A DNA stretch of 64,000 nt, taken from assembly GCA_002917775.1 (NCBI GenBank), contig KZ627156.1, positions 790,838 to 854,837 of the forward strand, read 5' to 3'. A program made the translations under genes and the position numbers. Below are positions 1 to 64,000 of the stretch, one piece after another. Every line of letters starts with the position of its first letter. Position 1 is the first letter of the stretch. The notes under the pieces were generated by a model that ran no database searches, had not been told where the DNA came from, and was given only the letters and a program-made list of their open reading frames with translations. Origin of the DNA: Glaciozyma antarctica PI12 (Eukaryota; Basidiomycota; Microbotryomycetes; Kriegeriales; Camptobasidiaceae).

Positions 1-132
1 GGGGGGGGGGGGGGGGAATGAAGAGGAGAGGATGGGGAGGGGGAGGGAAGATGAACACCGCTCTAGACGACCAACTAATCCTGCGGGAAAACGACTACAA
101 CCCTAAACAACACAACAGCGACGCCCCGCCCG
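1..132. other. Left edge: poly-G tract and SSK1 3' flank
   Basis: Bases 1-16 are an unbroken run of G, followed by purine-rich sequence and then the end of the SSK1 gene. No gene is visible. The G run sits exactly at the window edge, so it may continue to the left. It could be a real homopolymer or a sequencing or assembly artefact. Confidence 0.6.
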
Positions 133-3100
133 CTACGGCTCCACTCCCTTGTTCGAAATGTCCTCGGCCAGCGGGGTGTCATCGAACGAGACCGCTCCAG
201 ATCCGTGCATGACCTGCGCGACGAAAGCGAGAACATCAGCACGATGCGAGAGCTGAGAGTCGTACAGCGCTCGACGTACCTGCCCGAAACTGTCTGCAGC
301 GAAACTGCTCGCCCGACTCTTGCCCAACTGCACCAGGCGCGCTCCCTCGGCGACGACGCTGTCGAGCGAAGGGTCGAGCGCGCGCATAGGCGAGAGCGGC
401 GAAGGACCAGGTCGACCAGGCGGAGAGTGGCTGACAAAGTCGGCGAGCTTGGAATCGACGGCGTCGAGGTCGGTGGGAGGGGGGAGGTGGGGGGGAAGGC
501 CTCCTGCGGCTGCGTCGACTGGGATCGGGGCGACTTCGGAGACGACGGAAGGGACTGCCGCTTTCGAGCTCGATTCGGGAGTGATGACGGGTGTGGGAGA
601 GGTGACCTGGAGAGCTGGGCCGCCGGGGGCTGCGGGCGAGGTGAAGCGTAAGGACGATCCCAAGCTCTTGTGCTCGATGTGGAGGTGCGCTGAGATCACG
701 TCCGCCTTCGAGTCGAGTCCCGCGTTGATCGCCGGTGCAGAGCGCCTGAACGATCCTGCGTTCGAGCTCGCCTCGGAACCTGGGCCGCGCTGCGAGAATC
801 CGCTGAGGTACGCCATCGAACCCCATTCGAGGAGCTTTTGCTGAAGCCAGGGGAGAGAGACGGGCTTGGTGAGGAAGTCGTTGCAGCCGGCGGCGAGAGC
901 GGTAACGCGATCGACTTGAAGGGACGAGGCGGTGAGGGCGACGATAATGACGGGCATGCTGAGGAGAGGAGAGGTGGGGCTGCTGAGCTGCGAGGGTCCT
1001 CCCGAGGTCGACGAGCTGGGAGAAGTGGCGTCCGAGTTGGGGCTGGTGATGAAGGTGCCGACGTTGTTGGCGCGCTCCATTTCGCGAATCTCCCGCGTCG
1101 CCTCGATACCGTCCTTGACGGGGAGCTGGATATCCATCTGCAAAGGAATCTATCAGTGCTTGCGCTGCTTGCCGACGAGGAAAGGACGAACCAGGACGAG
1201 ATGAAAGTTTCCAGCCTTCCACTTCTGAACGGCTTCCTCTCCGTCTTTCGCGACGGCGTACTTGATCCCCTTCTTCTTCATGAACATCGACAAGATCGTC
1301 TGGTTGATGGGGTTATCTAAACGAAGGGCGTTAGCGCGAAAAAGGACGGAGGTGAAAGCAGCGCACCTTCGACGATGAGAACGTTGATCGGAGGAACAAT
1401 CGGCAGGGTCGACTTGCGCGTCAGGTGCCTGCGAATCCTTGGCATCGTGGCGGATCCCGACGGTCGTCGTCCGTAGAACGAAGGAGGCGAAGCTGTGCCA
1501 GGTTGAGCTCGCGGCGCACTCGAGTTGGGCTGCGAGACGGGCGTCCCACTGGGCGATATCGGCGGGCTGACTCCGCTGGCACTACGTCGGGTGACGAAGG
1601 AGGGACTGGGGCCGCTGCCGTTGCGAGGAGAGACGGAGGGACGAATGGAAGCTGTTCGAGAGAGGACCGATTCGGGCGTGGCGTTCTTCGACTCCTCGGG
1701 GCTGACGTCCTCCGAGTTGACCCTCGACTTGGCCGCTGTGATGAAAGAGTCGAGGGTGAGGGCGGGAGTGCCGGCGGGGAGGACGAGAGAATCGGTCGAA
1801 GCCGTCGACGTGTTCGAGACCATCCGTCGTCCTTGCCCGAGACCGATCTCGTGTGGAGCGGCGACGGTGCGAGCAGGGGACTCGCCAATGTAGTCCGGCG
1901 ATTCGTGCAGATCGGCATCTCGCTCCGTCGACCGATTCGTCGCCCGCTCCTTTGCGCTGGCTGTTCGAACCGAGCGCGTCTGAGGCTGGAAGAAGATCGC
2001 AGGTCGCCCATCGGGGCTCTGAATGACCATTCCTTCGCTCGGCGTTGTCCCATCCATTCCTTCCGCGACGCAGGAGAAGTACGAGGCCTGGTCGTTCGAG
2101 ATCTTGCCCAGCGGCGAGGGAGGATGCCCGACGGGGCCGCCAGGGAAGTAGATGGGAGGCGTGCGCGGCTTCGCGCCGAAGTTCCCCTGCTCTCCCTTGC
2201 TCGCGAGCGCGTCTGCGGCTGCCGTGTCGAAATCTTGCTGGTTGGAGAGAGCTGGACTGAGGCGGGGCGTCCAGTACTGGATTCCGGGAGAGGTTGGGGA
2301 GGTGGCGATGGGAGGAAGGGAGGGGTCGACGGCCGGACGCTTGAGCGCGGTCCACAGTGCGGTGATGATTCGACGAGGGCCCGCCGGCTTGGGGATGACG
2401 AGGACGTCGGGGAAGGAAGGGGATCGGCTCGAGGCGAGGGCGTCCTGAACGATCTTCTTAATCGCCTTGTAGTGCGTGAGGCTGGCAAAGTGGATGATGA
2501 CGGAGTTCGCGCCGGCGAGGGGAACTTGGTGGATCTGGCGAACGTGCGGGCTCGACCTTGTGCGACGGCTCGAGAGCTGAGGTCGCTTGCTCATCAGCGT
2601 CGGTGCGTAGTGGAGAGGCGGAGCTCGGAGGGCCATTCGTCATTCGTCGAAGGGTGGGGACGTCGTCGTCGATAATGATAAGGTTGGAGGTTGGTTCAGC
2701 AGCTCCGCCGTTCGAGGATCCCGGCGAAGGAAGGTCGGCGGTGCTCTTGAGCGGCGAGTTGGTAGGCTCGTTCGCGGCAGGCGTGCTGGGAGACCCGGCT
2801 TCCACGCTCCCGCCAAAGCCAGAGTCGAACCTCGCTCCTCCTTCCCTCCAGCCCTTCCCTCCTTCGTCCTGCGCAGACCCCGGTGCTAATCCCGTCGGGC
2901 TCGGGTCGCTCTGGCCGTCGAGAGGGACGTGCGAGACGTCCATTCCCCAGCCGGCGAGGTACGTCGTGAGGTGCTTCGCAAACGTGCTCTGCTCTCCAGC
3001 GTGCACGGCAACACGCGTTCCCCTGAGTTCCGCGACGGAGAACTTCTTGAGCTCGTCCATCGACGGCTCGTGTCCGACGGCGCCGAGAGTCGCTCGCTGG

Positions 3101-5125
3101 CGTCCCAGCCGGGTCGAGGGATCGTCTTCCTCGACGGGCGGTCGTGCGCCTGGAAGTACTCCGCTGACGATCCACGATTGAGTGCCGACTTCGGCGGGAC
3201 CAGCACTGATCTGTAGGTCGAGTTGCGCGAAGAGGGATTTGGCTGAGGAGGTGGAGAAAGCGGGCGAAGGGAGCGAGGGAGGGGGAGTGTCGGAATCGTA
3301 GGAGGCGGTGGCGGTGGCGGAGAAAGTGTGGAGAACTTCGAGGGAGACAGTCCACCACTCCTGAAGCGATCGTCGAGTGGGAATGGCCGTATCCTCGGAT
3401 CCGAAGGACGCCTCGGGAGTCGGGACTGAGGGCGCCTGAGCAACCGCTGCTAGGAAGCGAACTTCGACCGTCGCGCCTGGCGCGGCATCTGCGAGGATGT
3501 GGTGGAGGATCTAAAAGCTTTCGTCAGCTTCGTCGTCTCGAACGGAGGGGCGAAGGAGACATACCCATACGAGTACGACGCCCCAAGCACGCTCGTCGGC
3601 CCTCACTAGTAACTCCCTCGAAGCGGTGTCCTTTTCCATCTCATGCGTCTCCAGCGTCTGTACGTTCTCCCCACCAGGCGTCGAGACCGGACTCGGAGAG
3701 CTCCCTGCCCCCACCTGCCCAATGACCAACTCCACACCCCTCGACCCCGCGTCCGCCGCCAAGACATCCGCTACGCCCTGAAGCAGAGCCGCGAAGTCAA
3801 AGACTTTGTCCTCTTCGTCGCCCTCCTCCACCTCCTGCGAGGGTGGCGATCCTTCTCCGCCTGCCTCTCCGATCCATTCGAAGCCTCGGAAGAGACGCCA
3901 GATAGCGGCTGCACTGACGGCGGGTACGGAGATGGTGCTTGGTGCGTGAAGCTCGTGAGAGTAGGCGGAGGTGACGGGGAGGTTGCCGCCGAGGGAAGGG
4001 AAGGAGGAGTTGGAGGTACTGCTGGAGGAGCTGATGCTTGCTTGGTCCGAGGCGGTGTGAGCGTTCGAATTAACGCTTGCGCGTCTGCTGATGGGGTTGA
4101 AGGCGGATACGAAGGAGGGGAGAGGGAGGGGAGGGGAGAAAAGGTGGGCGGGGCCGAGTTGTGCGAGGAGGAGGAGGGCGGGAGGTAAGAGAGTCGCGAC
4201 GAGTGAGAGAGGATGTTCGATGGGAGGTCGGGAAGCCTGGGCGGAGGGCGAGAGTGGATCCCCGACAGGCTGGTGTACGCCCAACGGACTTGGGAGAGAC
4301 GGCGTCGTCCCAGACGCGTGCGAGCCGTCCCCCTGCTGTACCGTACGCTCGCTCGCAATACTCCCACGCTTCCCCATCTTGACACTCCCGATAGTCCCCT
4401 GCGAATGGAACGTTGCCGGACGAGGTCCTCCCACAAACACGCCGTCCATCGGGTCACGCTCTCTCGAAGAGCCTGCTGAAGACCCCGGCGAGCGCTCTCC
4501 TGTTCCGATCGCCGGCGACAACTGGGGAGAGAGTGGCGGGGAGGTGCTGGATGCGTCGGTCGTCGCTCTCCGACGGAAGCTAGGCCGGAACTTCTTTCGC
4601 AAGCTCGAGCTCGACGTTGAGGCGCCGGGAAGGTTGAGGTGTAGGGAGGAGGCGGGGAGAGGAGGACGAGTCGTAGGTAGAGCACTGCTGCCTTCTCCTG
4701 GACTGGAGACGCTCCGCGGGAGAAAGGGGCGTGATGGGGCGGAGGAGGAGGAAGAGGGTTGGCGGAAGGAGGAGATGAACCGGAGGAGGAGCGAGGTGCC
4801 GGGAGTTGCGTGGGGAGGGTGACTCGAGTCGAGAGGTACAGTAGCTGCTGCCTAGCCGTTAGCGCTCCTCCACCGATCCGTGCCCTGCCAGTTGCTCACC
4901 AGAGGAGGTTCTACTTGAGGGCCTCTTCCTGCCGTCGCCTGGCCTGCTCGACTCGGGAGTCACGGTCCCTAGACTACTACCGCCGCCTAGGCTGTCGTCC
5001 ACCACATCCTCCAAGCTCGCGCTGCCTGTGCTTCCGCTGGACCGCGATCGTTGGGAGTTCAGCGACGCGGCGCTACGTCTTCTTGACACGCGAGAGGAGG
5101 GAATCGAAAGGCTCTCGGCAGCCAT
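133..5125 (-). CDS. SSK1: SSK1-type response regulator of the HOG pathway (frame broken by a 7-bp duplication)
   Basis: Response regulator that receives phosphate from the HPt protein Ypd1 and controls the Ssk2/22 MAPKKK in the HOG osmostress pathway. The C-terminal receiver domain shows the acidic pocket (VLIVED), the phospho-acceptor Asp in VLMDIQLPVKDG, the ALTAS Ser/Thr site and the FLTKP lysine. The long Ser/Pro-rich N-terminus includes a conserved IIIDDDV segment. The start is the ATG at 5125; an upstream in-frame GTG was not used. Introns fit at 4848-4899, 3511-3564, 1317-1366 and 1138-1191. The exons sum to 4783 nt, which is not a multiple of three. A tandem 7-bp repeat at 2634-2647 accounts exactly for the shift; without one copy the protein would be 1591 residues. 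Cryptococcus Ssk1 is also long. Family identity is clear. Whether the gene works in this strain is not. Confidence 0.93.
2634..2647. repeat. 7-bp tandem duplication inside SSK1
   Basis: The unit cattcgt occurs twice head to tail (2634-2640 and 2641-2647). On the coding strand this is acgaatg twice, directly after the codons for the conserved DDDVPTLRR segment. It moves the frame by one base, and the reading frame downstream is otherwise open and conserved. Confidence 0.95.
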
Positions 5126-5547
5126 GCCACCGGCCGAGAGTATTGGCGGAGCGAGGCGTTCGTGCTGGTGGATAAAGGGGGAGGAGATTGGGACAGAGCG
5201 GGCGGGCGATGGGGAAGAGGGCAACCCCACTAGGCGGAGGACAGCAGGCCTGCCTGCCTAAGATATCCCTCTGCGGCAGCCCTGGCTTCGTCTTCCCCAA
5301 ACCGTCTTCCCTCTCCTTCTCCTGTGGACTAATCGATGGCCTGCATTCTCTCGAAAGGCCTCTCTCTCTGACCCTGGGAGCCTCGCGAGAACCGACGAAA
5401 GCGTCGCAGCGAACGCGGCGTTGCGAAGCCTCCAGTTTCGCCACCTCGCAACGACGACGAGAGCTTGCGAAGAATCGGCTGAAGCGCTAAGATACTAGCG
5501 AGGTTGCAAAGTATGACAAGCGAGGGGAGAGGAAGAACGAAACGGAT
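5126..5547. other. SSK1 upstream region and RAD16 3' flank
   Basis: About 420 bp between the SSK1 start and the RAD16 stop, both on the minus strand. It must hold the SSK1 promoter and 5' leader and the RAD16 3' end. No coding exon or known motif was recognised. Confidence 0.5.
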
Positions 5548-8500
5548 CTATAACGAGAACAGGAATCGCAAGTCCTCTGCGCGAACAAACGGTCACTGCC
5601 AGTCCGAGGATGGAGAGGAAGGAATGCGCACCAGGAGTAAGCTGCACAGAAAGAGGAGAGAGAGAATCAGCAGCTATCCCAACTTGATAGCTCGAACATC
5701 ACTCACCCTCCCCATAGCCTGATCGTCGTCGCCAAGTGCTGAAGCAGCGAGGTTCTCCTTCTTGCGCTGGAGCTCAAGGATACGAGACTCGATGCTGTTC
5801 TCGATGATAAAGCGAGTCACGACGACAGGTCGATCTAGAGCGGCAGAGAAAGTCAGCGAGAAGAACGAGCCACGAAGTGAGCTTCGCAGCTCACGCTGAC
5901 CGATTCGGTGGATTCCTGCGAGCGGCGAAAGGTTAGGATGCCACCCGCAGCGACGTTGTACGAGTACTCACGGTCCATGGCCTGTAGCTCGACAGCGGGA
6001 TTCCTGTGAAAAGGCTCAGCTTCCGACTTGCGTGAAACGCGACAGATCAGGACGCACCACCAGGGATCGAGGATGAAGACGCGCGAAGCTTCGGTCAAGT
6101 TAAGGCCGATTCCCCCGGCCTTCAGCGATATGAGAAAGATTACGACTTCGGGAGTGTTGGTGAAGTACTGGATGATGCGATCGCGCGCCGTCGGGGTCAT
6201 GTTCCCTTGCAGCCGCACGAACTTGAAGCCGCCAAGTTGAAGACGACGGGCAACGAGATCGCTGCGAGAAGAAAGGTCAGCTGCCGTCCTCCGCGAAAAA
6301 CGGATTGAGAACACTCACAGCATGGTCGTGAACTGCGAGAAGACGAGCGATTTGAGCGTGTGGTCCTCGGTCTTGAGCTTGCTGAGCTCCTCGATACTGC
6401 GAGCAACGTCAGCTTCGAGCCACAGAGCACGAGAAGATCGAGGGAGAACGCACAGCGCTTCGATCTTGGTGGAAGTCTGCATCTTCGACGGGTCGATCCT
6501 CGCGAGAATTCCCTGACGTCCAGTCGTATCCTGCTCGAGAGCATCCTGGCTGAGGTCGATAGTGATGGGAGTTCGGCAGGTCGGGCATTCGGGGAACTGT
6601 GCGATGGCGGTCTCCATGTACTGGCGAATGCACTCGCGCTAAAGTCAAAGTCAGCGCGAGACTCGAGGGCTCTGAAGAGGAGATGCGTACGCAAAAGATG
6701 TGCTTGCACGACGCGGTCCTTACGGCATCCTCCGCTTCGTCGAGGCAGAGGCGGCACGTCAAGATGTCGAGCGGCTTGTCTCCTGGAGCGTGATCGACAG
6801 GCATGGCGGTCTTCGAGTTGAGGACGAGGGAAGGGTGATCGGCGAGCTGCCTCATGCGAGTGATCAGGGTGAAGCTGTACGACGGCTGATCAGCAGGAGT
6901 TGGAGCGAGCGTCGATAGCGTGCGAAGACGAACATGTTGCTGTAGTTGTTCAAAATCGTATCCTCGCTGGCGTACGTGTTGAACTTGCGCTTGACGTCCT
7001 GGAATAGTGACTTGTAGAGCTGCGGAACGTAGCGTAAGCAGCCGAACGGCACTAAGGAACAGACGTGGACGAACCTCCTCCTCCGATTCCGTAAAGTAGT
7101 CGCGCCGAACGTTGACCACCCTCGGAGGCAGCCCCATGTCATCAGCACGCTCGACCTTCGTCCTCCTCAACATCGTGCGCTCGAGCAAGGAGGTGAGCTT
7201 CCCGAAAGCCGTCTTGCCCTCGTCGCTGTTGGAGCCTCCATACTGAATCGGCTGCGAAGCAGAATGGAGGTTAGCTCAACGCCACGACCGAATCTCGCAT
7301 GCGAAAGCTTGCCTTCAGAACGTCGTTGTTCCAGTAGCAGACGTGCTGTGCGAAGCGGTGGATTCAGTATGGTGCGCGAGCGAGAGCCGAAACGCAAACG
7401 ACGAACCTGCATGCCCGAATGCCTGCATTCGGAGCAGGGTCCCTTGTGACTGAGCCAGTGGAGACTCTTGCAGTCGCACTGCTTGCAGAAATAGTACGAG
7501 AATGGGTCGGCGCCGATGAAGCGGATGAGCGAGTAGAGCTCGCCAACGCGGTTTTGAAGGGGAGTTCCTGCGCAGACGTCGAACGTCAGCGTTCTGCGCG
7601 AGCGCAACAAGCTGTCGACACGCACCCGAGAGACACCAGCGGAACTTGGCCCTGAGCGCGAAGGCAGCTTTGGCGGTGTTGCTCCCACGGTCCTTGATGT
7701 TGTGCGCCTCGTCGAGAATAACACGGTGCCTAAGCGTGAACGTCAGCGAGGAGAATCACGAGGAAGTGGCGCTCTACTGACCACTTGATCTTGTGAATGA
7801 TCGAGTCCTCCTTCATGAGAATGCCCTTTTTCTGGAAGCCCTTGTTCTCGCGACGGAAGCTCGACTCCATGACAGCGTCTGCAGGATTCGGAGGTGAGTC
7901 GCCAGTACCGAAGAAAGACGCGAGAGAGCAGCGTACAGGTCGTGAGCACGACGTCAAATTTCTCGAGCTCCTTGACGTTGTCAATCCTGCTGGCGCCGTG
8001 GAACTCGTGAACCTGCGAAGCGTGCCAGTCAGCGACGTTATCACCAGAATTACAGGTCTAAAGACGCACCTTGAAGCCCTTCGTGAACTTGGCGATCTCG
8101 TTCCGCCACTGGACCATCGCAACGGTCGGAGTGAGGACGAGCGTGCACTTCTTCTCGCCCTGTTTATGATCCGAGAGGATGAGAGCGATCGTCTGAATCG
8201 TCTTTCCCATACCCATTCTGCACAATCAGGCTCGTCAGCAATCGAGATCGCGAACGATTGAAGGCGGGAAGACGCACTCGTCCGCCAGCATTCCTCCGCC
8301 GAAAGGTCCCGCCTCCTGCTTGACCATCCAGTCGAGTCCCTCGCGCTGGAAAGGGAGAAGCGTCTGCGTGAGGCCGTCGGGCTGCTTGGCGAGAGTAGGG
8401 ATGCTGCGAGGGAGAGCTTCGAGTTGTTCCCAGCAGTCCTCGAGCTCGGGATGGTTGGCCTTGAGCATGACTTGCGTCTTGTCGAACTGCGCGGAACGAG

Positions 8501-9487
8501 CATCAGTCGCAGATAAAATGAGCAGTCGAGAACGAAACGAACCTTGCTCATCTTCTTCATCTTGGCCTTGAGGTCCCTGGGGATGACGGCGCCCTTGCGC
8601 GGGGGGTTCTTGAGTGTAGTCTTGCCCCACTTCCCGTTCGACATTCCCGCATCAGCTCCCTCTCCTCCCTCGCCGTCGTCCGAACTATCCCCCTCGTCGT
8701 CCTCCGCCAACCACGCAGGCATCTCGACGTCCGATCCAGGCGCCGAAGGAGCGAGCGCTGATCCCTCGCTATCCTCCAGCTCGACGACGACCTTCTTCCC
8801 CTTCCCCTTCGCACTCGCTCCCTTCTTCGCTCGGCCTTGGACGACGACAGCGAAGGTCGCAGGACTCGACGTTCCCGACCTCTTCGCCTCGCGAACCGTC
8901 GCCTTCTTCCCGAGCTCCTTTGCCAACGAACGGATCTGCTTGACGTCCTCCTCGCTCTCCTCATCGATACCATCGTCCCCGTACTCCATCGAATCGTCGT
9001 CGCTCTCCCTCGCAACCGCCTTCCCCTTGCCCTTCGCGTCCTTCTTTTTGAGAGTCGAAGCTGAGCCAGGCATCTCGATGATCTGGATGTCGTCGTCGTC
9101 CGAGTCGTTGGGAGCTGAGAGGTCGGAGGAGAGTTCGAGCGTGGGGAGGGGCAGAGAGAGCTTCTTCGAAGCGGCGGTGGCGGCAGAGCGGCGTGGTGTC
9201 GAACGCGAGCTGGGATGACCAGGAGAGTTTAGCTGGTGCACGCAGGCAGGGCGCGGCGCAGGGAGAGGATAGCCATAGGAGTAGAGGACTTACCCAGCAG
9301 CAACTACAGGCTCTTCCTCAGAGTCGTCCTCGTCCACAGCGGTCATCTCCCCGTCCTTCCCGTCCTTCCTGGCGGTCTCAGCGCCGAGAACGGAGGTGGT
9401 GGCTGTCGAAGGAGTGGCGGCACCAGATCGGAAGTCTTCAGGCGTGTCGATCTCGTCGTCCGAGTCGGGGATGACGCTGCGTGGCAT
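5548..9487 (-). CDS. RAD16: RAD16-type SNF2 ATPase with embedded RING finger
   Basis: SNF2-family ATPase and ubiquitin ligase subunit of the Rad7-Rad16 complex, used in nucleotide excision repair of non-transcribed DNA. The order of parts is typical: an acidic Ser-rich N-terminus, the helicase start ([14 protein letters not shown]), Walker A (GMGKT), DEAH box ([11 protein letters not shown]), [12 protein letters not shown], a RING finger ([21 protein letters not shown]) between the helicase halves, then [21 protein letters not shown] and MDRIHRIGQ. The last exons give the family ending LTPEDLRFLF and stop at 5548. The start is the ATG at 9487. The gene is cut into about twenty exons, one of only 21 nt (5895-5915) encoding the IHRIGQ region. 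No lesion was seen. Confidence 0.95.
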
Positions 9488-9770
9488 TGAGAAGAGCGCT
9501 GGGGAAGTGGGAGGGGGAGAGGGGATTGCTCTGAGATCGGTGAACGAGAGTCCGATTGGCGTGGTCGTCGGGCGTGTCCTGCGAGGCTGGCTGCTAGGGC
9601 GTTCTTGCCGTTCCTTGAAAGAAAGCACAGGAGCGGTTGGGCGAGAGGGAGCAGAGAAGAAGAAAGAGAGACGGCCCAAGTCTTATTTTTACCTCAATTA
9701 ATCACGTCGCGACTCGCTCTCCTTGGGATGTTTGCCCTTCTCTGCTCTCGCGACTGCAAGTTCCGAATTT

Positions 9771-11817
9771 CTAATGCGATTCCAGCAAGCCTTGACAGCA
9801 AGCTTCAATATCGACCACCTCCTTCGGCGCGTCAACGCTCAGAACGACATAGTCATCCTCCCTTACCAGCACCTCATCCTCCACCCGCACGCTCAGGTTG
9901 TGGAACGCGGTGGGGAAACCAGAGTATGCAGGTACACACAACCCCGGCTCAATCGTCTGCGGAGCGCTACAGAGTCAGTCGAGGTCGCCGACGGGAAGGA
10001 AGAGTCGACGCACTATCACCATTCCGTTTTGAATCCTGCGACGAGGAGGGCAAGAGTCAGCGAGAGCTCGAAGGACTGATTGGAAGGAAGCTTACTTCTC
10101 GTGCCGACCAAAGGTGGGCGTATCGTGCAAGTCGATCCCCAGCGGATGACCGACGAAATGCGGGTACAGCGTTCGCTCCATCTCCCCACCTCTGATGTTG
10201 AACCCCAAGTCCTTCAGCTCCACCTTCATCAACTCGCAGCTCTTTCGATGAAGGTCATCCAGACTCATCCCCTGCGTCACCGTACACAGCTTGATGCACT
10301 CCTTCTCGACCCTCAAAACCGCCTCGTACAAATCCCTCTGCGGCGTCGAGAACGTCCCGCTGACAGGGAACGTCCGAGTAATGTCCGAAGCATAGCCTCC
10401 CCATTCGCAGCCCGCATCGAGGAGAACGAGGTCGCCGGAATGGAGAGGGAGGAGGTTCTTGGTGTAGTGAATCGTGAGGGCGGACGCGCCCGAGGCGCAG
10501 ACGGGGACGTAGGCGAGGCGAGGAGATCCGGCGAGAGAGGTGAGGTATTCAAAGTGAGAGACGATGGAGGATTCGGTGAGTTCGGTGAGTCGAGGTGGGT
10601 TCTGCGAATCTCATGACCTGCGTTGAAACTCGGTGAGCGGCGAGCAAAGCGAATAGATGGAGCTGCGAACCTTCGCATGAGCTGCTGAGCTGATATCGGC
10701 CGCGCGACGCATGACCTTGATCTCCGCTGCGCTCTTTATGAGCCTGAGCTTCTCGACCTCCGTTCCCGCACTCCGAATCGGCCTCCCCTTCTCGCCAGAG
10801 AGGATCGCAGCGACGTGCTCGAAATCGCCGTTTGTGCTGCCGTTCGGGACAAGGTAGTCGAATACGGAGCGCTTTGCTGGACGTTGACGAACGCGGGAAG
10901 AGGAGGCGACACCAGGGAGGTCGACATAGATGGGGCAATCGGATGAGGACGCGGCGAAGATGGACTTTAGTCGGCTTCCTAATAGCGAGATGTCGGTGGC
11001 CTTGAAAGAGAATTAGCTTGCCGCTACGAACGGAACACTCGGATCGAAGGGAGACGCACGTCGTCTGCTCCAAACACATCAACAGCTCCCTCGCGACCGG
11101 AGCGAGGACCATGCCACATCTCGTCGTTGATGTCTTTGCTGGGGCAGAACATCGTCATCTTGTAGCCACGCATCGTGCTGATCTTCTCTACATTAGCCAA
11201 AGCGAGTCAGTGAGGTTCCTGGACGCGCTGGTGGGACCTTACCCAGCACCAGGACTGAATCGGGCTCCTCCCATCCCGTGAGGTACCAGAGGTTGGACGC
11301 CTGCCTGAACTTGTAGCTGTACAGATACATACCGCGTCAGCTCTATTCCCTTCGCTCCCCAGCTGTCCAACCTATCGCATCCCAGCTGCGAGCTCCTAAT
11401 CGCTCGGCGAACGCCGGCACGCGAGCAGCTCCCAACGCTCTACCCCGAGCTCTTCGACGCGTGCACTTACAAGATCGCTCCACTGAGGTACTTGAGCCTC
11501 CCACCCGCTATCACCACCACCGAGCCCTCCTCCAGCCCGTCCATCAGCGCCTTCCGCCGACCCTCATACTCCTCCGCCGAGATCCCAGCCGTCAGCTCTC
11601 CCGACGCGAGCAAATGCGGATGCGTGCTAGGGAGAGGTTGCCCGTATCCCGGTGCGACGAATGGAGGTCTTGGGGCGGAACTAGAGGCGGGGAAAAGGGG
11701 TGAGGAAGCGCCGGAAGAGTAGCGAGATCGCGAGGCGGGGGAGAGACGGAGTCGGGCGATCCGGCTGGCGAGTCGCTTCGTGAGGGAGATGGCCTGGTGC
11801 TGGGCGATGGCCTGCAT
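9771..11817 (-). CDS. ICP55: Mitochondrial Xaa-Pro aminopeptidase, ICP55-like
   Basis: Metallo-aminopeptidase P of the M24 family. ICP55 trims one N-terminal residue from mitochondrial proteins after the processing peptidase, stabilising them. The ATG at 11817 opens a basic, Arg/Ser-rich, acid-free presequence of about 35 residues, as expected for import. The N-terminal domain follows (YLSGAIFYKFRQASNLWYLT). All five metal ligands of the family are visible: Asp in LLDAG, Asp in SDITRTFP, His in GHPLGIDLHD, Glu in IEPG and Glu in VEDEV. The ORF ends at 9771. The first intron is longer than most here (about 155 nt). It is divergent from TAD2, with 136 bp between the start codons. Confidence 0.93.
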
Positions 11818-11953
11818 CGTTCTGGCGGAGGATCTGGCGCGGAGAGCTGTTGAGGCGTGGTGGTAGGAGGTCGAAGAAGAGTGCGGGCAGGTCAAGTTTG
11901 TATTTCAGGCCACCTCTCCTCCTCCTCCACCTCTCTCGAAGCTGCAGTTCGAG

Positions 11954-12846
11954 ATGAACAACCTTATGATTCCTCTGGACGAGCAGTCGGAGTCAGACCT
12001 CCGCTGGATGGACGAAGCCGTAATCATGGTCAGTCTCCCTCCTTCTCCTCCCTCCTGCTTGCTCACGTCTCCCCAGGCCGAAGAAGCCATCACCGCCGCC
12101 GAGATCCCCGTAGGCTGTGTCCTAGTGCACAACAACATCATCGTCGCGCGCGGCAGGAACCGCACGAACGAGGGGCGCAACGCCACCCTTCACGCCGAAT
12201 TCGACGCCCTCCGACACCTCCTCCCCGACCGAACACACGCCCTTACCCCCAGTCTCGTTCGGCCTTTTACGCCGCAGGATCGAGGAGAAGGAGAGGATCC
12301 GGCTGCGGCGCGCATTGAGGGCGAGGAGCGGACACGGGAGCTGGAGAGGGAGAAGGCGCGAAAGGTGTGGGATACACCGTTGAAGGGGGTCACGCTGTAC
12401 GTGACAGTGGAGCCATGTATCATGTGCGCGAGCGCGATGAGGCAGGTTGGGATAGAGAAGGTCGTTTACGGATGCGCCAACGACCGGTTCGGAGGGTGCG
12501 GCGGCGTGCAGTCCATTCATAGCGAGTGAGTGCTGCGTTCTGTGCAGCTTAAGAGAGTGCTGACGCCTACACTCCTCAGTCCACGCTTGCTTTACTCCCC
12601 GCCATACCTTGCTGTTGGTGGATACCGGAGGGAGGAGGCCATCATGCTTCTCCGGCGCTTCTACGTCTCTGAGAATGTGAACGGTTCGTCCTCTTCTCTC
12701 CTCGCTAAGCATAACGCAGCTGACAGCCTCCGGTAGCGCCAAAACCTAAAAAGAAGACCAATCGCGTTCTCAAACACGACATTCCCGACGTCCCCTCTTC
12801 CACAACATCGTCGACATCCCTCAACCTCATGGGAGACGGACCGTGA
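11954..12846 (+). CDS. TAD2: tRNA-specific adenosine deaminase subunit Tad2
   Basis: Catalytic subunit of the Tad2-Tad3 enzyme that converts adenosine 34 to inosine in the tRNA wobble position. The zinc site is complete: HAE (LHAEFDAL) with the catalytic Glu, and PCxxC (EPCIMCASAM). The C-terminal part (DPRLLYSPPYLAVGGYRREE) is also conserved. Three introns fit (12029-12076, 12526-12579, 12684-12736), giving exactly 245 residues. The first intron is 48 nt and stop-free, so its retention would keep the frame. The segment between HAE and PCxxC is enlarged and charged. It runs convergently with CGI121, another tRNA modification gene. Confidence 0.96.
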
Positions 12847-13298
12847 CGAGCAGCAGCAGCCAGGACTTTGTGCGAGTAATCAGAGCGAATCTCGCTGCAA
12901 TTCCAGGACATCACCCTCACCATCATCTTTCTCTTGCGCGCAATCGCTCCCATCTGCTCGTTCGTCGCTGCTCGTTAAGAACTCGCAGCTATCACGCACG
13001 CAGATACGACAAGTGTAACTGCTCTCAATTTCGGCTGTTCTCTCGCTCGCTCGACGGGGTTGGGCGAAGGTTACTCTGACGACAAGCAGGGATTGCGCTA
13101 GCGAAAGGGGAGCCGAGAGAGGGAGTTGGCACTGGCTCCACTTTCGCATGTAGCTGTGCAATGCTGGGCGACGTCTAAATTCACAAGACGCTTCTTCGCG
13201 TCGTTCTGCGCTTTCGATGGGCGGATCTCTCCACTCAAAGGAGAAAGCTGTTGCGCGAAGGACGAGCGGCGTTGGTCTCGCTCGCTCAACTTCTCGAA
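12847..13298. other. Convergent intergenic region
   Basis: About 450 bp between the TAD2 and CGI121 stop codons. Open frames here are short and resemble no family I know. It should hold both 3' ends. Confidence 0.5.
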
Positions 13299-14107
13299 TC
13301 AAGCCGCAACAGTTTTCAGCGCAACTGCACTAATACACAGTCCATCGAGGACTACGCGCTCCTCCTCAGACCCAGCCTTCACCCCAGCCCACACCGCGTC
13401 CTGATTAAGCTTGTAAATCTGCGATACGCGATTAGCTCCCTCGCCTCCATCAAGTCCCCGCCCTCCGACTCACCTTTCGTAGACTCTTGAAATTTGTTCC
13501 CCCAGTCCCATCCTCCCCGCCCTGTATCCGTCCCAAGGAATCCAACGGCACTCCTCGCCCCTCGACCAGCTCCAGCATCGCCTCATGCACCGCTCGTTCC
13601 TCTTTCGGGCTGGCTCCACGAGGATCTAGCATCGGTGCAATCTTGACGAGAAGGAGGGAGGTCGTAGAGGGTCCCAGACCGAAGTGCTTCAGACTGTCGT
13701 TGATCTGGAAAGACCCGCTGGAGTCAGCGAGCGCGGTCTGGAGGTGGGTGGCGAGTGGCTCACGTTCGTTCCTGGTTCAAGCTCCCAGAGGACTTCAGAG
13801 TGCACCGTGTTGGTCCGGAGAGTCTTCGTGGCCTTCGCTGAGGGGTTGCCTGGTTGACTGCCGTGAGGAGATGTAGCCGCGAGGTGATCTGTCCCCGGGA
13901 TCAGCTCAGGCCACAACCGTGAAGGGAATAGCTCACCATAGAGCCGTCCACGAAGGCAAAGTCGAGCCTCTCCCGCTCGATATCCCCCTCCTCCCCTGGA
14001 GCTGTCGAGGCGGCGACGAGGCGCGAACGGAGAGCTGCCGCGTTGGAGATTTCGAAGAGCGCGATCGAGAGGTTCGCCGAGTGGTGTGGTAGAGGGTAGG
14101 ATTCCAT
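13299..14107 (-). CDS. CGI121: KEOPS complex subunit Cgi121
   Basis: Small KEOPS/EKC subunit that binds tRNA and Bud32 and supports t6A37 modification of ANN-decoding tRNAs. The start MESYPLPHHSANLSIALFEI, the middle segment with INDSLKHFGLG and SLLLVKI, and the C-terminal block IYKLNQDAVWAGV.SEEERVV.DGLCISAVALKTVA are typical of the CGI121/TPRKB family. The ATG at 14107 and stop at 13299 bracket at least three short introns; the last lies just before IYKL. It shares a 145-bp bidirectional upstream region with the PIP-box gene starting at 14253. Confidence 0.9.
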
Positions 14108-14252
14108 GCTGCCGTTTGTGGGGTTCGAGGTGAAGTGGGAGGAGGGAGAGCGATGTCGAAGCACTCGAGACCAATCGAGACGACGAGAACGCGCGCTGGC
14201 TCTCTCTTGCTCCTGCCCTCAAGCTCCTTCAAGGCCTCAAGCGCCGCCGCCA

Positions 14253-16763
14253 ATGGCCAGTTCCTCCAGCTCCTCCAAGCGTCCGTACACGCCAGGCCTG
14301 GGCTTTAGCGGCTTCAGCTCCAAGGTACGTCTTCCCCTCCCCTCGCGCCACCGCGTCGCGTCTTACCTTCTTCGTCTCAGAACACCTCCCCCAAGCTCAC
14401 CCAAAGCCGCCTACCCGCTCTCGGCAAGAAGCCCCTCATCACTCCCCGCGGCTCTTCCTCCACCAAGAAGCCCAAAGCCGGCGACCGGAACGTTCGAACC
14501 ATGTTCAAACAACAAGCGAACGTCACGCCCAGCGCCACGCGTCGGAAGCCCTCAACCGCGTACGCAAAGGAGAACCATTCGGCCGACGAAGCGGGAGGAT
14601 CGAGCGGGCAGCTCGAGCGGGAGGGAGGAAGGGAGGGCGAGTGGCTTCCGTCGCGACGCCTTCAGCTCCTCCTCGCGTCAGCCTCACCTCGGCCGCAAGA
14701 TCATCAACCCTCCTCCCTCCCAACGATGCCGCGGTCCCACCATCTCTTTTGATGACGACAAGGAGCCTCCATGCGAGGATACCGAGATGGAGGGCGAGGA
14801 GCTTAGGAGGAGGAGGAAGCGCGTCCAGGAGGGAGGGAAGGGACAGCTGGACCTCGTGCCGGCGGAGGATCACGAGGGATTCGATGACGGAGCGGTGCGG
14901 TCGAAGAAGAAGCTCAGGCGGCAGCTCGAGTTCCTTACGCAGGGCGACCTCAGCCCGAACGAGGGGGACGACGCCGATGCGGACGAGGACGGCGAGGACG
15001 AGGATAGCGATGACGGAGATACGATGACGGTCGACGTGGGGCGTGCTGCGAGCGAGAAGGAGGAGGTCGTCGTCGCCGTCGCCGAGGAATCCTCCTACGA
15101 GCCGGAGACGATGGAGGAGTCTCTCGACCTCGATTCGAACCTTCCACCCATCCTCGCCAAAGCCTTTCCGCCAGTCACCCTCCCCTCCGACAAACTTTCT
15201 GCGTCGAGCCTCTCAAGCGACGACGAGTCCTTCCAGCACCTCCTCGTCCCTGCCTCCCGCGCTCGGCCGCAGTCGAAAGCGGTCGTCCTGGTCCCCAATT
15301 CGGACGACGACGACGATTGCGCGCAGCTCGCAGGAAGGACTGGCGCCGGGGGAGCCGACGATTCGGGCTTCGCTGAGATGGAGGAAGATTCGAAGGAGGC
15401 CTCTCAGCTCTCGTCGACCCTCAGGTCGATGCCGGAGGAGACGTTTTACTCTCTCCACCCTGCGCCGGTGCGGCACAACCCTTCCAGAGTCGACTACCTC
15501 TACTTCGAGTCTCCCGAGTTCGAGACGATCCCCGACGAGACGTTCTCTTCGCTCTACACGGCACATTCGCAGAAGCTCGCTCCGCCGGACGAAGAGACGC
15601 AGGATCGCAACAACTCCCTCGTCAGGACCGCCTCCGCAATCCTCATGCCCCCTCCCCCTCTCCCTCGTCGATCTTCAAGCTCGTCGCAAATCCCTCGGAA
15701 GGATTCCGCGCCTCGCGAAGAAACCGCCGTCGCCCCCGTCCAGCATAGGCCACCCTCTCTCGCCGATCCTCAACCGCCCATCAAGCGCAGAATCATCCTC
15801 GTCCCTGATGCGCAGTACCCCCTTCCTCACGAACCCCTTCCCTCCCTCTCTCAGTCCTCTCAACTCTCCCCGGCCTTCGACGACGACGCCGTCTGCGAAG
15901 AGACGCAATTCCCCGAATCCCTTCCGGTCGCCTCCACCTCGACTCTCCCTCTCGACCCTCCCCGTCCGGCTCCCAAACGCGACTCGACCGCTATAGCCTG
16001 GAGCGGTCTCGCCTCCGCCTGGGAAGGACAGCACATCGAGCCTCCGCAGCCCATCTCCCCTCGCCAAACCCGTCTCTCCGAGTTCTTCACCGCTCCTTCC
16101 CCTCGCGAAGACGACAACGCCGTCATCGAGGATTCGCAGACGCCTTGGGACGGCGTCACGTTGGCGCAGGCTTCGGCATTCGCGCTTGCGCTGGAAGCGA
16201 CGAGGGCGCGCGGACGAGCGGTCGAGAGAATCGTTCAAGAGGTCGACGGGGAGGATGAGATTGCCGATTCGGATGGCGAGGAGGAGGACGACGCGATGGT
16301 CCCTTCTTCCGACCCCGAGGACGGTCCCTGGAGCCCTCTCGGCAGTCGACTCGCTCCCCGCCCCTTCGACTTCTCCTTCGCCAGCCCCCCTCCTTCCCCA
16401 ACCAAGTCCTCGTCTCCCACCCCTCGTCAACCCTCGATGTCCACCCCTCCCGCAGACCACTGGTCCTGCAAAGCCTCCGACGGTTCCCTCATCTGGATCC
16501 CCCGTCTCCCGCACGGAGCTCCAATCGACCTCTCGTCGAAGAACCTCCCCGAAGGAATCGACGAAACGATGCTCGAGGCGTCGTACTACTGGGTCGTGAG
16601 GCGCGCGATGGAGGAGGCTGCGTTACCTGAGGGGCTGGGGGAGTTGGTGGAGCAGGCGAGGAGCTGGGTTAAGGCGAAGGAGAGGCGGGTGCAGGCGGAG
16701 AGGTTTAGGATGATGGGATTGGGGAAGCCGGTGAGGGGTGCGGATGAGACGCAGGAGGAGTAG
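14253..16763 (+). CDS. Uncharacterised acidic protein with PCNA-binding (PIP) motif
   Basis: I do not recognise the family. With introns 14325-14380 and 14560-14611 the exons give exactly 800 residues. The N-terminus is basic and Ser/Lys-rich; the rest is very acidic and low in complexity. A canonical PIP-box, QTRLSEFF (16065-16088), matches Qxx[ILM]xxFF, as found in replication and repair proteins that bind PCNA. Two related segments, EETFYSLHP and DETFSSLYT, lie about 30 residues apart. SUMO-interaction-like stretches (VVLVPNSDDDDD) occur. The C-terminal 90 residues look folded (SLIWIPRLPHGAPIDLSSKNL and a helical end). A chromatin, replication or repair role is inferred only from the PIP-box and acidity. 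The intron at 14560 removes a KEN-like string. Confidence 0.8.
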   Translation: MASSSSSSKRPYTPGLGFSGFSSKVRLPLPSRHRVASYLLRLRTPPPSSPKAAYPLSARSPSSLPAALPPPRSPKPATGTFEPCSNNKRTSRPAPRVGSPQPRTQRRTIRPTKREDRAGSSSGREEGRASGFRRDAFSSSSRQPHLGRKIINPPPSQRCRGPTISFDDDKEPPCEDTEMEGEELRRRRKRVQEGGKGQLDLVPAEDHEGFDDGAVRSKKKLRRQLEFLTQGDLSPNEGDDADADEDGEDEDSDDGDTMTVDVGRAASEKEEVVVAVAEESSYEPETMEESLDLDSNLPPILAKAFPPVTLPSDKLSASSLSSDDESFQHLLVPASRARPQSKAVVLVPNSDDDDDCAQLAGRTGAGGADDSGFAEMEEDSKEASQLSSTLRSMPEETFYSLHPAPVRHNPSRVDYLYFESPEFETIPDETFSSLYTAHSQKLAPPDEETQDRNNSLVRTASAILMPPPPLPRRSSSSSQIPRKDSAPREETAVAPVQHRPPSLADPQPPIKRRIILVPDAQYPLPHEPLPSLSQSSQLSPAFDDDAVCEETQFPESLPVASTSTLPLDPPRPAPKRDSTAIAWSGLASAWEGQHIEPPQPISPRQTRLSEFFTAPSPREDDNAVIEDSQTPWDGVTLAQASAFALALEATRARGRAVERIVQEVDGEDEIADSDGEEEDDAMVPSSDPEDGPWSPLGSRLAPRPFDFSFASPPPSPTKSSSPTPRQPSMSTPPADHWSCKASDGSLIWIPRLPHGAPIDLSSKNLPEGIDETMLEASYYWVVRRAMEEAALPEGLGELVEQARSWVKAKERRVQAERFRMMGLGKPVRGADETQEE

Positions 16764-16975
16764 CTGGGTCGGGTCGTTGTTTTTTTTGTTGTGCATTGCA
16801 TTCAGCTTGATTCGCGCTGTGTGTGTTGGAGCTCGGTGTGAAGCAGCATGCGAAGCGGAACGAGGCGATGCAGAGAGAGTGAGCAGAGAACGACCGATAC
16901 GTCTAGGTACTGCCGAAGCTCTATTCGATATCAACACACGTTTATGCACGAAGGTCCGCCAGCGTCCTCCCCCTA

Positions 16976-18002
16976 TTACTCCATCACCTCCACTGCGATA
17001 ATCGCAGACTGCAGTCCCTTCAACGGTCCCTCCGTGGGGAGAATCGCGCCCGCGTTTTGCGCACCGGCGAGGAAGCAATTCCAGCCTATCGCGACCATGT
17101 TAAGGATGGGCGGCCGCGCGTAGACGGGGACCCAAGCGAGGTTGACGACTTGAACGGGGCCAAAGACACACCACTGCTTCTGCACACTGTGTCGTGGGAA
17201 CAGGTCAGAAAAGGCGACGAGCGAATGAACGAGCTGCGACGTACGTTCCCCAAAGCCTTTCGCTGAGGCGCTCTCGAATCCCTTGAATATCGGCCGTGCT
17301 TCTCCAAGGTCGTTGCTCCATCGTGCCTTGGCAAACGTAGAAGAGCGAGGTGGCGAACGGTGCGAAGATGGCGGCGTCGGCGACTGCGCGAGCGCCGATA
17401 GCTGTGGGAGCGCAAAGCGTGGTCAGCAAGCTGCTCCTGAAGATCGTCGTTGTTCGCAAAAGTGCTGGTCCGTTGGAAAAGGATCAGTGGACATGGATGT
17501 TGATCTATCATTCCCCTCTTCCTCCGCATAGAGATCGAGAGGTGTAGTAAGAATACGATAACAGCTGTTTCAAGTTGTTTCATCGTTTCCGATCCCAGGT
17601 GGCCCAGCACAGTCGCGACGAAACAGGAGAGGAGAGAGACTCACTGGTCCAGCGCCCGCCGACGTGTATGCTGTTCAAAAGGCGGTGCCAGCGATTCGCG
17701 AACGGGGCGAAGCAGAAGGTGCCGTAAAAGACCAGTCGACGCGTGCGGTACCACTGCACACGGTCGTCAGCTCCATCCCTGCCGTGTACGCCAGCGTAAA
17801 AGCTCACCTCGTGCTCGTCCCAACTGCGCTTCTCGAAGGCGTGCTGCTGCAGCATCGAGCCAAGTCCGGAGGTAACGCCTGCGATTGAGGTCAGCGAGCG
17901 CGCTAGCCCGCACGCAGAAGAAGGCTCACCACCGGTTGCCATCTGCGTCACCAGCGTGTGGTTCTGCAGGAGGCGAATATAGCCACGGAACAGGAACGCC
18001 AT
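16976..18002 (-). CDS. SYM1: MPV17/PMP22-family inner mitochondrial membrane protein, SYM1-like
   Basis: Small multi-pass protein of the Mpv17/PMP22 family; yeast Sym1 sits in the inner mitochondrial membrane and is needed for growth on ethanol at high temperature. The start MAFLFRGYIRLLQNHTLVTQM followed by GVTSGLGSMLQQ is typical, as are GTFCFAPFANRWHRLLN, the C-terminal QKQWCVFGPVQVVNLAWVPVYARP and the final membrane helix. The ATG is at 18002 and the TAA at 16976, with about five exons separated by short introns. It is convergent with the PIP-box gene and lies downstream of the bHLH gene on the same strand. Confidence 0.88.
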
Positions 18003-18488
18003 CGTGGGAGGTCGCGGAGCTGGTCGGGTGGACGAGGGGAGGGAGAGGGCGTCGGGATCGCTTGGTCGTCTAAGTCTATGGAGAAAGAGATGGTCTAAAA
18101 GAGGGCGACAGCCCACGTATCGAGGTCCCCCGGCGAAGGGTTGTAGCGAGAGGACAAGAGTCAACAGGAGATTTTTTTTCCGGCGCTGCCGAAAGTCGAA
18201 TCGGGCCCCCCTCCACTCTCTCCTTTCTTCCTCGTATTCTCTTCGATACCGCCAGTGGAAGCCGAGGAAGCATGAGAAGCAGTGGACGTCGATATCTTCG
18301 TAGCCGGCACAACCGCCTAACGAGAGCGAGGAGAAAAGGCCCCAGGATGGGCGCAGATGCCGAGCGCAGGTTGCGAAGCAGTCCCGCTCGAACACCACCT
18401 CTTTGCTAACGAATGGGTACAGAAAAGCAAAGGCTACAACACTATTACCCCGCACTGCGGCTATAAGAATCATGCAAAGCGCCACCGT
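18003..18488. other. SYM1 upstream region and bHLH 3' flank
   Basis: About 490 bp with a T-run near 18173. A long minus-strand frame crosses it but overlaps SYM1 out of frame and looks non-coding. No gene is supported. Confidence 0.5.
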
Positions 18489-20142
18489 TCACCTCCCGAC
18501 CGTCGTGCTCGCCAACATACGCTCGACCCTCGCCACCTCCTGCTCCAGCACGTCGTTCCCCCGTTCCAGCCACATAATGTACGCCGCCGCCTTCTCCAAC
18601 ACGACACTCTTGCTGGCCCCAGCTCCGACCTCGCCCTTGCGCCCCCTCCCTCGACCGCTCCCCTTGCTCTTCTTCTTCTTCCCATCCTCGTGCTCGACCT
18701 CGGGAGGAGCGACGACGATCCCCGAAGCTTCTTCGCCAGCTGTGAGGAGGTCGACAAGGTCCTTGAACCCCGAGCGAATGGCGTTGCGACGCTTCTGTTC
18801 GCTGAGGATGTGGTTGTTGCGCTTCTGCGACTCGGTGAGGGGGACCTTCTTATCGACTGCCGAGGGAGTTCCGTCGCAGTCGTCGGAAGAATGTGAGCCG
18901 GGAGGAGAGGGAGAACGAAAAGGGGGTTGGGGTCGAGAGGAGGAGGGGACGGCTGCGCGCGCGGAAGAGGGGACGGAGGATCGAGCGGTGGAGGAGCGTC
19001 GCGCGGTCGGTCGTGCGGTACTTGTTGTTGAACGGGCAGGTCTTCGACGACCCGCAGTGGCGGTGGTCGCCGTCGTCGTCGAATCGTCCTCCGTCGCCAT
19101 CTCGTAATCCTCGTCCAGCTCGTCATGCTCCTCCCGGCCCTCCTCTTCCTCAACCTTGGCCTTCTTCCCTCGCCCACTCCCACCATCTCCCACTGGACCT
19201 CGAGTCTTGGGTCCCTGCCTCCACTCGAATCCGTCGTCGACTTCCTCCTCCTTGACGATTCGCTTCTCGACACGCTCCCTCTCCTCCTGCCCGCCACGTC
19301 GCAAGCTCATGCTTCCCACCTCGTTTCCCAGCCATTCCCGTTCCCGACGATCATCCTCGCGAGGCATAATCGACGGTGGAGGAGACGGCATTCCAGGGGG
19401 CAAGACCGGATTGAACAGGAAGTTCTGGTCTAAAGAGAACGTCAGCTTCCTGCGCTTTCGAATGAATCATCCGTCAAGTACTCACCGACGTCGATCGTGT
19501 TGAGGAAGCTGGAGAAGAGAGCCGACTCCGACTCATCGAAGAGTGCTGAGGCGGGGGCAGCGAGCTGGGAAGTCGAAGGAGCGGGTGAAAAAGTAAGAGG
19601 AGCGAGGTATGGAGGTGTACGACCATGTGCGGCGGGGTAGGCAGGGGATGGAGCACTGGGGGAGAAGGGATTGGCGAAGGAGAAGGAATTAGACGACGAC
19701 GAGCCTGAGCCGTGGAAGAAGTCGTAGTCGAATTCGGGGATCGAGGTGGGATACTCAAAGTCTGTCCAGGGGGAGAGCAAATTAGCAAACGAGTTTGGAA
19801 ACAGGAGTGCGGTCGTGTTGGAGTGACGGACGACGCTCACCCCCTTGCGCGGGGGGTCACTGCGGGGTAGGGAACAGCACCACCTCCCCAACTCCTCCAT
19901 GCTTCAGCTGTGGCTTCCCCTCTGCACCAGGCTGAATCGAATCCCTCGAGACCACTCGACACGCTGAGCGAGAGATCTGACTCACCTTCGTACGCTGCAG
20001 GCGGAGGCGGCAACCCCGCTCCTCTGTCCAGTGCCCTGAACGACGAGAACCCCCACGACGATCCTCCCCCTCCTAATGCGTTCTCCTGATCGAGCATTCC
20101 GCCCATACGCGAGTCGTCGTCGCCGCTGTCCCAGTCGGCCAT
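18489..20142 (-). CDS. bHLH transcription factor with an expanded loop
   Basis: DNA-binding regulator. The C-terminal bHLH reads KRNNHILSEQKRRNAI (basic region), GFKDLVDLL (helix 1) and SKSVVLEKAAAYIMWLE (helix 2), continuing into a short leucine-zipper-like helix. The His, Glu and Arg at the usual E-box contact positions are all present, so CANNTG binding, probably CACGTG, is expected. The loop is about 40 residues and rich in Lys and Gly. Upstream is a Ser/Pro/Phe-rich N-terminus, then a highly charged linker. The start is the ATG at 20142 (MADWDSGDDDSRMGG), the stop is at 18489, and the introns are short. It may relate to the Ino4, Mlx or sterol-regulator groups; I cannot choose between them. 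Confidence 0.88.
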
Positions 20143-20412
20143 CGTTGACGTCGTGAGGCGGGATCTCGAAGGGTCAGAGGACGGTTGACGTGGCGTCCCT
20201 CGCTACAACGATGCTGCGATCCAGCTGTCTTGCTTCGTTTCTGAGCTGGTCTGCGGGGGTTTGCAAAGGCGAGGAGAGGTAGGAAGACAAAAGCCTCGGG
20301 GAGGTGCGTCGGATCCCAGGCCGAGCTCCGCGCTGAATGTATGCCTGTTCGAACGCTGTGTGTGCTCAGCGCAAGTTCAGCGTCTCGCGTCTTCCGCTCA
20401 CAATAGCTCAGG
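20143..20412. promoter_or_regulatory. Bidirectional upstream region, bHLH gene and DCAF11
   Basis: 270 bp separates the two divergent start codons and must contain both promoters. No specific binding site was identified. Confidence 0.5.
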
Positions 20413-22892
20413 ATGTCTTCGACAATTCCAGGTGCCTACGAGACTGCGACATCGGACGAAGGCAGCGACGAGGACCTAAGCGCCCTCGTTGACGCCGCGA
20501 TGGAATCGGACGACCAGGACTCTGACTTTCAGCTCGCGGGCGACACCGCCGACGAGGTCTCCATGGACGAAGGCGAGGAGGAGGAGGGGGAGGAGGAGGA
20601 GGAGGAGGAGGAGGAGGAGGCAGGAGGAGTTACAGGAGGGCAGCTGCAGATCGCCTTTGACCGTTCGTTGCTTCCCCACCTCGATGCCGTCTGGATCGCC
20701 GAGCTGACTGGGCTTCTCTCGCAGCCCGATCTCGCCAAATCCTCCTCGTCGATTCCGCCGGGAACGCAACCCGCCTCACCTCCCAGCACCTGCAAGGCTC
20801 GTCGTTGACGCTGCGCCGCATTCGCGCGATGATGGAGGCGCGCTTCGGAGGAGGGGGAGGGGGCGACGATGATGAGGAGGAAGATGAGGACGACGAGGAC
20901 GACGAGGAGGAGTGGGGTCAGCCCAGGCGATCGCAGAAGCGGTACTACGACGAGGTCACGGTCGCGCAGGAAGCTGGCATCAACATGGAAAGGGGGAGGA
21001 GAGTTTGGATCGGTAAGCTCGCTTGCAGTTTGACGGCTTGAGAGGTGGCTGACTGCTTTATCCGCCTATGCAGCCGCCGAAGAAGTACGCCGCAGCTCAG
21101 CGCAAGTTCGTGGATTACTCGTCGAATCTCGCTCAAGCTTTCCGAGCGCGAGAGTACGACTATCGCAGGACGCCCAAGTCCTCTATTGGCGATGTATGTG
21201 CTTCACACCTTTCCGATTCGTGGCTCGACGCGCTTACCCGCCCATTTGCGACAGTTTACCGTTCCCAACTCGTCTGGAACCGAGGTTCGTCCCCATCTCC
21301 TCGCTCGCTCCCTCCCCCTCCCCCTCACACTCCCACCCAATCTCGACAGGTCTCGCAGTTCCAGAGCAAGGTCTACTCAGGACAGTACTCGAGCGATGGA
21401 GCTATGTTCTATACTGCTTCGCAAGACTTCTCGGTCTATATCTACGACACTCGCACGCCTCCTTCGACGGGCTCCAAGAGCGTTACCGACTCAGCACCTC
21501 GATCAGGACGCCGTGCTCTCGGATCTTACTGGCAGCACCGCAGCTCGCTCAAGCTCAAGAAGGTCGTCAAGGGCCAGGATCGCAACATGCGCTGGACGAT
21601 TACGGATGCCGAGCTGTCGAACGACAACGAGTGGTTGATCTATTCGTCGATTACGCCGCGCGTTCATCTGGTCAAGACTGGTCAAGGAGGAAGCTGGGAG
21701 ACGGACGACCACGAGCAGAGTACTCTGGACTTCGCAGCGGGTATTCGAGGATCTCCTTCGTTTGGGGTGCGTTCCGCTTCTTCGCTCGATGCAGTATCTC
21801 GCTGACCATTCCTCCCCAGATCTGGTCGGTGCGCTTCTCGAACGACGGGAGCGAAGTCGTGGCGGGCGCGAACGATGGGCAGATTTTCGTGTACGGTAGG
21901 TCAAAGCCACTTCTCGGACTTGTACTCGACCTCACGCGAATGCAGACATCGAAAGCAACCGTACGATCCTTCGCGTCAACGCTCACAAGGACGACGTCAA
22001 CGCGGTAGCCTTCGCCGACACTTCCTCATCGAACCTTCTCCTCTCCGGCTCCGACGATTCGTTCATCAAGGTCTGGGACCGCCGCTCGCTGTCGGGCGAA
22101 CGGGCGAGCGGGACACTCGTGGGACATACAGAAGGCGTCACCTTTTTGGCTCCGAAGGGCGACGGGAGGTACTGCATCTCGAACGGCAAGGATCAGGCGC
22201 TCAAGCTGTGGGATCTTCGAAAGATGGTCAGCGACGAGTCGTTTGACAAGCTCAGGCTCGACAAGGTGGACTTCGGGATCCCTGGATGGGACTACAGGCA
22301 AGCTTACTATTCGAAGCCGAGTTCGTCGTTTTCCTTCCTTGCCGTCGTCCCCCACCCCTGCTGACCAGCCTCATCGCAGAATACCTCGAGCATCCCCACG
22401 ACGTCTCGGTCCAGACCTACCGCGGCCACGCCGTTCTCCGAACCCTCATCCGTTGCCACTTCAGTCCTATCGCCACCACGAACCAACGCTACCTGTACTC
22501 GGGCTCCACGGACGGAATCATCCACGTCAGTCGTTCGCTCGTCGTTCGTCGCTCGTTTGCTCACTCTTCCTGTTCAGATCTGGTCCCTCGACGGCCGTAT
22601 CGTCCAAACTCTCGACCGACGCCAAACCCACCCTCTAATCAACGCCGAAACGGGCGAGTACAACGATCCGTCACGCATCGACTTGCGACGCACCAAGGCG
22701 CGCGGAAGCACCCATTCGACGACAGTTCGCGACGTTTCGTGGCACCCTTACGAATCGTCGATTATGAGCACGGCCTGGGAGGGGCGAGGAGGGATCGAGG
22801 GGAGCATCGCGAAGCACGAGTGGAAGGGAGCCGTCGCGGGCGAGACTTTGGAGGATCAGGCGGAGAGGGCGGTTCTGGAGCAGTCGATGTAG
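20413..22892 (+). CDS. DCAF11/LEC14B-type WD40 protein
   Basis: WD40 protein of the DCAF11 (WDR23)/LEC14B family, substrate receptors for CUL4-DDB1 ubiquitin ligases. The N-terminus is acidic with a Glu run. Family signatures follow: ILLVDSAGNATRLT, KYAAAQRKFVDYSSN, QFQSKVYSGQYSSDG, DFSVYIYDT, then WD repeats (IWSVRFSNDGSEVVAG, NLLLSGSDDSFIKVWDRR, GTLVGHTEGVTFL, CISNGKDQALKLWDLR) and the C-terminal TVRDVSWHPYESSIMSTAW. The first intron (20663-20724) is required to keep the frame and ends in the usual gctgac...cag. Several further short introns follow. The stop is TAG at 22890. S. cerevisiae lacks this family, in line with a basidiomycete origin. Confidence 0.92.
20576..20625 (+). repeat. GAG/GGA simple repeat coding for a Glu run
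   Basis: A purine-only trinucleotide stretch in the first exon of the DCAF11-like gene encodes almost uninterrupted glutamate. Such runs vary in length between strains. Confidence 0.8.
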
Positions 22893-23045
22893 CGTGGATA
22901 GTGTTGGATACTTTTCGGGCAGCGCAACTTGTACAGCATTTAGACGTCCCAGTTTCGAAGAGAGCAAGCTTCGCGCGGAGGTCCAGCGCGCTCCGCCACG
23001 TCGTGGGTTGATTTCCCCCCCGCCACTCGTCACCGCTCTCTCAGA

Positions 23046-25615
23046 ATGCCAGGAGGCTACCAGTACGATGAGACAGGACAGGTGTGCAGCTCCTCCCAAC
23101 CGTCTCGTTGCCCCGCTGACTCTTCGCCCTCTTCGCCCAGTCGTACTTCTTCCTCCTCACCGTCCTTCTCCTCGTCCTCCTCCCCTTCACCTACGCGACG
23201 CTCAAAGGTGGCAAAGACCGCTCAGCAAGCCGCGTGCCGTACCCCTGCGCGGGCTGGAACACCAAGGCGCCAGAAGTACGGAAGGTGACGGGCAGCCGCA
23301 TCGGTGTCTCCAAGAAGTGAGCTGGGTTTGGACAGGGCGGAGGGACGGGGCAGCCGCTGATGGGCTTTGTTCGGCAACAGGCACATCTTGGTTGCGTTGG
23401 GATGGCTGCTGTTGGCGTTTGTGGTGCAGCGCGCGAGCACGATTGAGCGGGAGGGCTTGACCTACGACCCTTTCAAGATCCTGGGCATCTCTACGGTACG
23501 CGCTGGCTGAGAGCGGGGTTTGAGAATAAGGAGCTGACGTCTAGCTTCTCCAGAGTGCTACCGAGAAGGAGATCAAGAAGCACTACAGGAGGATGTCGCT
23601 CAAGTTGTGCGTTCATGCCGCTGGCGCGAGGAGGAGAGGAGGAGCTGACGCGTTGTGCTCGACTGTAGCCACCCCGACAAGCTTACGCTCGCGGAGAATC
23701 AGACCAAGGAGGAGGCCGACAACATCTTCGTCGAGCTCACGAAGGCGTACAAGTCGTGCCGTTCCCTGCTCCCTCCACCTCGGGAGCTCGAGCTAACGCG
23801 CCAATCGCAGTCTTACCGATGTGGACATCCGCCACAACTTTGAGATGTTTGGCCACCCCGATGGAAAGCAGGACTTCAGCCAGGGCATCGCCTTGCCTGC
23901 CTGGGTCGTCGAGTCGCACAACATCTGGTGGGTGATGGGAGCCTACGCGTTGTTGCTCGGCGTGCTGCTGCCCTACGTCGTCGTACGTCGTCTCCGCACG
24001 GGGAGGAAGCAGGAGTAACTAGCTGACGCATCTCCATCCTCAGGGTCAGTGGTGGTACGGCTCGCGCAAGCTCACCAAGGATGGCGTCCTCAACACGACA
24101 GCAGCAATCTACTTCCACGCCCTCAAGGAGGGGACAACCTTTCCAGTTCTACTCGACATCCTCGCTTCCTCGGACGAGTTCGTTACCGACCCTCCTCTCC
24201 TCAAGCTTCGCAAGGCGATCGGAAAGGCTGGCGTTGACGAGTACGCGCGTTTGGCTTCAGTCGTGAGGGAGGCGGACGGGAAGCAAGGAGGTTGGGAAGG
24301 ATTCTCGACCTGGGCGACGGGGAAGAAGCGCGCGAGGGTGTTGCTCGCTGCCCACATGCTGCGCGTTCCCATCAACGACGCGGCTCTCCTTCGTGGTGCG
24401 TCCGTTACCCTCCTCGCTTCTCCGCTCGTAGCTAATTAGTCGCTCTTCATGCTGCAGAGAAGCTCGCCACCATCACTCTCGCACTCCCTCTCGCCACCGG
24501 CCTCGCCTCCATCGCCCTCGCCCACAACTGGCTCTCGACGTACATCGCTATCCTCCACCTCCAGCAATTCGTCCTTCAAGCCGTCCACCCCACCTCCTCT
24601 CCCCTCCTCCAACTTCCTCACATCAACGACGAAGTCGTCAAGGCTGCTCGCAAGATCGGCGTCGAGACCATCGCTCAGTTCGGCAAGCTCAACTCGGGTG
24701 TAGTCGAGAGGCTCCTCGTCGGCTGGACGGAAAGCGACAAGAAGGAGACGTTCGAGGTCGCGAAGCACTGGCCCGTGACCGAGTTCATGGAGGCCAAGTT
24801 TCAAGGTTCGCTCGCTCATCTTGAGCCATGTGTTGACGAGCTGACTCTCGAATCGCAGTCGTGGGAGAGAAGACTGTCACGCCTGGTTCCATCGTCTCGC
24901 TCACCATCAAGCTTCGCATGACGCCTCCTGGACGCGTGGTTGAGGCGATTCCTGTCAAGGCTGTCGCTCCTGGGGACGAGAACATTGAGGGAGAGGAGAC
25001 GAGCATCGACGAGATTATCGGTCGACGGTCGAAGAGCGAGGACGGCGACGAGCCCACACCTCTTGCTCACGCTCCCTACTTCCCCAAGGTGCGCCGTTAC
25101 CGCTCACAGCGAGATCCGACCTACCTGACCTACTTCGCTCGCAGAACCGGAAACCCACCTGGTCGATCTTCGTTGGCGACCACAAGCTCAACCGCGTCTT
25201 CGTCGCGCCTCACAAGTTCACCGACATAGGCCCCAACGCCGTGCGCACGGTCAAGATTACCTTCCAGGCGCCTCCTGGCCCTGGTCTGTACACGTTCCAG
25301 GCGTACGTGATGAGCGACTCGTTCGTCGGGACCGATCTTCAGAAGGACATGCGGGTACGTTCTTCCTCTCCTCGAGTGGCTCTGGTGGGCTAACGTTTGC
25401 GTGCGCGTTACTAGATGAAGGTCGAGCCTCCTACGGCTGCTGCGGAGCTCGCCGACGACGACGACATCTCCGAGCCTGACGAGGATTCGATCGCTGGGCA
25501 GATGGCGATGCTCAAGGGTCAACCCGTGCGGCGCATTCGAGGCGAGAGTGAAGACGATGCTACGAGCGGAGACGATGCTACGAGCGGGACAGAAGGACTC
25601 TTCAGATTCAGATAG
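23046..25615 (+). CDS. SEC63: SEC63, J-domain subunit of the ER translocon
   Basis: ER membrane protein that recruits and stimulates the Hsp70 BiP/Kar2 at the Sec61 channel during post-translational import. Two membrane segments (SYFFLTVLLLVLLPFTYA and HILVALGWLLLAFVVQ) come first, then the J-domain (YDPFKILGIS..KKHYRRMSLKFHPDK) with the essential HPD, a third membrane segment (WWVMGAYALLLGVLLPYVV), and the Brl domain to the end (KNRKPTWSIFVGD, FQAPPGPGLYTFQAYVMSDS). The ATG is at 23046, with many short introns. The C-terminus carries an 18-bp duplicated unit (25553-25588, DDATSG twice) and stops at TAG 25613. One base out of frame, the same DNA encodes an Asp/Ser tail; see findings. Confidence 0.96.
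25553..25588 (+). repeat. 18-bp tandem duplication in the SEC63 3' end
   Basis: gacgatgctacgagcgg(a/g) occurs twice in a row (25553-25570, 25571-25588), differing only at the last base. It adds one DDATSG unit and does not itself change the frame. Confidence 0.95.
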
Positions 25616-25675
25616 CGATTGAAAGCAGCGTGTCGGAAGCAGTTGAGTTCGAGAATGCGAGCGAGAACTAGAGTG

Positions 25676-25755
25676 AAAGCGAACGCGCAGAGCGAGAGCG
25701 AGAACGAGAACGAGAGTGAGAGCGAGAGCAGGAGCGGGAGCGGGAGCGGGAATGG
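25676..25755 (+). repeat. Degenerate hexanucleotide repeat downstream of SEC63
   Basis: Units of gagagc, gagaac and gggagc run for about 75 bp in the short convergent interval between SEC63 and the zinc-cluster gene. It is probably in a 3' UTR. Confidence 0.8.
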
Positions 25756-25848
25756 CGACAGAGGAAGACTGATGATGACTACTGCTAGACAAGGGCGATA
25801 CAGGGGCTACTAAAGCAAGAGAGGGGAGCCAACATGGGGATCAGGCAT

Positions 25849-28800
25849 CTAATAGCCGTGCGAAGGGTACTGAGATGGACCCGCGTAGTACGCGGCGGGA
25901 GAGGGGGGAAGGTGGTCGGGGCCGGGGTTGTAATGGAGGGAGGAGCTGTCGCAGTTCGTAGGGTAGGGGAGCTGGGGTGAAAGGTTCCCGCGCCAGGGTT
26001 CGTCGGTGGGAGGTAGTTGCTGAGGGTGGAACGAATGTGAGTCGTGCCGCTGAATGGCTTCGTTCGAGGGCGAGTATTGGTAGGAGGATAGCGAGGAATA
26101 GTGGTGCTGGTCGTGGTCGAAATTCTGGTACTGGTAGTGACCGGAAAGTGGACGCTGATCGCGAGGACTTTGAGAGGACGAGGCGGCAGCTCGCGCTTGC
26201 TCGACCTGGGCTGCGAGTTCGTCGAGTGCGAGCTGCGCGTCGATGATGGGACGCTGGAAGTTGGGCCAGATCCAGCCGAGAAGCTTGAGCAGGTCGATGG
26301 CCCTGCATAAACCGGGTTAGCGTAGGAGAATCGTTCGGAGGGGGCGAGACGACGACGCACCACGACACTTCTTCCTGCTTTGCTGAAAGGGTCCAGCTTC
26401 GAGGACCTCCCTGTTCCCAAACAGGCGTCGCGAGCATGTGAGACAGCTGGCAGAGCAACGAGTCAGCTCTCAGCTCTGCGAAGAAGGCTTGCACGACGCC
26501 TCACGTAGACCGGAAGATTCTCGCATGTCATTGATGCGGCCGCCACCAGACTAGTTCCGTAGGATCGCTGCATTGAGCGTCAGTGCGTGAAGAACGAGAA
26601 ATAGAAACGAATCCCACTCACAGCAAGCTTGACCAACTCTCGCAAGGCTTCGAGGAACCGCTCGTCCGATTCGAGCTTCAGAAGCTTGAGACTTTCGATG
26701 TAGAGCTGGTACGCGGCGTCCTGGGGCGTAGACGAGCAATGCTCTGTCTCGAGGCGACGAACAATGCTGCGATGGATTACGTGGCTGAGCTGAACTCGCA
26801 TCGCCGTGAGGTCGCGGAACCTGTCAAGGAAGCGCGGTCAGAGATGGGCTCGCTGGCGGCCGAGTCGTAGAAGCGCACCAGACGTCGGCCTTGAGATCTT
26901 GAGTCCAAGTCGCCTTCTGAATCGAGTCGTGGAATATAGCGATGTAGCGTGCCGAGACGTCCAGCTCGGCCCAAATCTCGCGGACGGCGGCGATGTTGAG
27001 GCGTTGTCGGCGAGGAAGGGCTTCAAAAGTGCGTGTCAGTGATCGTGTAGCGCGCTCCGAGGGATAGGAACTCACGACCAGCGACGCGAGCGGTAAAGCT
27101 TCTAACGAGAGTCGTGATGTTGCGGAACAGCGCGACGACTCCCAAGCCCGTGAGGATGCGAGGATCATGCGACGTGACGTAGGCCATAACGTCCTTCGTT
27201 ACGGGGTTCGCAAGCAGGCCACAAAGTACCGCAAGGTCGTCCTCCGAGCTACGAGGAGAGGAAGTGTCAGCAGCCTTCGATTGATTGAGCGAGAAGCGAA
27301 CGCACAGGCACGTAGCGCGACCGGCGAAAGCAGAAGAGAGCGCGTCGCGAGTGTAGGCCATCCAGAACAAATTACCTCCGGATGCACGATCCTGTGCGCT
27401 AATCTCCTCCGTCGGTTCGTCCGAGAGCCCGTCGTTGACAGCGCGGAGGTGCTCCGTCGCTGCGACCATCAAATGTCGCCCATTTCTCCGATGCTCGTCG
27501 CCCCCTGGCACCTCGATCGTCAGCATGGCTTCCCAACATTCCTGTGACTCAAACTCACAAGTCATGAGGAACTCGAGGAGAATCAACGCCGTAGCCGCCG
27601 CACCGCTCGGCCTCCTCAACAACCCTCGTGTGTCCATCATCTGCAGTGCGCGATCCGCCATCGCCCTCGCAAAATTATCTCTTGCGTTCCCGCAGTCGCT
27701 GAAATCTCGTCCTGGCTGCTTGTAGACGTCGGAGAGCGAAGGCGCGGCTGTGCCGATGATCAAACTGTTATCGGAGAAGCGTGCCGCCCAAGCCTAGCGT
27801 AACTATAATCAGCCCCATGCAAGAGAGTGGGAGGAAGTCACACACCTGAACCGTCATCGACAAGCATTCCCCAGTCGGCGACATCTTCTCCGAACTTTGA
27901 CCAGCGACATCCCACGACTTTTTAAAGCCGTCCCAGTCTAGGATCGGGCACTGCGAATGCACCAGTACACCGTACGCTTCGACGAGATCTAGAGCAAGCG
28001 ATCAGCTCCCTCCTCCCGCAGGATGGCGACAACTTACGTCCAGAAATCGCACGAGCGAGCTCGCCGTTGATGAAGCGGGCTTCGGCAGCTCGAATGACCT
28101 GAGTGCTCTCGTTCGCCTTTCCGAAAGCAGCTTCGATCGGGGAAGGTTCCGGCGAGTCGTAGATCGAGTTCGAAGAAGGACCTCCGTCGCCGTAAAGGAT
28201 TCTGGAGACACAAGTCGACGATCAGCACCTCTCCTGCTCGCTCCCCCGTTTCGTCTCGCGACGTACTTCGCTTGCTGGATAAGCTTTCCACTCCGCACCA
28301 CCTTCGGCTTCGTCCTAACGTAGGAATCCGTACACCTTCCCCGGACAAGCAAGTTAGCTCAAGGCCCGCGCCTCCCCCCACATCTGGCTCAGACGCACCG
28401 GATACTCTTCTTCACGCACTCGCTGCAATCCCCTCCTCCTACGTCGGCCTTGTTGCACTTGACCTGCAGGCGCAACGCGTTAGCTCCCCCGCACCGTCCG
28501 TCTCCAGCTGCTGCTCACCCTCCGCAAGCGACATCCATCGCACGCACTGCACGCACATGAGACCCATCAGCATCCTCCTCCAGCTCCACCTATTCCTATC
28601 GCCCAAAGAGACTCACACCAACTGCACAGAGCAAGCAAGAGGTTAGCGAGATCTGAAGCAAGCTCCGGAGTGCAGTCACCGGGACGCGAACCGAGGGCCA
28701 GCGCACTCTCCTGCTCAGCGGCCAGCAGCCGGGCCCGATAGGGAAGGAAGCTTACCTGTTTCCGCTTGCGCTTCGGGTTGCCATCCTTGTCGAGCTTGAC

Positions 28801-28875
28801 ACCGTTCCCGGCGGCTCTTGAGGAAGGAGGAGCTGAGCCGGAGGATTCCCCTGGGGAGTAGGATCCCGCTTCCAT
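25849..28875 (-). CDS. Zn2Cys6 transcription factor with fungal regulatory domain
   Basis: Fungal binuclear zinc-cluster regulator. The cluster is ACDGCRLRR-VKCNKADVGGGDCSEC-VKKSIRC, with the spacing Cx2Cx6Cx9Cx2Cx6C, preceded by a basic KRKRKQ. A middle homology (fungal_trans) region follows, with LVHSQCPILDWDGFKKSWD, LLEFLMTCEFESQECWEAML and NLFWMAYTRDALSSAF. The tail is rich in Gln, His and Tyr and ends PAAYYAGPSQYPSHGY. The start is the ATG at 28875; a GTG further up was rejected. The cluster is assembled from tiny exons, including one of 5 nt (28617-28621), and the region has many introns. Target genes cannot be read from the sequence. Confidence 0.9.
28617..28621 (-). other. 5-nt microexon before the zinc cluster
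   Basis: The exon ttggt lies between introns 28622-28755 (gtaagc...ctaac...gtgcag) and 28547-28616 (gtgagt...gctgatg...gtgcag). Only with it does the frame run from KRKRKQ through Leu-Val into ACDGC. Skipping it destroys the zinc cluster. Confidence 0.75.
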
Positions 28876-29187
28876 GAGGGGCGTGAAGGCTTGACCCAGA
28901 CGGAGAGGAGCGTAAGGCGTTGAGTGGAGAGTAACAGCGCTCCTGCGGTTGAGGGAAGAGACAAGCACTCTCCTCGGCAGCAGGCGCTAATTCGCTGATC
29001 TCGTTGGCCTCATTAAGGAGATCTAAATGCTCGAACTATGCTTGTAGGCGCTGCGATGCCAGGTGAATACAGAATACATCGATTCGTTGCTCATGCGAGG
29101 TTTTGGGGAGTACAGCAAAGGAGGGGGAAGCTACAGGGGAGGGGTAAAACAAGCGATTCCGTTCTTGCGAGATCCAGCATCTCCAGT
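28876..29187. other. Upstream region of the zinc-cluster gene
   Basis: About 310 bp between the zinc-cluster start and the stop of the PH-like gene, both on the minus strand. Nothing specific was recognised. Confidence 0.5.
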
Positions 29188-31206
29188 CTACGTATCCGTG
29201 GAGGCGACTCTATGCCGTCCATCAGCGTCGCCTTCCAGGATCGCGTCCTCGCCCAGCGTCCTCCCGAACGAAGACCGTCGACCTTTCGGAGTCTCCGGCG
29301 ACGACGACGGTGCCGCTTCTCGACGAGGATTGGCGAGCTCGTCGAGCGAAGCGCGACCTGCGCGCGTCGAAGGGCTGGAGGCCGTCGAAGGGGGTTTGTC
29401 GAGACTGGATTTGGCGAGACTCCGGTTCGCGGCGAGGGACGAGAGGTTTTGACGCGACATGTTGCGGGGAGGAGGGGAGAGACCTGCGCGGAGAGGTGCG
29501 AAGTGTAGGTCTCGATGGGCGCCGCGCGACCGCTGCTCGACTTCGGCCCGCATTTGCGAGATGAGATGCGCGGGTTTGACGATGTGCTCGATGATCGGTC
29601 CTTCCGGCGTCGAGAGAGAAGCCGCTCGTCGTTCCGACGTCCCTCTTTGCGAGCCTCCTCGCCTTGCTGGAGTGGAAGCCGCGTCGCTCGCTCGAGAGTC
29701 CTCGGCGCTACGGTACGTGCTACGACTCGACGCGCTCGCGCCGTCGCTGCCGCTTCTCTTTGCATGCCCCTTCGATTCTTTCGAGGGTTGAGTTCCTACC
29801 CGACAGCCTCGCGAGGAGGAAAAGGAGGAGCGTGGGGGTAGAGGCGAAGCGAGGTCGAGTGCGAAGGGGAATTGAGGGGTGTGGACGTCGCTGGAGCATA
29901 CGCTGGTCGAGTGCGATTCGCTGAGGAGAGAGTCGGTGAGAGAGAGGGAGCTTGATGATCGCGTCCCTTGCGAGTAGAGAGGACCGGAGATTCGTCGCGT
30001 GGACGAGGAGGGAGTCAAAGGTCGGTCGCTCCCTTTCGAGCTCTTCCTTCCCAGGAATCCCAGCAGTCCTCCCTTGCTCGAGCCTTCGCCAGGCCCGAAA
30101 TCGCTGTCGAGCGAAGGTCTGCTCCCATCCGATCGACTGCGCTCCATCGACGTCGAATGCCCTCCTCCCGACGAGCTCAGCGACGAGAGCGACCGCTTTG
30201 ACTTGACGTGAGGCAAGCTCGTCGAAGCCGAACGCGAGATTCTCATCGCACTCGTCGTACCCGACGATCGGACCGCCTGAAGCCACGCCGGGACAGTCGA
30301 CCTCGAGGAGGAAGTCGCCAAGTCGTCTCCTTCGCGCGGTGGGCTCGAAGCCAGCGCTTGCAAATTGACGTAGCTTCGAGGGCTTGGAGGAGGTCGATCG
30401 AGGAAAGACGGTCGTCTGCCCGAGTTAAAGTTAGGAGGGACTGCGATGGGTGCGATGGGTGCGATTTGGCGTGCGAGGGGGCAGCGGGAGGCGATTCGAA
30501 GGGGTTCGGAAGTGGCGGAAAAGCTGGGGAGAGAGGCGGAGGACGACATGCCGCGTTTGGGAGTCGGAGGAGGTGGTGGGAGGGAGATTCGGAGGGATGC
30601 GAGGGCGGAGTTGAGGCCGTGAATCCACCGGTCCGCTTCGACTGCGTGCATGACGAGAGGTTCGACGAGCTCGATAGGCGCTCTCGTAGCAGCCGGCGCT
30701 CCTCCGAATATGCTTGAGGTCGTCGAGATGCTCTTGATCCGCTTTCGCAGAGCGAACTTGTCGGCGAAGCGCGGCCTCGCTCCACCCTCTTTCTCGCCGC
30801 CTGACGACTCCTTAATCGATGCCAAGCTCGGCGTCGACATCTTTCTCAGCAGAACGTTCCCATTCCCCTTCTCTCCTAGCTCGAGCTCCTCCTCCTCCTG
30901 CGCCAGCTCGAAGCCCAACACTCCTCTACCGTCGGAGCTCCTTCTCCGCGCCACCGTCCACCCCCGCTCGTCCATTTTCAGCCGCGCAACCTCCGCACCG
31001 TCCTGTTCCTTTCCTTCGAGATCGAGGAAGGGATCTCCGCGATAGAGATGAAGTGTCGTCCCGCAGAGGAGGACGTAGAAAGTACCGGAGGGAGGCGGGA
31101 GGAGCGAGGAACGACGGTTCGAATGCGAAGGTCGAGGGCAGTCGGGGGAGCCGATGAACGTTATTGGCCCTCGGTAGGATATGGTGGGAGAGGTCGGCGA
31201 GGACAT
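29188..31206 (-). CDS. Ser-rich protein with N-terminal PH-like domain
   Basis: A single open exon of 672 residues. The first 220 or so look like a split PH fold: SYRGPITFIGSPD at the start, FYVLLCGTTLHLYRGDPF as beta strands, and the closing helix with the invariant Trp (LVMHAVEADRWIHGLNSALASL). The rest is Ser/Arg/Pro-rich and probably disordered, with many possible phosphorylation sites. Such proteins often bind phosphoinositides or act at the cell cortex, but no function is shown here. The ATG at 31206 (MSSPTSPTISY) is preferred because the frame upstream resembles a leader. The PH assignment is by eye and moderate. Confidence 0.75.
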   Translation of the reverse strand: MSSPTSPTISYRGPITFIGSPDCPRPSHSNRRSSLLPPPSGTFYVLLCGTTLHLYRGDPFLDLEGKEQDGAEVARLKMDERGWTVARRRSSDGRGVLGFELAQEEEELELGEKGNGNVLLRKMSTPSLASIKESSGGEKEGGARPRFADKFALRKRIKSISTTSSIFGGAPAATRAPIELVEPLVMHAVEADRWIHGLNSALASLRISLPPPPPTPKRGMSSSASLPSFSATSEPLRIASRCPLARQIAPIAPIAVPPNFNSGRRPSFLDRPPPSPRSYVNLQALASSPPREGDDLATSSSRSTVPAWLQAVRSSGTTSAMRISRSASTSLPHVKSKRSLSSLSSSGGGHSTSMERSRSDGSRPSLDSDFGPGEGSSKGGLLGFLGRKSSKGSDRPLTPSSSTRRISGPLYSQGTRSSSSLSLTDSLLSESHSTSVCSSDVHTPQFPFALDLASPLPPRSSFSSSRGCRVGTQPSKESKGHAKRSGSDGASASSRSTYRSAEDSRASDAASTPARRGGSQRGTSERRAASLSTPEGPIIEHIVKPAHLISQMRAEVEQRSRGAHRDLHFAPLRAGLSPPPRNMSRQNLSSLAANRSLAKSSLDKPPSTASSPSTRAGRASLDELANPRREAAPSSSPETPKGRRSSFGRTLGEDAILEGDADGRHRVASTDT

Positions 31207-32012
31207 GGTGAGATGAGGTCGGAGATCTGGACATGGTTGGGCGTCAGCACCACAGTTCCTCTCCCCTCCCTGCTTATAACGGACGCACCAGACGTTGATA
31301 ACACAGTAGTCAAGAACAAAACCCGTCCGCCAGATCTGAAGGCTCGAAGCGCTGAGGTGGGTCGCCGGTTGCTTCGTCGCGTACAACAAACAGTGTCGAG
31401 CTCGAGGTGGAAGTCGGGGGCGGAGGAAGAGGTGCTAGCGTATGGGGGATGGGGCGCTCAGTTCAGTGGTAGAGCTGGAGCTGGAGCTGAAGGACTGAAC
31501 GACTGCGACTGGTAACAGAGTTCAGCGAGGTGGACAAAGGGCGAAGAGAGAGCTGACCTTGGTGCTTGCTGCTGACCCCTCCGCTGCGAGTGCACTGCCA
31601 CCGGAGGACGACCGGGGAAGTGTCCCTTGAGAAGAGGAGACTCCTGGAGAGCGTGCCGCAGGTCGAAAAGGAGGGAGAGCTCCTGGAGAGAAGGACGAGT
31701 CGAGCACGCGTTTGAAGGCGGCGTAAGGCGGTGCCGAGGTGGCCGTATCGCGACGGATGTATGGAAAAGCTGACAGCAGCTCTGGCTGAGAACCCCCGAG
31801 CGGGGTGAAGAGAAGAGAGGAAGAGAACTCGGCGACGGCTCCGACCTCGACGGCGCCAGCGCGTGACGGCGGCGCTGAACTTCTTCCTCTTAGCTCTTAG
31901 CTAGCTCTCCCGAGGGATGATCTTAGTATATCCCAGCTTGGCCCAGGTCTGGGTCTCTCTCGCGAGTCGCAAGGTGAGAGGGCAATGTGAATCCTCGCAT
32001 TCCTTCCCGCAG
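31207..32012. other. 806-bp intergenic region
   Basis: This lies between the PH-like gene start and the stop of the second zinc-cluster gene. It contains short Ser/Pro frames on the minus strand (for example 31522-31707) with a good donor-like gtcagc near 31555, so an upstream non-coding exon or leader intron of the PH-like gene is possible. No coding gene is supported. Confidence 0.45.
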
Positions 32013-34602
32013 CTACGCCGACAAAAGCTCCGCAAAGGTATCGGCGGGGAGAGACTGCTCCCAGCTCCAGAAGTCGGGCTGCTGCAGCACTGTGCGTCGT
32101 GAAGAGCAAACGTGAGTGAGAGGACAGGCACGAGCAGCAGAGGAAACAACGCACCACTGCTGATAGCCAGCTCCATCTCGGGATCGAAAAGCAAGTCATC
32201 TCCGAACGACGACGAATCTGCGAAGCCGAATCCATCAGCTCGCAGCTCGCGAAACCACCCACGACGAAGACTCACCCAACCCCGCGCTCGGGAGCTCGAC
32301 GTGAACCAGCGACTCGGGCGAAAGCTGAGCCTCGAGATGAGCGAGAGCTCCGACGAGAGCGCGGTGGTACTGCTTGACGGGCGCTTCGCTCAAGAGGTGG
32401 GCCGTGCGATGAACGGTGGCGAGAGCGGTGGGGACGTCGACTGCACCCTTGATCATCTTGATCATGCTTGAGGACTAAGAGGCCGGCGGACTGGGCGAAG
32501 CAGGGCTTCAGCGACGCGAGCGAACGAGAGGGCGAAAGGTACTCACAGATATCGAGATCAGGGTGAATTCCGTGCTGTGGCGCAGTCGCTCGATCCCGTA
32601 GGTTTCTGCGACGCGTTGGACTGCCAGCGCAGCTGAGATGGACGCGACGATTCCCGGCATCTGAGCTGGGCTGATTTCTTCGCTGCTCGTGATATCGCGA
32701 AGTCCCAGCGTAAAGATGTAGAAACGACCGACCTGCGCGCGATCAGTGAGAATTCCGTGATGCGAGCAAGTCGATAATCGCGCGACTTACGTGGAGCTGC
32801 ATGTCAAACGAGGCCGTCATGTAGGATCCGGTCGAGTCCTCCTGAAGACCTGCTCGAGCGTGATCAGTTTACAAGACGCCTGCGTGCAGAACTCAAACTC
32901 ACGAGCCCAGTTCGTCCACGTAGCGATCCACGCCTTGAGATTCTCCTCGGCCTGGTTGATGATGCTGACCGTCTCGGTAGGCGAGTGCTTCTCGATCTTG
33001 AGGAACGCGTCCTGGACGCCATCTGCGAGAGAAAAGGGGGGTTAGGGGGAACGTTCGACGATGTGAAGAGTGAAAGACGGACCTAGGATGGCGAGCATCT
33101 CGGACTGGCCGATTATGCGCGCGTCGACGGGCCGAAGCGCTTCGAACTGGAGGACTCTGCCTCGCGCTGTTGATGTTGAAATCGATGCTGACCATCGAGC
33201 GACGTCCAGTTGCTACGCTGAGCCTAGGGTTTCATCCGTGAGCTCGGAACCGACTCCTGCGGAACGAACAGAGCTCACCAAATCTCCTGACAGTACAAAC
33301 TGAGCCACGTTCGCACGGACGGCATGTACGCCTCGAATGCCTGCTTCGCCTGCTGCATCGGCAGCGCCAGCGCACCGATAAGCTTCTTCAGCGACCCGGG
33401 TAGCTCGAGCTGCAACGCCAGAGAGACCGAGTGGCCTGGCGGAGCGCCTCGACTCATCCAGGCGTTGTAGAGCAGGCTGCCTTTGAGGTCGGCGAGCTTG
33501 GGAGTTTCGGTGGAGTAGAGAGTGTTGCGCATGTGTGTGAGAGCTTGTTGTTCTGCGAAATGGGCGAAGGCGGGGTTGTCGTGGAAGCGGGAGGAGACGG
33601 CGAGGAGGCAGAAAAGGAGGAGGGGAGATCGCTGGCGGAGTTGATCGAAGGTGTCGGTCGTGGGAGAGATATAGGGTGCCCAAGGAGCGCAGCAAGCCCA
33701 AAAACTGCGAGAAGGACAGTCAGCGCGAGGGCAGATGTGAGCGACGAAACCACGCACGTATCGAATGCGGCGCGAGCAAGTTGGTCGATTGCCGGATCCT
33801 CCATAGATATGACTTGATCGTCTGCAGCAGTAAAGTTAGCGATGGTAGCGGAGGCTTTGACGGAGGACACGCACTGCTGCCGCTCGAGAAAGGCGAAGGA
33901 GGTCCCGCCAGCAGACTCGTGGGGTTGGATGAGCGCATTGGAACTGCCGAATCCAGCGCCCGAAGGTGCGACGAGTGGACGTCGGACGTTCGCTTGATGG
34001 CCGCCAGTTCGGCCTCCAAGTTGGCGAGACGGCGCTCGAGGGAGTAGGGAGAAGCAGGTTGGCCGCTGCGTCAACAACAATCAGCTTCCCGCTTGAGAAT
34101 GTACGAGGGAAGCACGTACAGCAGCATTGGCGACGACATTCCACTCGGAGAGCCTTCCGTTGTGCCAGCAGCAGCGTCTGGAGCCCTAGGTGTTACTCCT
34201 CCCACAAAGACGCACTCGACGCCGCTTTCCCTACAGCGTCGGCACGGCCACGAGTCAGGCCCATCGCATCGTGCCTGCAATCAAGCCGCGTTAGCTTGGC
34301 TCCTGCTCCTCCCTCTGCTGTCCCTGCCGCCCCTTTTCTCGCTCCCATCCAGATTTCTGCCTAGATGCTGCTACATCCCCGAGTTCGCGCCCGGAACGTT
34401 GCTCACCTTGCTCTTCCTACAGTATTCGCAAGCACGCGCCGAGCGCCGAATCGCCCTGGTTGAATTCAGCAAAGGTGCAGGAAGGCAAGAGGAAGGAAGC
34501 TCACCGTTGGTGTCCTGGAAGGAGGTTTGGAACGTAGGGGTTCTTGGAGGTGCTGGTTGAAGCGAGCGCGCTCGTTGAAGCAGCTGAAGGGTCGGCAGGC
34601 AT
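32013..34602 (-). CDS. Second Zn2Cys6 transcription factor
   Basis: Zinc-cluster regulator with the motif ACEYCRKSKARCDGPDSWPC-RRC-RESGVEC (Cx2Cx6Cx7Cx2Cx6C) near residue 40, split by a long intron after KSK. A coiled-coil-like heptad region (SLERRLANLEAELAAIK) follows, then the fungal regulatory domain (QLRQRSPLLLFCLLAVSSRF, AWMSRGAPPGHSVSLALQLEL, SLYCQEIWVSTATGR, TFTLGLRDI). The C-terminus LLFDPEMELAISSVLQQPDFWSWEQSLPADTF is typical of priB/war1-like factors. The start is the ATG at 34602 (MPADPSAAS) and the stop is at 32013. It has about ten short introns. Its targets are unknown; it lies next to the branched-chain aminotransferase on the same strand. Confidence 0.9.
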
Positions 34603-34844
34603 TAGGTACTGGAGGGTGTCGAACGTCGATGGAAGAGAGAGAAAAAGAGAGTCGACGGCAAGCCTGGAGAGAAGAGAGACCACGAGGCGCGAAAAGACTC
34701 CTATGTACTGTCCTTTCTCTCTCCCTTAAAAGGTCTTGTATTTGAACTGCTCAGCTTTTGCTGCCTGTGTATTAATCGGTCGTACAGATATGTCGCAGAA
34801 AATCTAAGAGCGCAGTACTGAATTGGAGTCCCCCTCCTCCTCCC

Positions 34845-36439
34845 TTAATCGACGACGACGCTCCACGCGCTCGCGATCTCGCCCGTCTGGATCCCAACGA
34901 GGTGTCGGTTAACCGCACCCGCGATATATCCAAGACCCTCAGGTCCACAAGGCACGGCGATGTCCCTTCCCTCGTACCTGGACGCCGGAAGAATCGTCAG
35001 CTGCCGCTTCGCAACGCCTCCTTGGAGGAAAGAACGCACCCAATCTTGGCGATGGCGGAGACGACGGCAGCTGTTCCTGACCCAAACATCTCGAGAAGAG
35101 TGCCGTTCGCAGAAGCGGCGACGATCTCCTTCATGCTGATGTCGCGCTCGCTGACGACCAGCTTTTCGGGGAAGCCCAGAATGCGAAGGGGGTTGGCGGG
35201 GTCGGCGTGGGCACGAGCGAGGGAGAGGATGGAGTCGCGAGTTACGCCAGGGAGGATGAGATCGTGGAGGGGAGGAGTGACGAGCTCGATAGCTGCGAGC
35301 AAGCGAATCAGCGAAGGACCGTGAGAAGGCGTTCGCATGGACGTACTTCCGTCTGTCCTGTTCAGAGCGGTCCAGATGTTCATGACGCCGGCTTCAGTGA
35401 TCTGATTGTCAGGTCCGTAAATCCAGAGCATCTGCTGGTACCCGAGCTTGATCGCCTCCTGCTGAGGAACGACTCCCTGCGAAGAAGCTGGTCAGCTCTA
35501 GCGTCGCCTCCTGCTATGAAGATGACGCACTCCAGCGTAGTTAGCGCCCAACTTCATGTTTCCAGTTCCTCCTGGCCAGACGCGCACGTCCTTCGTCGAC
35601 GCGAGCAGCGCCACCGGCTTGAAGCCCGTCGCGTAGTAAGGTCCAACCGGCGACACTTTGCAGGTCGTCAGCTCGCGATCTCAAAAGGTGTCGTTTGAAC
35701 GCACTGATGACGAAGAGAAGGATCTCAGACGAAGCTCCGACACCGAGTCCGGCGTGAGTGCCAATCATCGTGGGCCGGATGTCTGCGAAGAATGAGCCGA
35801 GTTCGTCTTGGAGCACCACAGAAACGCACAGAGGGAGCATCCAGGGTCGGTAGGGATCCAGTGCTCGTCCACAGCAATCAAGCGCTTGAGGAGCTCGATC
35901 AAATCGTCGCCTTCGAAGGAAGGGAAGGCCAGGCGAGCCGCTCCACGGTTCATTCGCGCCATGTTCATGTCTGAAGTTTAACAGTGTGTAAGTTATCTAC
36001 CATGAGCACGAACGAGAGCTACATACCGGGCCTAAAGAGACGCGCGACGCCGTTCTTGTCCTTGTACGCCTTCATTCCCTGCGAATTCACGCTCGTCAGC
36101 TCCTCGGATTCTCCTCTCGCGCGTGCGATGTGCTCTGAATAAGCCTTACCTCGAATAGGGTGGGGGCGTAATGGAGCACCGTAGCCGAAGGGTCGAGAGC
36201 GAGAGGTCCGTAAGGCTCGATCTTGGGCGCAGCCCACCCGTTCGCCTTGCTCCACTTGATCGTGAGCATGTGGTCCGTGAAAGTCTGGCCAAACACGAGC
36301 GTCGAAGAGGCGGGGATAGCCTTGGGAGAGGTCGTGTGAGTGATCTCGAGACGCGAGGGCTGCGGGGCGCAGAGGTTAGCTCGTGGGCGCTGAGACCTCG
36401 TTGGAAGCAGCTCACGTCGAAGGATGCAGAGCCGGACAT
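34845..36439 (-). CDS. Branched-chain amino acid aminotransferase
   Basis: PLP enzyme that interconverts Leu, Ile and Val with their 2-oxo acids, using glutamate/2-oxoglutarate. Fold-type IV features are present: [42 protein letters not shown], the [19 protein letters not shown] block, the catalytic Lys in [13 protein letters not shown], and the C-terminal [14 protein letters not shown] and [24 protein letters not shown]. The start ATG at 36439 (MSGSASFD) gives no obvious mitochondrial presequence, so this is more likely a cytosolic (BAT2-like) form. At least seven short introns. The stop is TAA at 34845. Confidence 0.95.
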
Positions 36440-37143
36440 GCTGGGGGGTAATCTGGAGGCTTTGGAGAGAAGGGGGACCGAGCAGGACGACGCGCAGAGT
36501 TTGGTGAAGTCAAAACTTTTGGGCTGCGGCCGTCTCCCGGGGGTCCGTCGGATGATCCAGGAGGAGGGAAGGGAGCTGAGCCACTCTTCCTGCTAGAAGT
36601 GATCTGTGGAAGACTCGACTAAAGTAAAGGAAGCCAGCCTTGAGTCAGCCAGCCGAGGAGGAGGGCCGAGCACTGAGACCGCAGCTCCGGAGTCCGAGGC
36701 GGCTTCCGCACGTTTCTCTCTTTTACCCTCTTCTCCTCCCAGTATGTTGAACCTCACCGCTCTTGCGGTCAAACAACGTGCCGCCTAAGTTCCTCCTACG
36801 ATTCCGCAGTCCAAACGCAATGCTCTCCTGGCGAAAACGAGCGACCTCCTTCCTCCTCCGCCGTCCGTGCCTTGCGATGCGGTGTTTCCACTTTCTACTC
36901 TCACCCGTCGGCGGTTCTTTTAGAGATTGTGTGCTGCACCTTCTTAGCTCATCGCTCTCCAACTCGTTTCTGTGGTCGCTCTGCAAGCTCTCGAAAAGAT
37001 GCGCCGAAGTCGCGACAAGAGATTCGGATCTCGGAGAGAGGGGGAGGTTCCGACGACGCTGCCGCACCTCTCTCTCCCCCCACCTCGCTCTGCTCCATGT
37101 ATCCCTCTCCCTCTCGGTCCCTTCACACAGCCTCGGCGCGCGC
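36440..37143. other. Intergenic region upstream of the aminotransferase
   Basis: About 700 bp containing the aminotransferase promoter and sequence leading into the oxygenase remnant. Long open frames occur on both strands but show no family signature and look like chance openings in GC-rich DNA. Confidence 0.45.
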
Positions 37144-37686
37144 CTCATCTCCACCACCACCTCCTTCACCTCCTCCCCTTTCAACTCCCTCCCCTTCATC
37201 GACTTCAGCCGACTCAGCTCTACGGACCCTGTCATGCGGAGGGAGCTGGCGCAGGGATTGAAGCTCCTCCAATTCCGGGTACTCTCGTCTGCAACCTCGG
37301 CGATCAACTCCAGCGCTGGACGAGTGGGTCCTCTTCTCGCGCAGGGGAGAGCGAGCAGATGATACGCGGCCGCAGACGACGTCTTCAAGAGCACGATCCA
37401 CGAGCGATCAACCGTACTGACAAGGAGCGATGCAGCCTTCCGTTCTTCTTCGGCGTCGCCTACGAAACGAACGTCGAGGTACTGCCGACCTGCATCACGC
37501 CCGATCGACCCGCCAAGTGCAGAGCCACCGAAGCGCGCAGAGATCCGAGCAGAGCTGGTTCGTGGCTCGCACAGGTACGAGCGTATCAAGGCGGGCGAGT
37601 ACGTCGAGAGTCGGTTGGCGGAGACGTACGGCAAGTCGTCGGAGGGAGCAGAAGTCTTGCACGCGCCGGAGATTGTAGTAGCTTGA
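37144..37686 (+). pseudogene. Remnant of a 2OG-Fe(II) oxygenase (isopenicillin-N-synthase-like)
   Basis: Three recognisable pieces of a non-haem 2-oxoglutarate/Fe(II) dioxygenase lie in order but not in one frame. The first is the N-terminal DIOX_N start NSLPFIDFSRLSSTDPVMRRELAQGL. The second is the C-terminal core APPIPGTLVCNLGDQLQRWTSG, DVFKSTIH and INRTDKERCSLPFFFG. The third is the tail YERIKAGEYVESRLAETYGKSS ending at TGA 37684. The first runs straight into the second, so the middle of the protein, including the HxD iron ligands, is missing. Further frame breaks follow FKSTIH and DRPAK. No intact start was found. It is best read as a decayed host gene; an unannotated splice form could not restore the missing core. 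Confidence 0.75.
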
Positions 37687-37748
37687 GCAGTCGTTCCGCT
37701 TCGTGATTGAACAGCTTGTTGCAGTGGAAAGAGAGGGGAGAGATCCGA

Positions 37749-38306
37749 CTACCCTGGTCCGACCTGTGCACAAACAGCGTTAGCGCCCTCCCCGTCGCCA
37801 CCCCAGCTCGCCAACGCACCTTGGGGATATCGTAGTGCTCGCTCAGGTTCTCGAGCTTCTCGTTGAACTCGGCTACGCGCTCCTTGTGAGTCTTGGCCGC
37901 CCCCTTTGCCGCCTTCTCCAACAGCTGCAATCGCTTCATCAGCTCCCTCCCCGCCTCGCCGCGCACGCAAGACTCACCCGCTTCCTCTGCACCTCCTCGA
38001 ACCTCCGCTGCGCATCCGTCTTCCCATCCCCGTACGCCGTGACCGGACTCGGACTCCTCACTCGTTCCTCCCGCTCGCCCTCTCCTCCCTCCTCCTGCTC
38101 CGCCGCCGATCCAGATCCAGACGCCTTGGATTCCTCCTCGCGTAGACGCTTTGACGCGCTCGACTTCTTCTTCTTCTTGCTGTTGTCGGGGAGAGGGTCA
38201 GCGGAGTCAGGTGAGGGGCGCGAGGAGGGACGTACGCTGGTGCTCCTGCTCCTTTGAGCTTTAGTCCTCCGCTTGTTTTTGTGTAGTCAGCCTTGCCTGA
38301 AGACAT
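37749..38306 (-). CDS. FAM32A-family spliceosomal protein
   Basis: Small basic protein of the FAM32A family. In human cells FAM32A enters the post-branching spliceosome and helps dock the 3' exon for ligation; S. cerevisiae lacks it. Family marks are all visible: KTSGGLKLKG at the N-terminus, a Lys run (KKKKKSS), TDAQRRFEEVQRKR, then KAAKGAAKTHKERVAEFNEKL and the invariant ending LSEHYDIPKVGPG, where the last four residues come from a final short exon. The ATG is at 38306 and the stop at 37749, with about four exons. It is close to divergent from the acyl-CoA dehydrogenase gene (365 bp). The presence of this splicing factor fits the intron-dense genome. Confidence 0.92.
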
Positions 38307-38671
38307 TCTCCAAGGGGAGAAGCAGCAGCGGTTAAACAACGCCGTCTCCAAGCTGAACTCAGGCTGAGACGGCCTGGCCTTCTCTTCGCGGTCGAAAGGC
38401 GGACGAGAGTTTCGATCGAGTGATTGCCCCGGAAGAGTTCCTCTTCTCTCGGCAGACGGCCTGTCCTTTTGTGTCCTCCAAGTTTCCCCAGAGCTTTTCT
38501 TGGATCGACACCTCTTTCTCCTCTCTCCACGACTCTCCCCACACAACTCCACCACCTCCACTACCCCAGGCGTCCTCCCCCTACGACACTCAGCTACAGG
38601 TAAGCCGGCTACTCGCCCGCTGCTCCCCGACGGCTCGTCCTGACCGTCGCTCTCTCGCACCAACAGAAACC
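38307..38671. promoter_or_regulatory. Bidirectional upstream region, FAM32A and acyl-CoA dehydrogenase
   Basis: 365 bp between two divergent start codons. The right half, near 38598-38666, looks like a 5' leader of the dehydrogenase. No specific site was identified. Confidence 0.45.
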
Positions 38672-40622
38672 ATGCTTTCTTGCCAGATCCTCTCCGCCAC
38701 CAGGCGCACCGTCGGCCGGGTTGCTGTCCGCGCCGCTGCTCCTCTCTCTCGGTGAGCTCCCACGGCGCTCGCGTCCTCTCGATCGCGCGCACGAGCTGAC
38801 CTTTGTGCGCCCGACCAGATCCCTTGCGACCGAGGCTTCCGACTTGCCCCACATCCCTTCTCTGTTCAACCTCACCGAGGAGGAGGAGATGCTCCGTGAT
38901 GCCGGTGCGTTTGCAGGACGAGGGAGGCTACTTTCAGCTGACACTTAGGACTCAGTTCGCAAGTTCGCCGCTGAAGTCGTCGCGCCCCGCGTGATGGAGA
39001 TGGACGAGGCAGAGAAGATGGATCCTGATATCATCAAGGGTCTCTTCGAGCAGGGCGTGAGTAGCTTCGTTCTTTTGGCTGGGGCGAACGCGGGGAGATG
39101 GCCGCACCGAGCTCGATGCTGATTCTAGTTCCTTGCGCGGCTAGCTCATGGCGATCGAGACGGAGGTCGAGTACGGAGGAGCTGGAGCTTCCTTCACTTC
39201 TGCGATCCTGGCGATTGAGGGTGAGCTGCTTGCGGCGATCGGGTCCCGTGCGAGCGAGGAGAGCTGATGGCGTTCGGTCAAACAGAGCTCGCCAAGGTCG
39301 ACCCTTCCGTGTCGGTTCTCTGCGACGTGCACAACACTCTCGTCAACACCGTCCTTCGCAAGTACGCGTCCGACTTCATCAAGGACAAGTACCTCCCCCA
39401 GCTTTCCTCGAGCAAGGTTCGTTCGGTCCTCTCATTCCGAAAGACGCACTTTGCTGAATCCCTCTCTCCCTTCACAGGTCGGTTCGTTCTGCCTCTCTGA
39501 GCCTGCTTCGGGATCGGACGCGTTCGCCCTCAAGACCACCGCGACCAAGTCGGCCGATGGATCCTACTACACCCTGTCCGGATCGAAGATGTGGATCACC
39601 AACTCTGCCGAGGCTGAGATCTTCCTCGTGCGTCCTCCCTACTCCAGGTTCCTGCGTGCGGTGTTGATAAAGTCACGATCGCGCAGGTCTTCGCCAACTG
39701 CGATCCCAGCAAGGGCTACAAGGGAATCTCGTGCTTCCTCGTCGAGAAGGAGATGGGCATTGAGATCGCCAAGAAGGAGAAGAAGGTGCGCTCGTCTCGT
39801 CGCTCCCTCATTCCGTACTCGCACTGACTTTCGTTCCGATGGCGATCAGCTCGGTATCCGCGCTTCCTCGACCTGCACTCTCAACTTTGACGACCTCAAG
39901 ATCCCCGCCGAGAACCTGATCGGAGAGGAGGGCAAGGGCTACAAGTGCGTTCCACTCTACAACCTGCTCCAGCGATCGGGAGACTGACGAGGCTTTGGCG
40001 CAGGTACGCCATCGAAATCCTCAATGAGGGTCGCGTCGGTATCGCCGCTCAGATGGTCGGACTCGCTCAGGGCGCGTTCAACAAGGTTGTTCCCTACACT
40101 TTCCAGCGCAAGCAATTCGGCCAGGCCGTCGGCCTCGTACGTTCCCTCCTTCGTTCCTCTCAAAACGCAGCAATTAACCCCGCACGCAGTTCCAAGGCAT
40201 GCAGATGCAGTTCGCCGAAGTCGCCACCGAGATCGAGGCCGCCCGTCTGTTGACCTACAACGCTGCGCGCATGAAGGAGGAGGGCAAGCCTTTCGTCCAG
40301 CAGGCCGCTATGGCCAAGTGGTACTCGTCCGTCGTTGCGCAGAAGGCTAGTGGAAGTGCCATCGAGTGGGCTGGAGGAGTCGGGTTCACGCGCGAGACCG
40401 GGATCGAGAAGTACTGGCGTGATTCCAAGATTGGAGCGTGAGTCCTTTTTCGTTGGAGTGAGGGCGAAGCTGATGGGCTTTTTGGGACGCAGGATCTACG
40501 AGGGAACTAGCAACGTGCAGTTGTTGACCATCGGTGAGTGCGATCAGTGTCGCGGGTGAGAAATGGGAACTTACGACGTTCGTGTTTTCGCAGGCAAGTT
40601 CATCACCAAGGAGCACAGTTAG
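38672..40622 (+). CDS. Short/branched-chain acyl-CoA dehydrogenase, mitochondrial
   Basis: FAD enzyme that introduces the 2,3-double bond into acyl-CoA, here of the short/branched-chain (ACADSB) type used in isoleucine and valine breakdown. The N-terminus [20 protein letters not shown] is an import signal. Motifs in order: [20 protein letters not shown], the flavin-contact block [18 protein letters not shown] and [51 protein letters not shown], and the catalytic Glu in [17 protein letters not shown]. The ATG is at 38672 and the TAG at 40620, with about ten short introns. All parts appear intact. It lies 2 kb from the branched-chain aminotransferase. Confidence 0.95.
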
Positions 40623-40917
40623 AAGGTTCTTTTCGTTTGGGAAGCAATGCATTTGGGTTACACGATCGACGAGGAGAGGGCTTCGCGGATGCGTACACCG
40701 AGCGAGCGAGGTTGCGAAGTCTCCCTTAGACAGCTTTCCGAAGCTGCAACTTTTCTCCCGACGCTGTTCAGCAGGAGCTGGTACACACGCGTTTGCGCAA
40801 AATGGCAACCAGGCTCGAGAGGGCGAGGGGAGAAGGTGTGTATTTCGGTCGTCGCCGCGACGCTAGCACGTCCGGCCGAAGTCTCTTCCTTCTCCCACTA
40901 ACGTTCAACACCGACCA

Positions 40918-43742
40918 TGTCCAATGTCAACGCCAGCTCCGCCACCGCCAGCCTAAAGAGCAACAGCGACTACTCGGACGAAGCGCAGCTCGTGAGCAAC
41001 GACAACACCTCCCTGCTCAGCATCTGGCGTCGTCTTTCCGCCGTCTGAACACGATCGAGGTAGCGGTTTTCTCGCTGCTATCGCAACCACCTATCCAAAG
41101 CTGCTCTCCGATCTCCCGTCCTTCCGCCCGCATCTCTGTGCCAGAGTGCGAGAGGAGCTCAATCGGAGAAGTCAAGCCAGGTCAACCTTGCGCGTTCGTA
41201 ATTCTGCCTGCATCTCGCTTTTTGCGAGAGCGGGTGGAACGAATTGAGGTGGGTCAAAAACGTCACTGCGGGTGCCTGCGTACTTGTTCTTCTGCCTGCA
41301 TCTCGCGAGAGAGTGGGTAGAGCAAGTCGGGGCTGAGATCACACCGCCTGAACTTGAATCGCGTTCATACGTGCGAAAGAAAGTGACGCTTCTGCTGTGT
41401 GGGGAGCTTGTGCAAGTGGGATTGAGCTGATGGTGAGCTCTGTAAAGGCGCGGTTCGGGTATAAGCAGGTGAGTCGATTTCGTGCGGCGAGGAGGGAGGT
41501 GGTTGAGCTGATTGCGACGTCGTAGGTTCTTCATCGCACATGGGCGCAGTTTGAAAGTTTCATGGCGAGCTTTGGAGCGCTTTACGTGGTCGGAGGTGAG
41601 CAGGAACGGCAGATCGAACGAGGCAAGGCGATTCGTCGCTCCTCTCGAATCTCGACTGCTGGGGTGAGATGTCGGCCAGGAGCTTACTTTTGGTCACGCA
41701 GGCGTTCGTATCCTCTTCTCCATCGGAATCTACGCCGGAGGACCAGCTGCGCTGTGGAGCTCGATGCTCATCACAGTCATTTTTAGCACCATCACCGCAG
41801 CGTCGCTCAGCGAGATCTGTTCCTCGATCCCCGTCAGCGGAAGTATCTACTCTTAGGCTGGCAGCGCTGCTGGACCACACTACGGACGCTTCTTTGCCTT
41901 CGTGTGAGTCAAGACGACGCTCTCCTCCGCGAGAAGCCAAGCTGATCCAAAGTTCGCAGCGTTGCATTCTGGAGCACCACCGCCTGGACATCGTTCGTCG
42001 CCTCCAACACGCAGGCGACCACCAATTTTATGCTCTCGGAGCTCACCGTCTTTAACCAGGCTTTTCCTGGAGGTCTCGACTACTCGAACGTCAAGTTCCG
42101 CGCCGTCGTATGGATCTGCAGCGAGGTATTCCTCCTCGCAGCGATTTTAAGCAACCTACTCCCTCGTACGTTCGAGAAAATCTCGCAGGATTCCGCACGC
42201 TAACTTGCGCGTCGCAGCCAACCGATTCGCTCTCATCTTCAAAGCCTCCGCCCTCATCATCGCGCTCGACTTCTTCCTCACCGTCATCTGGCTCCCGATT
42301 GGGGTATCGAGAACATACGGCTTTCAATCTGCTGAATTCGTCTTCAAGAGCCGCTACAACGGGACTGGAGCCGTGACTTTCTGCGCCTCGCTGCATCATC
42401 GTAAGAACTGACAAGTTCGACTGCCTAGGGTGAAGCTTGGAACTGGATTTTAAGCTTCCTGTCTACATCGGGAGTTCTCACTGGATGGGACGCAGCTGGT
42501 TCGTCATTCGAGCGCTCAGTAAACCGTTGACACCGCTAATTTCGAGCCCGCACCAGGACACATCGCCGAGGAGACCAAAAACGCCAGTCTCGCTTCCGCA
42601 CGAGGAATGTTCTGGTCCTGCCTCGTTAGCGGCGTCATGGCCTTCGTGAGCTGCTTGCGCTCGAGGTCTCGCTCGCGAAGCTGACGCGCCGCACAGCCTC
42701 TCCTCATCCTCTTCCTTTTCTGCTCGCCCGATTTGGACGTCCTTTTCGGTCTCGACGCTCCTCAACCGTTCGTGTTGATCTACCAGATGGCTCTCGGCAA
42801 GGGCGGGCAGATGGTCGTGACCTGCGTAGCAATCATCGGGCTGTTCATTGTGCGCGCTCTTTCTCTCCAGGAACGTGATTGAGCTAACGACTTCTCGCAG
42901 AACACGAGTCTCGCCATTACTGCTGCATCTCGTCTCGTCTTTGCTGTCGCTCGCGACGGAATCCTACCTGGCTCCAAGTGGATCGGCAAGGTGGACGAGA
43001 AGGGACAGCCTCGCAACGCCATCATCTTTATCGGAGTGGTGCGTCCTCCTTTCTTCTCCGCAGGCGTCACTACTCACGCCCTGGTGTGCTCGCAGATTGC
43101 TGGGATCCTCCTCTGCACGATCCTTCCCTCGACCGTCGCGTTCACTTCGCTCGTCTCGGCTGGAGGAGTTCCGACAATCGCAGCCTGTGAGTTTCGCTTC
43201 TCCGTCTACGTGCAAGCGTCGCTGATGATTCTGCAGACGCCTTAATCCCTATCCTTCGCCTCATCTTCACTCGCGGTGACTTCGCCAACGCAAAATGGTC
43301 GACAGGTCGTTTCTCAACTCCGTTCTGCATCATCGCTGCCGTCTGGAACAGTGCGCTTTTTTCTCGCTCCCCGACGCGAGCGGAAAAACTCACACCTCTT
43401 TCCAGCATTCCTCCTCACGGTGTTGTTCTCGCCTTACGAGTTCCCGGTGAACGCTCAGAATTTCAACTTCTCCTCGGGTGCGCGACGTTCCCCATTCCTC
43501 GCGAACCGAATCTCGCTTAAGCTCTTTTCGCAGTCATCTTTGGCGCCGTGACGATCATGGGGATCATCTCCTGGTGGATCGTCGACGAGGAGGCTTGGCT
43601 CTCACGCCGAGCGATCGGTGGCGTCCTGGACGTCGTCGAAGGGAGGGACGTCGAGGACTTGCCGGGAGGATCCAAGGCTGCCTCTGTCGACACTTTGAAG
43701 GCTCCCGTCGCTGGCGAGCGTACCGTGCAGAACGAGGAGTAA
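40918..43742 (+). pseudogene. APC-superfamily amino acid/GABA permease, apparently disrupted
   Basis: Multi-pass transporter of the APC family, like fungal GABA/amino-acid/choline permeases. Clear segments are [115 protein letters not shown] and [32 protein letters not shown], with a hydrophilic C-terminus ending at 43742. In the conserved GSIYSWAG motif the Trp codon is TAG (41854-41856), an in-frame stop. The likely N-terminus (ATG 40918, MSNVNASSATASLKSNSDYSDEAQL) is cut off from the first clear membrane helix by about 480 bp that I cannot read as exons. All other exon junctions look sound, so the damage may be recent. Confidence 0.8.
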
Positions 43743-44325
43743 TCGATGGTGGCTGAGAACCTTGTCCGTCAGCAACTACCCCCTTTGGACAATTGCCCTT
43801 GACAACCTCACCGCTTGGCGCAGCGAATAAACCCACCCACCTTTGCCTTCGTGAACAGCCAGCCTTCGCTCTTGGTGCGCAGGTCGAGGGACCTTTTCTC
43901 TTCCCCCCGAGGACGTGCGTCGAGATGTGAGAGAACGTGGGTAATTATAGGAGGGCACGGGCTGATCCACGCGCTGGGAACGCGACTCAGATCTGGGAGG
44001 CTTCTCTAAGTGTTCGGCTTGCGACGGCTTCTGCAGTCAACAAGCCCTCGTACAGATCTCTCTACGCCGTATACCTTCTTTAAGGAGCAACTCCTTGTCG
44101 GGACTCCGAGCGTGGGCTGTCTTTAAATGAAACAATTGAAATTGGCAGCTCTTTCATTCTCTGCCCTATTGCTCGATTTGCGCGGCAACCGCCTTCAGCC
44201 CACGAACTCCTCGCCTACGCCTACGCCCTTTGATATAACCGCACGCTCACTCTACCCCAGCGCGGTCTCTCACCCAGCCGTACGCGCCCTCCGCTCCCCC
44301 TCGAGGATCCCGCACCGCCTTCACG
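43743..44325. other. Upstream region of the second bHLH gene
   Basis: About 580 bp with no coding signature. It holds the permease 3' end and the promoter and leader of the bHLH gene that starts at 44326. Confidence 0.5.
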
Positions 44326-46376
44326 ATGGCAACGACGATATCGCCGAACTCTGAGCGTTCCCTCCACGAGTTGCGGTCCACGCCTGCTCTCCCCAACGGT
44401 CCAAACCATTCAGTCCGCCTTCCGTCAGTGTCGGTGCCTCGGGACGACTACCTCCAACCTCAGGTTCGTTTGGGGTTCAGCGCGGCGAAGACCAGTGGCC
44501 GGAGCTGATCCGTGGCTTGGTTGCAGGGCTTCAATCGCAGCCGAAGGATCTCCAGCACCGACCCCTTCCTTCACGCCTACCCCGCCGCCCACGAGGGCGC
44601 TCAGGCGTCCTCTTCCTCCGACCTCTACCCAGGCTCCGCCCCTTCTAATCTTCGCCGAGGATCAAGCGACGAGGCTTCGATGCTCCTCTCAGCCCCCATC
44701 AAGAGCGAAGGAGGAGGACCGGCGTTGGACTCGGCGAGAGGATTGCACGGGCACGCGAACGATGGAGGCGCGCCGAGGTATGCCGGAGGACCTTCTGCGG
44801 GGTACGAGTTTGGAGCTTCCTTCGGCGGGCAGGGACAGGGAGGCCCAGGTCCGTATCAGCCTCCACCGGGTGCGGCGTATCGGTTTGGAGGACCACAGCA
44901 GAGCGGCGCGCAGCAGGACGGCTCTTCGCACTTTGACTACTCGATGCGGCGCCACTCTCTTACCAACGCCGGTCAATCCCCTCCCCGACTTCCTTCCATC
45001 GATTCGAGCACCGGAGGCAAGCGCAAGAGCTCTGGCGAGGATTCGGGATGCGAAGATGGCTACTCGTACGCGCCGAACCAAAACGAGTACCCTCCTCAGC
45101 ACCGGCACCTGGCACCGTTTCCGAAGCGTCGCAGCTCGGGGATGAACTACGACAAGATGGGAGCGCCTGGTCAGGGCGAGCAAGGACGTCGGGATTCGAT
45201 GATGAGCGCGGGCGCGCAAGGAGGGATGGCGGTGGGGTGGGAGGAAGACCGGCGAGGGAGTCCGGCGAGCTATGGAGGTGGCGGAGGAGGAGGCTACGCG
45301 ATGGGGTACGGACCTCCGCCAGGCGCAGATTCTTACGAGCAGCGAGGCATGCCCTCTCCCGGCTACTCGAACCTCTCCGCCCCGCCACGGTATCCCAGCG
45401 ACTACGACCCGCAACTCCAGCATCAGCAGGGCCAGCAGCCCGTCGGCCCCCGCGCATCCGTCACGATGGGACCTCCACCTCACCATCTCGAATCCGACAT
45501 GTCGAACTACGGGACTCGACGACCTAGCAACTCGCTCGGAACCGGACAACCCTCCCTCTATTCCAACTACTCCAACTCGCGCGGCCCTCCTCCTCAACAA
45601 TCCTCCATGCTCCCCACCGTCACCCACTCTCCTCCCGACCATCAAAACGCCGCTCCCTCCCCTCCAGCAGCCTCTTCGCACCCTTCCCAACCCTCCCGCC
45701 CCCGTCCTCCCTCCGCCTCGTACTCGAACCTCCCTCCCGCCCAAGCAGCCTGGGAGCGCGCCGGTCCTCTCCCTCCGAACGCACACGGTCAGTCGCACGC
45801 GCACAGCCGACAAGGGTCCTCGGCGAGCATGCTCGATCCTTCGACGGCGTACGGCGCGGGAGGGTCGAAGGATACGCCGTACTCGCGGAGTCCGGAACTG
45901 AGGGTTAGCCACAAGCTTGCGGAGCGGAAGAGGAGGAAGGAGATGGCGCAGCTGTTTGACGAGCTGCGCGAGTCGTTGCCTGTCGAACGAGGGCTCAAGA
46001 GCAGCAAATGGGAGATCCTCAGCAAGGGTACGTCCATCCTCCTTTCTCCCTCTCCCTCACTAACCTCCTCGCAGCGGTCGAATACATCATCACTCTAAAA
46101 GAGCACAACCACGAGCTCTCACGCGACAACACTCTCCTCCGCGATCATTTCGGCCTCGGCCCAGGTCCTCAACCCCAAGCCTCCTCGCACGCCTCCCCTC
46201 CTACCCCCTCCTACGCCTCTCCCCAAGCGCACTCTCCCCACCCAGTACCGATGCCACCGCAGCCGCATACGGTGGAACAGTGGCAGGCGAATGGCGAGAC
46301 GTGGGGGAGGGAAAGGGGGTTTGAGGAGCGACGGGAGGAGAGGAGGAGTAGTGCGGGGAGTGAGGAGGGGGAGTAG
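44326..46376 (+). CDS. bHLH transcription factor, ESC1-like
   Basis: Regulator with a long Gly/Pro/Ser/Gln-rich disordered N-terminus (about 500 residues) and a bHLH near the C-terminus: SHKLAERKRRKEMAQLFDEL (basic region and helix 1), a short loop LPVERGLKSSK, and helix 2 WEILSKAVEYIITLKEHNHEL. The basic region carries the His-Glu-Arg triad for E-box DNA. The motif resembles S. pombe Esc1-type proteins. Two introns are needed: one early after YLQPQ and one inside helix 2 after ILSK. The ATG is at 44326 and the stop at 46374. It is convergent with EMG1. Confidence 0.88.
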
Positions 46377-46874
46377 GCGCGTAGGGATAGTGTGCTTGTA
46401 GGTTACGTTCGCTTGAAAAGCGCTGTTGAGATTCGCCCCGATCGTGTTTAGGGCCACAAGCGGGAGACTGGTCGAGCTGCGAAGGTGGCTGAGAGCGAGT
46501 ACGATGGCTCGACGATCTGGGTCTGGAGAGCGGCGGAAAGAACGCGAGTGGGGTATTGAGCAGAGCGAGTAATCTGCGTCCACGCGGCAGGAGAGAGCGA
46601 GCAGTCATCACCGAAGCAGACCCACCACCTCGCTCCGCCACTCTCGAGAGAAAAAAAAAGGGGTGAACAAGCCGCCGTTGAGAGCGACTGCTAAAGCTAC
46701 AACTGGGTTCGGGGGGTCGAAAATCGAGGTTTAAGAAAAGGGTGCGGGGGATAGGATGATGGAGAGGGGAGGGGAGAGCTGCGAGGAAGGGGGGAGAGAT
46801 GGTACAGCGGACCGGTTGAAGGTCGTTGGAGGGAGTTGGGGAGGTGTGTACAAGAGTGCGACGAGATGTGGGAT
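46377..46874. other. Convergent intergenic region with an A-run
   Basis: About 500 bp between the bHLH and EMG1 stop codons, with a run of nine A near 46650. A 255-codon minus-strand frame crosses it but shows only low-complexity Arg/Ser/Pro sequence and overlaps both flanking genes; I do not call it. Confidence 0.5.
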
Positions 46875-48109
46875 CTAGAGGACGCCGAATAGGTCCTCGA
46901 CACCGCAGCAGAACTGGTAGAGCGAGGGTTAGTGGAGAGTGATGGCGGGGACGAAGATCGGGGCGCACCTTTCCGCAAGCGACACTGGCGGAGAGAGAGT
47001 ACTCGGAGATGGCAATCTTCTCGTCGACCCACTGGTCCGCAAAGTTGTCGGGGCTGCGAAGAGCGAGTTAGCGAACTGAGGAGAGCCAGAGCCACAGGAG
47101 GAACGGAACGCACCCGTGAGCCATTGCTCCGACAAAGACGACGATCGAGTGAGTGTCGGGAATGGTGGGAAGGTATTGCGAGAGGCGGACGGGGGTGGAG
47201 TCGAAGGATAGGGCTGTGAGGTGCGAGGTTAGCGGAGGAGAGGTTGGAAGGAGGGAGCCAACGCACTGATCTTGTGGGAAAGAGTGGGGAGGTGGTCGGT
47301 GATAGGGTTCTGCGATGAGAGCGGATTTAGCTGAGGTACCAGAGGAAGTCGAAGGAGGGAGCGCACCTTGATCACTTTGAGGAGCTTCTCCGAACCGTTG
47401 ATCGAGCGGATAGAAAGGCGGTGAAGGAGTTGCACTGCGCCGTTTTCAAGATTAGCTCCTGTTGTCTCCCAAACGGACAGGAGGGAGAGCGAGCGCACCC
47501 ATGAGTCCTCCGAACCGCTTAAAAGTCCTCGGGATACGCACGCTGGGGTTCACTTCGATGAGGACGCCCCTCGCAGTGTGGATGTACACCTGCAGCTTCC
47601 CACTCTTGTTCAAGGGCGAATCTAGCAGCGTAAGCAAGCACTGCACACGCCATCAACCTTCCATCAGCTCCTCTCCTCTCCGGCTAATCTCACGAAACGA
47701 TAGTGCGCACCTGGTGCGTGATATCCGGCCTCGCGTGCGCAATGTCCCTCCCCATCTTGGCCAACACTCCCTGGTGATCATCGCAATTGAGCAAGCTGTA
47801 CTTGTCCTCCCCTTTGCCGCCCTTTGCACTCGCCGGCGTCGAATGCTTGTACGTCTCAAGGCAAGCCTGCTCAAGGACGACGATCAAACGCCGGGTCTCG
47901 TCGCGCTCCACGTTCGTGCGAGGAGGCTTGGGGGCGACGGGGATGAGGGTGGGGTTCATGGGAGGGGAAGGAGGGGCGGGACGCTTGCGGGACTGGGGGA
48001 GGGCGCCGCTCGTGCTGGCGGATAGGGCGGCGGAGGGGACGAAGGAAGGGGAGGCGACGCTCAGGGGAAGGGAGACATGGGAAGGTGCTGTCGAGCTGGA
48101 GGACGGCAT
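46875..48109 (-). CDS. EMG1: 18S rRNA pseudouridine N1-methyltransferase Emg1/Nep1
   Basis: SPOUT methyltransferase that modifies the hypermodified pseudouridine of 18S rRNA and is essential for small-subunit assembly. Family blocks are almost continuous: [113 protein letters not shown], then [20 protein letters not shown] and [12 protein letters not shown] from the last exon. A Ser/Pro-rich extension of about 65 residues precedes the conserved core. The ATG is at 48109 and the stop at 46875, with about six short introns. It is divergent from SCO1, with 179 bp between starts. Confidence 0.96.
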
Positions 48110-48288
48110 GGCGTAGGGCTGTCGTGTCGTGCTGAGGGTGCTTGCGAGAGGTCAAGAGACTTTTTCTGAGCCAGTGTGATATTCGATTTCCTCCCTCGGC
48201 GTCCAGGTACCTGCCGGTTTACTCGATCCCTCTCGCCGACGCCGAACTCTCCCTCCTCCACAGTCCACCGAACGCCCGAACGCCCGCA
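48110..48288. promoter_or_regulatory. Bidirectional upstream region, EMG1 and SCO1
   Basis: 179 bp between divergent starts of a ribosome-assembly gene and a mitochondrial copper gene. It must carry both promoters. Confidence 0.5.
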
Positions 48289-49393
48289 ATGAACAAGGTC
48301 GTCCAAACTCTCGCCCGCTGCAGCGCCTCCTCACGAACTCCTCGTGCCTTCCCTCGTTACCTCCCCTCGACCCCCCTCTCCGCTCTCCGATCCTACTCCA
48401 CCGCACCCCCTCCCCCTCCCTCTCCCTCCGCCACCCCGTCCGACAAGCCCACCGAGCGCACCAAGTCCGCCGTTGGGGTCCGTCCCTCCCTCTCCGTTCC
48501 GCCTCGCAAGCTGACTCGATCACTTGCAGCCCTTCACGCTCAAAGCAGCGGGAGTGTTTGCGTTGACGGGCGCAGCGCTGTATTGGTACTTCGAGCAGGA
48601 GAAGGAGAAGGTTGCGGAGAGGAAGAGGGCGGAAACGGCGACGGCCAAGATTGGGAAACCCAAGATCGGAGGACCGTTCGTCCTTACGACGCAGGATGGA
48701 GGGAGTTTCTCGGACAAGGATCTGCTCGGACGGTGGAGTCTGGTTTATGTGAGTCTGTACGGGCTGGGCTGGTGAGGAGGAGCTGATGAGGCACAGTTTG
48801 GATTCACGAATTGCCCGGACATCTGTCCTGAGGAGCTCGACAAGATGGGTCTCGTCGTGAATGCCATCTGTGCGTTCCTCTCGCTCTTTCCTGCGTCGTG
48901 ATAGTGCTGATGGAACGAACGAGGAACAGCGGAAGAGCACAAGGTCGATATCCTCCCCGTCTTCATCACTTGCGACCCCGCACGAGACAACGTCGCAGCC
49001 GTCAAGGCCTACGTCCAGGGTACGCTTCCTCCGCTCCCCTCTCTTGAACTCTGGCTAACGCTCGTCACAGATTTCCACCCCTCGCTCGTTGGCCTCTCAG
49101 GCTCATACGACGACATCAAGAAGTGTTGCAAAGCCTAGTCCGTCCTCCTCTCCCTGTCCCACACGTCACTAACCCTCACACTCAGCCGCGTCTATTTCTC
49201 CACTCCACCTAACGCACTAGCAACGGACGACTACCTCGTCGACCACTCGATCTTCTTCTACCTCATGGACCCGCACGGCAAGTTTGTGGACGCGTTCGGG
49301 AGGAGTATGGGGCCTGAGGAAGTGCAGGGGAAGATTGGGAGGTACTTGAAGGAATGGGAGGAGGGAGGTGGGAGGGGAGGGTGGACGGAGTAG
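48289..49393 (+). CDS. SCO1: Sco1/Sco2 copper chaperone for cytochrome c oxidase
   Basis: Inner-membrane thioredoxin-fold protein that passes copper to the CuA site of Cox2. The N-terminus (MNKVVQTLARCSASSRTPRAF) is an import signal. A single membrane helix follows (LKAAGVFALTGAALYWYF), then the copper motif CPDICPEEL (CxxxC), ILPVFITCDPARD, and the conserved His in DYLVDHSIFFYLMDPHG, which completes the copper site. The ATG is at 48289 and the TAG at 49391. At least five short introns. The stop is followed closely by the NDUFB7 3' region. Confidence 0.95.
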
Positions 49394-49664
49394 AGAATAG
49401 AGCGAAAGGGTTACCACTCGATCGAGCGGAGCGCCGCGCGAGGTTGGAGAGAAGCGCGCGCGAGAGTGGAGAAGTGGGTACGAGCTGGAGCAGTTCTCCT
49501 TCGTACCGGTATGTACAGCAGCAGGGGAGAGCAGTTGACCCGACTGCCTCCGCGAGAGCAGTCCTCCCTCCCTCCCGCCGCCCTCCTTCCTACTGCTCCC
49601 ATGAACGATCTGCTGAACCTCAACCACGTTACACTCCCTCCTTCCTTCCTCGATACGTCTACCC

Positions 49665-50413
49665 TCATGCCTCGTCCCGCGCTTTCCGCTCGGCGATGTC
49701 GAGTCCCTTCATTCGGGACATGTAGCTGTTGGCGTGGCGAGGGGAGGGGGAGGAGAAATGGGGTGGCGGGAGAGAGTCGGATAGGAGAGTGGCGGGGTGG
49801 TGAAGAGGGGGTGCGAAGGGAGGAGGAGGGAGAGAGGTGCGATCAGCGGCCTGTTCGGGAGGAGGAGAGGTTCGGACGTACTCGTCGTACTGGCACCTTG
49901 GGAGGGGAGACCACAGCGTCAGTAACTCTTTCCACTCCTGCCCATCTCCTTCACGTAGCCCACTCACTTCTCGTACGCGTGCCTGAAAGACGGAAGGGAC
50001 AACCCATCAGCTCGTCATCCTGCCCGAGCTCAGCCCGAGCTCAGTCAAGCCTACCTCTCGTTGTCGCACTCTACGATTCGCACCAACGGCGTCAGCTCGT
50101 CCCACTGCATCTGACGAGGGAACGAACTCACTCCAGGTAGCATACAGAGTCTCATGCCGACACACGTTGAGGGGGATGAGCAACCTGTTTCCCGCGCCAG
50201 AACTCCATCAGCTCCGTCTCCGAGGGTTCTTCGCTGAAGCTGAAAGTAGCGTACGATCCGCAGGCGTCTCGCCATCTGTGAAGGGCGGGCGTCAGCTGGT
50301 GGGGGAGGGGAGGAGGAAGGGAGGACTGACCCGAGAGGAATTCGAGCCTCCTTTGCGATAGCTTGCGGGGCTGGGATTGGCTCAAAGGGTCCTGAGGCGT
50401 GACTTGGGCTCAT
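49665..50413 (-). CDS. NADH dehydrogenase subunit NDUFB7 (B18)
   Basis: Accessory subunit of mitochondrial complex I on the intermembrane-space side. After careful splicing the protein shows IPLGWRDACGSLLIPLNVCRHETLYATW, then CDNERHAYEKC and YMSRMKGLDIAERKARDEA. Both arms are CxxxxxxxxxC, the twin Cx9C fold oxidised by Mia40 during import. No frame on the minus strand carries it whole: at least five introns interrupt it, one of about 170 nt whose gtacgt donor lies inside the codon of the second Asp of QYDDY. The ATG is at 50413 (MSPSHASGPFEP) and the stop at 49665. It is easily missed by ORF calling. Confidence 0.88.
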
Positions 50414-50750
50414 TCTTGAAGAATCTAGGGCAGTCGCTTTGAATGGGAGAGTCGAGAGGGAGGAGGAGCTGGGCCGACTCGAAGGGGAGAAGGTTGACTC
50501 GTTGAATCGATTCCAGAGTTTCAACACAACGCGCGCCTGGCTGGGAGGCGTCTCCCCTCTCCTTCTCGCTCAACTCGTTCTGACTTGGCGATCAGAAGCA
50601 AGAGAGTAACAGCACAACTCGACAACTCATCACCAGGAACAGGCTCAACCTCAGCAGCGCGTTCGAGTCAACACCCGCCTTAACACCAACGGCCCCGACT
50701 TCCTCCCCTCCTCGCGTCTCCCCCGCCTCCCCACAACTCCTCCTCACGCG
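50414..50750. promoter_or_regulatory. Bidirectional upstream region, NDUFB7 and APSES gene
   Basis: 337 bp between divergent starts. The sequence just before the APSES ATG contains acgcga, a partial MCB-like box. Otherwise nothing distinct was seen. Confidence 0.45.
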
Positions 50751-53301
50751 ATGGCCACCTCTACAACAATCTACAAAGCGACCTACTCGTCCGTACCCGT
50801 CTACGAGTTCCCTTGCTCTGGCGTAGCAGTCATGAGGCGCAAAGCCGACGGGTGGCTCAACGCGACTCAGATCCTCAAGTCAGTCCCTTTCAGTCTCGCG
50901 TCGAGGCGTCGAAGCTGATGAGGTTGTGATAGGGTCGCGGGCTTTGATAAGCCGCAGAGGACTAGGGTGCTCGAGAGGGAGGTGCAGAAGGGGACGCACG
51001 AGAAGGTCCAGGGAGGGTACGGCAAATATCAAGGTGAGTCGGCGCGGTCTCTCGGGGTGGCGTGCACGCGGAGGAGGAGGAGCGGACAAGGAGAGGCTTA
51101 TGGGAAACTGAAGGGGAGAACGCGCGCGATGCTGCGAAGGAGCTGGATCGAGTCGGGCATGTCCCATCCGATCCCTCTTCTTCACGCGTCGCAGTGTCTC
51201 CCCCGGCCACCCCCTTCGACCGGTCGTCGTGGCAGGAAGGAAGGAGGTCCGTGTAGACTAGCAAGTATAACAGGCCTTTCTGCGGGCGCAGGCGACGTTG
51301 CCAGGATGATTCCGCCCGTCGCGTCGCGCGCGCGTCGTCTTCTCCCTTCCTGCCCCGCAGCCGCTGTTCTGGGCAGTAGCTCTTCTCCCCCACGCTCGGT
51401 ACACGGTCCAAGAATACCTTGCTAACTCGTTCACCTCTTCCCCAGGAACCTGGGTCCCCATGGATCGCGGCATCGCCCTCTCTCGTCAGTACGGCGTCGA
51501 CCGCCTTCTCCAACCCATCTTCGACTACGTCCCCACCGCCGACTCTCCTCCTCTCGCGCCAAAGCACATCACCGCCCCTCCCGCCCGACCAAAAAAGAAG
51601 GCCGACATCGGCGACGGCGAGATCATCCCGAACCCCAAGACGGCGCGCGTCCAGGCGACCAAGGCGGCTGCTGCGGCCAAGAAGCAGGCCGAGCTGAAGA
51701 AGGCGGCTGAGGAACGTGCGAGGGAGGAGAGCGAGGAGGAGATGGCGTTGGCGGCGTTGGGGAGCGAGGGGAGGAGCTTGAGTCCTACGCCGAGCGAGGC
51801 GAGTGGGAGTAGCGAGACGCCGTCGCCTTTGGGGAGCGAGATGGGGGATCAGGAGTACCAGCAGCAGGGAGAGTCGATGGGAGGAGGAGGAGGAGGAGCG
51901 CGGAAGCGCAAGCACCAGGAGATGGCTCCGACGTCGGCGCATGCGCAGCTCGGATTGGGTCCTCTGCGGTACGCGCGCATGATCCTCGACTACTTTGTCT
52001 CCGAGTCGACTCAGGTCCCCCAATTCCTCGTCTCTCCTCCCGCCGACTTTGACCCCAACGTTGTCATCGACGACGACGGGCACACGGCGCTCCACTGGGC
52101 GTGCGCGATGGGTCGAATTCGAATCGTCAAGCTCCTCCTCACCGCCGGCGCCGACATCTTCCGCGCCAACTCGATGGGCCAGACGGCGCTCATGCGGAGC
52201 GTCATGTTCACCAACAACTACGACCTCCGCAAGTTCCCCGAACTCTTCGAACTTCTCCACCGGTCGACGATCAACATCGACCGTAACGACCGGACCGTGT
52301 TCCACTACATCGTCGACATCGCGCTTCAGAAGGGCAAGACGCACGCGGCGAGGTACTACATCGAGACCGTCCTCGCTCGCCTCGTCGACTACCCGAAGGA
52401 GGTCGCCGACATCCTCAACTTCCAAGACGAGGAAGGCGAAACGGCTCTCACGCTCGCCGCGCGCGCTCGAAGCAAACGACTCGTCAAGATCCTCCTCGAT
52501 AACGGCGGAGATCCCAAGATCGCGAACAGGGACGGCAAGTCGGCAGAAGATTACATCCTCGAAGACGAGCGGTTCCGCGAAGCCGAACTAGGCGCTCCTC
52601 CCCTCCCTCCCTCCTCCTCCCTCCTTCCCGCGCCTCCGAATCCCATCCTCCCACCTTTCGTCCCTCAACTCCATTCGAGCGAAGTAGGTCAACGAACTTC
52701 GACCCGCTGCGTCCCCGCCATGGCCGACCTCCTCGAGAAGCTCGCGACGAGTTTCGATACCGAGCTAGAGGAGAAGGATAGGAATCTCGCGCAGGCGCAG
52801 GCGCTCGCAGCGAACATCCAGAACGAGATCACCGAGTCGAAGAGGAAGGTCGAAGGGCTCCAACAAGCTGCGAACGAGCTCGAGGCGCTCGAAACGAGGG
52901 AAAGGGAGCTGGTGCAAGAGGTGGAGAATAAGATGGGGAAACGCTTTAGGCTTGGTTGGGAGAAGTGGGTTAGGGATGAGGATGCGAGGGAGGAGCAGTA
53001 TGTCGAGTCGGGGACGAAGGGGGAGGGAGACCTTGATGCCTTGCGCGAATTGGGATCGAACCCACCGGCGGACGCTTCGGAGCGGGCGCGCAGAGTCCGC
53101 GCGAGGATTGAGGAAAGGAAGGAGGAGAGGAGGGAGTTGTTTGGAGAGTTTGCGAGGTTGCAGAGTGCGGTTGGGACGGGGACGAGGATGGGGCAGTACA
53201 GGCAGTTGATCGCGTTGGGGTGTGGGGTGCCGATGGAGCAGGTGGATGGAGTGATAGAGTCGTTGTGCGAGACGTTGGAGGGGAGGGAGGAGTACGCTTG
53301 A
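50751..53301 (+). CDS. MBP1: APSES/KilA-N and ankyrin transcription factor, Mbp1/Swi4 type
   Basis: DNA-binding subunit of MBF/SBF-like complexes that drive G1/S gene expression. The KilA-N/APSES domain is at the N-terminus: [57 protein letters not shown] and [14 protein letters not shown]. An Ala/Lys-rich linker follows, then ankyrin repeats ([40 protein letters not shown]), a long coiled coil rich in Glu and Lys, and a C-terminal [17 protein letters not shown] dimerisation segment. Introns 50879-50933 and 51034-51445 give exactly 694 residues. The second intron, 412 nt, is far longer than usual in this window. I use MBP1 as the nearest named family member; the orthology is inferred. Confidence 0.93.
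51034..51445 (+). other. Unusually long intron of the APSES gene
   Basis: The donor gtgagt and an acceptor preceded by gctaac and a pyrimidine tract delimit 412 nt, against 48-60 nt for most introns here. It contains an ACGCGT (MCB) box at 51184-51189 and an internal ...cgtcgcag acceptor-like site. Confidence 0.85.
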
Positions 53302-53642
53302 GCGGGAGCGAGGACTTGTAGTTGTAGAAAGCGTCTGATGGAAGTACCCCAAGTAATCTGTGACTCGCTGGTGGACTCGCGAGAGCTTGTATTGCGTTCA
53401 GCGACTCTGCACTGGACGCTCATCCGGAGAGCGAGGCGAGAAGTGCTTCGACGAAGCCACGACTACCGCACTTCGGTCGCAGGTGGCGTCTGTAAATCGG
53501 GAAGAAGATCAGCGGCGCTCGTTGGCAGAAGTTTGACCACGCGCCTCGTCCTCCATCGTGTAGAGCGTCGCGACCTTTGCAAGTCGAGAGAGCGAAGAGG
53601 GAACTCGAAAGCTCCTCCTCGGAGGCATTCCGTCGTCCGTCA
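53302..53642. other. Convergent intergenic region
   Basis: 341 bp between the APSES and YAE1 stop codons. No gene or motif was seen. Confidence 0.5.
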
Positions 53643-54354
53643 TCAGATCCTCCTCGGCATGACCCCCTGCAGGCCACACGCCTTCAGCAAGTCCTCCAGC
53701 CTGCCTCTGCAATCCTCCAACCCCATTCCCTCCGCCTTCTTCCCACTCCCAAGCCCACTCATCGCCTCCTCCATCCTCCGCATCTCCTTCCTCTCCAGCA
53801 TCTCCAAACTAAGCCCCTCGTTCGCATGCGACTTGGCATGCTCCTCCGCCTCCTCATCCACCGGCAGCACCCGTTGCTCATCCAGCTTCCCCAGCGCCGT
53901 GACGAGCGCTCTGCACTCCCCCACTACGTTCGCCTTCCGCTCTCCCAGCGCTTCGCCAACGTTCCCAGCGTGCTTGGCGCCCGAAGCGGTGGTAAGGATC
54001 GCAAGAAGGGAAGCGGCGATCCCACGGAGACTGCCGACTTCGCGGGCAAAGGGGGAGGCCGTCGTGAAGCCTTGGTCGAAACCGGTTTGGAGGTGACTGG
54101 CCTTGCCCCAGGTAATGCCATCGCGGTAGCCGGCCTTTGGAAAAGTTCGTCTTAGCTCTGAATAGCGCCGAGCAGAGCTGGGAGCAGCAACGTACGTCGG
54201 AGTAGCGGAGAGAGAGCTTATCCCACTCTTGCTGAGAAACTGGGTCATGGTGCGTATGGGCAGTGGAGGAGGCGGCGAGGGACTGCTCGGGGTCGTCAAT
54301 CCAAGGAGAGTCGTCCTCGAGCATTGGAGAGCTGGTTTCAGAGTGGTACGCCAT
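53643..54354 (-). CDS. YAE1: Yae1-type Fe-S adaptor protein
   Basis: Yae1 with Lto1 links the cytosolic iron-sulphur assembly machinery to the ABC protein Rli1. The N-terminal Yae1 domain shows the repeating Gly pattern (AGYRDGITWGKASHLQTGFDQGF followed by GSLRGIAASLL), encoded across one intron that ends just before AGYRDG. The C-terminal half is helical and charged. The ATG is at 54354 (MAYHSETSSPMLEDD) and the stop at 53643. It shares only 83 bp with the divergent phosphoesterase gene. Confidence 0.88.
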
Positions 54355-54437
54355 CGTCGTGGAAGGGAGGAGGAAGAGGAGCTACTGCCCCGAGGAGTTT
54401 ACCTTGTCGCTGCTCTTCCTCCTGCCCTCGCCCACCG
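54355..54437. promoter_or_regulatory. Very short bidirectional upstream region
   Basis: Only 83 bp separates the YAE1 start codon from that of the divergent phosphoesterase gene, so promoters or leaders of the two must overlap. Confidence 0.5.
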
Positions 54438-55721
54438 ATGGGGAACAACTCTCCTCAGAGCTACTTTACTGCTCCATCTCCCGAGCTAAGTACCAACGCC
54501 GGCGAGAAGCACTCCGCCAGCTGCAGCTCAGCATCCTCACCTTCTCCTGCTCCTCTGTCGGCCCACACCACCCTCCTGAGCTACACCCTACTCGCTCTCG
54601 CAGTCCTGTCTCTCCTTACAACCTCGTGCATGTTTTCCGGCGCTCCCTCTCAACCTCTTCCCCCCGCCAGCCCCTCTCGGCAGCTCTCCATCGGGACGTT
54701 CAACATTCGCTACGATGGCAGCGCTGGACGTCCTCTCCACTTCCAATCTCCCCGATCCTCTCACACGGAGACCCGAGGATTGGGCGAACGACCTTGGCGT
54801 GAGCGGAGGGAGAAAGTCGCCGACGCAGTGCTGTGGGAGGAACTGGATGTCGTCGGATTCCAGGAGGCGCTCGAGAATCAGGTGGAGGACTTAGTGGAGC
54901 TATTGGGGGGAGGATACGCGCACGTCGGGTGTGGTAGAGACAATGGGAAGAAGGCGGGGGAGTACGTGCCGATCTTCTATCGCAAGTGCGTCTTTCGCCT
55001 CGCTTTCCGACCTCCGCACGAGCTGATGCTCGATTCTCGCAGAGATCGCCTACAGCTCCTCTCCGTCGAGCATTTCTGGCTCTCCAAGACCCCCGACATC
55101 CCCGGCTCCGTCTCCTGGGACGCCGGTCAAACGCGCATGGTCACCCTCGCCCACTTCCGCGACCTCTACACTTCTCCCCCTCCTCCCCCTCCTCAGACTT
55201 CTTACTTCTTCAACACGCACTGGGACGACCGCGGAACTCTCTCTCGCGCCGAAAGCGCCAAACTCATCCGCCACCGCCTCGCCTCGCTCCTCGCGCGAGA
55301 GGGAGAGAAGCTCGTCGTCCTTCTCGGGGATCTCAATTCTCCGAGCTGGGAGAAGGGGTACCAGATACTCACTGGCGCTCGTTACCCTCCTCATATTTTC
55401 GAGCGAGGAGAGGAGCCGTCGTTCGTCGATACGAAGCACGAGCTCTTGTTGGCGTCGAAAGCGAACGCGGGAGGACTCCTGCATTCGCCATTCGGGGATC
55501 TCCATACCTTTACTGGGTTCGCGAGGACCGACACGCCGGCAGTTATCGACGTCGTGCTCATGGTGGATAACGAAGCTCTCAAGGCCGAGGGAAGGAAGGG
55601 GTGGAGGGTGCGGAGGTTCGGGGTCGTGCCGAACCAGTTCGAGGATGGGATTGGAGGGATGCTGCTTTCGGATCACCGGCTTGTAGTGGCGAGATTGGAG
55701 TGGGTCGAGTGGGTCGAGTAG
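54438..55721 (+). CDS. Endonuclease/exonuclease/phosphatase-family protein with N-terminal anchor
   Basis: Metal-dependent phosphoesterase of the EEP fold. Motifs in order: LSIGTFNIRYD (Asn), DVVGFQEAL (Glu), YVPIFYRK, TRMVTLAHF, YFFNTHWDDRG (His), LLGDLNSP (Asp and Asn) and the closing SDHRLVVARLEW (Asp-His), so the active site is complete. Before it lies a hydrophobic stretch LLSYTLLALAVLSLLTTSCM, a probable signal anchor. One intron falls after FYRK. The ATG at 54438 (MGNNSPQSYF) is used; the frame upstream has only non-ATG starts. The substrate is unknown; relatives include lipid and nucleotide phosphodiesterases. Confidence 0.9.
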   Translation: MGNNSPQSYFTAPSPELSTNAGEKHSASCSSASSPSPAPLSAHTTLLSYTLLALAVLSLLTTSCMFSGAPSQPLPPASPSRQLSIGTFNIRYDGSAGRPLHFQSPRSSHTETRGLGERPWRERREKVADAVLWEELDVVGFQEALENQVEDLVELLGGGYAHVGCGRDNGKKAGEYVPIFYRKCVFRLAFRPPHELMLDSRRDRLQLLSVEHFWLSKTPDIPGSVSWDAGQTRMVTLAHFRDLYTSPPPPPPQTSYFFNTHWDDRGTLSRAESAKLIRHRLASLLAREGEKLVVLLGDLNSPSWEKGYQILTGARYPPHIFERGEEPSFVDTKHELLLASKANAGGLLHSPFGDLHTFTGFARTDTPAVIDVVLMVDNEALKAEGRKGWRVRRFGVVPNQFEDGIGGMLLSDHRLVVARLEWVEWVE

Positions 55722-55968
55722 GCGAGGAGCCTCTGTGCAGCAATACCAGCGCGACTTTCGTCGAGGAAGACCGGTCCGAACGAAAGGCTTTCCAGCTTTC
55801 CACAGGTCGACAGAAGAGATCGAATTTCGTATCGAGAGAACTACATCAAGAATGCGACAATGCGAAGGGGAAGTAGTGTCCGTAATAAGTGGGGAATCGT
55901 CAAGGGAAGGGGGGATGAAGAATCGAATGTCCGTAGTCCGTCGGCTATGTATAGTGTCCAGAGAGGCC

Positions 55969-57050
55969 TCATCGATAGAGCACACCAGCGCCGCCGATTA
56001 GAACGAACGCCAACGTGACGGGGAGGGCGACGAGGAGGGGGTGCGAGAGGGTCGCGCTGAGGGATGCGAGAGAGCATGATACGCAGGTCCAACCTGTGAG
56101 AAGAGTGAGCGTAGTTTCAGCGCAGGCAAGAGAGGAAGACGTACCAGCCGCCAGGGGCGTGTAGGCTGCTGGGCTGTACATCGCAAAGACTACGAGCGAG
56201 TTGGAGCCGTAGAAATAGCCTCCAGTCGCCGCGGCGTCCACCCCTCGCTCGTCGTAAACTCGAAGCGTGTAGGACGCCTGCGCGAACGGAACAGCTCCTG
56301 CTGATTGTTGGTCGCTGCACGGCGGTCAGCTCAGCTCGCAAAGGAGCGGCGAGGAGAAAGGAGACGCACGCGTAGGGGTCCCAGACGATCTGAGTGCTTC
56401 CTCCTGGGATTCCAGTCGCGGGACCGACAGGGTAGGTGTAGCTGTTGGCTGAACAGCGAGCCTCGAAGGTAAGGGCCGTAGGAGTCACGCTGCAAGATAG
56501 CGCGTCAGTTGGCCCACGATCTGGTGCCGAATTGAGAGAGAGCAAGAACGCACAGGAGGCTCGTAAAGTTCCATCCAAAGATGATGGGGTTGTTCTCCAT
56601 GATCTTGTAATAGGAGATTGCGTCGGTGATAGCTGGTCGCGTGTAGGAGAGCCCTCCAGCACTGCACGAGGAAGCGAGGTCAGCTCACCGCCCTCGAATC
56701 ATCCTCGACTTCCACCAAGAGCGGAATCCATTCCAGCCCACCGCCTCCCTCAGTTTGCCCCGTGCCAGCTCCTCTTAGCGCTTCCTTATGATCCACCCCT
56801 GCCTCGAACGTCCCCCGAAACGCGACTTCCTGAAAAGAAGCAAGAGGGCGACCTCAACTCACGCTGCATTGTTGGGTATCCGAATGGCCGACGAGCGGGA
56901 GGTGGCAGTGGTCTCCTGCCTAGCTACGATTCGCATCGGGTCCTGAACTTCGGGCTGTGTCGTCTGTGTCGGGGTTGGGATAGGAAGCTGGGATGCGTTG
57001 ACGCACGTCGCTGCGAGGAAGAGGAGGAGGTGGGCTGTTGGTGTCTTCAT
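55969..57050 (-). CDS. DUF7137-like secreted membrane-anchored protein
   Basis: Begins with a signal peptide (MKTPTAHLLLFLAATCVNAS) and ends with a membrane helix (PLLVALPVTLAFVLIGGAGVLYR) and almost no cytosolic tail. The middle carries the conserved fungal pattern ISYYKIMENNPIIFGWNFTSLL, ANSYTYPVGPATGIPGGSTQIVWDPYA and QASYTLRVYDERGVDA. I know this pattern as a domain of unknown function in fungal cell-surface proteins. At least four introns. The start is the ATG at 57050; a TTG further up was rejected. A cell-surface role is likely but the function is unknown. Confidence 0.82.
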
Positions 57051-57763
57051 TGAGAGCACCTGGGTCGTTGTCGTCAACGTTCGTGAGTGGAGGGAGGAGG
57101 GGAGAGGAAGAGCCGAGGAGACTAGAAACAGTCTTGCTTGGGCTTGGTGAGTGCTCCCCTTCCTCCTCCTCGCCGTTCTCCACTCAGCTCAGGCTTAGGC
57201 CATCCATCAGCTCGCCCTCAAGTCGTGTCACCGCCGCCGTAACCTTCCCCTTCCGACCTCTCGACCTCCTCCCCGATACCGCATCACCTCCGTCCCTCTC
57301 CAGTCTCTCTGCGCTCGCAACTCTCCTTCGCTCTCGACACATCTCCCCTCCGGACGGTAGAGGTGAGGCTTTGGGGACTGGGCGCGAGTTGGGCTGGGAC
57401 TGGCGAGCTGTGGGACGGAGGGGGTTGTGGCACCTTTCAGGCGCGGGAGGGAGTTCGCCCGACGCCAAGACGAATGCGTCGGCAAGGGAAGGAGGATTTG
57501 TGCCTTCGGAGGAGTGGATTGGAGTGGGCGTGGACGCGTTCAGGTGTCCCGAGTACGTGGAGCAGGACGCGCAAGAACGAAGCGAGCTAGCTGAGAAGGA
57601 GGACCGACCACTCTTTAGCACGAGGGAGAGGAGGACGAGCTAACGCGCCTTCCTTGTCACTCACAGGTCCGCTTCGAGCTGGCTTGCACCTCGTCTGGTC
57701 CTTGTTGGTTCGTCCAACCCCCCTCGTATCGCCTTCGCCCCTGGACCTTCTCCATCTCCCGCG
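57051..57763. promoter_or_regulatory. Upstream region of the DUF7137-like and AMPK beta genes
   Basis: 713 bp between two divergent starts. On the plus strand gctaac...cactcacag (about 57641-57666) is a textbook acceptor, so a 5' UTR intron of the AMPK beta gene is likely, with a possible gtacgt donor near 57553. A competing minus-strand reading is listed separately. Confidence 0.5.
57184..57755 (-). CDS. Possible small unknown protein (weak)
   Basis: An ATG at 57755 opens about 30 codons, ends at a gtgagt donor near 57665, and splices in frame to a 57184-57600 segment of about 135 codons. The product would be near 166 residues, rich in Ser, Arg and Glu, with a few Cys (SCASCSTYSG) but no family I recognise. 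Against it: its start is 9 bp from the divergent AMPK beta start, and the donor is the reverse complement of a good plus-strand acceptor. It may be chance opening over a 5' leader. Confidence 0.3.
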
Positions 57764-59800
57764 ATGGGCAACACGCCTTCGAACGCACAGGCAGCGAACC
57801 GCCCAGGGCGCTCCTCCCAGCCCAACTCTCCCGTCGTCAAGACTGCGGCCCTTCCTGACCTCAGCACTCCTCTCGTCAAGGGTCGGCCTAGTCGGCGGAA
57901 GAAGAGCATCGAGCTCTCGGACGTCGACACCTCCTTCTCCTTCACCAAGACTCCTCAAGCAGTCGCCGCACGCTCTAGCTCTCGAAGGAGAAAGAACAGC
58001 GAGACCGTGGCGGACCTTTCGGGCGACGAGATGGAGATTGGAGAGGGCACGCTGCGAGGAGCCATGCAGGGCAAGGCTGAGCACGTCGTCTACGGACCTC
58101 GAAGGGACGAAGTTTCTACGCCGCTTCCGAGGGCTACGGGTACTCCTCGCCGTGGAACGTCTACCTCCCTCCTCGAGAACAACCGACCTCCTCCGACCGC
58201 CATCTCCCTCCCCTCGACCTCCGCCCACTCTGTCGAAGCCCCAATGTACGCCGACGACACTACCCATCCCGCCTACAAAGCCTCTCCCCGCCTCACATCC
58301 GCCGTCCTCCTCTCCCAAGACCGCATGCCCGTTATCGTCTCTCCGATGGCCGAAGAGCTCCCACCCGACTCTCCCTTTGGCCCTGGCGGACGACAGCTCT
58401 CCCAAGGACCTCCGACAAGTCTCACCGGCGCTGCAGCTTCAATATATGCTCCCGCCTCTTCAGCCTACCCGGCTCGCGCACCTCAACTTTTGCCTCCGCA
58501 CACCTCCCCGCCGTACCCCCCTTCCAATCCTCCCATCGACAGCGTCCTCGCTCCCCGCGTCCCATCAGGCGCCCTCCCCATCGCAGCCGACGCGATTCCC
58601 TCGGGAACCAGCGTCATTCCCACCCCGTCCCCTCCCTACATTCCCAACAACCCCGCCGGCAACATCTCGCCCGCCGTCCTCCTCCCTCCGAACCTCTTCA
58701 ACGCACCCCTCGCCGCGATTCCCATCCCGCTATTCTCAGTACCTTCCGCCACGATCGCAGCGAGCTTATTGGCGGCAGCGGTGGACCTCGGAGCGGGCAA
58801 GGACGGCGTACCGACGTTGATCAAGTGGAAGAACGAGGATGGGCAGGGAGTCGTCGATGGCGTCGCAAAGGGACCCAAGGAGGTATTCGTGACGGGGACG
58901 TTCGCGAAGGGCTGGAAGACGAAGATTGAGCTACGAAAGACTGAGTGCGTATCCTCTTGCAGCGCGTTCGAGGACGAAAGCTAACGCTGTTCATGTACAG
59001 CGCCTCAGACTTCTCCGCCCTCATCTCCCTTCCTCCAGGCCCTCATCGCCTGAAGTTCATCGTCGACAAGGAGTGGAAAGCTTCGAAGCATCTCCCCGTC
59101 GCGACCGACGCTGACGGCAACCTCATAAACTACCTCCAAGTCAACGCCAACCCCTCGAAAGCCGCCGCGACGCTCCTCGACTGGTCTTCCGGCTCTTTCG
59201 TCCCTCCCGGCACTACGCCGACCTCTTCAGGATCGATGATCGCTCCGACCGCGTGGGGAGCGTTGGACGAGGACGAGGAGGAGAAGTGGGAAGTCGACGA
59301 CTCGGAATGGACGCAGGAGATTCCTCCCGAGTTGGTCGAATGGGGCGAGTGGGAGACGACGCGGGAGGCGATCGAGGTTGCGTATCAGAACGCAGGAGGG
59401 ACGGGGAACCCGCCTAACCTCCCTCCTCCGCCGGCGAGCAGCGGCGTCGCGCCTCCGTCGTTGCCGGCGCAGTTGGAGAAGGGTCCGTTGAACCATGCGG
59501 CGTATGTTACGCAGGGGAGTGGGGACGACAATTCGATCCTGCCCAAGCCGGATCATAGCGTGATCAACCATCTCGCGGCGAGTCCGATCAAGGGCGGGTT
59601 CTTGAGCGTGGGAGTTACGACGCGGTACAAGCGGAAGGTGAGCTTTTCTGTTCTGTTTTGTGGGGGCGAGAGCTTCGCTGATTCGTTCTTTGCAGTTCGT
59701 CACGATCGTGAGTTTGCAAAGAGAGACGGCGTTGTCGACCGCTCGCTGACCCTCGTTCTCCTCGCAGGTCTATTACAAGGCTCTCGCAAGTCGGGACTAG
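57764..59800 (+). CDS. AMPK/SNF1 beta subunit (Gal83/Sip type)
   Basis: Scaffold subunit of the SNF1/AMPK kinase that senses low energy and glucose. The start MGNTPSNAQ fits an N-myristoylation signal (Gly2, Ser6) as in other beta subunits. A long Ser/Pro/Ala-rich region follows, then the glycogen-binding CBM48 (KEVFVTGTFAKGWKTKIEL, SLPPGPHRLKFIVDKEWKAS) and the C-terminal ASC domain (EIPPELVEWGEWETTREAIE, LPKPDHSVINHLAASPIKGG, GVTTRYKRKFVTIVYYKALASRD). Introns lie inside CBM48 and near the end, where a 12-nt microexon (59696-59707) supplies FVTI. The stop is TAG at 59798. Confidence 0.95.
59696..59707 (+). other. 12-nt microexon of the AMPK beta gene
   Basis: ttcgtcacgatc lies between an acceptor (ctttgcag) and a donor (gtgagt). 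It encodes Phe-Val-Thr-Ile in the conserved YKRKFVT-x-VYYK strand of the ASC domain. Skipping it keeps the frame but deletes four core residues. Confidence 0.85.
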
Positions 59801-60088
59801 TTCCTTCCCATCACATTCCTCGCCCCGCTATAGACTTCGCTCCTTTCTCCCCCTTCCCACTCTGCATCTTGCCTTTCTCCCTCTTTACCTACCTTTTTAG
59901 TGGCGTTTATTTGCTCGGACTCTATGTACGATAGGAATGCTCCGCGAAATGCTGCAAATTGTTGATGGCTCCTCATTCTTGCGAGGAAAGAGCTTCACGT
60001 CTAGCCAAGCGCAACGTAAACAACCCTCGGTGTTCGGAATGGGAATCCTCACTCAGCTTCTTCTTCTTCCACCACCACCTCAGGGAGC

Positions 60089-61576
60089 ATGCCACCTTGC
60101 TCCTCCTCATCCGACCACCTCCTCCCCTCTCCACCTCTCCACACCCTCCCAATCTCCGACCGCCCCGCCTCCAGTTTCTCAAGACGCAATCTCCGCCCCA
60201 CCCTCTTCTACACCTTCTTCCTCCTCTCCTCCCTCCTCATCCACCTCGTCCAACTCCTCCTCCTCCCTCTCTACCTCCTCCCCTTCTCTCGTCGGGCCTA
60301 CGACCGCGGCATCGCTTGGACGAAGGAAGGGTTCGGGAGCTTGCTCGTAGCGCTCGTGCACCTGTTTGGCCCGTCAAAGGTCGTGCTGACGGGGGATAGT
60401 AGCTTGGTGCTGGAGGAGATGTTGAGGAGGGATAATGAGGGGAAGGTGGTGGGGTTTAGGATGGCGGAGAGGTCGGGTGAGCGGGGCGTGGGGAGAGGAG
60501 CTAGGAGGAAGCTGAGCGTGCGCCTTGTTCGTGCAGTTTTCGTGGCGAACCATCAGCAGTATGCAGGTATGCTGTTCTTCTCAAATGTGTGAGGGCTGAG
60601 CTGACATCTTCACGAAAGACTGGGTGTACATCTGGTGCGGAGTCCGAAGAGGTTGGCGTCGTTCGTCGAGCTGACACCCTCTTCACAGGATCCTCTTCAC
60701 TCTCTCCTCGATTGGAGACAGTATCTGCATTATCCTCAAAGCATCGTTGCGATGGCTTCCTCTCGTCGGCCCCGTACGTCGTCACATTCCTCGCCGTCGC
60801 TCCCAAATTCATCGTTCTCCTTCGCAGGCGATGCAGCTCTTCCGCTTTGCGTTCGTAAGCAAGGACAAGCCTCTACAAGAATTGGGGATCTACGAGACGG
60901 CGAAACAGAGCCTCAAGAGCGGTCTTCCTTTCTCCCTGTTGCTGTTTCCGGAGGGAACGCTCTTCTCGCCTCTCACGCGACCGAAGAGTGCGGCTTTCGC
61001 AGAAGCTTCGGGCCTCGTGAGCATCTTCTCACAGCTCTAAATTCACAAGAGCTAATATTTGGCCCACAGCCCGACCTCAAGAACCTCCTCACCCCTCGCT
61101 CAACCGGCCTCCTCTACTGCCTTCGCACCCTCTCCTCCCTCTCCCCCGACCTAGTCCTCTACGACGCCACGATCGGCTACCCTGGCGTCCCCTCCCGAGG
61201 CTACGCACAGCAATTTTACACGCTCCATTCGACGTTCGGCCTCGGCATCTCCCCTCCGTCGGTCCATGTTCACCTTCGGACCGTCGACCTCGCTACGATA
61301 CCTCTGGGCGCGAAAGGGGCGTTGGGGCGGTGGGAGAAGGAACCTGGTTTGGAGGAGCGAGCGAAGTTCCAGGAATGGACGAGGAGGAGGTGGGAGGAGA
61401 AGGACGAGTTGATGGGAGAGTTTGGCGAGCGAGGGGAGTTCCCTGAGGCGGGGCAGGGGAGAGTGGAGCTGGAGGTGAGGATGCGGAGGGCGGATTGGCT
61501 GAGGTTGGCTTCGTTCCCGTTGGTGTTGAGCTGTGTTATCGTGTTGACTGGGCTGAGTTGGAGAAGGTCAAGTTGA
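60089..61576 (+). CDS. PlsC-type lysophospholipid acyltransferase, copy 1
   Basis: Membrane acyltransferase of the AGPAT/LCLAT group that adds an acyl chain to lysophosphatidic acid or another lysophospholipid. The N-terminal helix is TLFYTFFLLSSLLIHLVQLL. The catalytic box NHQQYAD (NHx4D) lies in VFVANHQQYADWVYIW, followed by ILKASLRWLPLVG, the binding motif FPEGTLFS, STGLLYCLRTL and DATIGYPGVP. It ends with a C-terminal membrane helix (LASFPLVLSCVIVLTGL). The ATG is at 60089 and the stop at 61574. Introns interrupt the catalytic box region several times. It is a tandem paralogue of the next gene, 249 bp downstream, with the same motif order and intron positions near the active site. Confidence 0.92.
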
Positions 61577-61824
61577 AAGAATAAACAAGTCTTGTTGACT
61601 GACCCCCTGTCCTTTTCTATTTCAAATCTCCTCGGACCTTTTGGCTCGCCTCTACCGCTCGCTCCTTTGCTCTCCTCTCTTACTCCGACGAGCTCAACAG
61701 CTCTTCCACCTCGACTGGACTGCTTCTTGCCCCACCATCTCAACTCCAACTCCACCAGACTCCTCCCCTCGCCACCGCCGCTCTCTCTCCAGCTCGACTC
61801 TCGTCACCCCTCTTCGAGCTCGCC

Positions 61825-63370
61825 ATGGCTTCCAAGACGAGCCACCCGCGCCCTCTCCACGCTATTCCAATCCCTGAACGAGTGCCAATCAACCCTCTCC
61901 GCACCTACGGCCTAACGCTCGCCTTCGCCCTCTTCTTCCTTGGCATGCACCTCAGCCAGGTCGTGCTCTATCCGCTCTCCTGGATACCAGGAAGCCTACG
62001 TGCGCTCTACTGGGATGTGAGGGAGTCTCTCTTGGACGATAGGATGGAGCTGATGCCTAGCGACAGTACGTTCGCTTCTCGAAGGAGTCGTTCGCGAGAG
62101 TGCTCGTTTGGATGTCGAGCGAGACGACGCTCGTCATCACGTGCGATTCGAGTATCAGCTTGGAGGACGTCTTGGTGAGGGATGAGACGGGGAAACTGGT
62201 TGGTCTTAAGCTGAAGGAGCGTGCGGGTGAGTTCAAGGCCGGGGAGCGGTGGCTGATGCGAGGAGCTGGAAGCTGATGCGTGCTCTTCTTCGTGCAGTCT
62301 TCGTGGCGAATCATCAAAATTACGCAGACTGGATCTACCTCTGGACCTTCTTCTACGCGAGTAGTCTCGCTGGTGCCGTGGTCATCATTCTCAAGGCCTC
62401 GCTTCAGTACATCCCAAGTGCGTCTCCATCCTCCCGAGCCTGTGAGCAGGGCCAACGACGTTATGCAGTCGGTGGACCTGCGATGAAGTTGTGGGACTTT
62501 GTCTTCCTCGCCAGCTCTTGGGAGACGGACCGAGGACCGACGGGGAAGAACTTGCGTTCGCTCGGAACTCGCGCGAGCAAGTACAAGAAGTCACTCGCGC
62601 TACTCGTCTTCCCCGAGGGAACGCTCGTCTCGAAGCTCACCCGTCCTGGGAGCGCACGATTCGCAGAGAAGACGGGAGTGGTGCGTTCCCTTTCTCCCTC
62701 TATCGAGAAAGCGAAGCTGATGCGCAACCTTCGCAGCCGGACATGCGCAACATGATCCTCCCTCGCTCGACGGGCCTCCTATTCTGCCTCCGCACCCTCC
62801 TTCCCGTCACCCCCGACCTCGCGCTATACGACATCACCATCGGCTACCCAGGCGTTCCTTCCGCCGGGTCCGTCGCACCTCTTTTTCCGCAAAAGCGCAC
62901 CTCGCTAACTCGCTTCGCAGTTACGCCCAATCGTACTACACTCTCTCGTCAATCTACAGCGGAGACGGAGCTCCCCCAACCGTCCACCTACATCTCCGCT
63001 CCTTCGACCTCGCTCAAGTCCCCATCGGCACCCTCGACCCCGCCCTCTCGCCCGACGAGGCGGACCTCGCTGTCACGGCGGACGAACGGCAGGCTTTCGC
63101 TTCTTGGACGAGGGAGAGGTGGATTGAGAAGGACGAGCTGCTGGACGAGTTCTACAAGACTGGCGAGTTTCCGGCGAAGGAGGGACAAAGGGTGGAGATT
63201 CCGGTTGGGCTGAGGGGGTTCGACGATTATGTGCGTTTTTTGCGTGTGTTCGATTCCGTAGCGCTTGCTGACGACCTCTACTGCAGCTGGCCGTCGCCGC
63301 CAACTTTATCGCAGTGTACGCGGCTTGGAGGATTGGGAAATGGGCTCTCGCTTGGTACTCTCTGTCGTAG
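61825..63370 (+). CDS. PlsC-type lysophospholipid acyltransferase, copy 2
   Basis: Tandem paralogue of the previous gene. The N-terminal membrane helix is GLTLAFALFFLGMHLSQVVL. The first intron after LRALYWD is needed to reach SKESFARVLVWMSSETTLVI. Then come the catalytic box NHQNYAD (NHx4D), ILKASLQYIPIVGPAMKLWD, FPEGTLVSKLTRP, RSTGLLFCLRTLLP and DITIGYPGVPSAG. A weak C-terminal membrane helix (LAVAANFIAVYAAWRIGKWAL) is encoded by the last exon, which ends at TAG 63368. The ATG is at 61825. In the LPA acyltransferase/LCLAT1 group the acyl chain and headgroup preference cannot be told from sequence, so the two copies may differ in substrate. Confidence 0.92.
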
Positions 63371-63474
63371 TTCTCCCCCTCCCTACGTCTCTCACCCTCT
63401 CTCGCATCTCGCATCCTCGTTAGCTCCCTGTTCTGCAACTCATGTAATTCTGTCCCACTCGCATTCGCAACAGG

Positions 63475-64000
63475 CTACTTCATGAACTGCTGAGCCATCC
63501 CCATCAGGCTCCCCAGTCCTCCACTGGACCCTCCTCCGACCATCCCGCTGACCTGGTTCTTCACCAGCAGCTTCATGACCATCTGTCCCGCAGCACTAAC
63601 GACATCCTGCTCGCTTTCGTCAGCTCCTCGTACTGCAAAAGGCCAGGAGCGAACGACTCACCTGCTTGTCCCCGGACGCAGTTCCTCCATTCTGGTCGTA
63701 CAACTTGGCAGCTTCACTGCAACAAAATCCTCGTCAGCCACCACCACGTCCCCTGAGAAGCCGGACATACCTCATCGCGCGCCCGATCAGCTTGCTCTGG
63801 AACGACCCTCCCCCACTGCTCGCCGCCGTCCCTCCCTCCCCTCCCGACGTAAAGCTCTTCAACGCCTGCATAGCCGCCGCAGCTCCCATAGCGCTCGCAC
63901 TCATCTTCCCCTTGTTCCCCCCCGCGCCATCTGCGTCCACTCTCTCAGCTCCCCACTTCGTTCGCGACGAGGGAGACGTACAGGCCTGGTTATGCGCCGC
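63475..64000 (-). CDS. Gly/Ala-rich small fungal protein (partial at window edge)
   Basis: The 3' part of a gene that starts beyond the right edge. Visible exons encode SASAMGAAAAMQALKSFTSG, a Gly/Ser stretch, FQSKLIGRAMR, then after introns EAAKLYDQNGGTASGDKQDV, VSAAGQMVMKLLVKNQVSGM and GGLGSLMGMAQQFMK with the stop at 63475. The pattern of AA-KLYDQNGG, GDKQ and a C-terminal KFL/QFMK end resembles a family of small fungal proteins annotated in Aspergillus as beta-flanking protein. Function unknown. Confidence 0.7.

What the first reader, a model, noticed from the sequence alone, without database searches (positions are those of the whole stretch)
2634..2647. A 7-bp tandem duplication breaks the SSK1 reading frame
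Spliced at four well-formed introns, the SSK1 exons sum to 4783 nt, one more than a multiple of three. The frame is open and family-like on both sides. The switch is needed between the conserved IIIDDDVPTLRR and ALRAPPLHY, exactly where cattcgt is duplicated. Dropping one copy gives a continuous 1591-residue protein with an intact receiver domain. A true lesion would remove the receiver and probably disable the two-component branch of HOG signalling. An alternative is an 86-nt intron from a weak gtcccc donor, which would delete conserved residues.
Basis: partly seen in the sequence, partly recalled or inferred. Interest (0 to 1): 0.8.

Follow-up and report, generated by a model that had tools for sequence, protein, structure and literature searches.

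The report
Frame break in Antarctic yeast SSK1
In the assembled genome of what is almost certainly a sea-ice yeast, the gene for the stress-signalling protein Ssk1 is thrown out of frame where a 7-letter repeat stands in the place of two conserved codons; this is either a very recent loss of the gene or an error in an old draft assembly, and only sequencing the strain again can tell.

Summary
In detail: cattcgt is perfectly duplicated at 2634-2647 and the five SSK1 exons sum to 4783 nt, 3n+1. The genome matches Glaciozyma antarctica PI12, a sea-ice yeast sequenced by 454. As assembled, the product is 853 aa (793 native) and lacks the C-terminal receiver.

The reading changes. In 47 of 47 relatives matching both motifs, TLRR and the LRAPP-like motif are four residues apart; dropping one 7-bp copy would leave the protein two residues short. 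The second copy stands where relatives have exactly two codons, the first an invariant Leu (38 of 38): seven letters for six, net +1. No frame-restoring intron with a good donor was seen.

Around the break, 73 of 73 near-invariant columns are unchanged, so the break is recent or not real. The assembly does hold an error-like frame break, at a C run in an Hsp110 gene, but of another type. My odds: 50% real recent loss-of-function allele, 40% assembly or sequencing error.

The break falls in helix 3 of a receiver-like domain that Pfam misses.

The parts
4900..5125 (-). SSK1 exon 1, start codon at 5125
   Evidence: this exon gave no match to the five relatives compared, so the start is the weakest part of the model
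3565..4847 (-). SSK1 exon 2
   Evidence: 41-49% identical to five relatives
1367..3510 (-). SSK1 exon 3, which holds the break
1192..1316 (-). SSK1 exon 4, receiver (downstream of the break)
   Evidence: 73-98% identical to five relatives
133..1137 (-). SSK1 exon 5, end of the receiver and C-terminus (downstream of the break)
2641..2647 (-). first copy of the 7-nt repeat (acgaatg on the coding strand)
2634..2640 (-). second copy; stands where relatives have two codons
2458..2460 (-). premature stop (TAA) of the literal product, 60 off-frame residues after the break
2340..3015 (-). N-terminal receiver-like (degenerate) domain that the break splits, mapped from P0119 residues 16-240
   Evidence: model of the relative P0119, not of the window
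835..1387 (-). C-terminal receiver domain (PF00072), spread over exons 3-5, not made from the literal frame
2577..2661 (-). rejected 85-nt intron candidate (donor GTCCCC)

Best explanation
The assembled SSK1 gene of Glaciozyma antarctica PI12 carries a recent net +1 change of the templated kind: a 7-nt copy of the adjacent sequence stands where relatives have two codons. Shown: the copy, the net +1, the family spacing, the single locus found, and the literal 853-aa product. Inferred: that the change is in the organism and is a loss-of-function allele, and that slippage of the copying strand made it. The product would keep the N-terminal half, end 60 off-frame residues after the break inside a split receiver-like domain, and lack the C-terminal phospho-receiver. 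The two-component branch of HOG signalling would then be cut in this strain.
For: Perfect repeat exactly at the frame break. Spacing of four residues in 47 of 47 relatives matching both motifs. The residue replaced first is Leu in 38 of 38 rows of the alignment, and Leu or Ile in 64 of 64 proteins matched by a looser pattern; a mere one-letter error would not also change it, whereas a 7-for-6 replacement explains both. No run of four or more identical bases at the break, unlike the error-like break found elsewhere. Only one locus in the genome. A natural SSK1 frameshift allele is known in Cryptococcus deneoformans (PMC7861560, passages).
Against: No reads, transcripts or second isolate were available. 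The genome is a 454/Newbler draft with at least one error-like frame break. No sign of relaxed constraint: 73 of 73 other near-invariant columns in the 303-residue comparison are unchanged, and divergence from outgroups equals that of P0119. Ssk1 is needed against freeze-thaw in C. neoformans (PMC6288190, passages), which makes its loss in a sea-ice yeast unexpected.
Confidence: 0.5

Rival explanations
1. Assembly, consensus or gap-closing error: the strain's SSK1 is intact and the repeat comes from the 454/Newbler draft.
For: 454 at 117x with Newbler 1.1, reported as gap-free scaffolds (PMC5791967, passages). An Hsp110/SSE1-like gene on C9 changes frame at a run of six C with 22 nt between the two matches; its two pieces abut in yeast Sse1. 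One such break in 62 adjacent match pairs, 10,246 profile residues. Full constraint around the SSK1 break.
Against: The SSK1 break is not in a homopolymer; it is a perfect 7-nt copy and also changes an invariant Leu, which is not the usual 454 error (recalled).
Confidence: 0.4
2. An unannotated intron of 85 nt (2661-2577) removes the break and restores the frame.
For: GT-AG, length 3n+1, a CTRAY-like site 17 nt from its end and a CAG acceptor.
Against: Donor GTCCCC lacks the G at position 5 that 7 of 7 introns which I placed have (4 in SSK1; 3 elsewhere placed by eye). It would remove conserved residues, among them KRPQ. The corresponding stretch is read through without a stop in the exon-3 frames of P0028 and P0119. 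Of 58 splice combinations my script found, only the best 25 were printed; GC-donor ones scored higher but had no CTRAY-like site.
Confidence: 0.04
3. Programmed +1 frameshifting, or separate translation of the downstream half from the ATG inside the second copy, still makes a working receiver.
For: The downstream frame has an ATG in the second copy (2636-2634) and the downstream half is fully conserved.
Against: Relatives are in frame, so no shift site is conserved; no in-frame stop sits at the break; the +1 sites known to me in yeasts (recalled, not searched for) look different.
Confidence: 0.03

Closest known systems
SSK1 frameshift allele of Cryptococcus deneoformans 431alpha (PMC7861560, passages)
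   Same: natural frame break in the SSK1 of a basidiomycete yeast, predicted and genetically supported loss of function
   Different: there a single-base insertion in exon 2, supported by a cross; here a 7-nt copy in exon 3, known only from one assembly
454 homopolymer indel error, as in the Hsp110-like gene of the same genome
   Same: net +1 in a conserved gene of the same assembly
   Different: that one is at a run of six C; the SSK1 one is a repeat that replaces two codons
AmiR and CheY-like receivers, for the split N-terminal domain
   Different: long inserts, helix 2 not modelled, acid pair of strand 1 missing; Foldseek alone not significant (best E 0.033)

Membership tests
Ssk1 response regulator | C-terminal receiver domain, PF00072 | tested here: met
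   Encoded in the DNA: 33.7 bits over the cut-off 30.2 in ORF 133-1149; a second piece at 18.9 bits. Not part of the literal 853-aa product.
Ssk1 response regulator | homology to Ssk1 proteins outside the receiver | tested here: met
   27 hits, several named SSK1 or mcs4 by their sources; exon pieces compared.
Ssk1 response regulator | phosphotransfer from Ypd1 and activation of Ssk2 | not testable with these tools
   Only a YPD1-like HPt match was found in the genome.
Loss-of-function allele | frame break in an otherwise conserved gene that removes a needed domain | tested here: met
   (in the assembled sequence)
Loss-of-function allele | present in the organism (reads, second isolate) | not testable with these tools
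   No reads; no protein of the same species was seen in the hits.
Sequencing or assembly error of the 454 homopolymer type | indel in a homopolymer run | tested here: not met
   longest run within the repeat and the codon after it is three
Programmed +1 frameshift | shift conserved among relatives | tested here: not met
   relatives read through in one frame
Receiver domain (the split N-terminal domain) | receiver fold | tested here: met
   model of P0119; mean pLDDT 65.5, 93 of 303 residues at 90 or more
Receiver domain (the split N-terminal domain) | full set of catalytic residues | tested here: not met
   Asp131, Ser193 and Lys224 in 38 of 38 rows, but HAGE-like residues instead of the acid pair; which column is which catalytic position is my mapping from the model

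The most novel reading that the evidence does not exclude
A sea-ice yeast truly lives without the Ssk1 receiver: PI12 or its lineage has cut the two-component input to Hog1, the branch that Cryptococcus neoformans needs to survive freeze-thaw, and bypasses it. The break hits a second, degenerate receiver domain in basidiomycete Ssk1 that Pfam does not see.
Probability: 0.35. Interest if true: 0.6.

Novelty: new member of a known kind. Interest (0 to 1): 0.35.

Why it matters
If the allele is real, a psychrophile lacks the branch of HOG signalling that C. neoformans needs for cryostress (PMC6288190, passages), and the role of Ssk1 in cold life becomes directly testable. If it is an error, it shows that the genome used for this yeast holds frame errors at repeats as well as at homopolymers. 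Either way the analysis points to an N-terminal receiver-like domain in Ssk1 whose function is open.

Tried and rejected
Rejected: (1) the dropped-copy version of the gene, on spacing. (2) Frame-restoring introns: 58 combinations found by script, best 25 printed. (3) A second copy of the gene: one locus only. (4) The neighbouring RAD16-like gene as an error gauge: Pfam pieces in two frames, uninformative because of its many introns. (5) PF00221 as an organism marker: no match. (6) A first PDB look at the Hsp110 stretch was in the wrong frame and found nothing; repeated in the right frames. (7) PF00118 pairs that looked like frame breaks on C16 and C10 are ordinary introns. (8) One PF00012 pair on C13 lacks the middle of the profile and was not resolved. 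(9) PF00072 over the whole genome did not list the SSK1 receiver itself, so that list is incomplete. (10) Two papers that hold Ssk1, receiver domain and pseudo-receiver and six on 454 errors were seen as listings only.

Full report
What the sequence shows. The two copies of cattcgt at 2634-2647 are there. The gene on the minus strand has five exons that sum to 4783 nt, 3n+1. The literal, unaltered translation of the joined exons is 853 residues: 793 native, then 60 out of frame to a TAA at 2460-2458. The C-terminal receiver (PF00072) is encoded downstream and would not be made. Searches of the genome with the DNA of the break (480 bases) and with the downstream half (423 aa) find this one locus.

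Which organism. The genome has 19,983,266 bases in 18 contigs. Of 13 matches to the ice-binding family PF11999, six lie within 7 kb on C5 and four on C16; the others are on C12 and C17. In Glaciozyma antarctica PI12 three antifreeze genes lie on scaffold 5 and three on scaffold 16; its largest scaffold is 2.28 Mb and its G+C 60% (PMC5791967, passages). C16 is 2,285,101 bases, and the window's G+C is 57-64% in 2-kb steps. The paper gives 20,033,549 bases in 21 scaffolds, slightly more than is held here. I take the genome to be PI12; this is inferred from the layout, not read from a label. PI12 came from sea ice at Casey Station and was sequenced by 454 at 117x with fosmid Sanger reads and assembled with Newbler.

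What the relatives say. Three protein searches gave 27, 118 and 3 hits, 120 distinct proteins. In the 47 that fit my pattern for both motifs, TLRR and the LRAPP-like motif are four residues apart in every case; the other 73 did not fit the pattern and were not counted. By a looser pattern, the residue second after TLRR is Leu in 60 and Ile in 4 of 64 proteins; in the alignment of 38 chosen proteins it is Leu in 38. The closest relatives, P0028 (735 aa; 86% and 87% on the two sides) and P0119 (303 aa; 86% and 92%), read TLRR-MLL-ALRAPP in one frame. In the window the ATG is followed by the second acgaatg and then by the Ala codon. So the second copy holds, with seven letters, the place of two codons: net +1. 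Dropping a whole copy would leave the protein two residues short of all 47, so the plain duplication is the less economical account. I could not see the relatives' DNA; the 7-for-6 description rests on their proteins.

Age. In the 303-residue comparison with P0119, 73 of 73 near-invariant columns that the window covers are unchanged (the 74th is the column at the break), and the window is as far from three outgroups as P0119 is. All exon pieces are open, and the five after exon 1 match relatives. The gene was under full constraint until very recently, or still is.

Real or error. I looked for other frame breaks in four conserved families: 93 matches, 62 adjacent pairs, 10,246 matched profile residues (matches). 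Three pairs left too little room for an intron by my criterion (under 40 nt). One is an ordinary intron; one, on C13, lacks the middle of the profile and was not resolved. The third, an Hsp110/SSE1-like gene on C9, changes frame at a run of six C; its two pieces reach residue 195 and start at residue 193 of yeast Sse1. The assembly thus holds at least one error-like break, roughly one per 30 kb of conserved coding sequence with a very wide error, and the method misses breaks inside a single match. The SSK1 break differs in kind: no long homopolymer, a perfect 7-nt copy, an invariant residue changed. I weigh this as 0.5 for a real recent allele and 0.4 for an error; these odds are judgement.

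Other routes to a continuous product. My script found 58 frame-restoring splice combinations and printed the best 25; among these only the GTCCCC donor had a branch-like site, and only its 85-nt version had it at a usual distance of 17 nt, against 11-15 nt in the four SSK1 introns. Seven of seven introns that I placed have G at donor position 5 (and by eye); GTCCCC does not. A programmed shift is not supported, since relatives have no shift.

Consequence if real. In C. neoformans ssk1 deletion gives osmosensitivity, milder than hog1 deletion, and extreme freeze-thaw sensitivity, though Hog1 can still be phosphorylated on osmotic shock without Ssk1 (PMC6288190, passages). A natural SSK1 frameshift allele is known in C. 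deneoformans (PMC7861560, passages). A YPD1-like HPt is present in this genome. Of papers that hold both Glaciozyma and SSK1 one was listed, a review with one mention of SSK1 that I did not open; the review PMC8306469 on PI12 holds no SSK1, HOG1 or MAPK in its main text.

Verdict. A true feature of the assembled sequence, now better described, whose reality in the organism is undecided.

Noticed in passing
window 2340-3015 (minus strand); relative P0119 residues 16-240: Ssk1 of these fungi has an N-terminal receiver-like domain with long inserts and an incomplete catalytic set, not detected by Pfam.
   Followed up: partly
L027 (G000:C9:178700-180800), near C9:179905-179928: Hsp110/SSE1-like gene changes frame at a run of six C, with no room for an intron; its two pieces abut in yeast Sse1.
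   Followed up: yes
L024 (G000:C8:830800-833000): YPD1-like HPt gene; one intron placed by eye, otherwise open frames.
   Followed up: partly
G000, 13 places on C5, C12, C16 and C17: Many ice-binding (PF11999) matches, which point to Glaciozyma antarctica PI12.
   Followed up: partly
window from 2681: A second perfect period-7 duplication lies 33 bases beyond the end of the SSK1 one, also in exon 3, without a frame break.
   Followed up: no
G000, whole genome: No match to the aromatic ammonia-lyase family PF00221; the search is exon by exon and can miss a gene split by introns.
   Followed up: no
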